Below are positions 1 to 64,000 of a stretch of 64,000 nt of DNA, in pieces. How positions within the stretch are numbered: position 1 is the stretch's first letter; each line of letters starts with the position of its first letter. The translations under genes were made by a program, and so were the position numbers. The notes beneath the pieces were generated by a model. It saw only the letters and a list, made by a program, of their open reading frames with translations, did not search any database and was not told where the DNA came from. Source of the stretch: Picochlorum sp. 'celeri' (Eukaryota > Chlorophyta > Trebouxiophyceae); contig JAACMV010000004.1 in assembly GCA_010909725.1 (NCBI GenBank), positions 1 to 64,000 on the forward strand, in the 5' to 3' direction.

Positions 1-269
1 TTGTTGTTTTGAGACGAGAATCAACTCTCCCAAACCCTGTCTTCGTGGGCAGGTAATGAAGTAATAACAACATAGTCACCCCCGCCACTCCGCTATCCCA
101 TCAAAGGAAATTTCAAAACAAAAATAATAACCAATCCAAAAATATGAAAACATCAAAAAAATCCAAAATAAATCACAAAAATAACACCCACAACAAGACC
201 GAAATACCCTAACCAAAAAACACACGCCAACCAAAAAACACGCCAAAATAACAAAAAAATAGCTCATAA
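1..269. other. A-rich, gene-free left end
   Basis: Low-complexity, A-rich on the + strand with runs such as aaaacaccaa. Open frames on the minus strand here are hydrophobic strings rich in F, L, Y and C, the expected read-out of such sequence, so I do not call a gene. No telomere-like repeat is visible at the very edge. Confidence 0.6.
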
Positions 270-1000
270 TACCCTTTATATATGATAATGATAAGAACAT
301 ACACAACAACAATCCACACCAGCAATAATAACACGACACGACAAGAAGAACAACCTGGAGATAGTAGGAGAGACTCACAGACAACATCTCATATCTCAGA
401 GATAGAGAACGGTACAACAACAATAAGAAGGCAAGTGTATGAAAAGAATAAAAATAAAGAAAAGACATCATCATGAAAAAACAAGAATGAAATGAAAAAA
501 CAAATCGTCGTCTTCACAACAACAATACTGCTCAACAAGCTGCTCCACCAGACCTGAGCGACGGCGACAACAAGACCAGAGAGAGAGCAGTTTCAGTGTT
601 CTAGTACTACGTCTACACAGTATGTTCCCAATAGTAGTAATAGTAGGAGTATAATTACGAGATATCGTTAAAGAAAAAAAAGGGGGGAACACTCGTGTGT
701 GTGGTGTCATAGATAAGAAAGACTGCTGTTTTTATAGCTCCTCTCCAGCCCTGGCTGCTGTGTGTGCGTCCTCATCCAGGCTTCCTCGCATCAGAAGAGG
801 TCTTTGATGGGAAGGATCTGCTGGGAACGAGGTAAGAAGAATACCAATAAAAATAAGAAGAAGAAACACCCATCAGTAAAAAAAAAACTCCCACACCCAG
901 TGCAAAACATACAGTGGTCTGCTGCCACATGTCTGGAAGAAGAGGGAGCATCTCGGAACAACAAGAAGAATAGCGATCTTCCCATCACCACCACTTGACT
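270..1000 (+). repeat. A-rich long repeat, copy 1 (diverged)
   Basis: Shares with the copies at 1325-2065 and 3665-4420 the ordered blocks 'caacctggaga', 'actcacagacaa', 'gagatagagaa', 'gaaaagaca', a 'caaatcgtcgtcttcacaacaacaa' type block, and then 'gctcctctcc' and 'tcagaagaggtctt'. It is the most diverged of the three. No protein-like frame is conserved between copies, so this is a non-coding repeat family. Boundaries are approximate, judged by eye. Confidence 0.55.
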
Positions 1001-1324
1001 TGACTGGCCACCACGAAAAAAATACCAACCAAACCAATCAAAAGGGCGTTGTATAAAAAAACAGCAACGCTATATACAACAACAAGAACAAGAGCAACCA
1101 CACACGACAGAAAATTGCACGCACAAATATGCACTGACCAACGAGAGTTGGGCCACGTCACATGCAAGAACACATTCCTCATCAATAATGCCACAACCAA
1201 CGATCTCTCGACACATTTTAAAAAATAACACTATACTACCCAAAGCGTTGCACACCACGTGAAACGACTCGGACACCACACACGACAAGCTCTACTACTG
1301 TTACTGCTACTGCTGCTGCTACAA

Positions 1325-2065
1325 CACGAGAAAACAGAACAACAAAGCAAAGCAATCAAAAGAAGATAATATCTCATACCAGTTACAGCTAGTTAGAGAA
1401 ATAGTAATAATGATACTAACATGCACAATAATCGATATGAGCAAGCAGCCAATAATAACAGGACAAAACACAAATACACACACACAAGCAGAAGATAAGA
1501 ACCTGGAGATCGACTCACAGACAAGATATGAGGTAGAGAGAGGTACAATAAGAAGTATATGAAAAGACATGAGACATGAAAAAGATCGTCTCCTTTACAA
1601 CAACAATAACAACAAGAAGCAAGCTGTGGCACGCACTACTTGTCACAGTAACGTTGCACCAATGCTGGAGCAACTAGTATCTCAGTATCATCAGTCTGCA
1701 TGGCACATTGTCCTACTTAGACTTCACGTGTTGCAATGAGCATAGTAGGATAGTAATATCGCTTCTTTGGGGAAGATCTCGTCGTGTTTTAAAGACTGCT
1801 CCACAGCTCTCCCCTCGTTTCCTCCTGGCTTTGCTGTGTGCCTCCACACCCAGGTTTTTTTCCCATCAAACTAGGTCTTGGAAGGGGTGAGCGATGAATA
1901 AGATAACATCACGATGATATCTTTTCGGTCAGACTCCCCTTGTGATGGGAGATGAAAAAAGCACGCTGAGTGTGGCCGAGCGGTTAAGACGTGTGGGCTC
2001 TCTGGCCCATGGTCGTCCTTTTTTATTGTCTTCATTTACGGATGCACACGCCTGAAAAAGAAAAA
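1325..2065 (+). repeat. A-rich long repeat, copy 2
   Basis: Closely matches 3665-4420 over most of its length: 'aaagcaaagcaatcaaaag', 'acatgcacaa', 'aagaagcaagctgtggca', 'ctgctccacagctct' and 'gatgggagatgaaaaaagc' all occur in the same order in both. The copy ends with a tRNA-like stretch (1965-2010) and a 29-base module (2011-2039). Differences include small insertions and simple-repeat expansions, as in an old non-coding duplication. Confidence 0.7.
1965..2010 (+). other. tRNA-like D-arm and anticodon-arm remnant
   Basis: The stretch reads gctgag-tgtggccgagcggttaaga, which fits a tRNA-Ser/Leu 5' half with a pol III box A (TGGCCGAGCGG). It is followed by a possible anticodon-type stem (GGGC...GCCC). 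There is no T-arm (no GGTTCGA-type box B) in the next 100 bases, so it is not a working tRNA gene. It may be a tRNA-derived SINE head or a tRNA fragment captured by the repeat. A second copy lies at 4324-4362. Confidence 0.45.
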
Positions 2066-2794
2066 AGCCCGACTTGATCCACTGTCCCTGCTGTATAAAT
2101 GGACCTATCTGGCACCTTCCATAGTTTCCTTGGATACATTCAACACTTGGTAGTAGTAGCACCGCAGATGTGACCCGAAACAGAAAACAACGCACTCAGC
2201 CACCTTTTTGCACACAACGCATCATGTGGCCTCGGTGACCCCACACCCTTGCCACTCACCGGCAGTGCATAACAGTATTGGTTGTTGGTATTGGATAATT
2301 GGACGAATAAAACATTAGTAAGGGCCATTTCAGTCGGTGCCGAGTCGAATGGATCTCACCGACCGACGTTGGTCCATTCCGATCGCGTCGCGACGGTTGG
2401 GACGAAGACGCCCAGAATCGTTCCTTTGTGGGCATAAGGGAGCGTCATTCTTGCTTTAAAATTAGACATCAGTCGAAAGAACCGACGACTGACCACCACG
2501 GATCACAACAGGGTTCCAACAACAACAACCGTTCCACGGGAATGTCATGACAACACTCGCAACGGTGCCAACAAGCCACGAACTCTTGTCTAAATGGCTC
2601 CCACCCTCTATCTTATGTTTATATATATATTTCTCCCTCCAAAAATCAAACTCACACGGGTTGATTTACCCAGAGGTTGTTGTGAATTCTGTTGGGAACA
2701 TTGGTGGTGAAAGCGACGCGCACTACTCCTAATGCCGGCAAGGGATAGTGGGGAAGATCCTTACACTGCTGTTTATTCTTATGAAATCCATATG
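2066..2794. other. gene-free interval
   Basis: I see no supported gene. Frames are short, overlap each other and resemble no family I know. The sequence is mixed in composition, with a moderately GC-rich stretch around 2340-2450. It joins repeat copy 2 to the minisatellite. Confidence 0.5.
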
Positions 2795-3480
2795 AAATGC
2801 CAACAGTCGGCAGACCACGTGTGAAGGCTCTCAGTCTTCCTGTCTGGGACAAGTGCGAATTGGACACTTTGTGCAGAACTGCAGCCTCACCATCGCGTGA
2901 TAGGCCCCATACGTCCCCTTTACAGGTATCGTACATGTCTCGAAATGCGGCGAGGACGTCGAGAAGGACCTCACAGGCCCTGGATGACACTCCACCTTGG
3001 GACATGTGCGAATTGAACACTTTGTGCAGAGCTGCAGGCTCGCCATCGCATGATAGACCCCGTCCATCCCCTCCATAGGCATCGTGTATGTCTCGAAATG
3101 CGGCGAGGCTGTCGAGAAGGACCTCACAGGACCTCACAGGCGCTGCAGGGCACTCGGCTCTTGGACGTGCGCGACTGGAAAAAAACTTTGTGCAGAGCTG
3201 CAGGCTCGCCATTGCGTGATAGACCCCAGCCATCGCCTCCATAGGTATCGTGTATGTCTCGAAATGCGGCGAGGATGTCGAGGAGGACCTGAAAGGACCT
3301 CACAGGCGCTGCAGGGCACTCGACTCTAGGACGTGCGCGACTGGAAAAAAACTTTGTGCAGAGCTGCAGGCTCGCCATCGCCCGTTGGACCCCGTCCCGC
3401 CCCTCCACAGGGACCGCATATATCCCGAAATGCGGCGAGGATGGCGGGGAGGCGGAAACACGGCCGGCCAGGCGGCGTTG
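2795..3480. repeat. minisatellite, about four units of 150-165 bases
   Basis: The block 'tttgtgcagaactgcag' or 'tttgtgcagagctgcag' recurs near 2869, 3021, 3192 and 3354. Each is followed by 'gccatcg', then 'cccctcca', then 'tctcgaaatgcggcgagg', then 'gtcgag(a/g)agga'. Spacing is about 152, 170 and 162 bases, with an internal duplication of 'ggacctcaca' accounting for some of the difference. Several frames stay open across it on both strands (giving repeated 'YVSKCGE' or 'LDSLAAFRDIHD' type strings), which is what a unit near a multiple of three would do. I do not read these as genes. Confidence 0.8.
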
Positions 3481-3664
3481 GGGGCCCCCGACCGCCGAAA
3501 ATACCCTAATGAGCTCGCGAGGGGCCATTGCCCTAATCGTCCGCCGCGTCCTCTGAAGTGGATCGAGTGGCCCGGTCGAAGGGCCGGTCGGACCGGAGGG
3601 GCGCGACCGCCTCGCCCGGGGCCCCGCGGCCCGCGTGCGAGATGCGACGGACCCACTCGGAACA
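3481..3664. other. GC-rich island
   Basis: Strongly GC-rich (cggccggcc, ggggcccccgacc, cgcccggggccccgcggcc) between an AT-rich repeat and the minisatellite. It includes two 'ccctaat' strings (near 3504 and 3531), and several self-complementary stretches. No coding family recognised. Its origin is unclear; the abrupt composition change at both ends suggests insertion. Confidence 0.5.
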
Positions 3665-4420
3665 CCAGACAACACACCAACAAAGAAGCAAAGCAATCAA
3701 AAGGAGAAAGAAAGTAAATATCTCATAATAATAACATGCACAACAACAATCGACACGAGCAATAATACCAACCAATAATAACAGAACAGAACAAAGCACA
3801 CAAGAAGAAGAACAACCTGGAGCTACCCTACACAGACAACATATGAGATAGAGAGAGGAGGTATAATAGTAGTAGCATATATAAAAAGAATAGATAGAAG
3901 ACATGAAACAAGAAAAAGAATGAAAAGGATCGTCTCCTTTCCAACAATAACAACAACAAGAAGCAAGCTGTGGCAAGCACATCAGAGTAACGTTGCACGA
4001 ATGCTAGAGCAACTACTATCTCAGTATCATCATCATGCATGGCACATTGTCTTACTTAGACAACACGTGTTGCAATGAGCATAGTAGTAGGATAGTATAT
4101 ATACAATTGCGACGCTTCTTGGAATGGTGGGAATGGGGAAGATCTTGTGTTGTGGTGTTGAAAGACTGCTCCACAGCTCTATCCTCCTCTCCACCTGTGT
4201 GTGCTCCACATATCCAAGCGCCCCCATCAGAAGAGGTCTTCGATAGGAGGAAAAGAAACAACAAAAGTGAAACTACCATACCATCGGTCAAATGTCTCTT
4301 GTGATGGGAGATGAAAAAAGCACGCTGAGTGTGGCCGAGCGGGTAAAAGCGTGTGGTTTTGATGGTCGTCATTTTTTATTGTCCTCATTTACGGACGGAC
4401 ACGCCCGAAAAAGAAAAGGA
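3665..4420 (+). repeat. A-rich long repeat, copy 3
   Basis: Third member of the family at 270-1000 and 1325-2065, nearest to copy 2. It carries the tRNA-like head (4324-4362) and the 29-base module (4364-4392) in the same order as copy 2. Confidence 0.7.
4324..4362 (+). other. tRNA-like D-arm remnant, second copy
   Basis: Same 'gctgagtgtggccgagcggg' start as 1965-2010, preceded by an identical ~30-base lead (gatgggagatgaaaaaagca). The part after box A is shorter and has lost the anticodon-like stem. No box B follows. It is not a functional tRNA. Confidence 0.4.
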
Positions 4421-7139
4421 GGCCGACCTCACCGATCGGTCCAATACCCTGTCGGACCGATGCCTTCAGTCTATCTACCCTCCCTGTGGTTAGGGATAAA
4501 AAAGACCTTTGAAGAAGAGCTACACCTTTTGTTCTTCTTCTCTACAACTATTACTATTGGTTTACTACTACTACTACTAAAAACAAACAACAATAATTAC
4601 TGCTGTTGCTGCTCGAGAGGTAGAAAGAACGAAGAGAGGAGTAGTACAACATGTGTGCTCACCCACCGTCCACAGACTCAACCAACAAAACAGCAAAACA
4701 CCTCCATACATAACTCCACACACACTGATTCGTGGATTCAGAAAACACAAGAATAACACGAACAAGTAGTGGAGGGCCGAAAGTGGCGATTTGTTAACTC
4801 AATCAACGTTGATTAGTGATCGTAAATAGACATTTGGGGAAACCGATTTGTAGATTGGGAGAGTTTACTTGGATTGTGAGAGATCTGCATGTGTGGATAC
4901 TAATCATGGGGCAAAGAGATGAAGTGCATCCATTTACCAGGTAATCTGTTGGGACTTAAGATATCAATTGCGGAGAGAAACCAATGGAAGAAGTGGACAG
5001 TAGTATTATGCATGGCTCTTTTCCTTGCAAGTTTATTGAAGGCCTGAGCCAAGAGAGTACTTTCTGACCAAGCAGGGCGTAGGTCGGTTGCTTTATTGCG
5101 TGTGGAGACATTATCAACCAGATATTCTTCCTTGTCCTTGTCATACTTCGCTGAAGATACAGAGAACGAAGACGTTGAACATGGTTGTGCAAGGGTTGAG
5201 GTTGATCTGAGAGATCGTCTTTCTCTTGTGACATGACCTTCAAAAGAAATGTTCATGTGAAGTTCACAGCTATATTCAAACTTTGAAACTTTCTTTCCGT
5301 ACATAGTAGGCCAGTCTTTCTGGACACATTCCAAATGAAACGCTGAAACGTTGACTTTTCATGTCACCAGGTGGTGTCCCGGACACTGGAGTCCAGTCAA
5401 CCCTTGAGGTCAAAGTCGACTATCGCGAACATTAGTCACAATATCGTCCTCGTCTTTGAACCTTTCTATGAGTCTTTTCTACCCAAATAATCTATGTATT
5501 TTAAGAATTCTATTGCTTGTGTCAGCGGGCATTATCGTTCTAGAAAGTTTACATCGAAATTCGTCCGAATCACCGAATTTTTACCTTCCGCCCGTTTCGC
5601 TTTCTTATACGACCCAGTGTCCCAGATTTCCGAATCATATCATTTACAGAATCTTTTAAAGGTCTCTGTTGGCCGTATCGGCAAAGATTTTAATCCTCCA
5701 TTGTCTTCATCGCACTCGTGCAGCGAAACGGAACACTTTCAGGGATATTCCACGCTACTGAAAGTTTTAATTTTTCATTTTCTTTCCGATTTTGTGGTCG
5801 GGGGGCGATATCTTTATGGCCGTGACTCTTCGGATTCGTGTTTTTCGCGTTGTTTTCGCGCGATTCTGACCATTTTTACGATCCAGCGACTCGAATGACA
5901 CCTGAATACAGTATTACATTGATTTAGGGGGGCGATGAAATTTAATACGCGCCAGGGGAGCCGAGGGAGCGACATCGTGAAAAAGTTTGGAAGCCTATTA
6001 CCGGCCCTCGAATAATCAAAAAATGTGCTCTAATCGATCTACTCTATCGTATGATAACTAGTAGGACAACGTGTGTATAAGGATGGATGTGGACACTCAC
6101 ACTCACATGCACAGAGGTCTGTTGGGAATCATGCAACACACCCTGCTGTCCTGACACGCGGCTGCTTTCTGAGCAGTATATCTAGTAGTATGTCGTATCC
6201 TTGTACAACAATACAAGAACAAAAGATATATAGCAGAATCAATCTGGTTTTGATTGAAATGATAGGTGTTGTCTGTCCAGCAGACACTAGGAATGAATGT
6301 GGCCACCACAGGAGCTGCTCTGACCTGGATCAATGAATGTAGGAGCTACAACTACAGAAGAAAAAAAAGTAAGGCTCTCTGCTGCACAACAACAATCAAA
6401 ACGAAAACAAAGAACAAACAGAATGTATTCCCATGCGTTTGTATACCAGATTGGAACAACAACACAAAAAGAGCCTGTGACAAAAGAAAGGAGGTGAGCT
6501 CACCCTCAATAGGTTGGTTGTTGAATGGGGATCTACTAGTATTTGACACCGTGTCGAATTGTCGAGATTCAAAAGACCGCCAAGCAACAAGAACCAAAAA
6601 AAGGAGTTGAGAAGATGATTACAAGAGCAGGCACAGCCTCAAACCGAGGCAAGCAAAAAAAAAGAACCCTCAACCACGCGCCAGGCTCGCAGGACAAATC
6701 GATCCATCCGTTCGAAAAAGAAAAGAAAAATTAAGAGCGGAAAGCACAGAGCAAAAGGTGCAACGTTCGACGACAAACAATGGGGTAGGTTCACCACAAG
6801 AGGCCCAGAGGTTGCATCCCACAACCACCTGGCTTGGTTTTCTTTCGTCTGTCGTCTCCTTGACTTGATTCGATACTAGTTTTAAATGTTGGATTGACAC
6901 GTGTAACATTTGATTTAATCTCACAATCAATACTGCGCAGAGAAATGGTGGGACTCACGGTCGGTCCACATGAGAGTCCACATGAGAATGGATGGATGTC
7001 CACATGCTACACAATGGTCCACCTGCCTCGGATGGAACCTCAGATGGACCGTCCATCCATAGCCTTAGAATGTATGCGTACATTGCCAAACCACCACGAT
7101 GACACACGATGATTGCATATAGACCACTAGTAAACCATG
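4421..7139. other. gene-free, heterogeneous interval
   Basis: No supported gene over 2.7 kb. Frames at 4900-5334 (minus) and 5494-5898 (plus) are open for 130-145 codons but show no motif or low-complexity clue that I recognise. The stretch 5380-6060 differs in style (balanced, with few simple repeats). Around 6950-7030 the string 'gtccacatgaga' recurs. Could contain degraded genes or non-coding RNA; nothing more can be said from sequence alone. Confidence 0.4.
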
Positions 7140-7650
7140 TAACAGATTAATAATGATGTTTATTACTTCTTGAGAGTCGTAGGAGGAGTGCTTGATGGGA
7201 GTGGAGAGTCTGTGTTGGTCTCACTGACACAACGTAGGGTCCGCTCTTGTCATCCATTCGACCGGAGACACCATTTCAACAACGCTCGTCGTGATATTAG
7301 TCCGTAAAAGGACACAATAAAAAAAGACGACCACGCGACAAGTTTGACATGTTTGACGAGTTTGAGAAGTTTGGCAAAAGGTCACAATTTTTTATTGTGT
7401 TCAATTACAGCAAAAGCACTTGGGTACTTGGGGAGTGTGTCGATCAATCTGGTGTACACAATTGTTGAATATGGGATTATTATGCTTGCAAAAACGTCCT
7501 GCCGACACCGCAACGAATGAATATACCCCATTAAAAACACAGCTGGTCGTCGTCAGTTCCGTTCGCATTGGTTGGGACGAGGAGGAGGGGCCTGCAGAGC
7601 TGTCACCCATGGGCAGGAAGAGCCATTGATATGATTCATAGACTCATAAC
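7140..7650. repeat. 0.5-kb direct repeat, left copy
   Basis: Matches 7975-8480 in order: 'gtttattact', 'gatgggag(t/c)gga', 'gagagtctgtgttggtctc', 'gaccggagaca', a foldback, then 'cacttgggtacttggg', 'aacgtcctgc(c/t)gacaccgc', 'cccattaaaaacacagctgg' and 'gggacgaggaggaggggcc'. The conserved pieces are interrupted by small indels. A weak frame on each strand survives in both copies but is not protein-like. Confidence 0.75.
7304..7408. repeat. foldback: inverted 29-base arms, copy 1
   Basis: Left arm 7304-7332 is the approximate reverse complement of right arm 7380-7408. The shared core reads ttttttattgtgt with ggtc at one end and ttac at the other. The 47-base loop holds a degenerate short tandem repeat based on 'agtttgac'. 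The right-arm sequence also occurs at 8219, 2011 and 4364, and the inverted one at 8154. Confidence 0.65.
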
Positions 7651-7974
7651 AAGTCCATCATACCACCCATGTATGGCTACTTCCAGAGAGCGAGCGAGAG
7701 CGAGAGAGTGGTGTCCTTGATCGTTCCACGGCATTGCCTTAGCAACATGCCCCGACGTCCAGGACCTTCTTATGGTGGGTTTCTGTACGAATCCCTCGTT
7801 GATTGTCATTCCAACCCCTCTGAATCAAATCAAGGAGACGGCAGACTACTCCAAAGCTCAAGGAAGCGAATGGTTGTGTGTGTGTTGGCACGAATGCCAA
7901 CAACTAATGCCAAGCTTGCTTGTTGAGAGGAGTATCTGTGGTTGGCTTGCAAAATTGTGGACACATAAACCCTG

Positions 7975-8480
7975 TAACAGGTTAATCCTGGTGTTTATTA
8001 CTCTCAAGAGGAGGAGGAGTACTTGATGGGAGCGGAGCAGAGAGTCTGTGTTGGTCTCTCTGACAGCGTCCGCTCCTGGCATCCACTCGACCGGAGACAT
8101 ATCACGCATAGTAATACTTCTCCTTCTCGTCGTCTCTCTCTCTCTCTCCGTCCGTAAACAGACACAATAAAAACAGGCGACCACACCGGCACACCGGCAC
8201 ACCGGCACACCGGCCATGGGTCACGGTTTTTTATTGTGTTCAATTACAGCAGGAAAAGACACTTGGGTACTTGGGAATGAATGTGTGTCGATCAGTCTAC
8301 TACTAGGGTGTCCACTTGCATTGAACATGCCATTATTATACTTGGAACAACGTCCTGCTGACACCGCGACGAATGAAAGTCCCCATTAAAAACACAGCTG
8401 GTCGTCGTCAATTCCGTTCGCATCACATTAGTTGGGACGAGGAGGAGGGGCCGGCAGAACTGTCTGAGACGGCATATAAA
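7975..8480. repeat. 0.5-kb direct repeat, right copy
   Basis: Right-hand partner of 7140-7650, about 830 bases downstream. Same order of blocks and the same foldback. It contains a short (tc)n run near 8133 and an 8-base tandem repeat in the foldback loop. Confidence 0.75.
8154..8247. repeat. foldback: inverted 29-base arms, copy 2
   Basis: Arms at 8154-8182 and 8219-8247 pair imperfectly, as in the copy at 7304-7408. The loop here is a different tandem repeat: 'acaccggc' four times (8183-8214). The arms are conserved while the loop repeat has been replaced. Confidence 0.65.
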
Positions 8481-8737
8481 AGACAACCAAGATCAATTGA
8501 TCTTGCAAGCAGCTGCTTGTTCGCCTGCAGGCGGGTGGCAGTGTCGTGCCAATAGCACGCTACTGACACGCTTGCTTGTTGAGAGTATCTGTACTTGGCT
8601 CGATTCGTTCATTTCCGAGGACGGGAGAGAGCGACCTATTCTTTTAATTGTGTATATTTACAGACAGAAAATACAGAAAAAAGAATTTCGTTTGTTGACT
8701 GTTCCAGAAAGAAAAGAAAAGAAAAAGTCATACAGAA

Positions 8738-10159
8738 TCAGGTGGTGCTTGATCGATGGATATGTGTTTCCTTCCGTAGCAGATCGGGAGTCCCTATCTC
8801 ACGATCATCACCTTTTTCCCAGCCGTGGCTGGATGTCCGAGGTGGTTGAAAGGGGTCTGTGGGGGACACCCACATATCCCTTTTGGACTTGTAAACTCTC
8901 AATCCAGCAACCACAATCAGTCCCAGGGCCATGCCGCCCCCAATTAGTATCCATAAACCATATACTTGCTCGAAAGAGATTTGGCTGATTTCGTCGCCAC
9001 TCATCCCTTCCTTCAAGCAAGGACTATCTTCCAGCAGAAAGTCCTCTCCGAGGCGTGGTATGGTGCCATCCTCAGTGAGTTCCAGAATGGCCACGGAAAA
9101 TTCGTCCACGATGCTTTGATCAATCCGCGGATTAAACGCTAGTCCATAATCAAATGGCTCTATGGTGTTAGACAGCATTCTTACCCGGCACTCTGGAAAC
9201 TTTGCGACGACATATTGAATCACCTCGGCATCGGTGAGGAATGCAGCCAGTTTACCCGAGGCCACCAAATCCGCCTCAGCTTCTATATCTACCATCGAGT
9301 TGATCTTAGCTTCCACGGTGACCAACCCATACTTTGTAAGCAACCGTGGCTGATACACTGGCACAGCAGACACGGCAAGACCTTGCAAATCATACACAGA
9401 GTTGACATTCCCAAAGCTTTGCAGCGTCAAAAAAGCTGCCAAATTCGCCGTGTACGATGCCCCTAGAATAAGGGCTACGAATGCAAGGATAATGACCACA
9501 ATTCTAGCAGCAAACATGGATACGTTCATTGTTTCACCCTGGATCATCACCCACAGCGTTCTCCATACGGCTTCAGAATACCCTAGAAACGACTCCTTCA
9601 AGGAGACCGACCTCTTGATACTCAGAAGCTCAAATGCATATATTACTGTGGGCAGCACGATCACCGTGAGCCCGATGGCGAGCCACAACGACCATGTAAA
9701 TGGTTGGGTCCATGCAAATCCATTGGACGTGTCTGGGACAGCCTTTGTCATGATGCCCACCGATCCAGACCAATATGGGTATGCCCAAACGACTCCCATT
9801 TCTGTTCGTTCCGCTGTTATTGTGGTGGATGCCATGAACGCATCGCATGTGCCGTTCAGAGGAATCACCTCCTCTTCCAAGACCGTGCCAGTGGAGGAGT
9901 CCAAGCACAGAAATTGATAGTCATCACCCTCTTCCCACCGCATTGCTCGCCGTGCCACCACTCTGAATGTTTCAATGCTCAATCCAGTAAAACTCTCCGA
10001 TTCATTCCTGCCCACTGTGCAAGAAGCCATGGGCGTTCGCTCGAGCGTGCAGACGACCAATTTCCCGTCTCCCGTCTCTTGGGCCAGCCCTGGCGCCACG
10101 AGAACAGAGAGCAATAGCCATAGTATTCCGACAAAATGCACACTATACCCCAAACCCAT
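8738..10159 (-). CDS. ionotropic glutamate receptor-like channel
   Basis: 473 residues, no intron. Order seen: signal peptide (about 1-26), ligand-binding lobe S1 (about 30-145), first membrane helix near residues 150-175, a pore-like segment around EAVWRTLWVMIQGE, the main helix containing SYTANLAAFLT (the iGluR M3 signature), lobe S2 (about 250-370) and a final membrane helix near 405-425. The large amino-terminal domain of animal and plant receptors is absent, so the plan resembles a bacterial GluR0-like or minimal iGluR. Inferred role: plasma-membrane cation channel gated by an amino acid or small ligand. Ligand residues cannot be assigned with confidence. Start is the first ATG, directly before the signal peptide. 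It is the first clear gene after the repeat-rich left arm. Confidence 0.9.
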   Translation of the reverse strand: MGLGYSVHFVGILWLLLSVLVAPGLAQETGDGKLVVCTLERTPMASCTVGRNESESFTGLSIETFRVVARRAMRWEEGDDYQFLCLDSSTGTVLEEEVIPLNGTCDAFMASTTITAERTEMGVVWAYPYWSGSVGIMTKAVPDTSNGFAWTQPFTWSLWLAIGLTVIVLPTVIYAFELLSIKRSVSLKESFLGYSEAVWRTLWVMIQGETMNVSMFAARIVVIILAFVALILGASYTANLAAFLTLQSFGNVNSVYDLQGLAVSAVPVYQPRLLTKYGLVTVEAKINSMVDIEAEADLVASGKLAAFLTDAEVIQYVVAKFPECRVRMLSNTIEPFDYGLAFNPRIDQSIVDEFSVAILELTEDGTIPRLGEDFLLEDSPCLKEGMSGDEISQISFEQVYGLWILIGGGMALGLIVVAGLRVYKSKRDMWVSPTDPFQPPRTSSHGWEKGDDREIGTPDLLRKETHIHRSSTT

Positions 10160-10365
10160 TCTCCCGAACTTTGTCTATCGCCTCAAACTGCCAACATGCT
10201 TGGCACTCCCCTGTAGCCTTTCCCAAACTGTCGTTGTATCTTTCAACCAAAATAATAGGGTAATTTCCGCTTATGATAGAAAAATTGACATCCAAAAGCA
10301 AGGTCGAGGGCAAGAGTAGTCAACATTTCAGGAGTGGTTCGGAACCACTGGTTGGATTCCAGGCA

Positions 10366-10785
10366 TCATTGCGATGGGAGCGAACGCCAGGGTCGGCCAT
10401 CGTGACAGTTCGATATGAAACTATCCGGTACTCTACAGTATTTATCTTCGCAGGGATCAGGGATTGGCAGCCGCTGCACTAGGAATGGTAGTTCCACGCA
10501 GAGCGTGGTAGCGTTTTCGAACAGGTCGCGGAATCCCTCCTTGTTCGAGGTCAAAGATATCAGTCCTCCGCCTGAATCTTTGGGGCTGCATTCCTTTCCA
10601 CCGGTGCGTTCGTTGTCCACTCCACCGTGCAACGTGGTGCGGAAAACAGTGGTCTTTACCAAGTTTTTTGATTGGTGCAGAACACGACGAATGGCGACGT
10701 CATCACCGTGAATGGTCAAAGTTATGTGGTGAAGAGCACGGTGATTCGGTATAAATTGCAACGAGGCCGTTACAGACCTTGCCAT
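10366..10785 (-). CDS. hypothetical protein
   Basis: 139-residue frame with a balanced, protein-like composition (for example LHHITLTIHGDDVAIRRVL and FENATTLCVELPFLVQRL). I do not recognise a family. It lies downstream of TIPIN on the same strand and upstream of the glutamate-receptor gene, in an interval otherwise empty. It could be a complete small gene from the ATG at 10785 or the last exon of a longer one; a + strand pyrimidine-rich tract ending in cctag near 10859 could instead be an acceptor of an unseen + gene. Confidence 0.4.
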   Translation of the reverse strand: MARSVTASLQFIPNHRALHHITLTIHGDDVAIRRVLHQSKNLVKTTVFRTTLHGGVDNERTGGKECSPKDSGGGLISLTSNKEGFRDLFENATTLCVELPFLVQRLPIPDPCEDKYCRVPDSFISNCHDGRPWRSLPSQ

Positions 10786-10967
10786 AAGAGACTGGATGTC
10801 CTCGGCACCAGTCGGTATATTTACAACCTGTACGTTGTTTTTTTTTCTTTTTTTCCTAGTGATCGCACCACACGGCTCACAGTTGCTTCTTGGTAATGCT
10901 GCAGATATTTGACAAATATTTATTCTAATTCACCCATGAAGTAATACATAATTTGACCAGTTTTCAA

Positions 10968-11743
10968 TCACTCTTCGAAAAGCAGGTCCAGAAGGGCCTG
11001 GTCATCCAGTTCCTCTGGTTCTGCACCGGACGCGAGCGCTTGAGGATCGGTCTCCTCGCGTATTACCGGCTGCTCTGTCGCATCATTCGTCTCAGGATAC
11101 TCTTCCATCGCCAGCTGGAGCAACTCGTCATCGTCATCCTGTGCTGCCTGCTCACCATCAGAGATGGCAGTGTCCTCCTCAATCTTACTCACTTTGACAG
11201 CCACGTTGAGGACGTTCTCCCTCATTCCATGGAGGTCAGATTTCACTATACTACTCGTGCTCATTTTTTCCACATCTGCTATGAATGTATCGAACGTGTG
11301 GTTGGGGCCGGCGCTGGGGAAGACCCTGTCGCCCCATCTCTTGTACAGCTCCAACAGCTTTCTGGTGTCAGATATTTCGTGTCCTCTGCCCTGAAAAGTC
11401 GCCTTCATGAGCGAAGGAAAGTTATTGTAGACATCAGGAATGCCTTTGGATTCTTTCAAGGCCTCATATGACAGTTTCGGCCGTTTCCTGGAAGACCCCA
11501 CCGTTGTTGCCCGTTCAGCGGTGCTCTCAGCCCCTACATCTCCCTGTGTTTCCTGTTCAACTGGCCTGGAAAAACAACACAAACAGATACATATTACTGC
11601 GATTGAAAGTACGACACGTCAAGTCCGGTTGGGAAGACACCGCACCTGTCTTGAGAGGGGACACCAGTGCAATCTCTCGCCCAGTGGCCCAACTGCCCAC
11701 ACTTGTGGCATCCACGAGATGCCACTGCAGTTGATTGAGACAT
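10968..11743 (-). CDS. TIPIN: TIPIN / Swi3 replication fork protection protein
   Basis: Two exons: 11743-11646 and 11565-10968, intron of 80 bases (donor gtgcgg, acceptor ttccag); 231 residues. Exon 1 encodes a CCHC zinc knuckle (CHKCGQLGHWARDC), a feature of plant-type TIPIN. The Swi3 domain follows (about 65-150: RPKLSYEALKESKGIP..., then GRGHEISDTRKLLELYKRWGDRVFP). The tail is acidic. TIPIN pairs with Timeless/Tof1 at replication forks and supports the S-phase checkpoint. The start chosen gives the knuckle directly after ten residues. Divergent from ALY/REF across 363 bases. Confidence 0.88.
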
Positions 11744-12106
11744 TCTATGCAGAATATGGGGTGAACAAACCCGATGCTATGTTTTGTCTCCAGAGGCGAT
11801 TTTTTGAATTTTATGAATTTTGAATGTGTCACAACTGCCGTGTTTCTACCGTGACCAAATACCACATCCCTCGAATACAGATTTATATTGATTCATTGTG
11901 TCGTCGCACAAAACAGGGACCGGCTGGCCATTCGCCAGACTGGCCCATGCGCTCTCGGATGCCCCCCTTCCAGCGATTTTGCTCAGGCCGAGTCGGGATT
12001 ACCGAAATGGCCTACGCGGCGTATTGTCCAGCAGAAGATTTTCTACCTCAGAGTTTACGCTGACCAAAAGGCTTTCGTGAGCAGAAAGTCTTTTTGATGT
12101 CAACCA
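11744..12106. promoter_or_regulatory. divergent promoter region, TIPIN and ALY/REF
   Basis: The 363 bases between two divergent start codons. No coding sequence is supported. No clear TATA box; it presumably holds both promoters and 5' leaders. Confidence 0.4.
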
Positions 12107-12948
12107 ATGTCGACTGAACAGAGGCTCAGTCTGAGCCTGGACTCTTTGATCCAACAGCAGCGAAAAGACCAAAGAAGGGTGCGTTCATGATCAATGTATT
12201 ATGTCAAGGTGGGAAACGGTGTGCGTATCCAGCGCTGGTGTTCATACTACTGCAGGGCCGTGGGTCCAGCACTGCTCGACGCAAAAGTGGAGGGAGCACT
12301 CAGCAGCACCGAGGACGCCATGTTCATGCGAGGGGCAAAGGAGGCGGCAAATCTTTTGCTTCGATGCCGAGTAAAGGAATGGTTCGTAAACGACAGGGGA
12401 AGGGAGGGAAGAAGGTAGACCCAAGTTCCCTCTCCTTCACTGTGAGAGTGGACGCCCACAGGGAGCCAAGAGTGTCAGAAGAGGACAGACAAGAAAGGAA
12501 GGGTAAACTAGAAGGAAATGATAGGTGGGACCATGGGGGTTTCCACTCGATGGAGCGGCTGGAGCACGGTGACCCGAAGGAGCCATCTCGTCATGGAACA
12601 AAGCTCTTCATCTCAAACTTGCACGAAAAGGTCAGCACTGTCGATATTCGAGATTTGTTCCGACCAATAGGTCCTCTGGTTGCATACCAGGTACACTACG
12701 ATAGCAATGATACGAGCCAGGGAACAGCACATGTCATTTTTGAAAAGCGAGAGCATGCCGAAGAGGGTTTGGAGAAATACAATGGCGTCCTGCTCGACGA
12801 CATGCCCATGAACATTGAGCTAATAAAGAAGAGACCAGCTTTATCAGGGAAGCTAACTGGGCGCCCGGGGAATATCACGAGGACGGGGGCGGGGGCTTCA
12901 ACAGTGGCTTTTCAGAAGGCTTTGGCTGGAGCAACATGCATGGAATGA
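12107..12948 (+). CDS. ALYREF: ALY/REF family mRNA export adaptor
   Basis: Exons 12107-12178 and 12256-12948, intron 77 bases (gtgcgt...tgcag); 254 residues. Exon 1 gives MSTEQRLSLSLDSLIQQQRK, matching the short N-terminal helix motif of ALY/UIF proteins (SLDxIIxx). A basic G/R/K-rich stretch follows, then one RRM (about 140-215: TKLFISNLHEKVSTVDIRDLF ... GTAHVIFEKREHAEEGLEKYNG). This is the TREX adaptor that loads export factor onto mRNA in the nucleus. The C-terminal arm is short; a neighbouring frame just 3' reads a G/F-rich tail typical of the family, so a frame error near 12855 is possible. Confidence 0.82.
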
Positions 12949-13025
12949 TTCAAGGGGTCTCGCTTCAGTTGTCGAGCTGACACAGTTCTAGGGTACTTAT
13001 TATGTAAAAATAGACTGAAATCGTC

Positions 13026-13377
13026 ATGGTTCGATCGACTGCATTAAGCCTCTTATCGCGGTCGGCGTCGGGACCGAAGTGGTTGAACGTTCACTCTGAG
13101 GCGATTTTGAGCCACTTCAGGCATGTGCGGGACGTGGACTCTCGGGATGCATACGAATTCTTAATTCAGAAAATACACAGCAGACAGGTGCGTTGTTCTG
13201 GCACGCTTCGGGACAGTGGAAGGTTTGAGTGAGGACACCAACCACAGGTGCATTGGTCGACTGCAGGAACTTTTACTGTCCTACAACATCGGTCTTCCAG
13301 TGGACGTTCGTGAAAGGGATATGAACAAGCGAGCTGCCCAGCTGGTGGGTTTGAAGCTGCCCGAGAAAGCAGAATGA
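13026..13377 (+). CDS. FMC1: FMC1-like mitochondrial assembly factor
   Basis: Exons 13026-13187 and 13267-13377; intron 79 bases (donor CAG|GTGCGT, acceptor gactgcag); 90 residues. Small LYR-like helical protein. The C-terminal signature AAQLVGLKLP matches the VGLKLP end of FMC1 homologues, preceded by a SYNIG stretch. Known role: FMC1 with ATP12 helps assemble F1-ATPase in mitochondria. An earlier acceptor at 13247 would break the frame, so the later one is chosen. Convergent with the AMBRA1-like gene, 54 bases between stops. Confidence 0.7.
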
Positions 13378-13431
13378 ATTTCCAGTCCTACTGTTTAAAC
13401 TGTTTAAAATGTACATGTGTTTCGATAAATA

Positions 13432-15246
13432 CTACGAGGCATTTGCCTGGCTCTGCGATGATAAATAAGTTCTGTGCATCATCAATCGCAAATCACTGAA
13501 ATCTCGCAGGCTTTGCTCTGAGGGTGGGGCTGGGCTCCTGATTTTATGCACTTCGTGAAATGGGCTAAACCTCTTCCGATTGGCGAGGACAAACCGCAAC
13601 TTCCCTTCCTTGGTGCCGTATGCCAAACCCCCTCCTGGGCATGGGTGAAATGCAGCTGCATTGATCTCGTCATCCGTCGAGGGAAGTGCCTGCGTGACCA
13701 TCATGTCAGCCGTTCTGGCAATCTCCATGATCGTGTGCAGGGGAATCAATGAATTCTGCTGCGCGACGAGAGACCTCAACAAACTGCTGTGTTTCTTTCC
13801 ATATGCTAGCAGAATGTGCTCGCCTGTTGGCGAGAACTGCACGCTTGTCAAACAGTGAGCTGCTCGGATTCTCTTGGCTTTGAGTGTCTTGCCAAAATCC
13901 AACCCATCCATTGCTATGATTCTGACTTCGAATACCACCCGTTCCGCGATAGGCATTGAAATTTGGGACTGCTGATCCCTTGTTGTTCCCACCAGCCTCT
14001 GGTTCTGGTGATCGGGGCTCCAGTCCATGGAGACTGGAATCTCTCGCAAAAAGCCAGCCTGAAATGATGACTGCATGTGGGCCCTGCACGCCATCGTGGC
14101 AGCCAAGTACCTTCCACATCGACTAAAGTCGACACCCATTTCTGAACAGAGAACAGCGTCTTGGATGGACAGCAGCAATTTGTCCCCCTCTAAATAATTG
14201 GCATGCTTGTGGGAATTGAAAGACCATATTCTCAGCCACACCCTCGGGGGTTGGTCTTCGCCAATGATGTTCCACAGCGAATTATAGGTGGCAGCTGCAA
14301 GCTGCGCGCCTTGCCCCGGCTCTGGATCGTTGGATTGACCTGCATCTGATGGAGGGGGTGCCACGCCTGGAAGGTTCACTACTGGTCGCACAGCACTTGG
14401 GAAAGGGACTTCCCATCCAAGCGGCACCATAGACGGCGGTAATACCGGAAGAGAGCCACTCCCTGGGTTTGTCGCGTCCATCATCTCCTCTGGTTCGACG
14501 ACAGGCCTCTCCATCCACATGGTGCTGGTGGTCACCGAGCTGGGGTCATCCTCAGAAGCAACGCCTGCATTTGATTTCCCCACACCGCAGAATGGGCCTT
14601 GGTCAGTCAAGGTCACAGGAAGATGTCGTGTCTCTGATGGATCCATGACCTCCGCCGTGAGCACCACAGGAAGACCATGCGGGTGAAAATGCACTGCCCT
14701 CATCGATCTCCTCGTCTTGAGCACAATTTCTGGTTTGCTCCCCTGCTGCTTGTAATCCCACATGTATAATTTATGACCGCACGCAATCGCAAGAACATCG
14801 CTTTCGTAATGGAATGATAGAGACGCTATCGGCTTTCCAAACGTGTACTTCCTGAGGCACTCCCCAGTCTCTGCATTCCACAGCCTGACCTCGTGATCTA
14901 AAGACCCAGATGCTAGTATGTACCGCTCTCTGGGATGAAATCTGACAACCCAAGGGGTTCTTCTATGGCCCGTCAACGATTTTGTGACAGACTCACCGTC
15001 GCAGGACGTGATTTTGACGGTGTGGTCACCATGGGTCGAGGCCAACAAGGTACCGTCGCAGTTGTACGACAATGCAATGGTAGACCTTGGGGCTGGATTG
15101 AATGCTACATACTTTGCTTCGCAATATTCCAAGAAGTCTGACTCGGCCCACGAGCGAATGTCTGCTTCGATGCCTGCATTGCCGGTACGAGGTACGCAGG
15201 TCTTTCGAGCACCTGTTTCCCTCTGTTGCAGCAACTCAGTCAACAT
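13432..15246 (-). CDS. AMBRA1: AMBRA1-like WD40 protein
   Basis: 604 residues, no intron. The N-terminus (LLQQRETG) and first WD40 blades (TLLASTHGDHTVKI, then SLTGHRRTPWVVRFHP and LASGSLDHEVRLWN) follow human AMBRA1 closely; GHRRTPW is a signature of that family. Three blades are clear in residues 55-185; a second WD-like part lies after a low-complexity middle (about 210-330), as in the split propeller of AMBRA1. AMBRA1 is a substrate receptor of CUL4-DDB1 ligases and regulates autophagy and cyclin D. The long disordered middle of the animal protein is much reduced. ATG at 15246 is the first in frame. Confidence 0.82.
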   Translation of the reverse strand: MLTELLQQRETGARKTCVPRTGNAGIEADIRSWAESDFLEYCEAKYVAFNPAPRSTIALSYNCDGTLLASTHGDHTVKITSCDGESVTKSLTGHRRTPWVVRFHPRERYILASGSLDHEVRLWNAETGECLRKYTFGKPIASLSFHYESDVLAIACGHKLYMWDYKQQGSKPEIVLKTRRSMRAVHFHPHGLPVVLTAEVMDPSETRHLPVTLTDQGPFCGVGKSNAGVASEDDPSSVTTSTMWMERPVVEPEEMMDATNPGSGSLPVLPPSMVPLGWEVPFPSAVRPVVNLPGVAPPPSDAGQSNDPEPGQGAQLAAATYNSLWNIIGEDQPPRVWLRIWSFNSHKHANYLEGDKLLLSIQDAVLCSEMGVDFSRCGRYLAATMACRAHMQSSFQAGFLREIPVSMDWSPDHQNQRLVGTTRDQQSQISMPIAERVVFEVRIIAMDGLDFGKTLKAKRIRAAHCLTSVQFSPTGEHILLAYGKKHSSLLRSLVAQQNSLIPLHTIMEIARTADMMVTQALPSTDDEINAAAFHPCPGGGLAYGTKEGKLRFVLANRKRFSPFHEVHKIRSPAPPSEQSLRDFSDLRLMMHRTYLSSQSQANAS

Positions 15247-15534
15247 CACTGTATTTGATATACTATATTTTCTGGACAGTCATCGACGTGCAGTCACCGC
15301 ACAGACTGAAACCAAGTGTACGACCTCGGAAACACAAAAGTACAGGGTTCCTGTGCTCTCTCTGCAACCTTCACTGTACACGCATCTACCTTTACTTATA
15401 ATTTATCTAAATCTACCCTCTGTGCAGGGGAACTTTATCTGGAGTTGGATCCTCATCCTCATGTGCCTCTCTCACATCGGTACATGGGGCACTCGAGACC
15501 CGGAAAGCGGTCCTAAAGAAATTGATACGATACC
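15247..15534. promoter_or_regulatory. divergent promoter region, AMBRA1-like and SRPRA
   Basis: 288 bases between divergent starts; no coding sequence supported. AT-rich around 15390-15420. Confidence 0.35.
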
Positions 15535-17344
15535 ATGTTGGACCAATTTAGCATATTCACCAGAGGTGGTATTCTTCTCTGGTCGAAAACGTTTGCTCCC
15601 GTCAAGGGGGATCCTTTGAACGCTCTGATCAGGACCTGCCTGCTGGAGGATCGAACTGGTGAGGCATCGTTTTCGTATGTATCGTCGTTAGGAGGATCAT
15701 ATACCATAAAATGGACTCTCAATAATAAATTGGGACTCGTGTATGCTGCTATCTATCAGAAAAACTTGAAAATTGGCTATGTTGAGAGCTTGTTGCAAAA
15801 AGTGGACCGGGCTTTTTCAAAAGAGTACGCAGACGAAAAGAATGTCCCTATTGATTTCGAAGACTCGTTCATGGTACTTTTAGAGGACGCTGAAACAGAG
15901 AAGAAGGAGGCTGCGGTCCAGCCCAAGAAAGACAAGCAGGAGGAGCAACAGAGGCAGCAAGAAAACGAGGCGGCTGACACTGGGGCAGAGGAGGAGCTTG
16001 TAGATGAAGTCGAAATAGGCAAGGCAGGGGAAGGTGAAGACGGCCCTGCTTTTAATGCAGAGGTACTCAAGAAGAAGATGTTGGGGAAGAAGGGTGGTGC
16101 TCCCACAATTCAGCCAAAGAAGGGTGATGCAAAGAAGAAGGGGAAAAAGGCTCGCCAATGGAATGACTTTGGTATTGAGCAGAGCGTTCCTGAAACGAAT
16201 TTGGATTTCACAGAGGGCGCACCCCCAGAGGAGGCAACCATGCAGCAGCAGGTGGAAAGTTTCCAGCAGATGAGCCTCATGGACGTCGAGGAAGAGGTGA
16301 GCGATGTCGAGTCGGAGGAGGACGAACCTAGTGGGGGCAAATCATCGAGCCTTCTTTCGTCCTTTGTGCGAAATATAGGGGTGAACGTGATGGGGACCCA
16401 GGCGTTGTCGAGAGAGGATATCGATCCATCTCTGCAAGAGCTCAAGAAGAAACTTATGGAGCGAAATGTGGCTGAAGAAATAGCTAACAAGTGCGTAATT
16501 ATATCGAAAAATTGTGTGTAGAACCTTGTGTAATCTTGAGGTTTTCTGCAGGTTGATCGAGTCTGTAGCAGCCTCTTTGGTGGGGCAGAAATTGAGTTCG
16601 TTCACGAGGGTCTCGTCTGCGGTAAGAAAGTCCGTTGAAGAAGCTCTTGTCCGAATATTGACCCCCAAAAAGTCGATCGATATTCTTCGGGGCGTGAAAG
16701 AATCGAAAGCGAGGGGGAAACCTTACGTTATCGTGTTTGTGGGAGTAAATGGTGTGGGCAAGTCAACAAACTTGTCAAAAGTTGCATACTGGCTCCTTCA
16801 AAATCATCACAAAGTCATGATTGCAGCATGCGATACCTTTCGCTCTGGAGCTGTTGAGCAATTGAAAACCCATTGTACTCGGTTGGGGGTCTCGTTGTAC
16901 GAAAGAGGCTATGAGAAGGATCCTGCCAAAGTTGCATTTGAGGCCACCAAGGCTGCACAGCGGGAAGGCTGTGACGTCGTTCTCGTGGATACTGCTGGAA
17001 GGATGCAAGACAATGAGCCTCTTATGCGTGCGTTGTCGAACTTGATCAGCTTCAACTCTCCGGACTTGGTCCTGTTCGTTGGGGAAGCTCTGGTAGGCAA
17101 TGATGCAGTGGACCAGTTGACCAAGTTTAATAAGAGGTTGGCTGATCTTGCCTCTGACCCGGATCCCCATCTGATCGATGGAATTGTTCTGACGAAATTT
17201 GATACCATTGATGAGAAGGTTGGAGCCGCGTTGTCCATGGTGTACACCAGCGGGGCCCCCATTGTGTTTGTTGGGTGCGGCCAGACATACGTAGATTTGA
17301 AGCGGCTAAACGTCAAATCAGTCGTCAACAGCCTCCTAAAATAA
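15535..17344 (+). CDS. SRPRA: signal recognition particle receptor subunit alpha
   Basis: Exons 15535-16490 and 16552-17344; intron 61 bases; 582 residues. N-terminal SRX/longin domain ([18 protein letters not shown]), a charged linker rich in K, E and Q, then the NG GTPase domain in exon 2. G1 is [10 protein letters not shown], the DTAGRM motif is G3, and TKFD is G4. This is the ER docking GTPase that binds SRP54 and delivers ribosomes to the translocon. It is the eukaryotic SR-alpha, not plastid FtsY, because it has the SRX domain and no transit peptide. Confidence 0.95.
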
Positions 17345-17502
17345 TAATGAATAAATTAATAATGAACGAGTTTTGAAAAAAATGAGGAAAAACACGTACA
17401 CCTGTATTTATTGTTTGAAAAGCTAAACAGTGCCCGACGCCCTGCAGGGCATCTAGCTGCATGATTCAAGAAAAGAAAACGTTTTTGATATCTATCTAAA
17501 AT

Positions 17503-18618
17503 ATGGACAGATATTTGATAGCCGTTCATGTCGGAGCTGGGCATCACAGCAGGCGAAAGGAGGTTGGGTACAAAGCAGTCATGGCTCGGGCTTGCGATGT
17601 GGCTGCCCGTTGTTTGGAGGGAGGAGGGGGACTTTTGGATTCTGTGAGTGATGCAATATCAGTTCTTGAAGATTCGCCCTTGACCAATGCGGGGAATGGA
17701 TCAAATTTGAACACGTGTGGGTGTGTTGAGTGTGATGCCAGCATCATGACGGACTTGGGCTTGTGCGGGTCAGTTGCCGCAGCAGCTGGGTTGGAAAATC
17801 CCATCAAAGTGGCTGCAGCGTTAGCCTCTCGAAGCCAAGAGGGACTATCGCTGGGGAGAGTGCCTCCAATCATGCTGGCTGGTGACGGTGCCAGGCTCTG
17901 GGCGACACAGCATGGGGTGCAGCCCCTGGTTCAGGAGTCGAGATTACGACAAATGCACGTGACCAAATCGTCCCGTGAAAAGTTTGAGAAGTACACGGCA
18001 ATGATTGCTGACCATGAGGCCGCAGAGCTGCCACTGAGAGAAGAGAACGTGCTTCTGGACACTGTTGGCTGTGTTGTCGTTGATTCTCAGGGGCGTGTTG
18101 CCGCGGGTGTGAGCAGCGGCGGTATAGCCATGAAGGTCCCTGGGAGGGTGGGGGAAGCTTCCATCCTGGGTGCCGGAACTTGGGCCTCTTGCGATGGCAA
18201 AGGCACATCCGTGGGTGCCTCTGTGACTGGAGTTGGCGAGAGAATAACAAAGCATCTGATTGCGAAATGCTGCTGCGATTGTGTGCTGACTAATAGAACA
18301 GAAGAAAATGACGATATGCAGTCTTCATCTTGTGGCGACGTGTCTAAATTGTTGGACGAAACCATGTCACAAGAGCCTTTCCCCAAGGACTGTGGTGTCC
18401 TGCTGGCAGAGTCGTGCAAAGTAAATGGGTCCGTAGGAGTAACTTTGACCGCAAGTTTTACAGCATCTTCGTCATTTGGAATCGGATACCTTATCAGCCG
18501 AGGGAGAGGCGAAAAATGCCGAGATGAGCGAATTTTGCGTTCCGCTCAGCCAATTGTAGGCATCCCCAGAAGAAGTGCGTCAGAGTTTCAGATCGGAGCC
18601 ACCTTTCTTCCCTCTTGA
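17503..18618 (+). CDS. TASP1: threonine aspartase / taspase-type N-terminal hydrolase
   Basis: 371 residues, no intron. N-terminal nucleophile hydrolase of the asparaginase type-2 fold: N-part signature DSPLTNAGNGSNLN, and the self-cleavage site before Thr at LLDTVGCVVVD (T about 187), followed by VSSGGIAMKVPGRVGEA. The sequence around the nucleophile and the CVECDASIM stretch are closer to taspase 1 than to plant isoaspartyl aminopeptidase. Taspase cleaves after Asp in nuclear substrates such as MLL and TFIIA; the substrate here is unknown. The alternative is a generic L-asparaginase. Confidence 0.82.
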   Translation: MDRYLIAVHVGAGHHSRRKEVGYKAVMARACDVAARCLEGGGGLLDSVSDAISVLEDSPLTNAGNGSNLNTCGCVECDASIMTDLGLCGSVAAAAGLENPIKVAAALASRSQEGLSLGRVPPIMLAGDGARLWATQHGVQPLVQESRLRQMHVTKSSREKFEKYTAMIADHEAAELPLREENVLLDTVGCVVVDSQGRVAAGVSSGGIAMKVPGRVGEASILGAGTWASCDGKGTSVGASVTGVGERITKHLIAKCCCDCVLTNRTEENDDMQSSSCGDVSKLLDETMSQEPFPKDCGVLLAESCKVNGSVGVTLTASFTASSSFGIGYLISRGRGEKCRDERILRSAQPIVGIPRRSASEFQIGATFLPS

Positions 18619-18669
18619 ATGAATGAATGATTACAATTGCAATTCGAATACATACCCTGTATGTATTGC

Positions 18670-19764
18670 TTATTTTTTAATCCTTAAAATCAGCTGGATA
18701 ATATCTCCAAAAACTCCTGCTGCTGTCACATCAGGCCCAGCACCAGGTCCGTTCACTTTCAAGGGGGGGTCGTCGTATCGGCCAGTCCTGAACGAGACAA
18801 TGTTTTCTGTACCAGACAGGTTCGCGAAAGGGTGATCGCTCGAGAAACGTTGCAAAACTGCCTCGCACTTGTTTGCTACTGCATCATACTTGCCAACAAA
18901 CCTCAACACACTCCCTTGTTTTGCGGCGTCCTTGATTTCTCCATCAAGATCGGCACTGTGCTCCGCCAACCTGTCCAGAAAATCCTCGACTGGAATAGAG
19001 GCATCTCTCAATGCTTCGGGTACGAGAGACTGAGTGGCGACATCAGACAGTTCCATCTCGCACCCACATTCTCGTGCCAGAATGAGAATTTTTCTGGCGA
19101 CATCCATTCCCGATAAATCATCTCGTGGATCGGGCTCAGTGTATCCTGCATTTTGGGCACTTCGAACCACGTCCGCGAAGCTATCTGTGGCACCAAGATT
19201 GTTGAATATGTATGACAATGTTCCAGAAAACACCCCCTCGATGGTCCTAATCTGATCACCAGTGTCAAGGAGAGTCTTGAGAGAAGATATGACAGGCAGC
19301 CCAGCTCCAACAGTGCCTTCGTAAAAGAACTGGGCATTAGATTGTTTCTGAATGAATGTGAGGTCTCTGTACCGTGGAAAAGGGCCAGATACAAATTTCT
19401 TGTTAGGTGTGACTATGTGCACCCCTCGTGCTGCCCAGGTGCTGTACAGTGCTGGAGCCTCGTCCCCAGCGGTACAGTCTACAACCGCGACGTGATCGGT
19501 ATCTAAAGATTTCAGGTGACTACCAAATCTGTCCAACGAGACTGGCGTGTGGCTCTCATCAAGCTGCTGCTTCCAACTGCCCAGCTGGAGGGCTTCCTGA
19601 CACAGAACCATTTTGCGGCTATTGGCAATCGCATACACCCGGATGTCGATTGCATATTTTTCAATAAGTTTGTGCGCATGTGTTTCGATTTGTTCCAACA
19701 AAGCGGATCCAACTGTTCCAGGCCCGATCAAACCGAGGCCGAGAGTTGTGACTTTTTGGCTCAT
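18670..19764 (-). CDS. homoserine dehydrogenase (monofunctional)
   Basis: 364 residues, no intron. NAD(P)-binding loop LGLIGPGTVGSALL at the start, then the family signature GYTEPDPRDDLSGMDVARK (about 205-225). It reduces aspartate semialdehyde to homoserine on the path to threonine and methionine. There is no aspartokinase or ACT domain, unlike the bifunctional plant enzyme. No transit peptide precedes the Rossmann loop, so a cytosolic location is possible. The start lies 40 bases downstream of the COG2 stop on the same strand. Confidence 0.92.
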   Translation of the reverse strand: MSQKVTTLGLGLIGPGTVGSALLEQIETHAHKLIEKYAIDIRVYAIANSRKMVLCQEALQLGSWKQQLDESHTPVSLDRFGSHLKSLDTDHVAVVDCTAGDEAPALYSTWAARGVHIVTPNKKFVSGPFPRYRDLTFIQKQSNAQFFYEGTVGAGLPVISSLKTLLDTGDQIRTIEGVFSGTLSYIFNNLGATDSFADVVRSAQNAGYTEPDPRDDLSGMDVARKILILARECGCEMELSDVATQSLVPEALRDASIPVEDFLDRLAEHSADLDGEIKDAAKQGSVLRFVGKYDAVANKCEAVLQRFSSDHPFANLSGTENIVSFRTGRYDDPPLKVNGPGAGPDVTAAGVFGDIIQLILRIKK

Positions 19765-19804
19765 GGTAACAAGTATGTATGTACGCAGTTTTCTATTTTA
19801 CATT

Positions 19805-21984
19805 CTATTGCATTGATGCACTACCTCCCTTCTGTGTGATATCGTACAATCGTTGAACTTCGGGTACCTTGGCGAAAATCTCTTCTGGGCGCTGTGGGGA
19901 GATCATTAGCAGGGAGCAAGCTCTCTGAACAAATTCCTTGATGTCGAGGGACAACTGCATCTCTACCAGTTGGTCTGTCGATAGACTTGTGGAATCTTCA
20001 GCTGCAGTTGGCAGGTTCTTTCGTGACTTGAGCTTCTTTAGTGATTCCTCGGTCTTGTGAGCAGTCTCAAGGGTCTCCTTGGCCACCTCAGAGAAGCGTC
20101 TTGAAACTTTGTCAATCACCTGGATGCAGAATTTTTCTGTATTTTCTTCGCTCGAACTCACCATTTCTGATTTAAATTGTTCAAGTGGCTTCAATATCAT
20201 CGTGGAGTATTGCGCTGCCGCAGTAGGAACCCTGGCTGTCATGCGGAAGGCGGCGACAATACCTCGTATCTGTCCCAAGAACTCTGCACACCTTGCAGCA
20301 ATGTGGGTGCTGCTCACATCAAGGAGGCCATCAGCATACACGCGAAGATTGGCTTCCGATTCTTTGAAGGCTTCTTCCACCAAATCGGCAGCCTTGAAGT
20401 TCCCGAGCTTGGAACGCACTTGCTGCGCGATGATTGATGCCATTGGTGTGGCACAGATTGACCCACACAGCAGGGCCATGCATTTCGGTGCGGAAGCAGG
20501 GAGCGCGTGTTCCTCTGCAGATGCATATTCTATAATTCTTTCGACCCATGTAGCGAATCTCGATACTATTTGGAGTTGAAGGCGCACTAACTTGTCGGCT
20601 ACTGGGAGGATGAATGTGGCATCACTGAGGCATTCCTCCATGGACGCAATGCAATCTTTGATGCACGTAGACCACACTGAATTTTCTTTCTCACAACTAT
20701 CAAATGCATCTCTACAGCTTGGGAGCTTGCTTTCATACGTCGAAGCAATGTCCTGGAAGCAGAGAGAAAAGTATGCGGCAAAATTCCATCGTGCCTTGTT
20801 GGACTGGAAGGATTGAGAGCACCGGAATCTTGCAACTTGCGAGGCAGTGAGGCACAAGCTCTCGAGATCTCCAATGAATGCTTCCATTGATCTATATGTT
20901 TGCTGAAAATCTTTCGGGTTTCCCGGAGAGTACATGGTTGGGTGACGAGACTCGACTGCCCTCACCACCTCGGGAAAGACAGCCTGGCCTGGGAAGTCGT
21001 ATGGCAGAGAAGAGCTGCTCGTCGAGATAGCAACTTCCAAAAACTGCCATACTTCCTGCTTGAGAGATCTCTGTATTCTTTCCAAGCTATCTGATGGCGT
21101 GTTCGAACTCTGTACGTCGAGGGAAGAGGCACAGCAAGGTGCAATGACGCAATCTCTAATGATTCGTTCTGCAGTTGTGGAGCTCCCAATGGTGGAGTAA
21201 GCATGCAAGAGAGTTGCCAGAGAGGTCGGATCTTGTTCCTTTAGAACTTGAACAAGCGCATTCTCCAGCTTATTCTCAACAATGCATTTTATCGAAGCAA
21301 CCTGGCCTTCCATGTTCCTGATTATCTGCATGTGCTTGCTGTCCTGCAAGAGGTACAGCAGCCTCCCCATCTCACTGCATATCCTATCAAGGCTTTTGCA
21401 CAGAGCCTCGTGGGATAGCAGCCCCGCCCTTGCTTTGGCTGTGGTTGTATCTTCCTCAAGAGTCTGAACAAGCTTTTGGACGTTCGACAAAGATTGAGCT
21501 GCTGCGTTGGCCAATTCTAAAGACGCCTTGAGCTCTGCCACATTATGGCGACGCTGTAGGGTCTCCTTCAGTGCAGTCGAGTGGCTCATCAGACCATGCC
21601 TAACACTTTCAATCTCCGATTTCGCTGCAAGAATGGGCTCTTCCAATCCTGAAATCGCGGCATCCACATTCACCAGCTTGGTCGACAAAGCTGCAAATTC
21701 GTCATAGTCCTCGTTCACCAACTCGACCAGTTTGCCCCGCATCTCCTCCGCGTACTCCAGCAGCTTGGACCGCAGGGTTTCCAGAGGTATCTGTAAAAAT
21801 ATATAAATAAATCATCCAATCACATGGCCTCTCAACAAGCATCAGTAGAGTGCAGGGAACGTACGTATCGCTTGAGATCGTCGACATAATCCTCGCTGTT
21901 GAAATTCTCTCCTTCAAATTTCGACTCTTCAAACCATATCGGAGAGACACTGGGAGCATTCCAGTTCTGAATCGTCTGCTGCAT
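19805..21984 (-). CDS. COG2: conserved oligomeric Golgi complex subunit 2
   Basis: Exons 21984-21865 and 21790-19805; intron 74 bases (gtacgt...tacag); 701 residues. Exon 1 gives WFEESKFEGENFNSEDYVDDL, the characteristic COG2 N-terminus, and the junction leads into IPLETLRSKLLEYAEEM. A long helical coiled-coil region follows (about 40-160), then the tether-type helical body. COG2 belongs to lobe A of the COG vesicle tether and acts in retrograde transport within the Golgi. Length is close to the animal protein (about 740). Confidence 0.9.
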
Positions 21985-22242
21985 CCTGCGGTCAAAAAAA
22001 TTGACGGTATTGAAAATGAAGCCACTAGGCTCATCAGGGAATCACTAGAGCAAGAGAGGAAGAAGGAGAAACTGGCTGGATGCAGGCCCACTGACAAAAT
22101 TCACTTTGTTTTTATCGAATTTATAGTTTCATTGGATTGTAGAAGGGGAGAGAGATTCGGGCCCACAGCGCTGCACTCGGCTTCTCTTTTCTCATACCCT
22201 AACTAGCCACACACCACAAAAGTAGGTATAGAGACTGGGATC

Positions 22243-23460
22243 ATGCTACGATTGCATTCCTGGATATCCAGAAGGGCTAGATCTGGTGTATGGCTGACGG
22301 ACTTTGCGCCACTACTTTGTGGGGATGGTGATAATCTGCTTGGAAGAGCATACACCGGCACAGCACAGCAGGGCACGCCAGATGAAATGCATCAGTTCGC
22401 ACAGAAGGGTCTTCCCCTTGGCAGTATCCTTGAAATCGACTGTGGAGATGCCAGGGTCGATGTCGAAACCAGGGCGGGCGGGGTAGAGGACATTGGGATC
22501 CAGCTTAGTGTATGGCAACCACATGCCATGCAAGGGGCAATCACCCACTCCTTTCAACATGCAGTCGAGGGCGGGGACTCAGTCCCAAGATGTACACTCA
22601 GGCTCAACACCCCCCGCACAGGGGTGGTGGGTAAACTGGTGGCGACTATACCCCCCAGGTACTGCGGAGTTGATATTTCCACAAGAGGGTCAATCACAGT
22701 CAATGGAGCCATTAAAGAGGCTGAACAGGTATCACTTCGAACTAAGGACGGCTCCCTGTCCTGTACATCCTCCATCTCTGCAAAGGAGATCGAATTGTCG
22801 ACGGAAGGCGGCCCTCTTGCCACGTCGCACCTGATGGCAAATAGATGCATCATAACTTCCTCAAGCAGCAAATCACACAGTGGAGCTGTTCGCATCTCGG
22901 GGAGGACTGCCTGCCTCGATCTTACAATTGATGCTGGATGTGCAGATATCGATGCCGCATCAATCATATCGAATTACTCGAAAATACTAGGCAGCAATCT
23001 GGTTATCAAAAATTTGAATGCCCTGGAAGGAAAGTCCCAACTCGTCATGGCTGGTTCTCACCTTGACGTTGGAGGACTGGACGGCTCAGTTAAAATCGAC
23101 GCGAGAAACAGTTCAAATGGGTCTACTATTAAGGTGCAAGTGAATGAAAATGGGAGAGATCTTAGTATTCAAGGAAATGGGGAGACAAATGTATGTATTC
23201 TGGCCACCCCACAATTGGAGCTGGAGTTGCAAACATCCGCTCCGTGCGTCTTGCAGGCGGTGTCAGATCCGGAACTACCACGGAAAATGGAATCAGGATC
23301 TGTAGTCTTCCCTGCAATCCACCCAGTAGGAACGGAGGCTGCGGGGAATAACGCCTGTCGCATAGAGGTTTGTGATTCCGCAAAAGTTACCGTCGAGAGG
23401 CAGTCCTGGATTGACTCTTTCATCAAGAGATTTGACGATATCAAAAGTAAAGGCAAATGA
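22243..23460 (+). CDS. FAM185A: FAM185A-like DUF4097 beta-repeat protein
   Basis: 405 residues, no intron. The N-terminus is basic and hydroxylated (MLRLHSWISRRARSG), suiting a mitochondrial or plastid presequence. From about 140 on, beta-helix-like repeats (IELSTEGGPLATSHLMANRC, LTIDAGCADIDAASI, GGLDGSVKIDARNSSNG) resemble DUF4097/FAM185A. The molecular function of FAM185A is unknown. The stop codon overlaps an ATG (ATGA) of a downstream frame that I do not accept as a gene. Confidence 0.65.
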   Translation: MLRLHSWISRRARSGVWLTDFAPLLCGDGDNLLGRAYTGTAQQGTPDEMHQFAQKGLPLGSILEIDCGDARVDVETRAGGVEDIGIQLSVWQPHAMQGAITHSFQHAVEGGDSVPRCTLRLNTPRTGVVGKLVATIPPRYCGVDISTRGSITVNGAIKEAEQVSLRTKDGSLSCTSSISAKEIELSTEGGPLATSHLMANRCIITSSSSKSHSGAVRISGRTACLDLTIDAGCADIDAASIISNYSKILGSNLVIKNLNALEGKSQLVMAGSHLDVGGLDGSVKIDARNSSNGSTIKVQVNENGRDLSIQGNGETNVCILATPQLELELQTSAPCVLQAVSDPELPRKMESGSVVFPAIHPVGTEAAGNNACRIEVCDSAKVTVERQSWIDSFIKRFDDIKSKGK

Positions 23461-24119
23461 CTGAATTCTCTCTGTCCATTTTATGCGACCTTTATCGGTG
23501 GTGGCAAGGGTCACCTCTGTTGCCTAGGCCTGTCGTCTCGAAGGCTGGATGGGATGGGGATTCACCTGTAAATGGCTGTCACCGTCTCCATATGCCAGGG
23601 TCTGCGGTGTGTATGTTGTCCAAGAACAGCTCAAGTGCCGAAATAATTGATTCATATTCGTTCAATAAGGAAAATTTCAGTCTGATACTCTGGATAGAAC
23701 AGGGCATTCTTCATTCTGCGCCAGTACGCCGAGTCTGTAGTCGGAAATCTGCGTATCTTCTCGCGGCATCAAAACGCGAAGAGACCCGACCATAACCGAA
23801 TAATAATATATTAGAACGTCGTCGTGAGGTAAATCGGCTGCCAATTTGATCACCTCAGGTATTGGACTAGTTGCCTAATTGTTCGTGACCGGGGACGAGT
23901 GCACGCGTGGAACGCAAAAAACACGCTCGGTACGTTGGGGGTTGGTATGGTGGCCATAATATCTTTGATTCTTATATTTCTATACGTTGGTGAGTAACAA
24001 GGGCTCTTTTACCGCGTCCCGGGGGGTAACGTGGTACAGCCCGTACTGTGTAGGGCAGGCATACAGGGCGACTGTAGAGAAAGACGAGACATTATCAAAG
24101 GCTTTCTACTTTTGTGCAG
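23461..24119 (+). promoter_or_regulatory. intergenic region with a likely 5'-UTR intron
   Basis: No gene supported. A good donor (gtt|ggtgagta, near 23990) and an acceptor with a pyrimidine run (ctacttttgtgcag, ending at 24119) define a probable 5'-UTR intron of about 129 bases directly before the ATG of the next gene. An upstream ATG at about 23952 opens a short hydrophobic frame that is not in frame with the downstream protein. Confidence 0.45.
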
Positions 24120-25316
24120 ATGGAATTAAAAAACGAGGCAGTACCGAATACATCCGGGGCAGGTGGATCGCAGCCAAAGGACTTGGACGAGCAACCCACT
24201 GAGCAGCCCACCGAGCAGCCCAGCGAAAATGGCAACGAGCATGCCAATGAGACCAAGCTTATTAGCGACGAGGATAAAGCGGTGGCAGCTCTTTTGTCGG
24301 GCATGGCGAAAGAGCCTGTCAAAGAGGAAGAAAGGACAGGCAATCAAAGGACAAGGAGATCGACGAGACGCAAGAAGAACCATCTATACAAAGACTATGA
24401 AACAGATTTCAATAAATTAGAAGCTGAGGAAGTGCAAGAAGACAACAGGGCAAGGCGGGCAAAGATCGCCAAGACTCAACAACGTGACATCTCATATAAT
24501 AATAATGGAGTGCAGTCGAACCAGTTTGGGCTGCTGCAGCATCTTTTGAATGGGAGAAGTATGGCTCAGCCTAAGGCTGCCTTGCCGAATCGGAGCACTA
24601 TCGCCAAATTCATCGAGTCATTTGAGAAACAGCGCCGTAAGGCTCAGAATCGAAAGAAGAATTCTGCCTATCCTCCTGCTTTCATGGGAGCCAGGCAGGG
24701 GAGCAGTGCATTTTTCGTCCCACAACAAAGGCTTGGCGCTTCTCCTGCTACGTTGACTGCACAAATGATGCAGAATGTCTCGAGACCACAGGCAGCAACT
24801 GGCGAGGCTTCTCCATTCCCTCAAAACAGTGGCATCAACGAACTGATTGAGTCTCTGAGGAACAGTCTCAGTCAGCCCCCTCAGCATGGGGGATATGAGC
24901 AGCAAGTGCTACAGTTTGCATCACAGGGAGTTCAAAGACCAATATCACAACAAGAGCCTATTAGTCAAATACAAGAGCTTTTGGGGAGGCTGCAACAGCA
25001 GCAGCAGCAACAAAACCACGTCGCTCCACGGAGCGCAAGAGCCTTTACCCCATTACGAGAATGGCAGGAAAGTCCTGCAGTCGGTGCAAATCCAAATCAA
25101 CCGCCCGTGAATCCTTTGGAAACAATGATGGCTGCAATGGCTGGGACAACGCAACCTAATGGAGAGAGAACCAGGAACCAGCCTGCCTTCACAGCCCCAC
25201 AAGCTGCTGGTACTCAGACATTGCAGGGGCAGAGTGCATTGAGAGGAGACAATGTATACATGTCCAAATTCAACAGTCTTTTACAAAGCCTTGGTGCTTT
25301 AGGCGATCGCCAGTGA
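24120..25316 (+). CDS. Q-rich, basic, low-complexity protein
   Basis: 398 residues; the ATG lies directly after the probable acceptor at 24119. Parts seen: an acidic N-terminus with three EQP(T/S) repeats, a basic stretch RTRRSTRRKKNHLY that could be a nuclear signal, a charged helix around RSTIAKFIESFEKQRRKAQNRKK, and a long Q/P/N-rich disordered tail with a run of seven Q. No catalytic motif. I do not recognise the family; a nuclear regulatory or RNA-associated role is only inferred from composition. Convergent with the PITH gene, 20 bases between stops. Confidence 0.6.
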   Translation: MELKNEAVPNTSGAGGSQPKDLDEQPTEQPTEQPSENGNEHANETKLISDEDKAVAALLSGMAKEPVKEEERTGNQRTRRSTRRKKNHLYKDYETDFNKLEAEEVQEDNRARRAKIAKTQQRDISYNNNGVQSNQFGLLQHLLNGRSMAQPKAALPNRSTIAKFIESFEKQRRKAQNRKKNSAYPPAFMGARQGSSAFFVPQQRLGASPATLTAQMMQNVSRPQAATGEASPFPQNSGINELIESLRNSLSQPPQHGGYEQQVLQFASQGVQRPISQQEPISQIQELLGRLQQQQQQQNHVAPRSARAFTPLREWQESPAVGANPNQPPVNPLETMMAAMAGTTQPNGERTRNQPAFTAPQAAGTQTLQGQSALRGDNVYMSKFNSLLQSLGALGDRQ

Positions 25317-25336
25317 ATTCATTATTCATTATTTTT

Positions 25337-25897
25337 TTAATTCTCTTGTTTTGACACATCTTGAATGGCAGAGACGTTCAGGTCTTGGATGTTGTCTCCG
25401 ATGATGGCGATGCTTTGAATTATTGTAGTATCAGCATCATCCATATTTGATTCTACAAATACAGTCAGACATCGCACACTCCTGAATTTGACCACTGGGA
25501 GAGGAATGGGATCACCCTGCAGTGTCTCTTCAGTCAACGTGAGGGAGTGGACCGCGGGAGATTCAGCAGCCTCTCCAAACCCGATTGTAGGCCTATTAAT
25601 AAAGAATTTGATTGATTTCGGAGCTGCTCCTGGATTCACGGTAGACTTGAAGCAGATGCGAGAGATTCTCACAGGACTTACAAAAGGCAAGTGCAACAAA
25701 ATTTGCTCGTCAACCTCTGACTTGAGGAGTAGACCACCATCGTCTCTGTATCCCTACAAACAATTCAATGGAAAAGGTGAGCAAAACACTACCAATCATG
25801 AAGGCAAACGTCCCACCTGTTTCAAAACGTTTGCAGCTCCAGTGGCATTCAGGCACTCAACAGAGCTCCAATCTATAGCCGCATTCAGATCGCTCAT
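25337..25897 (-). CDS. PITHD1: stand-alone PITH domain protein
   Basis: Exons 25897-25817 and 25753-25337; intron 63 bases; 165 residues. PITH fold motifs: SSVECLNATG near the N-terminus, EQILLHLPF, ICFKSTVNPGAAPKSIKFFIN, and SVRCLTVFVESN. The thioredoxin domain that precedes PITH in TXNL1 is missing, so PITHD1 is the better match. PITH of TXNL1 binds the 26S proteasome; the role of the free domain is less clear. Divergent from L15 by 36 bases. Confidence 0.82.
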
Positions 25898-25933
25898 AAT
25901 CGAATCAAATTATTGACACTATGGTATGGATCT

Positions 25934-26928
25934 ATGCATGCTAAAAGCGTCAAATCGTTTCCTGTACCCATGCCATCCATTCGGAGAAGAGACTTTTCGA
26001 AAAAAGAACTTTATGACTCGTATCATGATGTGGTTCTTGTTCCGGTGTCTGCCGACTGCTCGCGACGCAGGTATTTCAACAAAAGCATGTTGAGGCAGTT
26101 GGCGGATATTTGTCTCCAGGGCCGTTCGTTTGCGGCAGCAGAGTCGCCTGGTCTGAGAGCGGCAGTCCTCTCTTTTCAGAACTTTGTGATAGGCCCTGAT
26201 GCAGTAAAGCGTTACTTTGGCTCCTCACCAGGTGCATACGAGGATGAAAATTTAGTTCGACTCAATAACTTGCGGGGCAATCCAGGAGCGACTCACCAGG
26301 TGAGACTACGCGCGTGGATGGTTGTTGCTCTCTCTTTGTATCACTCGTGCTAACCCAGAGCAATGTGTGTTTGTAGTATCGCCGTGTGGGTCGTGGTATA
26401 GGCTCAAGCAAAGGGAAGACCTCTGGTAGAGGGCATAAGGGACAGAAGTCTCGGTCTGGCGGGGCACCAAAACTTGGCTTTGAGGGAGGGCAGACTCCCA
26501 TGAGATTGAGGGTTCCCAAGCGTGGCTTTCACAACCCATTCTCTAGGACATACCACCCGCTCAACTTGGATAGACTGAGTGCATGGTTGGATTCGGGGAG
26601 ATTGGACCCCTCCAAGATCATCACCATGAAGGATTTGAGAGACAGTGGTGCCGTCAGGAGGGACATTGGAAATGGTGTCAAGATTCTGGGGTCTGGTTCG
26701 GACAGTTTTGCATGGAATGTCAAATTAGAAGTGAGTCAAGTGTCGCGCAAGGCGAAAGAAGCCATTGAAAAGGCTGGGGGAGAGGTGACGACGGTGTACT
26801 ACAACGCTTTGGGTCTGAGAGCGCTGACAAGGCCCGAGTGGTTTGAAAAGAAAGGTAGGCGCATACCCAAGCCTGCACGGCCTCCTCCCAAACTTGCTCC
26901 GAAATTCGACCGGATAGGTTCGTTATAG
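25934..26928 (+). CDS. MRPL15: ribosomal protein uL15, organellar (mitochondrial type)
   Basis: Exons 25934-26299 and 26377-26928; intron 77 bases; 305 residues. The junction joins LNNLRGNPGATHQ to YRRVGRGIGSSKGKTSGRGH, the hallmark of bacterial-type uL15, followed by GQKSRSGG. An N-terminal extension of about 110 residues and a C-terminal extension rich in K, R and P are typical of mitochondrial L15; a plastid form is less likely. The first in-frame ATG is 25934. Its last 6 bases overlap the 3' end of the OTU gene on the other strand. Confidence 0.85.
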
Positions 26929-27645
26929 ATCATTATTTATTCTTCTGATTGCATTGTAATGCACTGGGCTCACATAGGCCAAGAAAACTTCTCCTCGAAT
27001 TGACCCATCTGGGATGTATCTGACGAACCAGTGCTGTTTGTCTGAGGTTATGACAGATATCATGCAATGGAATGCTTCGCTTGCTGCTCTCAAAGTCAGC
27101 TCGTCGCCCCAGCAGCCTTCCACACTCATCTCTTTCACATACGTGTCAAATTCTGGGCCGAGGTATGGCAGAAATCTCTGCCTGTTCAGGCGGATGTACC
27201 GGACCGCTTTTGATCTTACAAGCCCGTGTTTCTCAGGATTTCTAAAAATCTGTTTCGCAAGAGAGCGAAATTGGCAGTTTCCGTCCCCTGCCTGGACATC
27301 CACCTCAAGCCCCAGGCCTCTGAGCCTCTCTGCCAATCGCAGGTCATCATCCGGCAACAGCTCCCCGCCGCTCGAGGGATCCTTTGTATTCACTTGAATG
27401 GCTTCTTCTAGCAATTGCCGCGATTCTGTCCAATCGAGGTGCACCAGGTCTGCATCAGAGATCGGTTCAAGTTTTCTGAAGGAGACTGTCTGCTTGTCCC
27501 TGAAAGATACGTTGACCAGCAAGCTCTTCCCCACTGTCTCGGGTTTGGCAATCGATCTGAGCTTAGTGTCTAATTCCGAGCTTAATGCCGTATCCATGTA
27601 CGGTGGATCCACCTCTTTGTGCCGAAAACACCAGCACCAACTCAT
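26923..27645 (-). CDS. OTU-family deubiquitinase
   Basis: 240 residues from the ATG at 27645 (an upstream GTG is ignored). The OTU domain fills residues about 100-240. Catalytic loop AGDGNCQFRSLA gives D121 and C124; WGDELTLRAAS is the middle block; the C-terminal VHYN supplies the His. The N-terminal 100 residues are unassigned. Closest in layout to plant OTU6/OTU9-11 and animal OTUD-type enzymes. It cleaves ubiquitin chains; linkage preference cannot be read. Its stop overlaps the L15 stop by 6 bases. Confidence 0.88.
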   Translation of the reverse strand: MSWCWCFRHKEVDPPYMDTALSSELDTKLRSIAKPETVGKSLLVNVSFRDKQTVSFRKLEPISDADLVHLDWTESRQLLEEAIQVNTKDPSSGGELLPDDDLRLAERLRGLGLEVDVQAGDGNCQFRSLAKQIFRNPEKHGLVRSKAVRYIRLNRQRFLPYLGPEFDTYVKEMSVEGCWGDELTLRAASEAFHCMISVITSDKQHWFVRYIPDGSIRGEVFLAYVSPVHYNAIRRINNDL

Positions 27646-27673
27646 CGTTGCCTTGTGCCTCCCCCGGCCCACG

Positions 27674-27858
27674 CAGTGTTAAAAACGTAATGCCTATCTC
27701 ACCGCAATAAAACACATCGATTAATTATGGCATGCTTGGGGTCCCTCGATGAGAATGAGAATGTTGATCATCAGTCCAGTTGATGGACTCTACTAAAGTC
27801 TTGAGATCTCATCCTCTGAGATCTCTAAAACGAATGGGTCGAATGTCAACGGCTTACA
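27674..27858. ncRNA. candidate guide-RNA-bearing 3' flank of the Fanzor gene
   Basis: Non-coding stretch beyond the left inverted repeat. It holds a perfect 9-base stem (27803-27811 with 27817-27825, loop tcctc), about 150 bases past the nuclease stop. In TnpB and Fanzor loci the omega-RNA usually overlaps or follows the 3' end of the gene and ends at the element boundary. Whether it lies here or within 27859-27977 cannot be decided by eye. Speculative. Confidence 0.25.
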
Positions 27859-30420
27859 GTAAAATTTTTTAATTTCGTTTGTCGGACGGAATGTTCCAAA
27901 CTTGGAAGTTCCATCGTTCTCACTGCTGTATCTTGAAGCATAGCGTCTGCAAAAAGCAGCCGACTTACATGCCGAATTCATTGCCGTGTTGATGTCCTTT
28001 GCCTTTTCCTCGTCCTCTTGAAAGCCTTGATTCGAGCTCCATTGTGACACTTTTCCAAAAACAAGTCTTTGATATTGATACTGGCATTGACATCACGGTC
28101 CCAAACATTTCGAATGCATTCATTGTTGTGACAACGTTTCATCCTGAATTGTTTGTTGTACTGTTCCATTGCCTCATGACAGCAAGAACAGAGTTTGGAC
28201 GTATTGAATTCATTAACCAACACAACTGTGGCACATTCCGATACCTTGTTGAACAGTTTTGTGCTCATGATAGGAGCAGTGCCCCTCATTGTGCCGTTAT
28301 TATCACCATCACCATACGCCACGATGACTCTCTTCTGTGCCTCTTTGTTTCTTGTTCCACAGATTCGAGCAACCACATCCTCCATGGCCGACTTTTCCTT
28401 GCAAAATTTCCTCATCTTCTGTTTCTGATACCATTTTTTGTCATCGAAGAAGGCTTGTTGCAGTTGGGGCCACATAGAAACTTGGAATCTGTAACTCTCA
28501 AAAATTTTCTCAAGATCTACTGTCTTGTATGTTGGCACAGACATCCATGCAGGACAGTATTCAGACATCCTTTTCTTCATTTTGGCTGTATACTGTTTCT
28601 GACTAGATAAGAAGATCCATTCTCCTGACCCCAGAGAATCACTTTTATATCTGTCTTCCACCTCTGTATGACGACCATTTTCTGCATTCCACTTTGCATG
28701 GATCTTTTGCTTTTCCGAATCATGAAAAACCCACGTGGCCGCTGACTTTTTACCTGGGTCCAAACCGACAATGATACAATCTGTGTGATATATACCATGG
28801 TCATCTTTGCGTATGCCAGCCAACCTTTTGATCCTTTCTGTGATGACTGTCTTGTCTTTGTTTTTAGCCTTTCGTTTCTGTAGAACGTCCTTTTGTGACT
28901 TTAATGTATGCAACAATGGCTTCAGTAGAACATAATGTATGGTGGAAATGTCACCAAGGAGAATACGCAAAGGGTCATATCTGATCTTTTTTGCAATAAT
29001 GTTGGTTGCAAACATCCCACAATAGGTGGCCCACAACTTTGCTTTGACGTAGTTCGTATCATCCTGCAGATGGATTATCTTGCATTCCAGATCCGACTTC
29101 ACAGTGTCTATAACAGCAGAAACAGAGACGCCATCAGTGCATATAGAGCATCCGAATCTGAGTTTCGTTTGGTCCTTCATGTGCTTTTTTTTCAATACTC
29201 GCTTCATGTTGAATATCGATTTCCAATAATAATACTTATTTGTATAGTCATCCAGTGCTGGACAGTCATCTACTATCTTTCTGATATATGGATATTTCTT
29301 TGCGAGTTGCTCAACCATAGTCTTCACTGCTGTGCTGGAGATATGGATATGCTTTGGTTTCCAGGCCATCTGTGGACACAGACAAAATGTCCATTTCTGT
29401 CTTCCAAGTATACTCTTCTTCCCTTCAAACTCTCCGTTTCTGAACCTCTGTTGCAGTGATTCCACGAATGGCTCCAAGTGACCCAAAATGAAGAAGCAAA
29501 TTCTGGATTTCTCAGAAAGAGTTGTCGTCTTTGGCACCAACGAGCAAATGATATCCAAGGCTCTCTGTGCTTCATCCCATACTGACACATCAGACGCAAA
29601 TTCTGTCAATGATGGTCTACGTTCAACAATATCACTGACTTTCGTCCTCTCCCAGAATGCCTGTGTGATTGCAGAAAATACTTGTCCAAACTTCTTCTTT
29701 GACAAATTTTTGATTTGGTCAAAGTCCGTGTCGTCTCGAAATAGCAAATATCTCAGATACCGTAATGCATATACATTAAGATTGGTTTCCAAATGCGTGG
29801 TATGCATAACAGACGACTGCTGGGCCATCTGCTCCATTGTTTTGCCTCTCCAAGAAGAGAGACAACCCTGTGGCCAATCTGTTTTTAACCCAGTCTCCTC
29901 ACAATATTCCTTGCACAAGTCGCGCAAGTTGGTATCAACATCCTTTCTCTCCTTCTTTTGTTGCAAATGATTAGCAAGGTGTCTGTAGATTTTGTTGTAG
30001 AGTTCGTAGAGAGTTTCATCTTTGTGGTCTCTAAATGCCCCACCGTTCCTCAATAACAATAGATGCATGACATGATGCACATGAATCTGTAGTCTACTCA
30101 GATAGAATACACATTCTTCAATTTCGCGTTGAACCACTTTGAACTTACAAAAAGGCTGCAAAGTGCACTTGACGACTGTCTTATTGAAAAAACGGTCTTT
30201 ATCCTTCTTTATAGCCACATCCAATCGAGTAAACTTCTTTTTCTTCACCTGTTTCGATGGTGTGGCGGACACCTTTCTCTTTTTTTTCATTTTGAAATGA
30301 CACGGTTGGCGATGGCGGCTCGACTTCATACCAATCCAAGGTTCTAGAAGATTCGGATTGACCAGAGTCAAATGGACTAGATGTTACATTCCTTAATTAA
30401 ACGAAATTTAAAATTTTTAC
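27859..30420. mobile_element. Fanzor element bounded by imperfect inverted repeats
   Basis: Left end 27859-27880 and right end 30399-30420 are inverted copies of a 22-base AT-rich sequence ending in aatttcgttt, with 20 of 22 matches. A further 'ggaatgt' (27888-27894 and 30386-30392 reversed) also matches after a 7-base gap on each side. One gene, the Fanzor nuclease, fills the interval. No transposase gene is present, so mobility would need a partner in trans. A target-site duplication was not found with confidence, so the exact ends are open. Confidence 0.6.
27978..30329 (-). CDS. Fanzor (eukaryotic TnpB-like RNA-guided endonuclease)
   Basis: 783 residues from the first ATG (30329), no intron. 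RuvC-I: IIVGLDPGKKSA (D524). Canonical RuvC-II glutamate position is replaced by VIVAYGDGD; an alternative glutamate occurs in LVNEFNTSKLC (E707), the arrangement described for Fanzors. Zinc ribbon: C714, C717 and C733, C738. RuvC-III: VWDRDVNASINI (D746). A block TDGVSVS (about 398) is typical of Fanzor1. The N-terminus holds KMKKKRKV (about 13-20), a classical-type nuclear signal, and a second basic cluster KKKKF. All catalytic residues are intact, so activity is plausible. The AT content is higher than in the flanking genes, consistent with insertion. Known family role: RNA-guided DNA cleavage; guide and target motif here are unknown. Confidence 0.93.
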   Translation of the reverse strand: MKSSRHRQPCHFKMKKKRKVSATPSKQVKKKKFTRLDVAIKKDKDRFFNKTVVKCTLQPFCKFKVVQREIEECVFYLSRLQIHVHHVMHLLLLRNGGAFRDHKDETLYELYNKIYRHLANHLQQKKERKDVDTNLRDLCKEYCEETGLKTDWPQGCLSSWRGKTMEQMAQQSSVMHTTHLETNLNVYALRYLRYLLFRDDTDFDQIKNLSKKKFGQVFSAITQAFWERTKVSDIVERRPSLTEFASDVSVWDEAQRALDIICSLVPKTTTLSEKSRICFFILGHLEPFVESLQQRFRNGEFEGKKSILGRQKWTFCLCPQMAWKPKHIHISSTAVKTMVEQLAKKYPYIRKIVDDCPALDDYTNKYYYWKSIFNMKRVLKKKHMKDQTKLRFGCSICTDGVSVSAVIDTVKSDLECKIIHLQDDTNYVKAKLWATYCGMFATNIIAKKIRYDPLRILLGDISTIHYVLLKPLLHTLKSQKDVLQKRKAKNKDKTVITERIKRLAGIRKDDHGIYHTDCIIVGLDPGKKSAATWVFHDSEKQKIHAKWNAENGRHTEVEDRYKSDSLGSGEWIFLSSQKQYTAKMKKRMSEYCPAWMSVPTYKTVDLEKIFESYRFQVSMWPQLQQAFFDDKKWYQKQKMRKFCKEKSAMEDVVARICGTRNKEAQKRVIVAYGDGDNNGTMRGTAPIMSTKLFNKVSECATVVLVNEFNTSKLCSCCHEAMEQYNKQFRMKRCHNNECIRNVWDRDVNASINIKDLFLEKCHNGARIKAFKRTRKRQRTSTRQ

Positions 30421-31789
30421 GGTATTTTGTTTCAATCCCTACACTACAGTACTTATCGCAAAAAAACTTCGGCCGATTTTCGGAATCCAAATCTACACAT
30501 AAAATAATTACTTTTGGTGCCTATAAAGGATGCAAACGCGCACGGGAACACGGTGCAATTTTGCGTCAAACATGGCGAATTCGCCGAATTTGCCCACTTT
30601 GACGCCGTGGGTCCGCGCCTGAGAGACCCCTCACGTGTTCTCTTGCCCAACAAACCTTCTATTTTTTGACAGACACCATTCTCCAGCCTATTCGGGCTTC
30701 TTTAGGGCCTGATCCAGCGAGAAAATTTCGCGAAATTTCGGCCCGGCCACAACATAGATGTAACGGTCCCCATTGGCGGGGCCTGCTGACCGACCGAGAG
30801 TGTCGATTTCGAGCGTTGTTCCACGGTCCCTTCTGTCTCCATGCTTGACTTCCTGCAGTCCTTACGACGGCAAACTCCAATGTGAAAGGATGTTTCGTCG
30901 CAAAATGGGCCTTTTGACAGCTGTCGCCCTGGGACAAGACGCCTCTCCGGTGAAGTGACGACAACAAATTCCGCACATTTCTTCTCAGAAGGGACACCGG
31001 GCCGTGCCCTGCAAACGGGACACTGCCAATGTCTCCGTATGCGATCATGCGATCGGTATGATTGCGATGAGGGAACTGATGTGCCATCGCTCACGTTCCC
31101 TTGGCGACTCCTGCCTGCAGCAACATGTTGGACCAGTGCAGCTTGCCTGTGAAAGACGCACAGTGTGGATTACGGAGTTCGGTTGGAGCCATGTGACGCA
31201 TCTTCCATCTTTTTAAGTCATTCTCATGACGAGGTGAACCCACGACTACGATACTGTCAACAGGATACCTGATTCAGAGGTCATCATTCTCTATAGCAAA
31301 GTCCTCTGAGACGCAGCTGGTAAAGACATCTCGAGCGATTTTGCCTTCCTTTATCCTACATCTCTGGGGTGCAGAACACGACGCAAAACAGTTCGAAATG
31401 GCATGTAGATGTCAAGGGTGCATGTTACACAATACTGCGCGGGAATAGGAGACGGATTCGACAACTTGGACCACAGCATGGAGAAACAACGCAGCGGCCC
31501 TGTACATATGTGGTATGGACAACGAATAGATCTATCGAATTGGTACTATGTCCCCGAGAGAGTGCGCCATCGCTCAAGTGGCGTAATTGGAATGAATCTT
31601 TAGGACAGGTTAGGGGTTGCAGCCTGCCTATAAAGTCCTGGATAATGTACAGAGGCTGGGGTCATGTGGGACATATCCCCGGGGTTTTTAAGTCGTGATC
31701 ATCTCGAAGAACGCGGTAGACTGGGATTTCAAAATTATAGTGACAAAGTGGACGCATTCGATGGCCTGGGTAGGATTGATCAGACATTG
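30421..31789. other. gene-free interval next to the Fanzor element
   Basis: No supported gene. The frame on the minus strand at about 30702-31094 contains a CPVCRARPG string and more Cys, but it has no family I recognise and overlaps another open frame. A 16-base perfect palindrome (aaatttcgcgaaattt) sits at 30723-30738. The stretches near 31080-31240 and 31550-31710 share blocks such as 'gccatcgctca' and 'tttttaagtc' and may be old duplicates. Confidence 0.35.
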
Positions 31790-32980
31790 GGTGCCTGGGT
31801 GCGTCATTCCCCCAGAATGGGATTACACAGTTGAATTTCGAGTGGTCGACATACTAAAGTAAACCCCGGGGGCGTTGATGTAATATCATACATATAAACA
31901 TCGACAGAATATGAGACAGTGAGGCTAGCAGCATCCTCCAAAGCTGCAGGGCTGAGGAAGTATTACTATGGTTTTGTGGGCGAGCGCAGCGAGCCTTATT
32001 ATGCATGTATCGCATATAGATACATTCTGCCAGCCAGCACTAGGCATCGGTCTACAACAGATCCGTCCTTTTTTCTTTATGCTGCTCTTTAATTCCATCT
32101 CTGCTCCTTGATTCTACCCATGGGTGAATGCCAGAGGCGATGATGCCTTTGCCCGAGCGCAGCGGGGCCTATAGTTCTATATCTATTTGATCGCGATACC
32201 TTCAGGTTAGCGATTGTTATGGCGAGCGCAGCGATGCCATTTTAGTTTTTTCATGCATGGGAGCAGGCCATGTTTGTGTTCTTCCATGGCATCGGTTTGG
32301 CTGGCGAGCAAAGAAATGCTAGCGGTTCTCTTCAAATACGATGTCAACATCCCGTTGTGTGCACGGGTCTTTCCACAGGAATGCGATGACACAGTGGGAT
32401 TTCGAAGGGTCAACTTACTTAATCAAGCGTCGATCTCCGACGGGATATGAGGCAGTGAAGTTGACAGCATCCTCCAAAGGTGCATGGCTGAGGAAGTATT
32501 ATTCTGTTTTTTTGTGGGCGAGCGCAGCGAGCCTTATCAGTATGTATTGCATATAAACATTCTGCTACCAACCATTAGGCACTTCCTTACTTCATGCTGA
32601 TCCTTCCATTTATCCATGGCTGATGGCAGAAACTACAATTCTTTTGGCCGAGCTATATTGGCCTATATTCTCCACATATTTGATCGCAATGCCTTCAGGC
32701 GAGCGATAGTGATGGCGGGCGCAGCGATGCCATTCATTTTTAGTTTCACTCATACTGCAGCAATATTTGTGTCCTTCCATGCCAGTGGTTCGAGAGCAAA
32801 GCAATGTCAGCTGTTTTCCTCGAAGACAGTGTCTGCATGGTCATGCAGTATCACCAAACCCACCTCGGACGCGCTGGGAGGATGGTGCCCGGTCATGCCA
32901 GGAACTTCGAACAAGGATTCCTTACCAGTTTGCAACTTTGTGCTTGCGGAGGCCCTCCACAGGCACTCAACAGCAATATC
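31790..32980 (+). repeat. tandem duplication, two units of about 540 bases
   Basis: Unit 1 (about 31790-32330) and unit 2 (about 32330-32870 or slightly beyond) match in order: 'gacacagt', 'cgac(a/g)g(a/g)atatgag', 'agcatcctccaaag', 'ggctgaggaagtattat', 'gggcgagcgcagcgagcctta', 'attctgc', 'ttaggca' or 'taggcat', 'ccttcagg', 'gcgcagcgatgccatt' and 'tgtccttccatg'. Hairpin motifs lie at the same positions in both units. No coding frame is conserved. Unit ends are approximate. Confidence 0.65.
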
Positions 32981-33597
32981 CAGGTGGCCGATGGGTGAGG
33001 AAGGATCCCGCCCGTGCCGAACGCAGTGAGGCCCCGGTTTTAGGGATCCTGACGAGGCCGGAGGACACAACTTCCTCCTTACACTGAGAAGGAAGACATC
33101 GTCACCAGCTTTGTCTGCCACACTCTGGAACACGTCCCTCCTTTATTTGTTTGTTGTTCCATTCCATGTACTGCAGTCTTAGTCCTTTACAACGAATGGG
33201 CGGGGTCTTTATCCGGTTTGGCGAGCGACGCGAGCCCTGTATCCTGTTTGCTTCATTTTGACGTGTGTACGAGAGCGTTACGCCTGCGAACTGGCTGGCG
33301 AAGAGGGCGATGCCAGTTTTTTCCAGCTGCCCAAATGCCAGGGAGCCTGGCATGTCTCTGGTTATGTGACACTGGTTACATTGAGTTGGCCGAGCGGAGC
33401 GAGGCCTATTTGTTATTGCAAGGCCGCCAGGCCTGCGATTGGGCTGGAGAGCGAAGCGATACCAGCCTTCTTTTATGATCTTCGGCGGCAGACCGTCATC
33501 ATGACCATGTAAACGTTCCATCTAACCGACACAGCCGCGCAGCGACAGAGGGAGCCCTTCGGGCGACCGACCTGACAGGCGAGCGAAGCGATGCCTG
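31978..33597. repeat. family of short hairpins with conserved loop GAGCGNAGCGA
   Basis: At least eleven sites: 31978-31995, 32151-32168, 32221-32238, 32304-32320 (weak), 32517-32533, 32646-32663 (loop diverged), 32714-32731, 33014-33033, 33220-33237, 33295-33316, 33388-33406, 33442-33467 and 33576-33597. The loop is gagcg(a/c/g)agcga(g/t). The arms differ but stay complementary: CTGGC/GCCAG, CAGGC/GCCTG, GGCTGG/CCAGCC, GGCC/GGCC. Both the arm changes and the loop constancy argue for a real structured element family, in DNA or RNA. Confidence 0.7.
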
Positions 33598-33599
33598 CA

Positions 33600-33645
33600 A
33601 AAGACCCATGGCCTTGGGCCATGGAGTTTGGCATTTGCCAAACGG
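33600..33645. repeat. two perfect hairpins upstream of PEX14
   Basis: ccatggcc-ttg-ggccatgg (8-base stem) at about 33606-33624 and tttggca-tt-tgccaaa (7-base stem) at about 33627-33642, both directly after the last GAGCG hairpin and about 35 bases before the PEX14 start codon. They could fold in its 5' leader if the transcript starts this far upstream. Confidence 0.5.
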
Positions 33646-33676
33646 GTCAAACTAGTTGTAATCAAAATCCTCAAGC

Positions 33677-35005
33677 ATGGGGGGAGACGAGGAGATGGAT
33701 AGAAGAGTTCCCGTGGAAGAGACTCCCATCCGAATGGAGCACGTTCAAAATGCGGTCGGGTTCCTGTCGCATCCCAAGGTATATCTGCAAATGTTAACAA
33801 ACGTCATGTTTCTACTATCAATACTTTTGACACGAAACAAATTCCTTGCCTGTTGTACATGTAGGTAAGAGCGAGTTCGGAGGCTTCGAAAAGGAGTTTC
33901 CTTGTTGGAAAGGGCCTCACCGAGGCCGAGATAGAAGAAGCCTTTCGGAGGGTTCCCCAGGATGGATCGAAAGATGATTCAAGTCCTCTGCAAACTCCAG
34001 GTGTACTCTCAGGAGACCAAGGGCGACCCCAAGGGACGGTAATACCGCAGAGCCAGCAGATGCCAGAGTCCTCCTCCAGGGGATACTCTTGGACCAATGT
34101 GTTGTTAGGAATGGGATTCGCGGCGGCAGCAGCATATTCTATCAAAAGTATTTTCGGCCCCTCTATTGCCAGAGGATTCAAGGCCTGGAAATCTCCAGAG
34201 AAGGATGGCGATACAACTGCAAAAAGCGAGGACAATGAAAAATCAGAATTGGTAGAGGCAGTCAGAGAGCAGACAGAGCTGATGCGAAAATCTTTAGAAT
34301 CATTACAGATATTGATAGAGTCACAAAATACAACATCATCGTACCAGGCAATGTCTGAGCTGACAGAGGAGGTGAGGCACTTGGCTCATAGGCTTGAGGG
34401 TAGGTCTGGGCTTGCAGGTACGAACACCCCACATTCGGCACACAGTCATGCGAGAGTATCTGATGCAAGTGTCATTGTATAGATTCGTCCGTTGTCGACT
34501 CTGCTAAGCATCCTGTGTCGTATATGGAAGTGTTGGAAATGTTGGAGAAGGGGGAGACTCCCCCAGGAATCAGGGTACGATGTGGGTTTGCTTCAGTAAC
34601 CTTGGGTATACGTGAAAGTAACAATGTGTGCGCCTGTAGGACGATATTGATGATAAACCTCCCGAGCCAGACATGTCTCCACCCGTCTCGAAGCTCAAGC
34701 CGGTTCCCAAACCGTGGCACGACCTGGAACCTGGACAGGACGCTTCGTCTTCACTTTCAGTCTCTGTGAGAAATAAAGCCGATGACACACCAAGTCGAAG
34801 AGACCTTTCTGGGGAAAGGCCGGGGTCTATCTTAGAGTCTGCGATGACGCCTCCGGAAAAGTCGCCATCAGTTGTCATGGAAAAGCAGTATAGCAAATCT
34901 CCAATGAATGAGGGCTTTGAGGGTTCAGGGTTGGGTCGCCCAACTTCGTCGGCATGGAAGCCACCTCCATTGCCTACGCCGCTCTCATTCGATGGAGACG
35001 AATGA
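33677..35005 (+). CDS. PEX14: peroxisomal membrane docking protein PEX14
   Basis: Four exons: 33677-33778, 33865-34399, 34483-34574, 34640-35005; introns 86, 83 and 65 bases; 364 residues. N-terminal PEX5/PEX19-binding domain: RMEHVQNAVGFLSHPKV spliced to KRSFLVGKGLTEAEIEEAFRRV. A hydrophobic segment (TNVLLGMGFAAAAAYSI, about 115-130) and a coiled coil follow. Exons 3-4 give SYMEVLEMLEKGETPPGIR and DDIDDKPP, a motif typical of plant PEX14. It docks cargo-loaded PEX5 at the peroxisome. All junctions keep the frame. This is the most intron-rich gene here. Confidence 0.9.
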
Positions 35006-35033
35006 AATAAAAATCTTACTGAGATTTTACATG

Positions 35034-35405
35034 TTAGACATCAACAATAGTGACTTCAACGTCGACTCCTGGCTCAATAGAGATGGATGTAATCTGCTTC
35101 ACAACCTCGGCTGGGGACTGGAGATCGATCAACCTCTTGTGAATTCTCATTTCAAAGCGATCCCACGTCTTGGAACCTTCTCCATTTGGCGTCTTACGTG
35201 TGGTAATCTTCAATACCTTTGTTGGCATTCTGACTGGTCCCTTGACTCGAAGAGCCTTCTCCTTGGCTCCCCTGATGAGATCAGCGCACACCTTTTCAAG
35301 GTTCTTCACATTTCTGGAAGTGAGGGTGATGCGAATGCGATGCACCTGTGGGGCCTCAGCCTCCTCAACACCGGGCTTGGTAACAGGTTTGATTGCAGTT
35401 GCCAT
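35034..35405 (-). CDS. RPS20: 40S ribosomal protein uS10 (RPS20)
   Basis: 123 residues. Core [39 protein letters not shown] and [20 protein letters not shown] are the cytosolic uS10 signatures. The ATG at 35405 gives [10 protein letters not shown], the usual short N-terminus. A pyrimidine-containing acceptor (taactgcag) 20 bases before it and a donor gtacgt near 35538 suggest a 5'-UTR intron of about 120 bases. Convergent with PEX14 (28 bases between stops). Confidence 0.95.
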
Positions 35406-35789
35406 ATCGTCGTATTCGTTGATTTCTGCAGTTACAATGTAGAAAAACATTAATTTACATGTAAAGCGACCAGATCAAAACGTAAAGAGCGTCGTAATCG
35501 ACAACGCCGACTTGACTGCGTGCGGCTGCGGCCACGTACCAAAGTATTTCTATTCCCCGAGTCAGCACCGAAGTGGTAGGCCTGTCACTGAGGGATTGAT
35601 ATGTATATCGAATTTTAAGAATGCATACGTACCCAAGAGGGTGCAGCCAAAAAGGCATGGCAAATGTGCCATGCCTGGAGATCTCCAGAGATCTCCAAGC
35701 AACACGTGGGGATTTGTCAGTGTAATGGAAGCTTGTCCAGCCACTGCATTTACTTTGTAGAAAAAGATTTTTAGGGTTTCCGACAAGTC
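35406..35789. promoter_or_regulatory. divergent promoter region, RPS20 and FHA gene
   Basis: 384 bases between divergent starts. It probably holds the RPS20 5'-UTR intron (about 35425-35538) and both promoters. A 'ggagatctccagagatctcc' self-complementary stretch lies near 35678-35697. No gene supported. Confidence 0.4.
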
Positions 35790-36644
35790 ATGGGTGAGGT
35801 TGCGCATGCCACGGACGAACGGGGTGGGGATCAAGGACTGCAAAACCCTGCTGGTCCGAGGTGCTCAGACCCACAGTCGGGAAAAACATCATTGGCAAAG
35901 CGCAAAGTTATTCAAAGAAGAATCGAGATGTTCACGACGCTCGCTGATGCGTACCGAACGCAGTACTGGGAACTAGCAGACGAGTTGCTCTCGTTGAAAT
36001 ACACAGGTCCTGGAAAGAGCGAGGGATCGCAGGATGAGGCAGGTTTGTCAATTCAGGAAAGTGTTGATGCGATAAAAAATGCAATGGGGACGACCAGCAA
36101 AGAGAGCCTGCCCCATGCAATACGGCTGCAGGAATCTGTCAAGGACCTAGACCTTGGGGACAGAAAGGTGCCGAAGCGCCCGAGGCAAGAAAATATCGCG
36201 GACAAGGGAATAGATATGATTAGTAGAGTAGAGATGAGTTCTTACAATGCCTTGTGTCGGGAAATGGATAACCATGGGGCACTTGCAATGCTATGTGGCA
36301 TGAAACACACGTACTACATCAGGAGCACTGTGGTGAGTATCGGGCGCAGGGCGGGCCCAGGAAAGCAGACAAGGGGCACCAAGACCGTGGACGTGGATCT
36401 TGTGGAAGAAGCTGCATCATACGGTCACCAAGATGCCATTTCCAGATGCCAAGCTCGGATTTTCCTAGACGGTGATGGGTGCTTTAGGGTCTACAATTGT
36501 GGCAAACGGGGAGTGAATGTCGATGGATCTCAGATTGAGCCCGGCAAGTCTGCTGTATTGCAGCATCTCAGCCTGATCAGCGTCGCCGGAGTGAGCTTGC
36601 TCTTCCTCCATCGCCGGGTGGATGAAGGCCATTCCATGGAATAA
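35790..36644 (+). CDS. MCRS1: MCRS1-like FHA domain protein
   Basis: 284 residues, no intron. The helical N-part (KRKVIQRRIEMFTTLADAYRTQYWELADELL) is followed by a C-terminal FHA domain (about 195-280: YYIRSTVVSIGRRAGP ... DVDLVEEA ... ISRCQARIFLDGDGCFRVYNCGKRGVNVDG). This order and the sequence preceding FHA (ALAMLCGMKHTYYI) match microspherule protein 1, a subunit of INO80 and NSL chromatin complexes. FHA domains bind phosphothreonine; the Ser-Arg pair and GRR loop are present. A nuclear location is inferred. Confidence 0.72.
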   Translation: MGEVAHATDERGGDQGLQNPAGPRCSDPQSGKTSLAKRKVIQRRIEMFTTLADAYRTQYWELADELLSLKYTGPGKSEGSQDEAGLSIQESVDAIKNAMGTTSKESLPHAIRLQESVKDLDLGDRKVPKRPRQENIADKGIDMISRVEMSSYNALCREMDNHGALAMLCGMKHTYYIRSTVVSIGRRAGPGKQTRGTKTVDVDLVEEAASYGHQDAISRCQARIFLDGDGCFRVYNCGKRGVNVDGSQIEPGKSAVLQHLSLISVAGVSLLFLHRRVDEGHSME

Positions 36645-36770
36645 AAGGTGGTGATCCCTACCCCAGAAGATGATCATGGGTACCTGTAATAGTGATAATA
36701 ATAGTTTTGTATAACAGTGTAGATGGTAAACATGAGATTCTCGCCATAAAATAGCTTCGAAACTCTCACA

Positions 36771-38370
36771 ATGCAGGCGACAGTCCGTAGGTCTTGTGCC
36801 ATTCACCGGTGGGCAAGGCAGGTTTTGTCATCCTCATCACTAGATAATGCATTTTTACATTGTGAATTGGGACAGTATCATCAAAGCATGCCAATTCGGC
36901 CTTCAAAGTTTGAAAGTGGGTCAGCTGAGGCGATCCAGCGCTGGCGCCAAATGGGTTGGCTTAGCTGGTCTGCCCGGACGTTGACGTCTGCTGAAAGTAG
37001 TCAGTTAGAGAGCGAAAAAGAGATTGTTCCATACAGAATATCAATTGTCACGGGGGATGTGCGAGGGGCCGGGTCCTCTGCACCAGCCCTGGTGACCTTG
37101 TTCGGTGAAGGTGTGTGCATCGCTATTTTTGAATCATGTTGAAAGGTATTTCGTTCATGAACAATGTTTCATGTGGTTTGATGTAGACGGAAGCAGCGAA
37201 AGCTACATGTTGGGTGGTGACAAGAGCGAGTCTTTCGACAGGGCCACAAGGGCACAATATGTATTGTACAGTAAGTTTCTGGGCCCACTCAGAAGGATTT
37301 TGATCCAGCAATTGCCGTCTTCATGTGAGAATGATGAAGATGATTCGAAAGGGTGGTATTTAGATAGAATAGAAGTGCACGGGCCTGATGGAGAGAGGTA
37401 CACGTTTCCTTGCAGTTCTTGGTTTGGGTGCAACCTGGTTGGAGAGGAAACCTGTACTGAGCGCAATCTTATTGTGGCAGCTGACCATCGGGATACCCAT
37501 CGATCGTCACTGCATGATCCAGCTCACAGACTGACCCAACCATTGCTGGTGGATGCTTCAGGGTACTCCATGCCTCATCCAGACAAGGTGCGGGCTGGGA
37601 CAAAGGGAATGAATCGCAAAGGTATGGGATATGGAGGTGAGGATGCGTACTTTTACGCGTCGAATAGCAATGGGATTTGGGCTGTAGGGGTCGCTGATGG
37701 CGTATACGAATGGAGACAAGTTGGAATTGATGCTGGAGCCTTCAGCAGGCAATTGATGGAGTACTGCAGACAAGCAATAGAATTGGGAACCATGGATGTG
37801 CTTCGCGTTTTACAGTTTGCATCAAAGCATCTGAGGCGTTGTGAGACGTTGGGATCTTCGACGGTCTGCCTGGGTATAGTGGATACACTCCAAGGACGGC
37901 TGGCAACTGCAACAATTGGGGATTCTGGGTTCATTTTGTTGGGTAGATCGAGAGAGAACTACATGTCATCGACCTTACAAGGAACATATTACATTCGATA
38001 CAGGAGCCCTCAACAGGAGCATTCGTTCGGATGTCCCTATCAGCTGGGTCACCAGGAAGGTGCCGACAACCCTGAAGATGCCATGCTGTCCACCATGCCG
38101 CTCTATCCCGGAGACGTCCTCATCATTGGATCCGATGGACTTTTCGATAATGTGGCAGACGAAAGCATCGTAGAAATGGTCAACAAAGTTCTCGCGGAGG
38201 GTGGAAAGCCCAATGAGCTTTCGCAAGCACTGGCATTCCAGGCATTTCAGGCATCGACTGACAAGGCTGCCATGACGCCATACAGCGTTGCCGCTTCAGA
38301 AGCTTTTGAAATGATATACAATGGAGGTAAAGCGGACGACATCACCGTCGTGACGGCTGTTTTCAATTGA
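36771..38370 (+). CDS. PLAT domain - PP2C phosphatase fusion
   Basis: Exons 36771-37110 and 37187-38370; intron 76 bases; 507 residues. The PLAT/LH2 beta-sandwich spans the junction (about 85-215: YRISIVTGDVRGAGSSAPALV, LGPLRRILIQ, WYLDRIEVHGPDGERYTFPC). A PTC7-type PP2C follows (about 250-507): GEDAYF, GVADGVYEW, TATIGDSGFIL, IIGSDGLFDNV, and KADDITVVTAVF, with the metal-binding Asp residues present. The first 70 residues are basic and could be a mitochondrial or plastid presequence. PP2C dephosphorylates Ser/Thr; PLAT domains bind lipid or protein partners. The fusion is unusual to me. Confidence 0.85.
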
Positions 38371-38428
38371 ATTTCAATTACATTTGTAATTTACATGTAC
38401 ATGTATGATACAAAGAAGATCAGAGTCT

Positions 38429-38905
38429 TCAGAGTTTGTCCAACTTGGATGCTGCAACCACTGGGTTGGCCTCCGCAAGCTTCTGCCTATCAAACGCAGC
38501 ATAATCAAAACTACACTCATGACCATCTCCGGCATGCCTGTGACCAGAGCAGAACACATATCCACAGCGGCACTCAAAACCAAGCAGGCCAACCTTCTTG
38601 CTACACTTGAAGCATCTATTGCGGTTCTTCTGTTCTACGGGTTTGCGCTTCTCATCTTCGTCACATTGTCCTTGCAATGCTGCTTTTGTGTCGGCAGGAG
38701 CATGCTCTTCCACGTCAGCTCGTGCCTCCTCTACGAGTGCCGCAGGGGAACTGGCAGTCTCATTCTTCTTCTCCTTCTCGTTGTACTCCCTGTAACACTT
38801 GGAACACAGCTCCATAGTTGCAGGGTTACCAAAGAAACCGCAATTATTCCGGCACAATTTCGGCTCCGGCGATGCCTGTTGCTGTTCACACGAGTGCTGC
38901 TCCAT
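38429..38905 (-). CDS. A20/AN1 zinc finger stress-associated protein
   Basis: 158 residues, no intron. An A20 finger at about 16-42 (LCRNNCGFFGNPATMELCSKCY) and an AN1 finger at about 96-135 (NRCFKCSKKVGLLGFECRCG ... FCSGHRHAGDGHECSFDY), with an acidic, disordered linker between. All zinc ligands are present. This is the SAP/ZFAND5-6 layout; these proteins bind ubiquitin and act in stress response or proteasome regulation. Length matches plant SAPs. Convergent with the PP2C gene. Confidence 0.93.
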   Translation of the reverse strand: MEQHSCEQQQASPEPKLCRNNCGFFGNPATMELCSKCYREYNEKEKKNETASSPAALVEEARADVEEHAPADTKAALQGQCDEDEKRKPVEQKNRNRCFKCSKKVGLLGFECRCGYVFCSGHRHAGDGHECSFDYAAFDRQKLAEANPVVAASKLDKL

Positions 38906-39306
38906 GTCCCAGTGCTGTCCAAGAATGTTCTGGAAACCAAACGTGGAAGAGGTTGACTTCAGAGTCTCGGAACTGTTTCGATATTACTTTAGTTGAATTA
39001 TTCAACCGAAATAGCTAAAAGCACGGGGGTGTCGAAGAGTTTCCCTGATGAGGTACCGGTTACCCTGGAATCCGCGTGCGTATGAGAGATTGACGCAAGT
39101 GACTACGGTGCGTCAATAATTTGCTTCTACTCTATATAGCCTGACAGAATATTTTGTGAATGGTCCGTTCGCCAAGGTTCGTGGGATACATGGCCTTCGG
39201 AATCCCCGAAGCCTGATGAATTTTAATTCCTTTCTAAGGAGAATTCACCCACCAGCTAGAGGAAGAGTGGAACCTGTACGCCTAAAGTAACCACTGTCAA
39301 ATAATT
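38906..39306. promoter_or_regulatory. divergent promoter region, SAP and ATG101
   Basis: 401 bases with no gene. AT-rich near 38985-39015, with no TATA box that stands out. It must carry promoters for both flanking genes. Confidence 0.4.
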
Positions 39307-40062
39307 ATGTCAAATTGTGAGACCAGTGTTGTGTCAAGTGTACAGGTTATAGCTGATACGAGTGCCTCGATACCCGAGTGCCTCGGCGATGCTTTGAAGA
39401 GTCTCATTCATACAGTCTTATTGAATCGTTCACTGGGGCATATTGCACCAGTGGAAAGGACAAGCGAATTAGTAGTCCTTGAAAAGGGAGAGGAATTGTC
39501 CTGGTGTGAGAACGGTGAAGAGGAGCTGCGTGATTTGGTCGATAGAGAGGTTTTTCGTATTGCACACAGGGAGGTTTTTGACTTTGTCAAGGAAAACTCG
39601 ACACAGAACAGGTGTCGGTGCTCGACTACTTTTGAGGTGGTGCTCCGATTTTTCGAAAGGAAGAAAGACCAGTCGACTGGTTGGTTTCGAAGGCCCAGCG
39701 CGCGGGAGAAACAGCTGACGTGGGAAAAGTGGGTATTCCCCTTTGAGGTACTTTTTTTTGACAAGGCGGATTCTAGTTCTGCTCGGGTTCTCACGGCTGC
39801 CGAGGCAAAACATCTCAAAAAAGCTCAGCTTGAACTTATCAGTGGATTAAACGCGAAGAGGGAGCATCTTCCTCCGGTTGTGGCAGGGCAAGGACTGACA
39901 TTTCCGTTTGACCTTCAGGTACAGAACCTCGCCTGTACTTTTGTGGATACTGAGACAGGGGTAACGACCAATCGCCAAAAGTCTTCAGGAATTGCAGCAT
40001 ATGGTGTGGATATAGTGAAGCGAGTTCTGTCATCCACCGAACCTCCGTCTATATTGCAGTGA
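39307..40062 (+). CDS. ATG101: autophagy protein ATG101
   Basis: 251 residues, no intron. HORMA-fold signature: LKSLIHTVLLNRSLGHIAP near the N-terminus matches the AVLHTVLLHRS block of ATG101; FEVVLRFFERKK and LTWEKWVFPFEVLFF follow in the right order (compare the SLEFYQKKK and WEVW blocks). The C-terminal QVQNLACTFVDTETGVTTNRQK and DIVKRVLSS correspond to the end of the domain. ATG101 stabilises ATG13 in the ULK1/ATG1 initiation complex. The UGA stop is followed 9 bases later by the ATG of the phosphatase gene, in the same frame. Confidence 0.82.
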   Translation: MSNCETSVVSSVQVIADTSASIPECLGDALKSLIHTVLLNRSLGHIAPVERTSELVVLEKGEELSWCENGEEELRDLVDREVFRIAHREVFDFVKENSTQNRCRCSTTFEVVLRFFERKKDQSTGWFRRPSAREKQLTWEKWVFPFEVLFFDKADSSSARVLTAAEAKHLKKAQLELISGLNAKREHLPPVVAGQGLTFPFDLQVQNLACTFVDTETGVTTNRQKSSGIAAYGVDIVKRVLSSTEPPSILQ

Positions 40063-40071
40063 TTGAATCGA

Positions 40072-41049
40072 ATGATGCAGCACGCCTGTGTCTTAGATTT
40101 GAAGTCGCATGTCGACGCTCGGGTTTTGAAGCGTGTGAAAACCTGGGTATCGGCGATGAGGGAAAATCTTGCCGTACAGGACGCTTTCATGAATCTATCA
40201 ATAAAACAAAATAGGTTGAATATGGCCTACCCTCTGTCCGATGTTTCTGGTGTTGCCATGCATTTGAACAGGTACAGAGACATAATGCCCTATGCTCACT
40301 CTCAGGTGAGATTGCAGGACCCCGTGCGCTACAGAGATTTGCGGGGATCTTCTGATTACATAAATGCATCTTGGATCGAAGATTCTTCGGAGAATCAGAG
40401 GGAGAATCGGGTGAGATATATAGCATCACAAGGTCCATTGAGGGCAACATCTGAATCATTCTGGAGAATGGTGTATGAACAAGAGGCACCAGTGATCGTC
40501 ATGCTGACAAACTTGCTTGAGAAGGGAAGGGAGAAGTGCTTTGCGTACTATCCGACCAAGACGGCTTCCTGCCTGGAGTTTGGTACCGTCAAAGTTCGAC
40601 TTGAGGATGAAAGTGAGACCGGTGGAATCATCCAGCGGGATATCTCGGTCACACTGACTTGTGCTAAAGGTGCTGTGCATCGAGTGAAGCATTATCAGCT
40701 TCAAACATGGCCAGATCATGGCGTTCCAGGATCTCCAGAAGATGTTTATGGCGTTTTAGACAAGCTTTGTTGGCTCACGCCAGAAGATGGTCCCCCGGTC
40801 GTCCACTGTTCTGCAGGTATTGGCAGGACAGGTGTGGTGCTGGCACTGGATATAGTGCGACGACGAGTTGCGGCCTTGAGCCAGACAGAGCCAGAAAATG
40901 TATCTGATGAGATGATACAATCTGCCACCGATATCCAGGCCGTTGTTTTTGGCATGAGGCACCAGAGGGCATTCATGGTACAGACAGTTCACCAGCTACA
41001 ATTCTGTTACGAAGCCTTGGCTGAGATGCTGTCCCTTGCCGCGGCGTAA
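40072..41049 (+). CDS. classical protein tyrosine phosphatase
   Basis: 325 residues from ATG 40072. Motif order: NRYRDIMPYAHSQVRL, SDYINASWI, YIASQGPLRATSESFWRMVYEQ (substrate loop), HYQLQTWPDHGVP (WPD loop, D215) and VVHCSAGIGRTG (P-loop, C246, R252), then the Q-loop region with FGMRHQRAFMVQTVHQLQFCY. All catalytic residues are present. It is a cytosolic non-receptor type with no extra domain beyond a ~60-residue N-terminal helix. Whether it has its own mRNA is unclear because it starts 9 bases after the ATG101 stop. Confidence 0.92.
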   Translation: MMQHACVLDLKSHVDARVLKRVKTWVSAMRENLAVQDAFMNLSIKQNRLNMAYPLSDVSGVAMHLNRYRDIMPYAHSQVRLQDPVRYRDLRGSSDYINASWIEDSSENQRENRVRYIASQGPLRATSESFWRMVYEQEAPVIVMLTNLLEKGREKCFAYYPTKTASCLEFGTVKVRLEDESETGGIIQRDISVTLTCAKGAVHRVKHYQLQTWPDHGVPGSPEDVYGVLDKLCWLTPEDGPPVVHCSAGIGRTGVVLALDIVRRRVAALSQTEPENVSDEMIQSATDIQAVVFGMRHQRAFMVQTVHQLQFCYEALAEMLSLAAA

Positions 41050-41081
41050 TTATGCATAGTATTTTAAATGAAAAATAAAAA

Positions 41082-41818
41082 TCAGTTGACAAGCTGTACA
41101 GCAGCAATAGTCGGTATTCTCTCTCGCAATTTCTGAGTAACGGCCACCCTGACAGTCATGACACTGGCAGCTGGTCCGGTGATCTTGACTTTGACAATGG
41201 GGCCATCCAACTCCTCCAGCTCCAGCCCTCCCCCTCCTGTACCCACAAGATACGGCCGGATTTCGTCAAGAACCATATCCACGTTCTCCTCCGTCAAATC
41301 TAGGCCGACGTTTTCGTCCTGAACTTGCACAACATCTGCAATGTCAGGAATCTTTTCCATCAGCCTCCTCTGAATGCCCATCGTCATCGTTGTCAACGAC
41401 GATGGGCAAGATCCACAGGCGCCTTGCAACCTCAGGTACACAATGGGACCGTCTATCTCTACAAACTCTACATTTCCTCCGTCTGCCATCAAATATGGTC
41501 GAACTTCATCCAAGACCTGCTCCACATTCTCTTCAGTCAACTCAAGCCCCTGCTCTGCAGCACTGACCACTCTAGGACCCTGAAAAGCTGCAACATATCG
41601 AACACTATGATGTTAGGAAAAGCATTGCCAATGGATCCAAAAGCATAGAACATACCTCGAATAGCCGTTCGTGTGTTGAACGCTCCATCTTTCTTCAAAC
41701 GAACCGCATTAAGGCTCGAACGGGCCCCTACGTTCCTAATACGTTTAAAATGAAATGGAAACTGCATCATATGTACAGCAACAGGCAGTGATTGCCCTGC
41801 GTGCGTGCTGTTCAACAT
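41082..41818 (-). CDS. NFU2: plastid NFU-type iron-sulfur scaffold
   Basis: Exons 41818-41656 and 41587-41082; intron 69 bases (gtatgt...ttgcag); 222 residues. Exon 1 is a basic, Ser-containing targeting peptide. Two NFU domains follow: the first has the cluster-binding CxxC (GACGSCPSS), the second has the same frame ([16 protein letters not shown] ... [22 protein letters not shown]) but no CxxC. This pair is diagnostic of plastid NFU1-3, which supply 4Fe-4S clusters to photosystem I and plastid enzymes. Strong evidence for a plastid. Convergent with the phosphatase gene. Confidence 0.93.
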
Positions 41819-42028
41819 GAGGTCAGACGGGCAACCAGTCCAACACCACTCTTCTGCTGGGACTCCAATCTACTGTCCTTTTAGAAAGCTTCAAATGTTA
41901 TTTTAGTTTATTCCAAGACTCGTGGAATTGCTCCCACCATATCCATTTGAGCCCTGGGTGCGGAGGTATACGCTGCCCTTCAAAAAGACTGTTTGACAGG
42001 GCAATGTGGCCTATTGGATATTGTCCTA

Positions 42029-42568
42029 ATGGATTTCAAATTCCTCTACTGTTCATGGATCTGTACCATAATAAAAGAAATACGAGAGGAAAACATGATG
42101 AAAATCCATCCAGATCTTGGATATCGATTGCAGGCTCCTATCGGACACCTACATGTAGTGGTCCCGAACCAAAGACATGTCTGTCGTGTGTTCGCCAGTA
42201 GCAGCAGTAATGAAGACGTAATTCCCCCCAATTGCACTAGATATACAATTAAAGTGCCAAAACCAATCGGTATAGTGCTTGAACAGACGGCATCTGGTCT
42301 GATCAGGGTGGCAGAGATCTCTGAGACTGGTTCTGCCGCCCGTACTGGAAAAGTATCGGTAAATGACATTCTGATCGCCACATCTGGGATCATCAAGACA
42401 ACAGAACAAGTCTATGGAGAAACGGTTGTCCAGGGAGGGGAGAAGCTGGTCCGAATGACGGTTCAAGGGCAAAAGTTTGACACAGTCTTGGCAGCAATCG
42501 GGTCGCACCTTGCTGGAATGGAGGTCGAAATGGAGTTCCAGCGATGCGACGAAAGCGATGACGAGTGA
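42029..42568 (+). CDS. PDZ-like domain protein, probably plastid
   Basis: 179 residues from ATG 42029; ATG 42095 is an alternative that removes a hydrophobic stretch. The C-terminal part is a PDZ-like fold: RYTIKVPKPIGIVLEQTASGLIRVAEI, then GSAARTGKVSVNDILIATSGI. This resembles plant plastid PDZ proteins with the form 'PIGLVLEE...V..V...G.AAKTGK...GD.L..TS'. The preceding residues (QRHVCRVFASSSSNED) suit a transit peptide. The C-terminus is acidic. Partner unknown. Confidence 0.65.
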   Translation: MDFKFLYCSWICTIIKEIREENMMKIHPDLGYRLQAPIGHLHVVVPNQRHVCRVFASSSSNEDVIPPNCTRYTIKVPKPIGIVLEQTASGLIRVAEISETGSAARTGKVSVNDILIATSGIIKTTEQVYGETVVQGGEKLVRMTVQGQKFDTVLAAIGSHLAGMEVEMEFQRCDESDDE

Positions 42569-42583
42569 TATATATGAACGTGA

Positions 42584-43069
42584 TTACATGTATTTATTGC
42601 CATAGGCGACCCAATTTCTCATTTGTTTATGGTGGTCCTGCTCTTGGGATGCTCCAGCAGGAGACAAGTCCTTTCTCTTTCTCGACCCGATGGATCCAAA
42701 TGTCACCGGTTCAGAATGCACATGGTCTTGAGGATATGAATTCGAGCAGGCATCCATCCTCTCTCGCAGTGGCTGTCGACTGCCTTGGTCAACAACCATC
42801 TCCTCCATGTCTCCCGTGTCATTCGAATAGGCTTGCACCTTGGCACTGTCAGGACCATATAAAATCTGGTTGAGCCTCATGACATCTTTTTGGTGCTTCT
42901 GTCGGGCGATGTAGTAGTCCCGAACTAGAGAGTCGTACGACTCGGACGACGACTGCCAGTGAAGTGCCTCTTGCATCATGTGTAACATGTACTCTTGATG
43001 GAACTCCCACTTTTTCTTTAATTCCTCCTTCTCTTTCTGGATCTCTCGTAGGCTGATGTCTTGCAGCAT
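42584..43069 (-). CDS. hypothetical coiled-coil protein
   Basis: 161 residues from MLQDISL. A strongly helical, charged N-part (EIQKEKEELKKKWEFHQEYMLHMMQEALHW, about 8-40) and a second helix (RDYYIARQKHQKDVMRLNQIL, about 50-70) are followed by a polar tail with the basic GSRKRKDLS. No family recognised. An acceptor-like ttgaaatttcag lies just before the ATG (near 43076), so an upstream exon is possible; the space before the FANCJ stop is about 125 bases. Confidence 0.5.
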   Translation of the reverse strand: MLQDISLREIQKEKEELKKKWEFHQEYMLHMMQEALHWQSSSESYDSLVRDYYIARQKHQKDVMRLNQILYGPDSAKVQAYSNDTGDMEEMVVDQGSRQPLRERMDACSNSYPQDHVHSEPVTFGSIGSRKRKDLSPAGASQEQDHHKQMRNWVAYGNKYM

Positions 43070-43197
43070 TGAATTCTGAAATTTCAAAAAGTTTGTGTAG
43101 CTGGTGTTGAAGACAACCACCTTTGTGTATTTATTTAGTATTTAACTACATGAATAGTAACAGTAAAAAAATTTTGATTCCTATAGTCTGCAGTGGA

Positions 43198-46100
43198 TCA
43201 GAAGTCACTGTCGGACCAAATGTCCATGGCGCCCTGGAGGAAGGCAATCTCGTCCGCCACGTTGTTGGCTGGTGCAGGTGGCTCATTCATGTTGGCTGGT
43301 GCAGGTGGCTCATTCATGTGGCCTGTTGATACGTCAGCGTGTTGTTTCATTCGCTTCTTCTGCTCTTCGCTCTCTATGTTTGACAACCGCTTATTGGTTA
43401 CAGTCTGTGTAACGCTGTTTTCCTTGTCCGTCCAGCTTTCTGCCATGTGTCTATACATGTCATGCATCCGAGAGAGCAGTGCTTCTCGATCTAGCGCATG
43501 CCACCCATGTTCTTTGCCATATGCTAGGGCTTTTTCATCTATCCGTTTATCTCCCTCATCAAATCTATCGCCGACTTCAGCAAATATGGCTTGAATGCCC
43601 CTTGGGATTGGTACCTTCAATGTTGCTGTCCAAGCAAATCGATCCTGGCATGATGCCTTGTTTGGGCACATTGTGACGGCGGCGAATGATTCTTCCAGTC
43701 CAACGATAGCAGCTCGAATGGCGTATTCCGAGGCACATCCACCTAATGACATCACGTGATTGCTCCAATCCTCTATATCCTGCCTCACCCATGCACTGAT
43801 TGGTGCATCCTGGAGAGCAGTGTGTTCAGGTCCATCTTCTGATTCTGGCTGATCCACGGATTCCGGCTTTTGAGCTGGTAGGCAAGAGCTGTCTTCGGTG
43901 CAGCATGCAATTTCTTCTTGGCATTTTGGTGGTATTTTGCGTCCGGCCATGAGCATGGCCAAGGCATTTTTCCTTCCTGTGCCTTCCATCATTGGTGGGG
44001 GTAGGACAATTTCATCCTTCTCTTTCTTCGGGTTCTCTCTTTTCTTAGCAGAGAAGAAATCTTCCAAGGACATGAGGCATTGGCCGTAGGAATCGAAGAT
44101 GCTCAGTTTGCTTCGAATCCTGCATGGTTCCGGCAAGGGTTGTATATGAATGATCGACTTTGCAGACAACGAATCACAACAAATTAAAAAGCGTACCATC
44201 TGGATAGGCTTTGGTGGTGCCTTTGATTCTTGAACCGCTCGTCTACAAGCAGAATAGCTCCCCAGTCGTTATTGTGGCGGATGCACCTCCCAAGCGCTTG
44301 ATTCAGGGCCCTGAAAGCTTGCTGCTCATACCATGCTCCTCCTGTCAGGAGCCCCATGGACTTTGAGCTTGTGTCATTATACTTTTTTTTCGCGTCCACT
44401 TTGGCATCTTTCAAGTTTGGAAACGGTATTCCAACTATAATGACCCCCCTGGCATTTGCATCCGAGAAATCTAATCCCTCTGAGACCTTTCCTCTACAGA
44501 CAGCAAAGAATAGCCCTCCCTGGCCTGATTGAATCCCTGAATAGTACTCCTCCATCGTCTGCTTTAATGCATCTGATCCACCAGAGCGGGGCTCGAACAC
44601 ACAGGATTTCAGGCTCATCATTTCATCCATTGCTCCTGTTTCTTTCCATCTTGCGACCAATTTGTCCAATAGCGCATATGAAGGGAAAAAGACAAGCAAC
44701 CCATCGGGGACAATCTCGCATGCTGATAGAATTATTTTCCCAACAGAATCTTGAAATGACGCTTTGCTTGTGTGCTGGTAAGTCGCGACCAATGGCTGGC
44801 CTTGTGGGGTTGTAGAGACAACTCCAGCAAACACCTGTTTTTCCATGTTCACGACATGCGGGGCTTCCAAACTAATCTCAAATTTTGTGTCCAGCTCTGA
44901 AGTAAACGAATCCAAAGGGGCCAAAGTCCCTGAAGTGAGCACTACAGAGTGCGATTTAGACGCAATGGATTTGAAAATCACTCCAGGATTCAGGCACCAA
45001 AGTGACATCACAATGTGTACTCCAACTGCCTCATCTGCCTGCTTTACACGCCTCCGCGAAGATCCCCGATCGAATCTTGTAGAGCGTGTCAAGACAAGGC
45101 GATAATCGCGACCACCATTTTGGCACTCGACATGCAAAATTCGAAAAATCTGCACGATTCTGGAAATCACCCCCAACGTTGCAGCGCCGATTCTCACAGG
45201 TTTGTTTTGAGAGGGCCCAGCGTCATCACCACGTCTTGTAGATCCTTTATTCTGTCTATCTTGTGCAATTAGCGCTTCATCATATTCACGGGCAGCCAAA
45301 TACGCTCCCCAGAGCAGTTCCATTCTGTCCGGCCCGAGGCCCATGGTTTGGAGATGGATCAGCAGTTGCTGACCCATCCAGATCTTTTCTTGAGATGAAC
45401 CACTGCTCCTTTTGGTAGTCGCATCTTGCTGCATCATCCAGTCTTTTATCCGCTGAAGGACATCGTGCAAAGGGTCATAGACATCAGGCTTCATATTCAT
45501 CTTGCAAGCTCTCTTTAGTATTATAATGAACTCGTTCAGATCGTCTAAGCTAATATCTAAAGATCCTGAATCGCGGCATACATCTTCTATGTTGTGAGCT
45601 TCGTCGAAAATAATCACAGCATCCTCCAAGTCCACCCCCATTGACCTCCGAATCACTGGGTCCAAAAAGTAATTGTATGGGCCAAAGATAATATCTGCAT
45701 CACTCGCCATGTGTCGGCTCATATAATAAGGACACCCCTTTCTACTTTTACCTATTCTACAGAGATCCTCTATGTCATGCACCTGCTTCATCGCCGAGCC
45801 AAGCAGAGCCTGTGTCCCTCTGAAGTATTGGCAATGGCCATCTTTCAGGGCATCTTCGCATGCCTCCTCCAGAGATGGCTGCCGCCTCACATGAGCGTTG
45901 ACGCAGTAATGCTGTTTAGATCCAAGGATTGCCATTTTGGGCTTATACCCAGACCGTTTCAGTTCCGCAACTACCTGGGCAATCTGAGAATGTGTTCTCG
46001 TTGCATAATAAATGCGCGGAGCCCTGGTCTTCACTTCAGCGTCCATCTCCCCCTGCGCATCACCCGTTAAAAATCCTCCAGATCCAAGATGGTCCTCTTT

Positions 46101-46456
46101 AGAAATTTCCGCTGGCCGAGAATCTTTATCCAATTCGGGGCGACCAAACTCTGTCACACCCTCCACGGAGGCAACCCTCCTCTTCTCCTTCTCCTGCCAT
46201 GCCAAGGATGAGCACAACAGGGACAGTGTTTTCCCAGAACCTACATCGAACGAAACAGTTTGAGTTCACAGGTGTGATGAGTCGCCATCCATGAGCAAGA
46301 AAACACACCAGTGGGAGCCTCGAGCAAAGCGTTGTGCTTCTTCTCTAGTGCTGATATCAGTTTGCCCATAAAAGAGAGCTGCGTCCCGTATGCCGAGTGA
46401 GGAAAACAGACATCACATCCACCGATTTTGTACGACTTGCTGTTTCCCTGCTCCAT
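43198..46456 (-). CDS. BRIP1: FANCJ/BRIP1-type 5'-3' DNA helicase
   Basis: Exons 46456-46309, 46240-44197 and 44119-43198; introns 68 and 77 bases; 1037 residues. Exon 1 gives YKIGGCDVCFPHSAYGTQL; the junction completes Walker A (EAPTGSGKT). Four cysteines at QHYCVN, EEACEDALKDGHCQYF and GCPYY form the 4Fe-4S site of XPD-family helicases. Motif II is IIFDEAHNIED; motif VI is QALGRCIRHNNDWG. The second intron splits the Trp in LSRW-IRSKLSIFDS, which corresponds to LSKWVRQQ of FANCJ. The C-terminal 300 residues are unlike the animal tail and carry a doubled MNEPPAPAN unit. It unwinds G-quadruplexes and crosslink intermediates in the nucleus. Confidence 0.9.
43264..43318. repeat. 27-base direct repeat in the FANCJ tail
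   Basis: 'ttggctggtgcaggtggctcattcatg' occurs twice in tandem; it encodes MNEPPAPAN twice. In frame and short, so probably recent. Confidence 0.85.
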
Positions 46457-46521
46457 ACTGGTGTAAGCTCTCTCTTTACAACAGTTGGTTGAAATTCAAA
46501 CTCGTGAAACAAGTCCACGCC

Positions 46522-46770
46522 TCACCCCTCATCAAGCTCAGCGAACACAATCTTCTGAATAGCTACTTTATTAAACTCTAGGACATTTTTATGCTCCTGG
46601 TTCCCTGAAAACACCTGGCGTTTGACCATCTGATAGGGATGTCTCGGTAAAAGTATAGTGACCCATCGGCATAGCTCGCCGATCGATCGGTCGGATGGAA
46701 TCAAGCTGACGATGGGGAATTCGAAAGGAGAATTTCCGGGCCTGTGATCTTTCGAAACAGTACTATACAT
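46522..46770 (-). CDS. hypothetical small protein
   Basis: 82 residues from ATG 46770; the frame stays open to 46860 without an ATG, where it would overlap TL17 exon 1. Composition is protein-like (FEFPIVSLIPSDRSIGELCRWVTILLP, QEHKNVLEFNKVAIQKIVFAELDEG), but I recognise no family. It sits 65 bases upstream of FANCJ on the same strand and is divergent from TL17. It could be a real short gene or a last exon. Confidence 0.4.
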   Translation of the reverse strand: MYSTVSKDHRPGNSPFEFPIVSLIPSDRSIGELCRWVTILLPRHPYQMVKRQVFSGNQEHKNVLEFNKVAIQKIVFAELDEG

Positions 46771-46832
46771 TGGATCAATTATTGGATCAGCGTGATTAGG
46801 TATATTTCCTATTCTACTGTAAACAGGCAAAC

Positions 46833-47574
46833 ATGTTGCAACTTGTATGTCTGCCAACAAGTGGTGCTCCGGGAAAGAGGTTCCTTTGCTCAGGTGAGGA
46901 TCGCGAATGCAACCTTATGATGTGTTCTTGGTGCCGATCACTATTAAATATTGCATTTATCTGTAGATAGAAGGCATTGCAGTCGTTCTGTAGCTGTCCA
47001 GGCGACCCAGTCCAGGTCAGAGGCTGGAGTTCTCCTGGGAGGTTTGGCAGCGTCTTTGCTGTTGATTGGCAGTCCAATGTCACTGCATGCTGAATCAAAC
47101 ACGAGACTTCCTCCCCTAGATACAGATCCAAACAGGTGTGAGAGAGCGACGGTAGGAAACACGATTGGGCAGGCAAATGCCGTCAGTGACAAAATATTGG
47201 ATTTACGATTCTGCGATTTCACAAACAAGGATTTGTCGACCAAGACGTTGTCAGGGGCTCTTCTTGCGGATGCTATTTTAAAGGGTGCAAATTTGCAGGA
47301 AGCCGTCATGAGCAAGGCATATGCTGTTGGGGCAAATTTTGCTGGAGCAGATATGACCAATGCAGTTGTGGATAGAGTTGTTTTCGATAAAGCAGACTTG
47401 TCCAATGTCAAGTTTGTGAATGCAGTAATTACTGGAGCGACATTTGACGGTGCAAATTTGGATGGTGCTGACTTTGAAGATGCACTCATTGGTAGCGAGG
47501 ATGCAAAGAGGCTGTGCAGCAATCCCACAATTACAGCAGAGTCAAAAGATCAGATTGGCTGCCGAGGCAAGTAA
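46833..47574 (+). CDS. thylakoid lumen pentapeptide-repeat protein (TL17 type)
   Basis: Exons 46833-46893 and 46967-47574; intron 73 bases; 222 residues. The N-terminus has a bipartite targeting signal: a basic, hydroxylated plastid transit part, then a hydrophobic stretch (VLLGGLAASLLLIGSP) ending with LHAES, a lumen-processing site. Pentapeptide repeats (A(D/N)LxX) run through about 110-190: ALLADAILKGANLQEA, GANFAGADMTNAV, ADLSNVKF, ATFDGANLDGADFEDA. The end, LCSNPTI...GCRGK, matches plant TL17/TL15. It forms a right-handed beta-helix in the lumen; the exact role is unknown. Evidence for a photosynthetic plastid. Confidence 0.88.
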
Positions 47575-47679
47575 TTTAAATTAGTTGTAATTAACGTAAC
47601 CCGACCGCTACGAACGATATAACAATATATGGTTTGTATTCTAGATACAAATGTCGGTTTTGTTGTTAGGAAGTGATAA

Positions 47680-49548
47680 TCAGTCATCTGCGGGACATTG
47701 ATCGACATGTTTTCGTCTTTCGACTCCCAAACTGCCATTCCTTGGTTCCCATAAAACCCTGCCCCATCTGACGGCCTCTTGCATGGGAGTCGAGTGATAC
47801 GGTGGTCCGCTCGGCAAATCCAAATCGGCGGCAAAGGAGCATAACACATCCAGCACCTCTTGATGGCCCCACTGAGCCGCAATATGGGCAGGTCTCCACT
47901 GAGATTGGCACGCTGTCTTCTCATTAGGATTGTAGATGCCAGTTTCCAACAGCTGCCTCACAACTTTGTGTTTATTCCATTGACAAGCGAGGTGCAGAGG
48001 CATCCTCCCCTCCTGATCTGCTGCCATCAGGCATGCAACTGCCTCTCCTCTCTGACTCAGAACACGCAGTAATGCTTCGACTGAATCCGTCCAGCCGAAT
48101 TGTGCGCAATAATGCATTGCGTTCTGACCACATGCTGATGTAGCGAGGAGATCAATGCTTTGCTGCTGCGCAAGAATCTCTATGATCTCAGTATGACCAC
48201 GAGCTGCAGCCCTGTGGAGAGAATTCATTTTACTCTTTGAATCGCACATGTTTGGATCAGCGCCTTGGTTCAATAAAACAGTTGCAGCTGTCACTCTTCC
48301 ATATCCGCAGGCAAAGAGAAGGGGTGTCCGACCAAAATCATCTCTTGGATTTGCATCACCTCGCCCATCCTGAAAATACTTCTCCAGAGCGGCCGTGTCT
48401 CCGAGCCATGCACATCGCCATACATCTAAAACTTGTTTCTGTTGTCTAATCATACGGTATGGTAAATTTCTCTGGAGAGCTTTGTTAGAAATAATGCGTT
48501 CTTTCGGAGAGACAACTGTTTGAGTCCACTGCCTCTGCACTCCATCCTTTTTCAAGACGACCAAGTGTCTCTGTAAGCCGTGTTTCTTTTCTTTCAAGAG
48601 AAACAAGATATCTAATCCAATTTCATCGATGTATTCCCGCACATGGTCTGTCACGGCATGGGTCCACACGACGAGGCGACCTCCTGGAACAAGCAAACTC
48701 CCTGCCATCTCTGCAAGGTGCTTTAGCATGTCTGCCTCGCACGCGCACCCACGGATCTCCTCCCTGTGGCCATATGGAATGTCTGTTACTATAGCATCAA
48801 TCGAATTCTCGCGAAATCTCAAACGCATGACGTCCGCTGCCAGTCCATCTCCAATGCCTGTGGCTGACTTTGTGATGGATACATTTGCCAATTGCACATC
48901 TGAGAACAATACCTGAGTGTGATATTCTCGATGTGCAGTTATCGGAATAGATCCGGATCCACAACATGGGTCTAACACAATAGATCCTGGGAAAATATTG
49001 GCGAACTGCAATGATAGCCTTGCCAGCAAAGGATCCAGTGTTGTCGGACCCCTCTCCACCACAGATGAGCTCTGAGTATTCCCTGATGGCTCATGCAAGA
49101 TGGTACCTACCATGTACCTACCATTGATTAAGAATACTGAAGACGGCTCCTCCTCCGCTCCATGAATTCCCTCGGTCAGTACCTGGGCATTTGTTGCATT
49201 GCATGCATGCTTCAGTTGCCTGTTGGCAAGCACACTGCAGTCCTCATCGACGTTATATGCATGTATAATTACTTTTCTACCCATCATAGCCCCTTTCAAC
49301 GTGGTATCAATGCGGTCGATACGCACAAGTGAACTTATCAAGACAGATGATGCAACACTCTCGACGAGAGAGTCAAGTTTCTGCACCATTAAAACTCTGC
49401 ACAGAGTGAAAGATTCTCCGGTCCACGTCTCATCAAAGATCAATGGCCTTCCTTCGGTTCTTTTTTCATATTCATTGATTAATTCAGCTTTGCAAAACTC
49501 TGCGAGTTCTCTATGGAGCCGTGAAGGTCCCCAAACCAACAAGTGCAT
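47680..49548 (-). CDS. TRMT11: TRM11-like tRNA guanosine methyltransferase fused to ankyrin repeats
   Basis: 622 residues, no intron. The N-terminal half (1-360) is a TRM11-like class I methyltransferase: FLINGRYMVG and ARLSLQFANIFPGSIVLDPCCGSGSIPI (SAM site near residues 195-205), and TDIPYGHREE, the NPPY-type motif IV with I replacing P. The C-terminal half (about 385-610) has five or six ankyrin repeats, such as DDFGRTPLLFACGYGRVTAA, MNSLHRAAARGHTEIIEILA and RMPLHLACQWNKHKVVRQLL. TRM11 with TRM112 makes m2G10 in tRNA. The usual THUMP domain is not obvious. The ankyrin fusion is uncommon. Confidence 0.82.
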   Translation of the reverse strand: MHLLVWGPSRLHRELAEFCKAELINEYEKRTEGRPLIFDETWTGESFTLCRVLMVQKLDSLVESVASSVLISSLVRIDRIDTTLKGAMMGRKVIIHAYNVDEDCSVLANRQLKHACNATNAQVLTEGIHGAEEEPSSVFLINGRYMVGTILHEPSGNTQSSSVVERGPTTLDPLLARLSLQFANIFPGSIVLDPCCGSGSIPITAHREYHTQVLFSDVQLANVSITKSATGIGDGLAADVMRLRFRENSIDAIVTDIPYGHREEIRGCACEADMLKHLAEMAGSLLVPGGRLVVWTHAVTDHVREYIDEIGLDILFLLKEKKHGLQRHLVVLKKDGVQRQWTQTVVSPKERIISNKALQRNLPYRMIRQQKQVLDVWRCAWLGDTAALEKYFQDGRGDANPRDDFGRTPLLFACGYGRVTAATVLLNQGADPNMCDSKSKMNSLHRAAARGHTEIIEILAQQQSIDLLATSACGQNAMHYCAQFGWTDSVEALLRVLSQRGEAVACLMAADQEGRMPLHLACQWNKHKVVRQLLETGIYNPNEKTACQSQWRPAHIAAQWGHQEVLDVLCSFAADLDLPSGPPYHSTPMQEAVRWGRVLWEPRNGSLGVERRKHVDQCPADD

Positions 49549-49666
49549 GGTTTCAAGTCATGCCTTTTCAGCCAGTTCACAAGGGTCGCTCATCACAATC
49601 ACAATCGTGCAAATACAGATTAAAAAAAGATAAAATAAATAAATAAATAAATTAATTAAGGCATTG

Positions 49667-50851
49667 CTATCGATCATCCATCTTTTTTTCCATCATGGTC
49701 CAAACAGCTTGCTCCATTCGTTCCTTTGCTGTTTTCTTTTCCACCTGCTCATCGGCATACTTAAAGCTACGGAAGATTCGTCCTAATTCGTACAGGGCCT
49801 CCGCTCGAGATTTTCTCTCCTGGTCAGAGATACTCTTCTCCCTGAGCACATTCCGGCATACTTTGGTGAGAGTGCCATCAATATCCACAGCATTCACTGC
49901 CCACATAGTATCGAGCATGATCGGAAGGGCCTTCTCTTCTATGTCGGCCCTCGCGCTCGCTATTTCTTGTTCCGTCATTTCTTTCTGATCACTTTGGATA
50001 GCCCCAGACTTGTTCTCTAGCTGAACAAGCTCCTGCTGCGTATGCAGAGCTTTGAGTGCATAATTGATGGCTCTAAAATGACCCTTGATGACTCTGCCTT
50101 GGCGCTTCATCGATGCAATACCACTCGAAAAAAAGTTACCTAATTCTATCTGTGCTTGTGACTGGTATGCCTTGCCGATGGCATTCAGCAAGCTTGGGCC
50201 ATGAGGTGCTCTAGACAGAGCGGCAGCTTCCTCTGTCATACTCATTGTGAAGCCCTCCTCATCACCACAGGTGTACCTCATTATTATTATCTTGAGGTTC
50301 AATGTAAGATCTTCTACTCTTTTTCGCTGAGCCTCCTGCAACAGCTCCATATCCGCGTTGACCCTGACAATAGTGGCAAGTTTCAGTTCGCCTATGAGGT
50401 GGAGGAAAGAGTCGCTCCCAAACAATGCTGCAAACAACTCTGCCCCGTCCACAAAGTCCACATCCAAGCCATCCACCCCATGAGCATCGTATTTTGCACG
50501 CAACTCTTCATTTGAAAGGACGCTGTACGCATTGCTAATGGCCTGGAATTTCGCCTTTGCCCCTTCGTCACCTGGGTTCTTGTCTGGATGCAAATCCCTG
50601 GCTTTGACGTAGTACGCCCTCCGTATCTCACTCTGTGAAGCATTTTTGGAGACTTCCAACAAGCCATAATAGTCATGCTCGCTCCCAGGGGCCATATACC
50701 GAGCTCTGAACCAAGCAAACTGCTTCGACTCCTCCACAAGAGCACCACTGGTCCTCCCCTGTGCACCGGTACTCTTCCCACTAAAACTCCACATAACAAT
50801 AGAATTATTGAATGTTATTAAAGCCGAATGGTCCGTGCCATTGTGAGGCAT
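49667..50851 (-). CDS. DnaJ protein with DnaJ-X type C-terminal domain
   Basis: 394 residues. J domain at about 57-125: [30 protein letters not shown] (HPD intact) and [10 protein letters not shown]. The rest matches the DnaJ-X region of CAJ1/ATJ10-like proteins: [40 protein letters not shown], and the terminal helical part. No zinc-finger region. These are Hsp70 co-chaperones of cytosol or membrane surfaces. An inner ATG (50794, MWSFSGKS) is an equally good start. The gene is convergent with TRM11-ankyrin's upstream side by 118 bases (tandem, same strand). Confidence 0.88.
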
Positions 50852-51056
50852 TTGGCACGCAGGTGCTTAATAAGATTATTAAAAAACCATGGGAAAAGAA
50901 AAAAACCCGCATAGATTGGCGACCTTGGAACCACGGGCCTTACATTCAAAACTTGTGGATTTATTGAATCTGTCTCTGATCAGTTGGCTCTCAAGCAGAC
51001 GTTTGATTCTGATAGTCGTTGTTAGTTGCTTGATTTCAAACTTTAACGACGTCAAC

Positions 51057-51949
51057 ATGGCCACCGAGTGTGCGGAATTCTCTGATACGGCAATTATTAA
51101 ATGTTTTTCTAGTCACGGACTAAGCATTCAGGACGATTTAAACGTGCGGTTGTTGGTTTTGACGATACGGTGTGCGCGAACGACCCTGACGGTGAGGTGT
51201 CCTGTTTGTATTGCAGAAGCTTAAAGAGGTTTTGGTTGTCCTGGGGACTGCAGCAGGCTTTGCAAAAGTGTATGGGGATCAGGGCGACTATGATCGTGCC
51301 TATCGCTCGGCTCTTGAAACAGTGGAGCAGTATAGAGAGCTGAAGCTTGTGTTGGATGCATTGGTGTACTTGGGGAGCAAGGGGAATGCGCATTCTTATC
51401 GGATTGGGAGTGATACGACGAACTTCGAGTCTTTGATTGAGGAAGCCGTGCTCACATTGAGGAGCGAGGGGCGTGCTGCGGTTTCTGCAGCAGAGGACAG
51501 TCTCATGGAGACTTTCCGGAGTGCAGAGAGGGAAGTTGCTCCTCAGACCCAGAACGAAGTGATTGACGATGAGATTGAAATCCAAGGTGGATCAGGCAAT
51601 ACAAAAAATACAAAGTGCCCAATTACGATGGTAGATGTACGTGTTTTTACATAGGTTGAATGCACTGGTTCAACCCACCCTGTGCAGTGGGTGTGGTCAC
51701 AACCCTCATGTCTCACAATTCATAAAACTGTGATCTGTGCAGATTTACAAGCTCCAAGACCCAGTGGAAGACAAGAACGGGTTTGTATACGAAAAGAATG
51801 CAATCATGCTGTATATTAAAAAGGCAGGAGCTCGGCGGGTACCATCGCCAGTGGCTGAATCAAAAGACTACATAACATTGGAAGAACTCAAGCCAGCCAC
51901 CCGTGTGCTTGAGGCTAGGCAGAAAGGGATGAATAATAATGCTCTCTAG
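51057..51949 (+). CDS. NSE2: NSE2/MMS21-like SMC5/6 SUMO ligase, zinc ligands lost
   Basis: Exons 51057-51143, 51217-51636 and 51743-51949; introns 73 and 106 bases; 237 residues. The SP-RING starts KCPITMVD and continues with IYKLQDPVEDKNGFVYEKNAIMLYI. This follows MMS21 in order (CPIT, PV, YE..AI..yI), and the LKPA near the end fits. The zinc-binding Cys-x-His (CGHTYE in NSMCE2) reads NGFVYE here, and the later CP and GC pairs read VPSPVA. The fold may be U-box-like, held without zinc. Ends 4 bases into the convergent neighbour. Alternative: a U-box ligase unrelated to SMC5/6. Confidence 0.62.
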
Positions 51950-53076
51950 GGGGTAGAGTTGTAATGCATGAGACGCCCTGCTGCCAATGGCGAGTACCCA
52001 GGTGGTGATGTCATATCCTGGCTCACAGATGCTGCCATGGGAATCACAATCTTTGGTTTGCTCTTCTGTTTTGTTTTCCCAGTGTAACTTGTGATGGGCT
52101 TCTCTTCATCTCGTATCATATGGGTTTGCTCGCGTTCTTTGAGGCGCCTCAATTCTTTCCACATACTGCTGTTCTCCCGGAGAAGAGAGGAGACCTGCTC
52201 CGTATGCTGAACTCTGAGCATTCGCATTTCCTCCTCCAATGATTGCATCTGATCCCGAGCATCACGCGACATGGATGCAATCGTCGATTTCAACGAATGT
52301 ATCGTCTTTTTGTACATCTCTATGTCTCTTTCACGAGCCAAACACTCCTGACATGGAGCACGTGACTCTTGATTCTCACATGAGAGGGAGAAGATCGGTC
52401 CCACTGTTTCTGCGTCACGACACGAGTTCTTTCTCACACCTTCCGAAGCATTCTGTTGCGAAATATCTTCCTGGTGGCGCAATGGATCGTCCCCACTCAA
52501 TGGTCTATCATCCACAGGCTCCTCTTCTCTATGCATGCTCACATGGGGGGCAACACCTTTTTCCTTGCCTCCCAAGTCTTCCTCCAAAACCTCCTTCTTA
52601 TCCTTCATCTCTAAAGCGACGTCCTCTTCAATCAATCTGTCTTGCTCCCAATTGCCTTCCTCGATCTTCTCTTCTTCTGTGGCCTCCTTTTCCTCTTCCT
52701 CAACAGAATTGGCACATGTCTCATCATCTGTGAAGGCATCCTCCGGAAACAAAGTTGTTATGGACTCCTCCACTGCCTTATGATCATTGAAAATCATTGC
52801 TGGATCCTGTCGCTGTGCGGGTTCATCATCCACACCGATATAATCTGATGAACTCCGACTCAAACCACCACCACACACTGAAAAATAGACACTGCCCTCC
52901 TCTTTGGCTGAATACGCACTCCTCAGCGTGCACCCATCATCTATCGTCATATCTCGTCCAGAAGATATTTTTCGATGGTCACAGAGGTCGTCTGGGTCGG
53001 CATCATCCGTGTATGCAAAAGCACGAATCTCGTGCTTTGCCTTGTCACCAACTGCATCCAAACCACCACTCTGCAT
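51946..53076 (-). CDS. acidic coiled-coil protein
   Basis: 376 residues, no intron seen. Very acidic middle (VEEEEKEATEEEKIEEG, DVALEMKDKKEVLEED) and a predicted coiled coil at about 260-330 (RERDIEMYKKTIHSLKSTIA ... SLLRENSSMWKELRRLKERE), then a basic K/T/P-rich end. Short motif CQECLARERD just before the coil. No family recognised. Its stop overlaps that of NSE2 by 4 bases on the opposite strand. A structural or scaffold role is only a guess. Confidence 0.6.
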   Translation of the reverse strand: MQSGGLDAVGDKAKHEIRAFAYTDDADPDDLCDHRKISSGRDMTIDDGCTLRSAYSAKEEGSVYFSVCGGGLSRSSSDYIGVDDEPAQRQDPAMIFNDHKAVEESITTLFPEDAFTDDETCANSVEEEEKEATEEEKIEEGNWEQDRLIEEDVALEMKDKKEVLEEDLGGKEKGVAPHVSMHREEEPVDDRPLSGDDPLRHQEDISQQNASEGVRKNSCRDAETVGPIFSLSCENQESRAPCQECLARERDIEMYKKTIHSLKSTIASMSRDARDQMQSLEEEMRMLRVQHTEQVSSLLRENSSMWKELRRLKEREQTHMIRDEEKPITSYTGKTKQKSKPKIVIPMAASVSQDMTSPPGYSPLAAGRLMHYNSTP

Positions 53077-53365
53077 TCTGCATCTGTGTCTTATTCAAAC
53101 ATGCACAAAACATATGCCATATATTTATATATATGTGTGAGTGTGTGTGTCTGTGTGAATTATATTCAGGGCACTTGTAGCTGCCCTGAGCAAGTTGCCT
53201 CGTTACCGTCGCCAAGTTGCGAGCATATATATGCCACGAGGCTCGTGGCAAAGTTCGGGCGCCACCTACCCCCTGTGGAGAGGACACCAGACAATTATAT
53301 TGTATGTACACAAGTCTCTCTATAATTTTACATACAGAAAACTATAGTGGTATTATATTCACAAA
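53077..53365. other. intergenic with TG microsatellite
   Basis: Holds (ta)n followed by (tg)n (about 53117-53158) and the promoters of the two divergent neighbours. A cggg/cccg poor, AT-rich stretch lies before the alcohol dehydrogenase start. Confidence 0.5.
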
Positions 53366-54480
53366 ATGGTGCACAATTGCAAAGGATACGCTGCCAGGGA
53401 TCCCTCTGGCCAGATGAGCCCATACGATTTCGATCGTCGGGAAGGTAGGTTTGCAGGCATAGAATCATGATGCATTTGTCAGTAAAATAATCTATGTCCA
53501 TTTTAAATACAGTTGGAGCTGATGATGTCCATTTGAAGATTCTGTATTGCGGCATGTGCCACTCTGATCTGCATCAGGTGAGGGGCGAGTGGGGAAACTC
53601 GACGTTCCCGATGGTTCCAGGGCATGAAATTACCGGTGTAGTCGAGAAAGTTGGCTCTAATGTGACCAAATTCAAGGTGGGAGACAAGGCTGCCGTTGGA
53701 TGCATGGTGAACAGCTGCGGGTCCTGCAAGCACTGTGTGGTGGACTGCGAACAATACTGTCCAAAGTGCATTTTCACATACAATGCCAAGGATGTGGATG
53801 GTACCGTCACTCAGGGAGGTTACTCCACTCATGTTGTGGTGAATGAGAGGTTTGTGCTGAAATTCCCCGAGAATTTGCCATTGGATGCTGGAGCACCCCT
53901 GTTGTGTGCTGGCATCACAGTCTACTCTCCCATGAAGTACTTTGGGTTGGACAAAGAGGGTCTTCGATTGGCAGTTGTTGGTCTTGGAGGGCTTGGTCAC
54001 ATGGCGGTGAAGATCGGAAAGGCGATGGGAATGCACGTGACTGTCGTTTCAACCCATGATGGCAAGAAATCCATTGCCATGGAGGGCCTTGGTGCAGATT
54101 CCTTCCTCGTGTCCAAGGATGAAGCTGCCATGCAGGAAGCTGCGGGCACTTTCGATGGTATTATTGATACAGTATCGGCAAAGCACGATTTCGGCATGTA
54201 CTGCTCTCTGTTGGATACGAATGGCAAGTATGTGGTGGTCGGTGCTCCCCCAGAGCCGTTTGATGTGAATGTCTTTGGCCTTCTGTTCAAGAGAATCACG
54301 CTGGGTGGATCCCTCATCGGTGGAATCAAAGAGACGCAGGAGATGCTTGACTTCTGTTCGGCCAAGAATATCGTGGCAGATATCGAAAAGGTCCCGATGG
54401 ACTACGTGAACACTGCCATGGAGAGAATGCTGGCAGGGGATGTTAAATTCCGCTTTGTTCTTGATCTGGCAACAATCTGA
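53366..54480 (+). CDS. zinc alcohol dehydrogenase, cinnamyl-alcohol type
   Basis: Exons 53366-53444 and 53513-54480; intron 68 bases; 348 residues. Medium-chain dehydrogenase: catalytic zinc site in LYCGMCHSDLHQVRGEW (Cys) and PMVPGHEITGVVEKVG (GHE), structural zinc cysteines in GSCKHCVVDCEQYCPKC, and the NADP loop LAVVGLGGLGHMAVKIGKAMG. The order and motif set match CAD/YahK-type NADPH aldehyde reductases. Substrate cannot be read from sequence; broad aldehyde detoxification is likely. No targeting peptide. Confidence 0.93.
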
Positions 54481-54522
54481 CTTGCATTTTGAATCTGCAT
54501 CTTTGTCTTTGCATACACTATA

Positions 54523-56233
54523 CTATATATTTTCAATAGCAAATCGAATGTGATTGCATTCAAGTGCAACGACATGGGTGACATCGTCTGCATGCACTGC
54601 ACCAGTGTTTGACCAGTTCCAAATGACTCTGATCCTCGATACCCTTTTCGATACGAGATCAACCTCGTAAAACCAGCTCAATGCCAAATGGATTGTAGAT
54701 GGGTCATTTTCAAAGAAGCATTGGCAGTGTTCGTCGATATTTTCAGGCATTTCCAGTTTCTTAGGGATTTGTTCCATGGCATCATCAAAATCATCCCCAA
54801 ATAAGCCCCTGAGAAACATTTCGGCATCATCAGGGGTGAAATCCTCAATGGACTCGACTTCTGAAGGGTCGTAACTCGTTCGATTGCTTTGTGGGTCCTG
54901 ATGATCTTCTGCCGTATCACTTGGTGCGATAATCCAGTCGTTGGCAGACAAGAGGCCTTTGCAAGGTGGCACTTGTGCCCCCCCTGTGCCTGTGTAGGAG
55001 TCAGATTCAGGCATGCTGGTGGTTTTGTAAAATTGCATACTTGTCTTTTCGTTCGAAACTGCAGGTCTTTCTTCGAACTGGGGAGATTTGTTGTGCGGAA
55101 ATAGAACTTCTGGTAAGTTTATTTCATGTTTTGCTTGCTCACTACCACCCATCCTATTGATATCCTTTCCTGCCTGCCTGCAGTACATGATGTACCAATG
55201 TGGCACAGGAATGGATACAATCATATCATTTGTACCTTCAGCAACCAAATCGCTGCACCAGCATATCATATTTGCAGTAAATTCAACATATCAATATTCA
55301 AGTGGAACGGTATGGGAATACGTACCAATCGTCTGAAAAATCTGGAAATCTCATGAGCAAATTGGTGCATTCAACTCGGGACGCTGCCTTATCAAGACCC
55401 TTGCAATAATCTATAGTCTTTTGCACACCCTCAATTCGAAACCAGTTCGTCTCCAGCACGAAATCGTCAGCAAACAAACAGTATGAGTCAAGCAGCTCAA
55501 TTGCTTTGGCAGCACTTCCCAACCTGTCTCCTCGTCTGATAATGTAGAGCACCCTTTCACCGAACGTATACATATCCATGATATGACTAGGAATATCTGG
55601 GGCGTGGCGAGATCTCGCATCAGGGTTCTCAGACAGTAGACCATCATCGAAATCCTCACTGTCACCCGAGCCCAACAGAGACCCTGGCTTTAGCTTTCCG
55701 TCAACCACTTCCTTCAATAGCTTCCTAGCAGACTCAATCCTCGACAGAAATGACTCTGCAGACTCTGTCTCTTCATCGACAAACATACCTTCAGGAGGAG
55801 GTGGTAAATCTTCCCCCCGTTCGATCATTCCAGCCAATTCCTCCACAACAGATTCAGACCCCAGACTGGGTGGAATGTCCTCGGTAACCCCTAACACTGC
55901 TTCTAATTCTTCCATTGCCATTTTGAACAACTCTTCTCGCACTTTCAAACCATCTTCTGTCCCATCAACCCGTATATCTGAAGCTTGTCGCATCAATTCC
56001 GAGTATTGCTCTCGCAGTTGCTGTGCTTCTGACATGACCTCCTCGAGCCTGCGTTGCGCGTCCTCCTCCTTGCTTGATCGGCATGAAACCTCGCCCGTTG
56101 TTCGATTTATTCGACTATCAATGCGACTATATGCCCTGAAAACATCCTCTCTGAAGACAACTCCCACACACATGTCGCTGGGACGCATGACACTGGAACC
56201 CCTTGGTATCCTGCAGCCCTGGATCCGATGCAT
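54523..56233 (-). CDS. hypothetical protein, two exons
   Basis: Exons 56233-55326 and 55252-54523; intron 73 bases (gtacgt...gtgcag, frame kept); 545 residues. Seen: a long charged helix (KEEDAQRRLEEVMSEAQQLREQYSELMRQ, about 55-85), an acidic middle (GSGDSEDFDDGLLSENPDA), a helical block (LETNWFRIEGVQKTIDYCKGLDKAASR, about 265-290), and a C-terminal acidic part (YDPSEVESIEDFTPDDAEMFL) then ALSWFYEVDLVSKRVSRIRVIWNW. No catalytic motif and no family I know. The frame and introns behave like a real gene. Confidence 0.65.
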
Positions 56234-56401
56234 GGCTTCAATGAATATTACTTATGTATTCAAAAGGGTTCCTGAATGACAACAGCAATTTCTATTCCAT
56301 GGATCAAAAGTTCCTAAGTTAAAACTAAAAGTCAAACTTGACAACTTCAATACACGACGATTTGTCAGAAATTTGGCATATTTAATGAAAATGATGTATA
56401 G

Positions 56402-57474
56402 ATGATAGAACCTAGTGTGCTAAAAGAGGCCGCCAGGGCCTATCTGTACGTTGGTCTATGGATTGTCCTGTCAGGCTCTGTCATCACGTACAACAAATTC
56501 TTGTTGTCCGTAGCAGGTTTTCCATACCCAATTTCACTAACATTATGGTAGGATTCGTGGTGTTTGCGATTGAGAGTGAAAGACTGGTTCTTGTCATGAC
56601 GTCGGGGCACCTTTTCTTTTGTTGCAGGCACATGTTCTCTTGTTCCAGCATAGCCTTTGTCCTAGTGCGGTCAGGAAAGGTGGAGTCCATCAATATGGAC
56701 GTTAGCACATATATAAGCACCATTGTGCCGATAGGAGCCTGTTATTCTGTGACATTGTGGATTGGCAATGCAGCATACTTGTACTTGAGCGTTTCGTTCA
56801 TCCAAATGCTCAAGGCACTCATGCCGGTCTCCGTCTTCACAGTGGGCTGTTTGATGGGTACTGAGAAGTTTCAGTGCTCCTCATTTTTGAATATGTGCCT
56901 CATTGCTCTGGGGGTTGCTATTGCATCATATGGAGAGCTCAATTTCAACATGTTTGGAGTGGTGCTGCAGCTGGGTAGTATTATTGTAGAGTCTATTCGA
57001 CTAGTATTAGTGCAATTACTGTTACAATCTCGGGGATTAAAATTAAATCCCATCACAACACTGTACTATGTCTCGCCATGTTGCTTTGCTTTCCTGCTGG
57101 TCCCATTCTTCAGTTTGGAATGGTTGAAGATCATGAATGATGAGGATGTTGTTATAAACCCATTCTACATGATAACGAATGCTGCAGTAGCTTTTTGTCT
57201 AAATCTATCCGTGTTCTTGTTGATCGGAAAGACGTCAGCCTTGACCATGAACGTGGCAGGGGTTGTGAAAGACTGGATGCTCATTGGAATATCAGTGTGG
57301 GTGTTCCACGCAGCCGTGTCGCCCATGAATATTGGTGGATATCTCATTGCCTTTTTGGCAGTGTTTTGGTACAATTATGAGAAGTATAAACGATCAAGAA
57401 CGACCATGGCAGAAAAGGTTCAGCCAATTGGTAGTGAGGAAGAAGAGCCATTGGTACCTGTGATAAGGAAATAA
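56402..57474 (+). CDS. TPT/nucleotide-sugar transporter family membrane protein
   Basis: Exons 56402-56547 and 56628-57474; intron 80 bases; 330 residues. About ten membrane helices. Exon 1 carries the family start (YLYVGLWIVLSGSVITYNKFLL, FPYPISLTL); exon 2 has SVSFIQMLKALMPVSVF, LNPITTLYYVSPCCFAFLLVP and SALTMNVAGVVKDWMLIGIS, all typical of the KT/KV/A/G subgroup of triose-phosphate/nucleotide-sugar translocators. No plastid transit peptide, so a Golgi or ER nucleotide-sugar transporter is likely. The acidic C-terminal EEEEPLVP may be a sorting signal. Confidence 0.88.
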
Positions 57475-57501
57475 AATAAATAGTGTACATATATTCTCTC
57501 T

Positions 57502-58818
57502 TCAATCGTCGCCCCAATCAAATAGATCAAATATAGAAGAAGAATCCTCTGGTTCCTCATCGGGCAAGGCTTGTCCAAAGTCGTCGTATTCTTCATACAG
57601 ATCATTACTGCTGTGCCCAAAGTCGTTGTCATCTCCCCACACTTCCGAGCCATCATCTTTGCCTCTCGCTAAATCATCATATTCCTCCCAAGGACGTTGC
57701 GGTGCGGTCTCATCTTGGTTGGCAGTAGCGGGCCCATCCCCTGGTGGCACAGACTCCTGATCAGCAGAAGCTGATGGAATTGGCATTGGCATTGGCATTG
57801 GCATGGGTGGGTGTATCATCGGAGACAGGATTCCAGATCCATACGAATGCCTGGAGAAGTAATCATAATCAATCGATATAGCTGCAGCAAGGGCGACCAT
57901 TCTCTCGTCCACCTGAAGGGGAGATTTGACCAAGAGCTGGTTCCCACTCGTGCATGGAATGACAGCCTTTGTATCCGGGCCTAACGCGGCTTCGGGAGCT
58001 TTCAGCGTTTGCTCCGGGTACGCATTATCCAATGATCTCTGTATGAACTGGGACGCCTGTCGGGGAGTCTCGCCGAAATGGATTGCATATTTTCCTGCAT
58101 CTGTGAAAATTTCCTTGCCAAATCCGGAAAAGTTCCGGTCGATGAGAGCCAACGGGCTCCCGGACTCGTCCGTCATGAGAAACTCCCAGGCTAATATTGG
58201 GGCATCTATTCGGGCAAACTGCGTGCGATCGATGAATAAATTGTACCTCCTTCGCAATAGATGCCATTCCTGCTGCACTTCTCCAATCACAGCATCATCT
58301 GCATCTTCTATGAGCATCGTCGATGAAATCAAATACGGAGGCCTCCTCAATTTAAAGAGTATTTCAGATCCTGTGCTGTTAAATACTGTGGCGGTGAAAC
58401 CTCTCCGAGTCCTGAACAACTGCCTCATAAACACACGCCCCAAGCCACCATGCTCCTCTGCAAGAAGGGCTACTACTTGCCCTGTCTCGTCCCTAATGCT
58501 ATATTTATTCGCTTGCTCATACCCTAAAAGAACTTGACCCCACTCTACATCACGCGTGACGATCAGTGATGATCGATTGACCAGCGTAAGGGCAGACTCT
58601 GGAGCCTCTTCTTTTCTATTCACTCCATAAACCTGCCGCTGAAGCCCTTTTTTCTCATTCGCTCTCACCAATTTGCGAACTTTGCTCCGCGACTTTGATG
58701 CAAAGCCATTTTGAAACAGATTGGTGTGGTAAATACCCTCAAGAGAGTCTGGAACATGCTTCCACGTGGATTCAAAAGAAAAGATCCTTCTTACAACAGG
58801 TCGCAGTCTGTTCGACAT
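57502..58818 (-). CDS. phospholipid scramblase-like mitochondrial protein (AIM25/LURP-one fold)
   Basis: 438 residues from ATG 58818 (an upstream GTG is ignored). The basic N-terminus (MSNRLRPVVRRIFSFESTWK) suits a mitochondrial presequence. The scramblase fold spans about 85-260: NRSSLIVTRDVEWGQVLLGYEQANKYSI, RRGFTATVFNSTGSEILFKLRRPPYLISSTM, GEVQQEWHLLRRRYNLFI and ALIDRNFSGFGKEIFTDAGKYAI. The C-terminal third is low complexity with a (PM)4 run (57778-57805) and acidic D/E patches. Yeast AIM25 is mitochondrial and of uncertain activity. Convergent with the transporter (27 bases). Confidence 0.85.
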   Translation of the reverse strand: MSNRLRPVVRRIFSFESTWKHVPDSLEGIYHTNLFQNGFASKSRSKVRKLVRANEKKGLQRQVYGVNRKEEAPESALTLVNRSSLIVTRDVEWGQVLLGYEQANKYSIRDETGQVVALLAEEHGGLGRVFMRQLFRTRRGFTATVFNSTGSEILFKLRRPPYLISSTMLIEDADDAVIGEVQQEWHLLRRRYNLFIDRTQFARIDAPILAWEFLMTDESGSPLALIDRNFSGFGKEIFTDAGKYAIHFGETPRQASQFIQRSLDNAYPEQTLKAPEAALGPDTKAVIPCTSGNQLLVKSPLQVDERMVALAAAISIDYDYFSRHSYGSGILSPMIHPPMPMPMPMPIPSASADQESVPPGDGPATANQDETAPQRPWEEYDDLARGKDDGSEVWGDDNDFGHSSNDLYEEYDDFGQALPDEEPEDSSSIFDLFDWGDD

Positions 58819-58867
58819 ACTATCAACAGCGGCCACGTATCCTTCATACAGTATATATTAAATTAAA

Positions 58868-60106
58868 TTACACAGTTTCCTCGACAGTCTTTTCGGTGTA
58901 CACCCCTTTTATTTCATCTTGCTGCATCCTTGGTTCCTTCCTCTCATCCAAAAGCATCTGTACCGCACCAAAATACTGCATCAGAGCCATGTCAGTCCAA
59001 GGAGCATCGAAGATACCATTGTCGCCAGAGCACCAGCCAAGGTGACCACCGGTAGGGGTGACGACCAGGATGCAATTCTCATTTGCCTCCAGATGTTGAC
59101 TAGGGGTTGCATGGATGGGGGCTATGGGGTCATCGTCAGCCTGAATGACCAATGTTGGCACCCTTATATCTGGTACACTCAAAGAAGAAGAGCTTTTAGC
59201 GTAATACTCGTCTACACTAGGCCAGTCAAAGGATATTCTAGTGATGGCATCATCAAATTCTCGAATCGTCTTGGCCTTGAGAGCCTTCTCTGGATCAAAC
59301 GGCTTGATTCCATCAATGGTTGCCTTTTCAAACATGGCATGGTGCTTTGAGTAAATCTTCCGCAGGGATTTGGCCAAGTTCCAGTCGTATATTCTATTGA
59401 AGCCCTTGTTGAAGTTCTTATCAGATATAGTCAAATCAAATGGGTTGCACATGACTGCTGCAGCTTGCACAGGAGTGCGGTCTCCCTCCTCTCCCAAATA
59501 TCTCGTGAGAATATTAGCACCTAGCGACCATCCAGCAGCAAAAATGTGAGATGATGGGTATTTCGAGGCAATATGTGCTACAACACATCTCATATCCCCA
59601 GTGTATGATGCACTGTAGAATTGTGCACTCGTCACGGGTGAATTGCTCGTGCCTCTAGAGTTGAATACTATGGCTCGCACTCCAGCCTTTTTGGCATGGA
59701 TGACTGCGTGTTGCACGTATGTGTCCCCCGAACCTCCAGTCAAACCAGGCAATAATATCAACACAGGGGCATCTGGACTCAAATCTGAGGCCTCATCGTG
59801 AATTTGCGAATCCAAGGCAACCGTACCGCCATCAGGCATATGGAGAAGTTCCCTCTCGTAGGTGATGTGCGGATTCCTCCGGAACAGTGCAGCAAAAATT
59901 GTCTCAATGTGTCCATTATTCAGCAACGTTGGCAGATGATAGGCTGCAGTCAAATGCGGACACATCCGCTCTATCTTCCTATTCCAATCAGTTTTTTTTG
60001 ATTTGATCTTTGGATAAAACGTCTTCTTCATCGATGTCAGCGACACAGCTACGGATATTGCCAAGCCACCGGCTCCTGCTATGACCACGTGTTTCAATGG
60101 TACCAT
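58868..60106 (-). CDS. alpha/beta hydrolase of the ABHD1/3, YheT (EMB8) family
   Basis: 412 residues from ATG 60106. Membrane-anchor-like N-terminus (VVIAGAGGLAISVAVSL), then NGHIETIFAALFRRNP and ERELLHMPDGGTVALDS, the family lead-in. Nucleophile elbow AAGWSLGANIL (S194), then ADDDPIAP (Asp) and GGHLGW (His), so the triad is intact. The oxyanion part is LLPGLTGGSGDTYV. ABHD1/3 enzymes act on medium-chain or oxidised phospholipids; plant EMB8 relatives are uncharacterised. A single gene, no intron. Confidence 0.9.
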   Translation of the reverse strand: MVPLKHVVIAGAGGLAISVAVSLTSMKKTFYPKIKSKKTDWNRKIERMCPHLTAAYHLPTLLNNGHIETIFAALFRRNPHITYERELLHMPDGGTVALDSQIHDEASDLSPDAPVLILLPGLTGGSGDTYVQHAVIHAKKAGVRAIVFNSRGTSNSPVTSAQFYSASYTGDMRCVVAHIASKYPSSHIFAAGWSLGANILTRYLGEEGDRTPVQAAAVMCNPFDLTISDKNFNKGFNRIYDWNLAKSLRKIYSKHHAMFEKATIDGIKPFDPEKALKAKTIREFDDAITRISFDWPSVDEYYAKSSSSLSVPDIRVPTLVIQADDDPIAPIHATPSQHLEANENCILVVTPTGGHLGWCSGDNGIFDAPWTDMALMQYFGAVQMLLDERKEPRMQQDEIKGVYTEKTVEETV

Positions 60107-60150
60107 TGACAATACTAGTGTCTGGAATATTAAATACAAAATACAAATAT

Positions 60151-63100
60151 CTAATACCGAGGTGGGGCAGCATTATTTTGACTCAGGCTCATGGCAATTG
60201 CCAAGTCAAGGTCATCGTCCACTGGAGTCATGGTGATGGGCTGACGAGTTTCTCTTTTAGAGGCTTCAATGGCTCTCCTGAGTTCTGCATCATCCTCGCC
60301 TCTAGGCTGATTATATCTATTCAATGCTGCTGCTTGGGCTGCTACGGGGTCTTGTGGAATGTCAACTGCCCCTGCAAATGGACGAGCACCAGCAACAGGG
60401 TAGCTTGTGCCATTTGTGTACCCGTTGGTGTACCCATTTGTGTAGTGGCTGGAAAATCCATGGCCATTTCCATTTCCATTCATCTGTCCATTGTATTGGT
60501 AAGGGTACATTGCTCCGTTCATGCTGTTGGGGGGAGGCTTTTTCTTTGTTCGGCAGCAACAGCACCAGAGGATGGAGAGCAGCAAAATGCCAACAACACA
60601 GCTTGCAACAATGATCACAATCAAGGCCCATGTGGGAAGTCCGCTGCTGCTACCTTCAAGCTCAAACGTATATGGCGGGGAAGGTTCTCCTTCGTTGCCT
60701 GCGGCATCTACTCCTTTTGCCCTGAAGGTGTATGTTCCTTGGGCAAGGCCAGCATATGTGCAAGAGGTTAGCGAGCAGTTTGCCCATTTTCCCAGGTCGC
60801 CCTTTCCGAGAACATTTTCTTCAGGAGAATCAGATTTGATGGTGTGAGTCATGAGCGATTTCACTGCCGCATCCCCACCAGGGACATCGGCAGTGACTGG
60901 TGCTTGCTCAGCAACAGTGTCAGCATCCAAGGACAGATATCCTTGCCACAGAACAGGAGATCCTCCGTTTTCTATATCTGGATCTGTTATATTGAAGATC
61001 ACCGTGCCACCTGGATTCACCTGGTCTTTTGAGGGCCCGGATGTGATGGTTGCAGTGGGCGGTGCGGTATCCATCCATACACGAATGGGCTCTTGGTTTG
61101 AGACTCTGCCAGCATTGTCTGTTGCTGTGACTGAAATCTGCCATTCTCCCTCTTCCAAATCAAATGTCCACGGGGATTCACAAGGTTTCGGGGCCCACTG
61201 CTCACTATCTTCTTCTATTTGTTGTCCGACAAGTTGGATGGGAACAACTTGGCAAGTCACATTAGCAATGCCAGACCCCTGTGGTCCATCATCTACGGTG
61301 AATGTCACTGTCATTGTTGGCTCCCTCGTGCCTTGTGGATACTCCAAATTGACAACAGGCGAATCGAGATCCACAATGAAATCAAAGGTAGTGCTGTTGC
61401 CTCGGTTGCCCACGGGGTCGGTTGCCGCGACCTCAAGAACATACCGACCTCCTGTCAAGTTCCTAAACTGCACTGGCCCCACACAAGGAGCCCAGTCCAT
61501 GCTGTCATTGGTAGAGTCTATTCCAACTAATTTGCACTGAGTCTTTCCTGGTTCCGAGAGTTCAAATTGAAAAGTAGCAACAGAAGTGGAAAATATACTT
61601 GGGCTTCCCACAATATTGACAGTGGGAGCAATTTCATCAACTGTGAAAGTCGACAGTGCAGCACTCTCAACGGGTGCCCCAATGATGCGAGCAAAGAATG
61701 TATATTTCCCATCATCAATCAATCCATATTCCTGATATCCTGTGCAAGCTTCCCATTGCTGTGGGACGCCTGGATTCTCCAAGTCAGTGGGCCATCGAAC
61801 CAGCGAGCATTCCAACTGCTGGCTCACTTCTTGAGTTCCAGCCACCAAGCTCACTGTTTTGAAGGAAACTTCAGATTTTGGGATCGTCATGAAAGGCCCG
61901 TCTTGAATATAAACGACAGGATAGGTTGTGTCCGTTGGAATATTGATCGGGTTTTCCGACAGAGGACTGGTGTTACCAGCCTGATCGATGGCCTTGATAA
62001 CAAAGTTCCACTGTCCTGGCAGCATCCAGCCTACTGTAACACCATCTGAGCAATTGAACCACTGATTGAGAACGATTGGAGAGGCAACAACTTCTCCTCC
62101 TGAGACCCGTCCTTGACTGCCGGATAAATTTTCTCCCGTGAGCATGCATTGTGTGAAAACTTCAGTCAGATCTTCTGTACTGATTCGGAATTTTGCACTG
62201 CCCCTTGGGACTTCTGCTGGAGTGGTCTCTAGAATGGGTGGCGTTTTGTCCACAACGAAAATTCGATTCGCCACTGAGTTTTCGTTCACTGGTCGGACGC
62301 TAAACGAATACTCTCCGTCATTCAGACCTTGATATGACTGAGGCGAGGTGCAGGGGCCCCAAGGTTGATCTACCACAGATCCATCCTGCACGATCTCCAA
62401 CTTGCACTCAAACGATGCTCCGTTAGAAACCCCTGTTCCCAGGCCAAACTCAAAGGTGACAACATCTTCGTTTGTCAAAGGCGGTGGTCCACTGAGAATG
62501 TTGGCAGATATGACTGGGCACTCAGCAGAGCCCTCGGATGGTGATATAATGGTACCTTCGAAATCGCCAATGACAGCTATGGCATACGGCTGTGGACCAT
62601 AGTTTTGAGAGTATATTCCCGCACCAAATACCTCAATCGATACTCTTCCAGCAGGAAGATACGAGAATCTGACCTGTTCCACATTGTTCACTGTATCAGG
62701 TTTGGTTGAGTCGTCAATGTCCCCTCCATTCCCAAGAATCGGGATACCGTTGTAACCTTCGCTTCGAACAACCAAATCAATGTTATTCACAAGTGATTTC
62801 GGAGCGCTTGGATTTCCTGGTAAATCTGTCCATGCTACTGTGATGGAAAGAGGCCCTCCTGTAGATCTGATGCAATACAAATGTTTATCCCCATCTGTTA
62901 TATCCACAGAATCTAGTACCTGGAATCCCTTTGGATTGTATGGATTGTTTTCAACCTTCAAGGAGCCACCCAAATAAACACGTCCATAGCCTTGCCTGAA
63001 CGATGGTGCTGGATCAATGGGCAGTCCTGTATCTGCCTCATACCCTCCTATTTGTTTGGCCCCACCCATCATCACTGCTTTGACCAGCGCAGAAGTAGGC

Positions 63101-64000
63101 ATAAAACCATTTTCTGCCACAGGAAATCCTCCTGGATAAAATCCATCCTTAAAGTATTGCTGGACCAAAACAGCATTTCCTGCAGCAACAGGTGTGGCCA
63201 TTGAGGTGCCTGCAAATATGGAGGTACTGCAGCTAGTGCCAGCTTTTGCTGATGCGACAATGCCTGGGGCAAGAATATCTGGCTTAACTCGTCTGTCTGG
63301 CTGCACAGGTCCTTGTGACGAAAATTCAGCCAAATTCTCGTAGCCAATGTCACCCTTGGGGGACGGCCCAAATGAGATGGAGAGAGACTGCCCAGAGTTA
63401 ATTTCGGCAATCAGATTCTGTCCGATTCGTCTAGGAATAAATCCAGTAGGAATATTCACTGTTCCTCCAGATGTATCTGGTATGAAATACGCCCCTGCGA
63501 CGTTGTCATAAATGATGGCACCTGCTGCTCCCGCCAACTGGGCATTTTGAGCCTTTTCCACAAATTCACAAGTTCCTCGCTCAATCAGCGCAATCTTGCC
63601 GATGACATCGCCCGAATTTTGAAAAGAAGAGCATCCATCCAATGGATTAGATATCACCAATGCATACTGAGAATTGGTCAACTCGTCAAATCCAGGGCTG
63701 AATGACGACAGTAGAACTGGGAAACTGTACCCTGCAACCCCGTTAATTTGAATGCTCGCGGTATACGTAGTAAATACACCAATGTTTTGAGCCGTTGTTC
63801 CCGTGGTCTGAGTAGCCCCAACTGCCATGCAATTCTTGGCTGTTGCAGGCGAATTCACAGTTGATGTGCCACTGTTGCCATTGTATGTTGCCCGATCACC
63901 ATCATTTCCAGCTGGGAACACGGGCAAAAAAGTGGGATTTTCCCAACAGAAGGCATCGATTTGTAAAGCCTCATAATCATAATAAATGCTAGTAGAGCCC
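60151..64000 (-). CDS. membrane-anchored subtilase with Ig-like repeats and cytosolic UIMs (5' end outside the window)
   Basis: At least 1280 residues; the frame is open to the right edge, so the N-terminus, with the catalytic Asp and His, lies outside. Seen in order: PVFPAGNDG (oxyanion Asn), a PA insert (about 55-190), catalytic Ser in FAGTSMATPVAAG, a C-terminal P-like domain (TVAWTDLPGNPSAPKSLVNNIDLV), five or six Ig/Big-like repeats of about 100 residues with the form 'Y.F.(V/A)(R/K)...D.AGN', one TM helix (ALIVIIVASCVVGILLLSIL, about 1090-1110), a Cys-rich juxtamembrane part, and a cytosolic tail with two ubiquitin-interacting motifs (DAELRRAIEASKRET and DLDLAIAMSLSQ). S8 serine protease at the surface or in vesicles. 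Confidence 0.88.
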   Translation of the reverse strand, partial: GSTSIYYDYEALQIDAFCWENPTFLPVFPAGNDGDRATYNGNSGTSTVNSPATAKNCMAVGATQTTGTTAQNIGVFTTYTASIQINGVAGYSFPVLLSSFSPGFDELTNSQYALVISNPLDGCSSFQNSGDVIGKIALIERGTCEFVEKAQNAQLAGAAGAIIYDNVAGAYFIPDTSGGTVNIPTGFIPRRIGQNLIAEINSGQSLSISFGPSPKGDIGYENLAEFSSQGPVQPDRRVKPDILAPGIVASAKAGTSCSTSIFAGTSMATPVAAGNAVLVQQYFKDGFYPGGFPVAENGFMPTSALVKAVMMGGAKQIGGYEADTGLPIDPAPSFRQGYGRVYLGGSLKVENNPYNPKGFQVLDSVDITDGDKHLYCIRSTGGPLSITVAWTDLPGNPSAPKSLVNNIDLVVRSEGYNGIPILGNGGDIDDSTKPDTVNNVEQVRFSYLPAGRVSIEVFGAGIYSQNYGPQPYAIAVIGDFEGTIISPSEGSAECPVISANILSGPPPLTNEDVVTFEFGLGTGVSNGASFECKLEIVQDGSVVDQPWGPCTSPQSYQGLNDGEYSFSVRPVNENSVANRIFVVDKTPPILETTPAEVPRGSAKFRISTEDLTEVFTQCMLTGENLSGSQGRVSGGEVVASPIVLNQWFNCSDGVTVGWMLPGQWNFVIKAIDQAGNTSPLSENPINIPTDTTYPVVYIQDGPFMTIPKSEVSFKTVSLVAGTQEVSQQLECSLVRWPTDLENPGVPQQWEACTGYQEYGLIDDGKYTFFARIIGAPVESAALSTFTVDEIAPTVNIVGSPSIFSTSVATFQFELSEPGKTQCKLVGIDSTNDSMDWAPCVGPVQFRNLTGGRYVLEVAATDPVGNRGNSTTFDFIVDLDSPVVNLEYPQGTREPTMTVTFTVDDGPQGSGIANVTCQVVPIQLVGQQIEEDSEQWAPKPCESPWTFDLEEGEWQISVTATDNAGRVSNQEPIRVWMDTAPPTATITSGPSKDQVNPGGTVIFNITDPDIENGGSPVLWQGYLSLDADTVAEQAPVTADVPGGDAAVKSLMTHTIKSDSPEENVLGKGDLGKWANCSLTSCTYAGLAQGTYTFRAKGVDAAGNEGEPSPPYTFELEGSSSGLPTWALIVIIVASCVVGILLLSILWCCCCRTKKKPPPNSMNGAMYPYQYNGQMNGNGNGHGFSSHYTNGYTNGYTNGTSYPVAGARPFAGAVDIPQDPVAAQAAALNRYNQPRGEDDAELRRAIEASKRETRQPITMTPVDDDLDLAIAMSLSQNNAAPPRY

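Follow-up and report, generated by a model that had tools for sequence, protein, structure and literature searches.

Within the window, the whole 64-kb stretch of DNA analysed here (it opens contig C4 of the Picochlorum celeri genome, which comprises 27.41 Mb in 30 contigs), a Fanzor1-type nuclease is encoded by a short, transposase-less, TA-ended inverted-repeat element and probably provides RNA-guided protection of the insertion. The gene had been described in an earlier note as a complete Fanzor that interrupts its surroundings. Its sequence context strongly indicates that it is not a lone odd gene but is carried as cargo by a mobile element that has defined ends and is present in many copies (Table 1), and the two chromosome sets hint that elements of this sort may spread to the homologous chromosome by copying.

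Table 1. Position of the Fanzor element and its components in the window
Feature	Position	Strand	Remarks
Whole mobile element, TA to TA	27855..30424	-	2570 bp; matches to other copies stop at the ends
Left terminal inverted repeat, TACCGTAAAAATTTTAAATTTCG	30402..30424	-	23 bp; pattern matches in the genome
Right terminal inverted repeat, TACAGTAAAATTTTTTAATTTCG	27855..27877	+	20/23 bases as in the left repeat
Fanzor ORF, likely start	27978..30290	-	770 aa; 783 aa from ATG 30329
Basic signal KKKRKV	30270..30287	-	Residue positions; KRK-type N-terminus common to homologues
TNB zinc ribbon/RuvC-III (E707, C714, C717, C733, C738, D746)	28071..28229	-	PF07282, residues 701-753
Candidate target motif ATA at the left boundary	30423..30425	-	A before the left TA in 11/11 distinct left flanks
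Candidate guide-RNA scaffold (non-coding 3' portion of the element)	27857..27980	-	Fold -31.0 kcal/mol, z -1.95
Candidate natural guide, flank at the right end (AGCCGTTGACATTCG...)	27835..27854	-	By analogy with published Fanzor RNAs

The Fanzor protein and its relatives

The sequence of the window protein strongly supports its assignment to the Fanzor1 type, a eukaryotic relative of CRISPR nucleases. Its earlier identification as a Fanzor is borne out by a match to the Pfam family PF07282 (Cas12f1-like TNB; E=1.1e-8, better than the curated cut-off), by the catalytic residues with the alternative glutamate and by a profile match to Guillardia theta Fanzor1 (GtFz1). In numbering from ATG 30329, DPGKK begins at residue 524, YGDGD (at the canonical RuvC-II position) at 672, NEFNTS at 706 and DRDVNA at 744, which places D524, the alternative glutamate E707 and D746 where they had been claimed. 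According to the definitions quoted from PMC10711439, Fanzors are characterized by the RuvC-I DPG motif, present here at residues 524-526, and Fanzor1 by a TDG motif in the WED domain, present as TDGVSV at residue 398. The alternative glutamate is followed by six residues and then C714, the spacing that the Fanzor definition asks for. As to the zinc ribbon, the first half described earlier stands (CSCC at 714), but the second is C-x4-C (C733...C738) and not CxxC; GtFz1 likewise has C-x4-C in its profile alignment with the window Fanzor. The zinc/glutamate part of the published Fanzor search expression matches the window protein only with C-x4-C substituted, and the 180 residues between G526 and E707 fall outside its DPG-x(120-160)-E, although this expression, including its second CxxC, is a search aid rather than a definition. 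The TNB zinc-ribbon domain alone was found in the Pfam scan of the protein, and no family was matched in NCBIfam.

The reading frame reported earlier (27978..30329, minus strand) is open, with no internal stop over 783 aa, but its start is more likely ATG 30290, because the aligned M-x-KRK position is the start of nine of the 12 homologues, the other three being either extended, as in the window (two), or truncated (one). Translation from this codon would place the basic signal, which had rightly been seen near the start (MKKKRKV at residue 14), at the very N-terminus of the protein.

The 12 homologues first found increased to at least 23 with a profile search (identity 37-97%), and DPG, E694 and D733 (E707 and D746, respectively, in the 783-aa numbering), the cysteines and TDGV are invariant across 22 sequences. 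The expectation that a profile search would align the protein with a known Fanzor held: GtFz1 (PDB 9cer) was matched with E=0.0014 using 13 sequences and E=3.5e-5 using 22. This was the only meaningful match of the profile to solved structures, and the alignment is partial, comprising the TDG stretch (TDGVS) and the zinc-ribbon stretch. A single-sequence search of solved structures with the window Fanzor returned nothing, and the SpuFz1 structures gave no sequence match in either the single-sequence or the profile search. Weak profile matches, such as those to OXA beta-lactamases, MCM6_C and Glyco_hydro_4C, were judged to be due to chance. Pattern searches for Fanzor relatives yielded 52 stretches in viral contigs and 33 in prokaryote genome contigs, none of which was confirmed.

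The same genome contains a second, distant Fanzor lineage (L046:108-3188, minus strand; C11:1142.4 kb; 1026-aa ORF), which is 29% identical over 154 residues and has the same DPG, alternative glutamate and TDG motifs; its best single-sequence match among solved structures was an unrelated chain (E 0.12). Additional distant Fanzor copies are also present, including open frames of 975-1034 aa.

Ends, copies and origin of the element

The inverted repeats are flanked by TA, as in Tc1/mariner (pogo-type) elements, and their pattern (up to three mismatches) is matched 50 times genome-wide, compared with 0 times for a reversed control. A near full-length element with 98.2-99.8% identity, and with divergence outside it, was present at 18 of 20 fetched loci, and in most of these 18 the DNA match ends at ~27854 and ~30427 of the window; the only locus that matches the window beyond the element ends lies on contig C30 and is the allele of C4. 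At the protein level, 58 Fanzor matches were found in the genome, including 13 that are full length without a stop. Ectopic copies differ by 2-46 substitutions and allelic copies by 0-4, and the element has multiplied recently, occupying at least nine sites. In the ORFs of L020 and L021, the differences from other copies are concentrated in one patch (codons 139-196), as if converted from another subfamily.

The gene had been noted as more AT-rich than its neighbours, and the GC content is indeed 39-43% in 500-bp windows over the element, compared with about 46-54% beside it. The claim that it interrupts a dense gene order applies to one side, where an OTU-protease ORF has the end of the element 182 bp upstream of it; on the other side, at 30.4-34.9 kb of the window, there is no ORF of at least 150 aa. 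Rfam and tRNA scans of the 64-kb window found nothing.

The window element contains no transposase of its own and no second sizeable ORF on its strand. The family DDE_1, which we take to be pogo-type, matches eight places in the genome, and DDE_3, the other Tc1-type family tried, gave no match. At C20:37.3-40.0 kb, an 893-aa ORF with a DDE_1 match (E=5.7e-13) lies directly upstream of an 809-aa Fanzor that is about 49-50% identical to that of the window. Since it has no transposase of its own and DDE_1 occurs only in the C20 relative, the window element would be at most a non-autonomous member of Tc1/mariner (pogo-type), with the transposase likely supplied in trans by a DDE_1-type relative. 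The left end of the C20 composite (TACAGTAAAATTTTAAATTTTCG at C20:40512) is related to that of the window element; the two share ~60 bp at this end (82%) plus a 20-bp block, past which the window element runs straight into the Fanzor. Judged from these sequences, the window element looks like a transposase-less internal-deletion derivative of the composite type. The pattern search found no right end for the composite, and a degenerate candidate was recognized by eye ~140 bp after the Fanzor stop.

A 531-bp Fanzor-less element with related ends occurs at C2:1322212-1322742 and C22:1296350-1296880. A 2.8-kb stretch inside the C15 and C27 copies was considered as the missing transposase and rejected, its longest stop-to-stop frame being 206 codons; it is a separate, unclassified repeat, X (L021:521-3299), which has inserted into these two copies 29 bp in from the left end, abuts the Fanzor copies of C13, C29, C1 and C21, and is present mostly on one haplotype.

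Proposed function, allelic copies and empty sites

According to the explanation proposed here, the element would move in trans via a transposase like the DDE_1 protein of the C20 composite, and the Fanzor would bind an RNA from the 3' end of the element, the last ~15 nt of which would be flanking DNA. The complex would cut element-free copies of the insertion site, which present the ATA motif followed by the right flank, and would spare its own locus, where the right end is GTA; repair off the filled copy would then restore or copy the element. A guide RNA and RNA-guided retention are put forward as candidates, the latter being expected from the family.

Every distinct left flank has A immediately ahead of the left TA (Table 1), whereas the base after the right TA is A at six, C at two and T at one of nine sites, and so the flank preference is not the mirror image expected of a symmetric TA target. 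Because the right end of the element reads ...CTGTA and so presents GTA, a nuclease that recognizes ATA followed by the right flank would leave filled sites intact and cleave those without the element. ATA, which is near the CATA of SpuFz1, is a candidate target motif, although a transposase preference could explain part of the A-before-TA pattern, since the -1 base of the C20 composite is T, not A, and the 531-bp Fanzor-less element is flanked by ATA...TAA. At L009, L012, L018 and L020, the base after the left TA equals that after the right TA (TAA/TAA, TAC/TAC, TAC/TAC and TAT/TAT, respectively), and the five remaining sites have TAC on the left and TAA on the right; the former pattern might reflect end editing or a duplication of 3 bp.

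In the predicted fold of the 3' region of the element (125 nt), a stem closes at the end of the element. The fold signal is weak, and the z-score given in Table 1 changes to 0.00 once the stretch is extended by 100 nt of coding sequence; the 3' region of the C20 composite folds better (z -3.25). Guide searches covered five of the nine sites. Beyond the guides' own right flanks, one gave the TA-less C30 copy described below, and another gave four places with three mismatches, compared with eight in the reversed control.

P. celeri has been described as a phased diploid with 27.43 Mbp divided between two 15-scaffold sets (N50 1.151 Mbp, SNP heterozygosity 0.8%), assembled as FALCON-Phase pseudohaplotypes with no short-read polishing (PMC7225527; Becker et al. 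2020). The contig pairs that share sites in aligned 9-kb stretches are C4/C30, C8/C17, C15/C27, C22/C2, C13/C29 and C11/C19. This allows a tentative reading to be considered, namely homing: in a vegetatively diploid alga, the Fanzor might use the flank as guide and cut the empty allele on the partner chromosome at ATA plus flank, with repair copying the insertion across, which would constitute a natural RNA-guided drive within the diploid. Insertions would then become homozygous, allelic copies would become identical, conversion tracts of a few kilobases would be left behind, and any remaining empty sites would be those that had lost the motif or mismatch the guide.

The distribution of the insertions is in line with homing, as the element occupies both haplotypes at eight of nine sites (a count that leaves out the C22:13.7-kb fragment and the C21/C1 array). 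Repeat X is found on both haplotypes at only three of 12 loci (26/26 candidates scored; Fisher P=0.0075), but with X loci restricted to those with a known partner contig the comparison becomes 8/9 vs 3/7 (P=0.11), and X is less subtelomeric than the Fanzor element, so that the control comparison is not clean. Allelic copies are also more alike than their flanks, with six SNPs in 18,015 element bp vs 150 in 43,241 flank bp across seven pairs (circular-shift P=0.0002; 20,000 trials). Coding constraint alone does not explain this identity, because recent copies are without visible purifying selection (pN/pS 0.56-1.99 in five comparisons). On the other hand, the eighth pair, L017/L018, which was left out of the test owing to its rearranged flank, has seven mismatches inside the aligned element, all near its ends, and the pair L022/L023 retains four SNPs. 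The window copy itself lies in a SNP-free tract that would fit homing, as five consecutive 1-kb bins (28-33 kb) contain 0 SNPs between C4 and C30, and the other 23 bins shown contain 2-25; a C4/C30 indel is located 20 bp past the right end of the window element.

Two empty sites also bear on homing. At C30:36404-38040 (relative to window 33655), the C30 haplotype carries a haplotype-specific 1.63-kb duplicate of window 26227-27855, corresponding to its own right flank. The duplicate runs directly into ~11 bp of left flank, and the junction contains no element and no TA; as this is the sole empty copy with both flanks, a TA target-site duplication is putative. The duplicate agrees with C30 wherever C4 differs from it, at nine SNPs and one indel of 3 bp (10 differences). 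The C30 haplotype therefore carried an empty site at some time after the two haplotypes had separated, which was either before the insertion was gained or after an excision that took both TAs. The second site, C15:5.04 kb, is the empty allele of the C27:10.5-kb insertion and retains ATA and the right flank, with a mismatch to the C27 guide at position 9. Its value for homing is lessened by its left flank, which differs from that of C27, so that the C27 arm was swapped at the element in a subtelomere exchange for which the Fanzor element forms the junction. The joined-flank search for empty sites, in which 40 of 114 candidates were scored, crossed these two junctions, one at C30:38.0 kb and the other, in which just seven left bases are matched, at C15:5.04 kb. 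Both surviving empty sites would escape the proposed nuclease, one having no TA and the other mismatching the guide, which, in two cases, is suggestive only. Loss of heterozygosity, which is common in asexual diploids, is a possible alternative cause of the homozygosity. FALCON-Phase pseudohaplotypes may also show one sequence in both phases where reads are unphased. The assembly was not polished with short reads (PMC7225527).

It is unlikely that the element is an ordinary cut-and-paste transposon in which the Fanzor no longer matters, spread by transposition and subtelomere recombination, with homozygosity reflecting age, loss of heterozygosity or assembly. The pN/pS values of recent copies, which lie near 1, would fit such a history, as would the broken copies, since stops are present in three of the 16 copies that have one long match of at least 95% identity and the C30, C21 and C1 copies are in pieces. 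The position of nine of 10 sites less than 70 kb from a contig end, where exchange is frequent, points in the same direction (12.8% expected, P=8e-8, with contig ends treated as chromosome ends and the C13/C29 scaffolds left out), and the C27 copy is located at the swap junction. However, the thirteen intact ORFs, the invariance of the catalytic residues in 22 relatives and the constraint on older divergence (pN/pS 0.29-0.33 in three comparisons with the L020 subtype) argue against it. Domestication of the Fanzor for a cellular job in the host is highly improbable: the gene is intact and has a basic N-terminal signal, but numerous copies that are almost identical and have element ends occupy different sites. 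RNA-guided protection of the insertion is retained as the probable reading.

Comparison with known Fanzor elements

The element is of a known kind, because Fanzor1 has been described in Tc1/mariner-type elements that carry either a transposase or the Fanzor only, with the same ends (PMC3627910; Bao and Jurka 2013). As in those elements, the window Fanzor1 lies inside inverted repeats next to TA; unlike the elements described there, the present one is associated with the transposase family DDE_1, resides in a green algal host and can be seen at both alleles of a phased diploid. Carriage by a eukaryotic transposon other than IS607, a Fanzor1 trait, is evident from the inverted repeats, the copies and the DDE_1 relative.

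The ~2.1-kb SpuFz1 element of Spizellomyces punctatus is similar in having a single ORF, inverted repeats and many copies. As reported in PMC10432273 (Saito 2023), its inverted repeats are preceded by CA, its motif is CATA and its guide is 14-15 nt long, with Fanzor RNAs reaching 14-15 nt past the element. Both elements have conserved bases just outside the left repeat, and the candidate motif ATA here stands beside CATA for SpuFz1. Spizellomyces also has elements that share related ends but lack an ORF, published as 'ghost' elements, and the 531-bp element resembles these. The window element differs from SpuFz1 in that its motif and RNA are deduced from sequence, and the window protein does not match the SpuFz1 structures. 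With GtFz1 the window Fanzor has the TDG and zinc-ribbon stretches in common, whereas the published GtFz1 motif is TTAAN (PMC10432273) and the candidate here is ATA.

Among green algae, the most abundant repeat of Auxenochlorella, a streamlined diploid, encodes a Fanzor (PMC12633428); this protein is likened to the window Fanzor by description, and a Picochlorum Fanzor is not mentioned in the text drawn on from that source. The literature cited here, as far as it is covered, leaves the natural benefit of Fanzors to their elements unsettled. This fast-growing, non-pathogenic alga is a phased diploid that has both filled and empty sites, for which a motif and guides can be proposed, as well as a composite relative that carries a transposase; it offers a system in which transposon retention or homing could be approached directly. 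Fanzor homing between alleles is not named in the titles or abstracts listed from the open-licence literature on Fanzors. For bacteria, a drive in plasmids by the IS200/605 TnpB has been shown experimentally (PMC11870625), and the mechanism described there, in which the nuclease spreads its element to empty copies, corresponds to the homing considered here on the basis of genome patterns.
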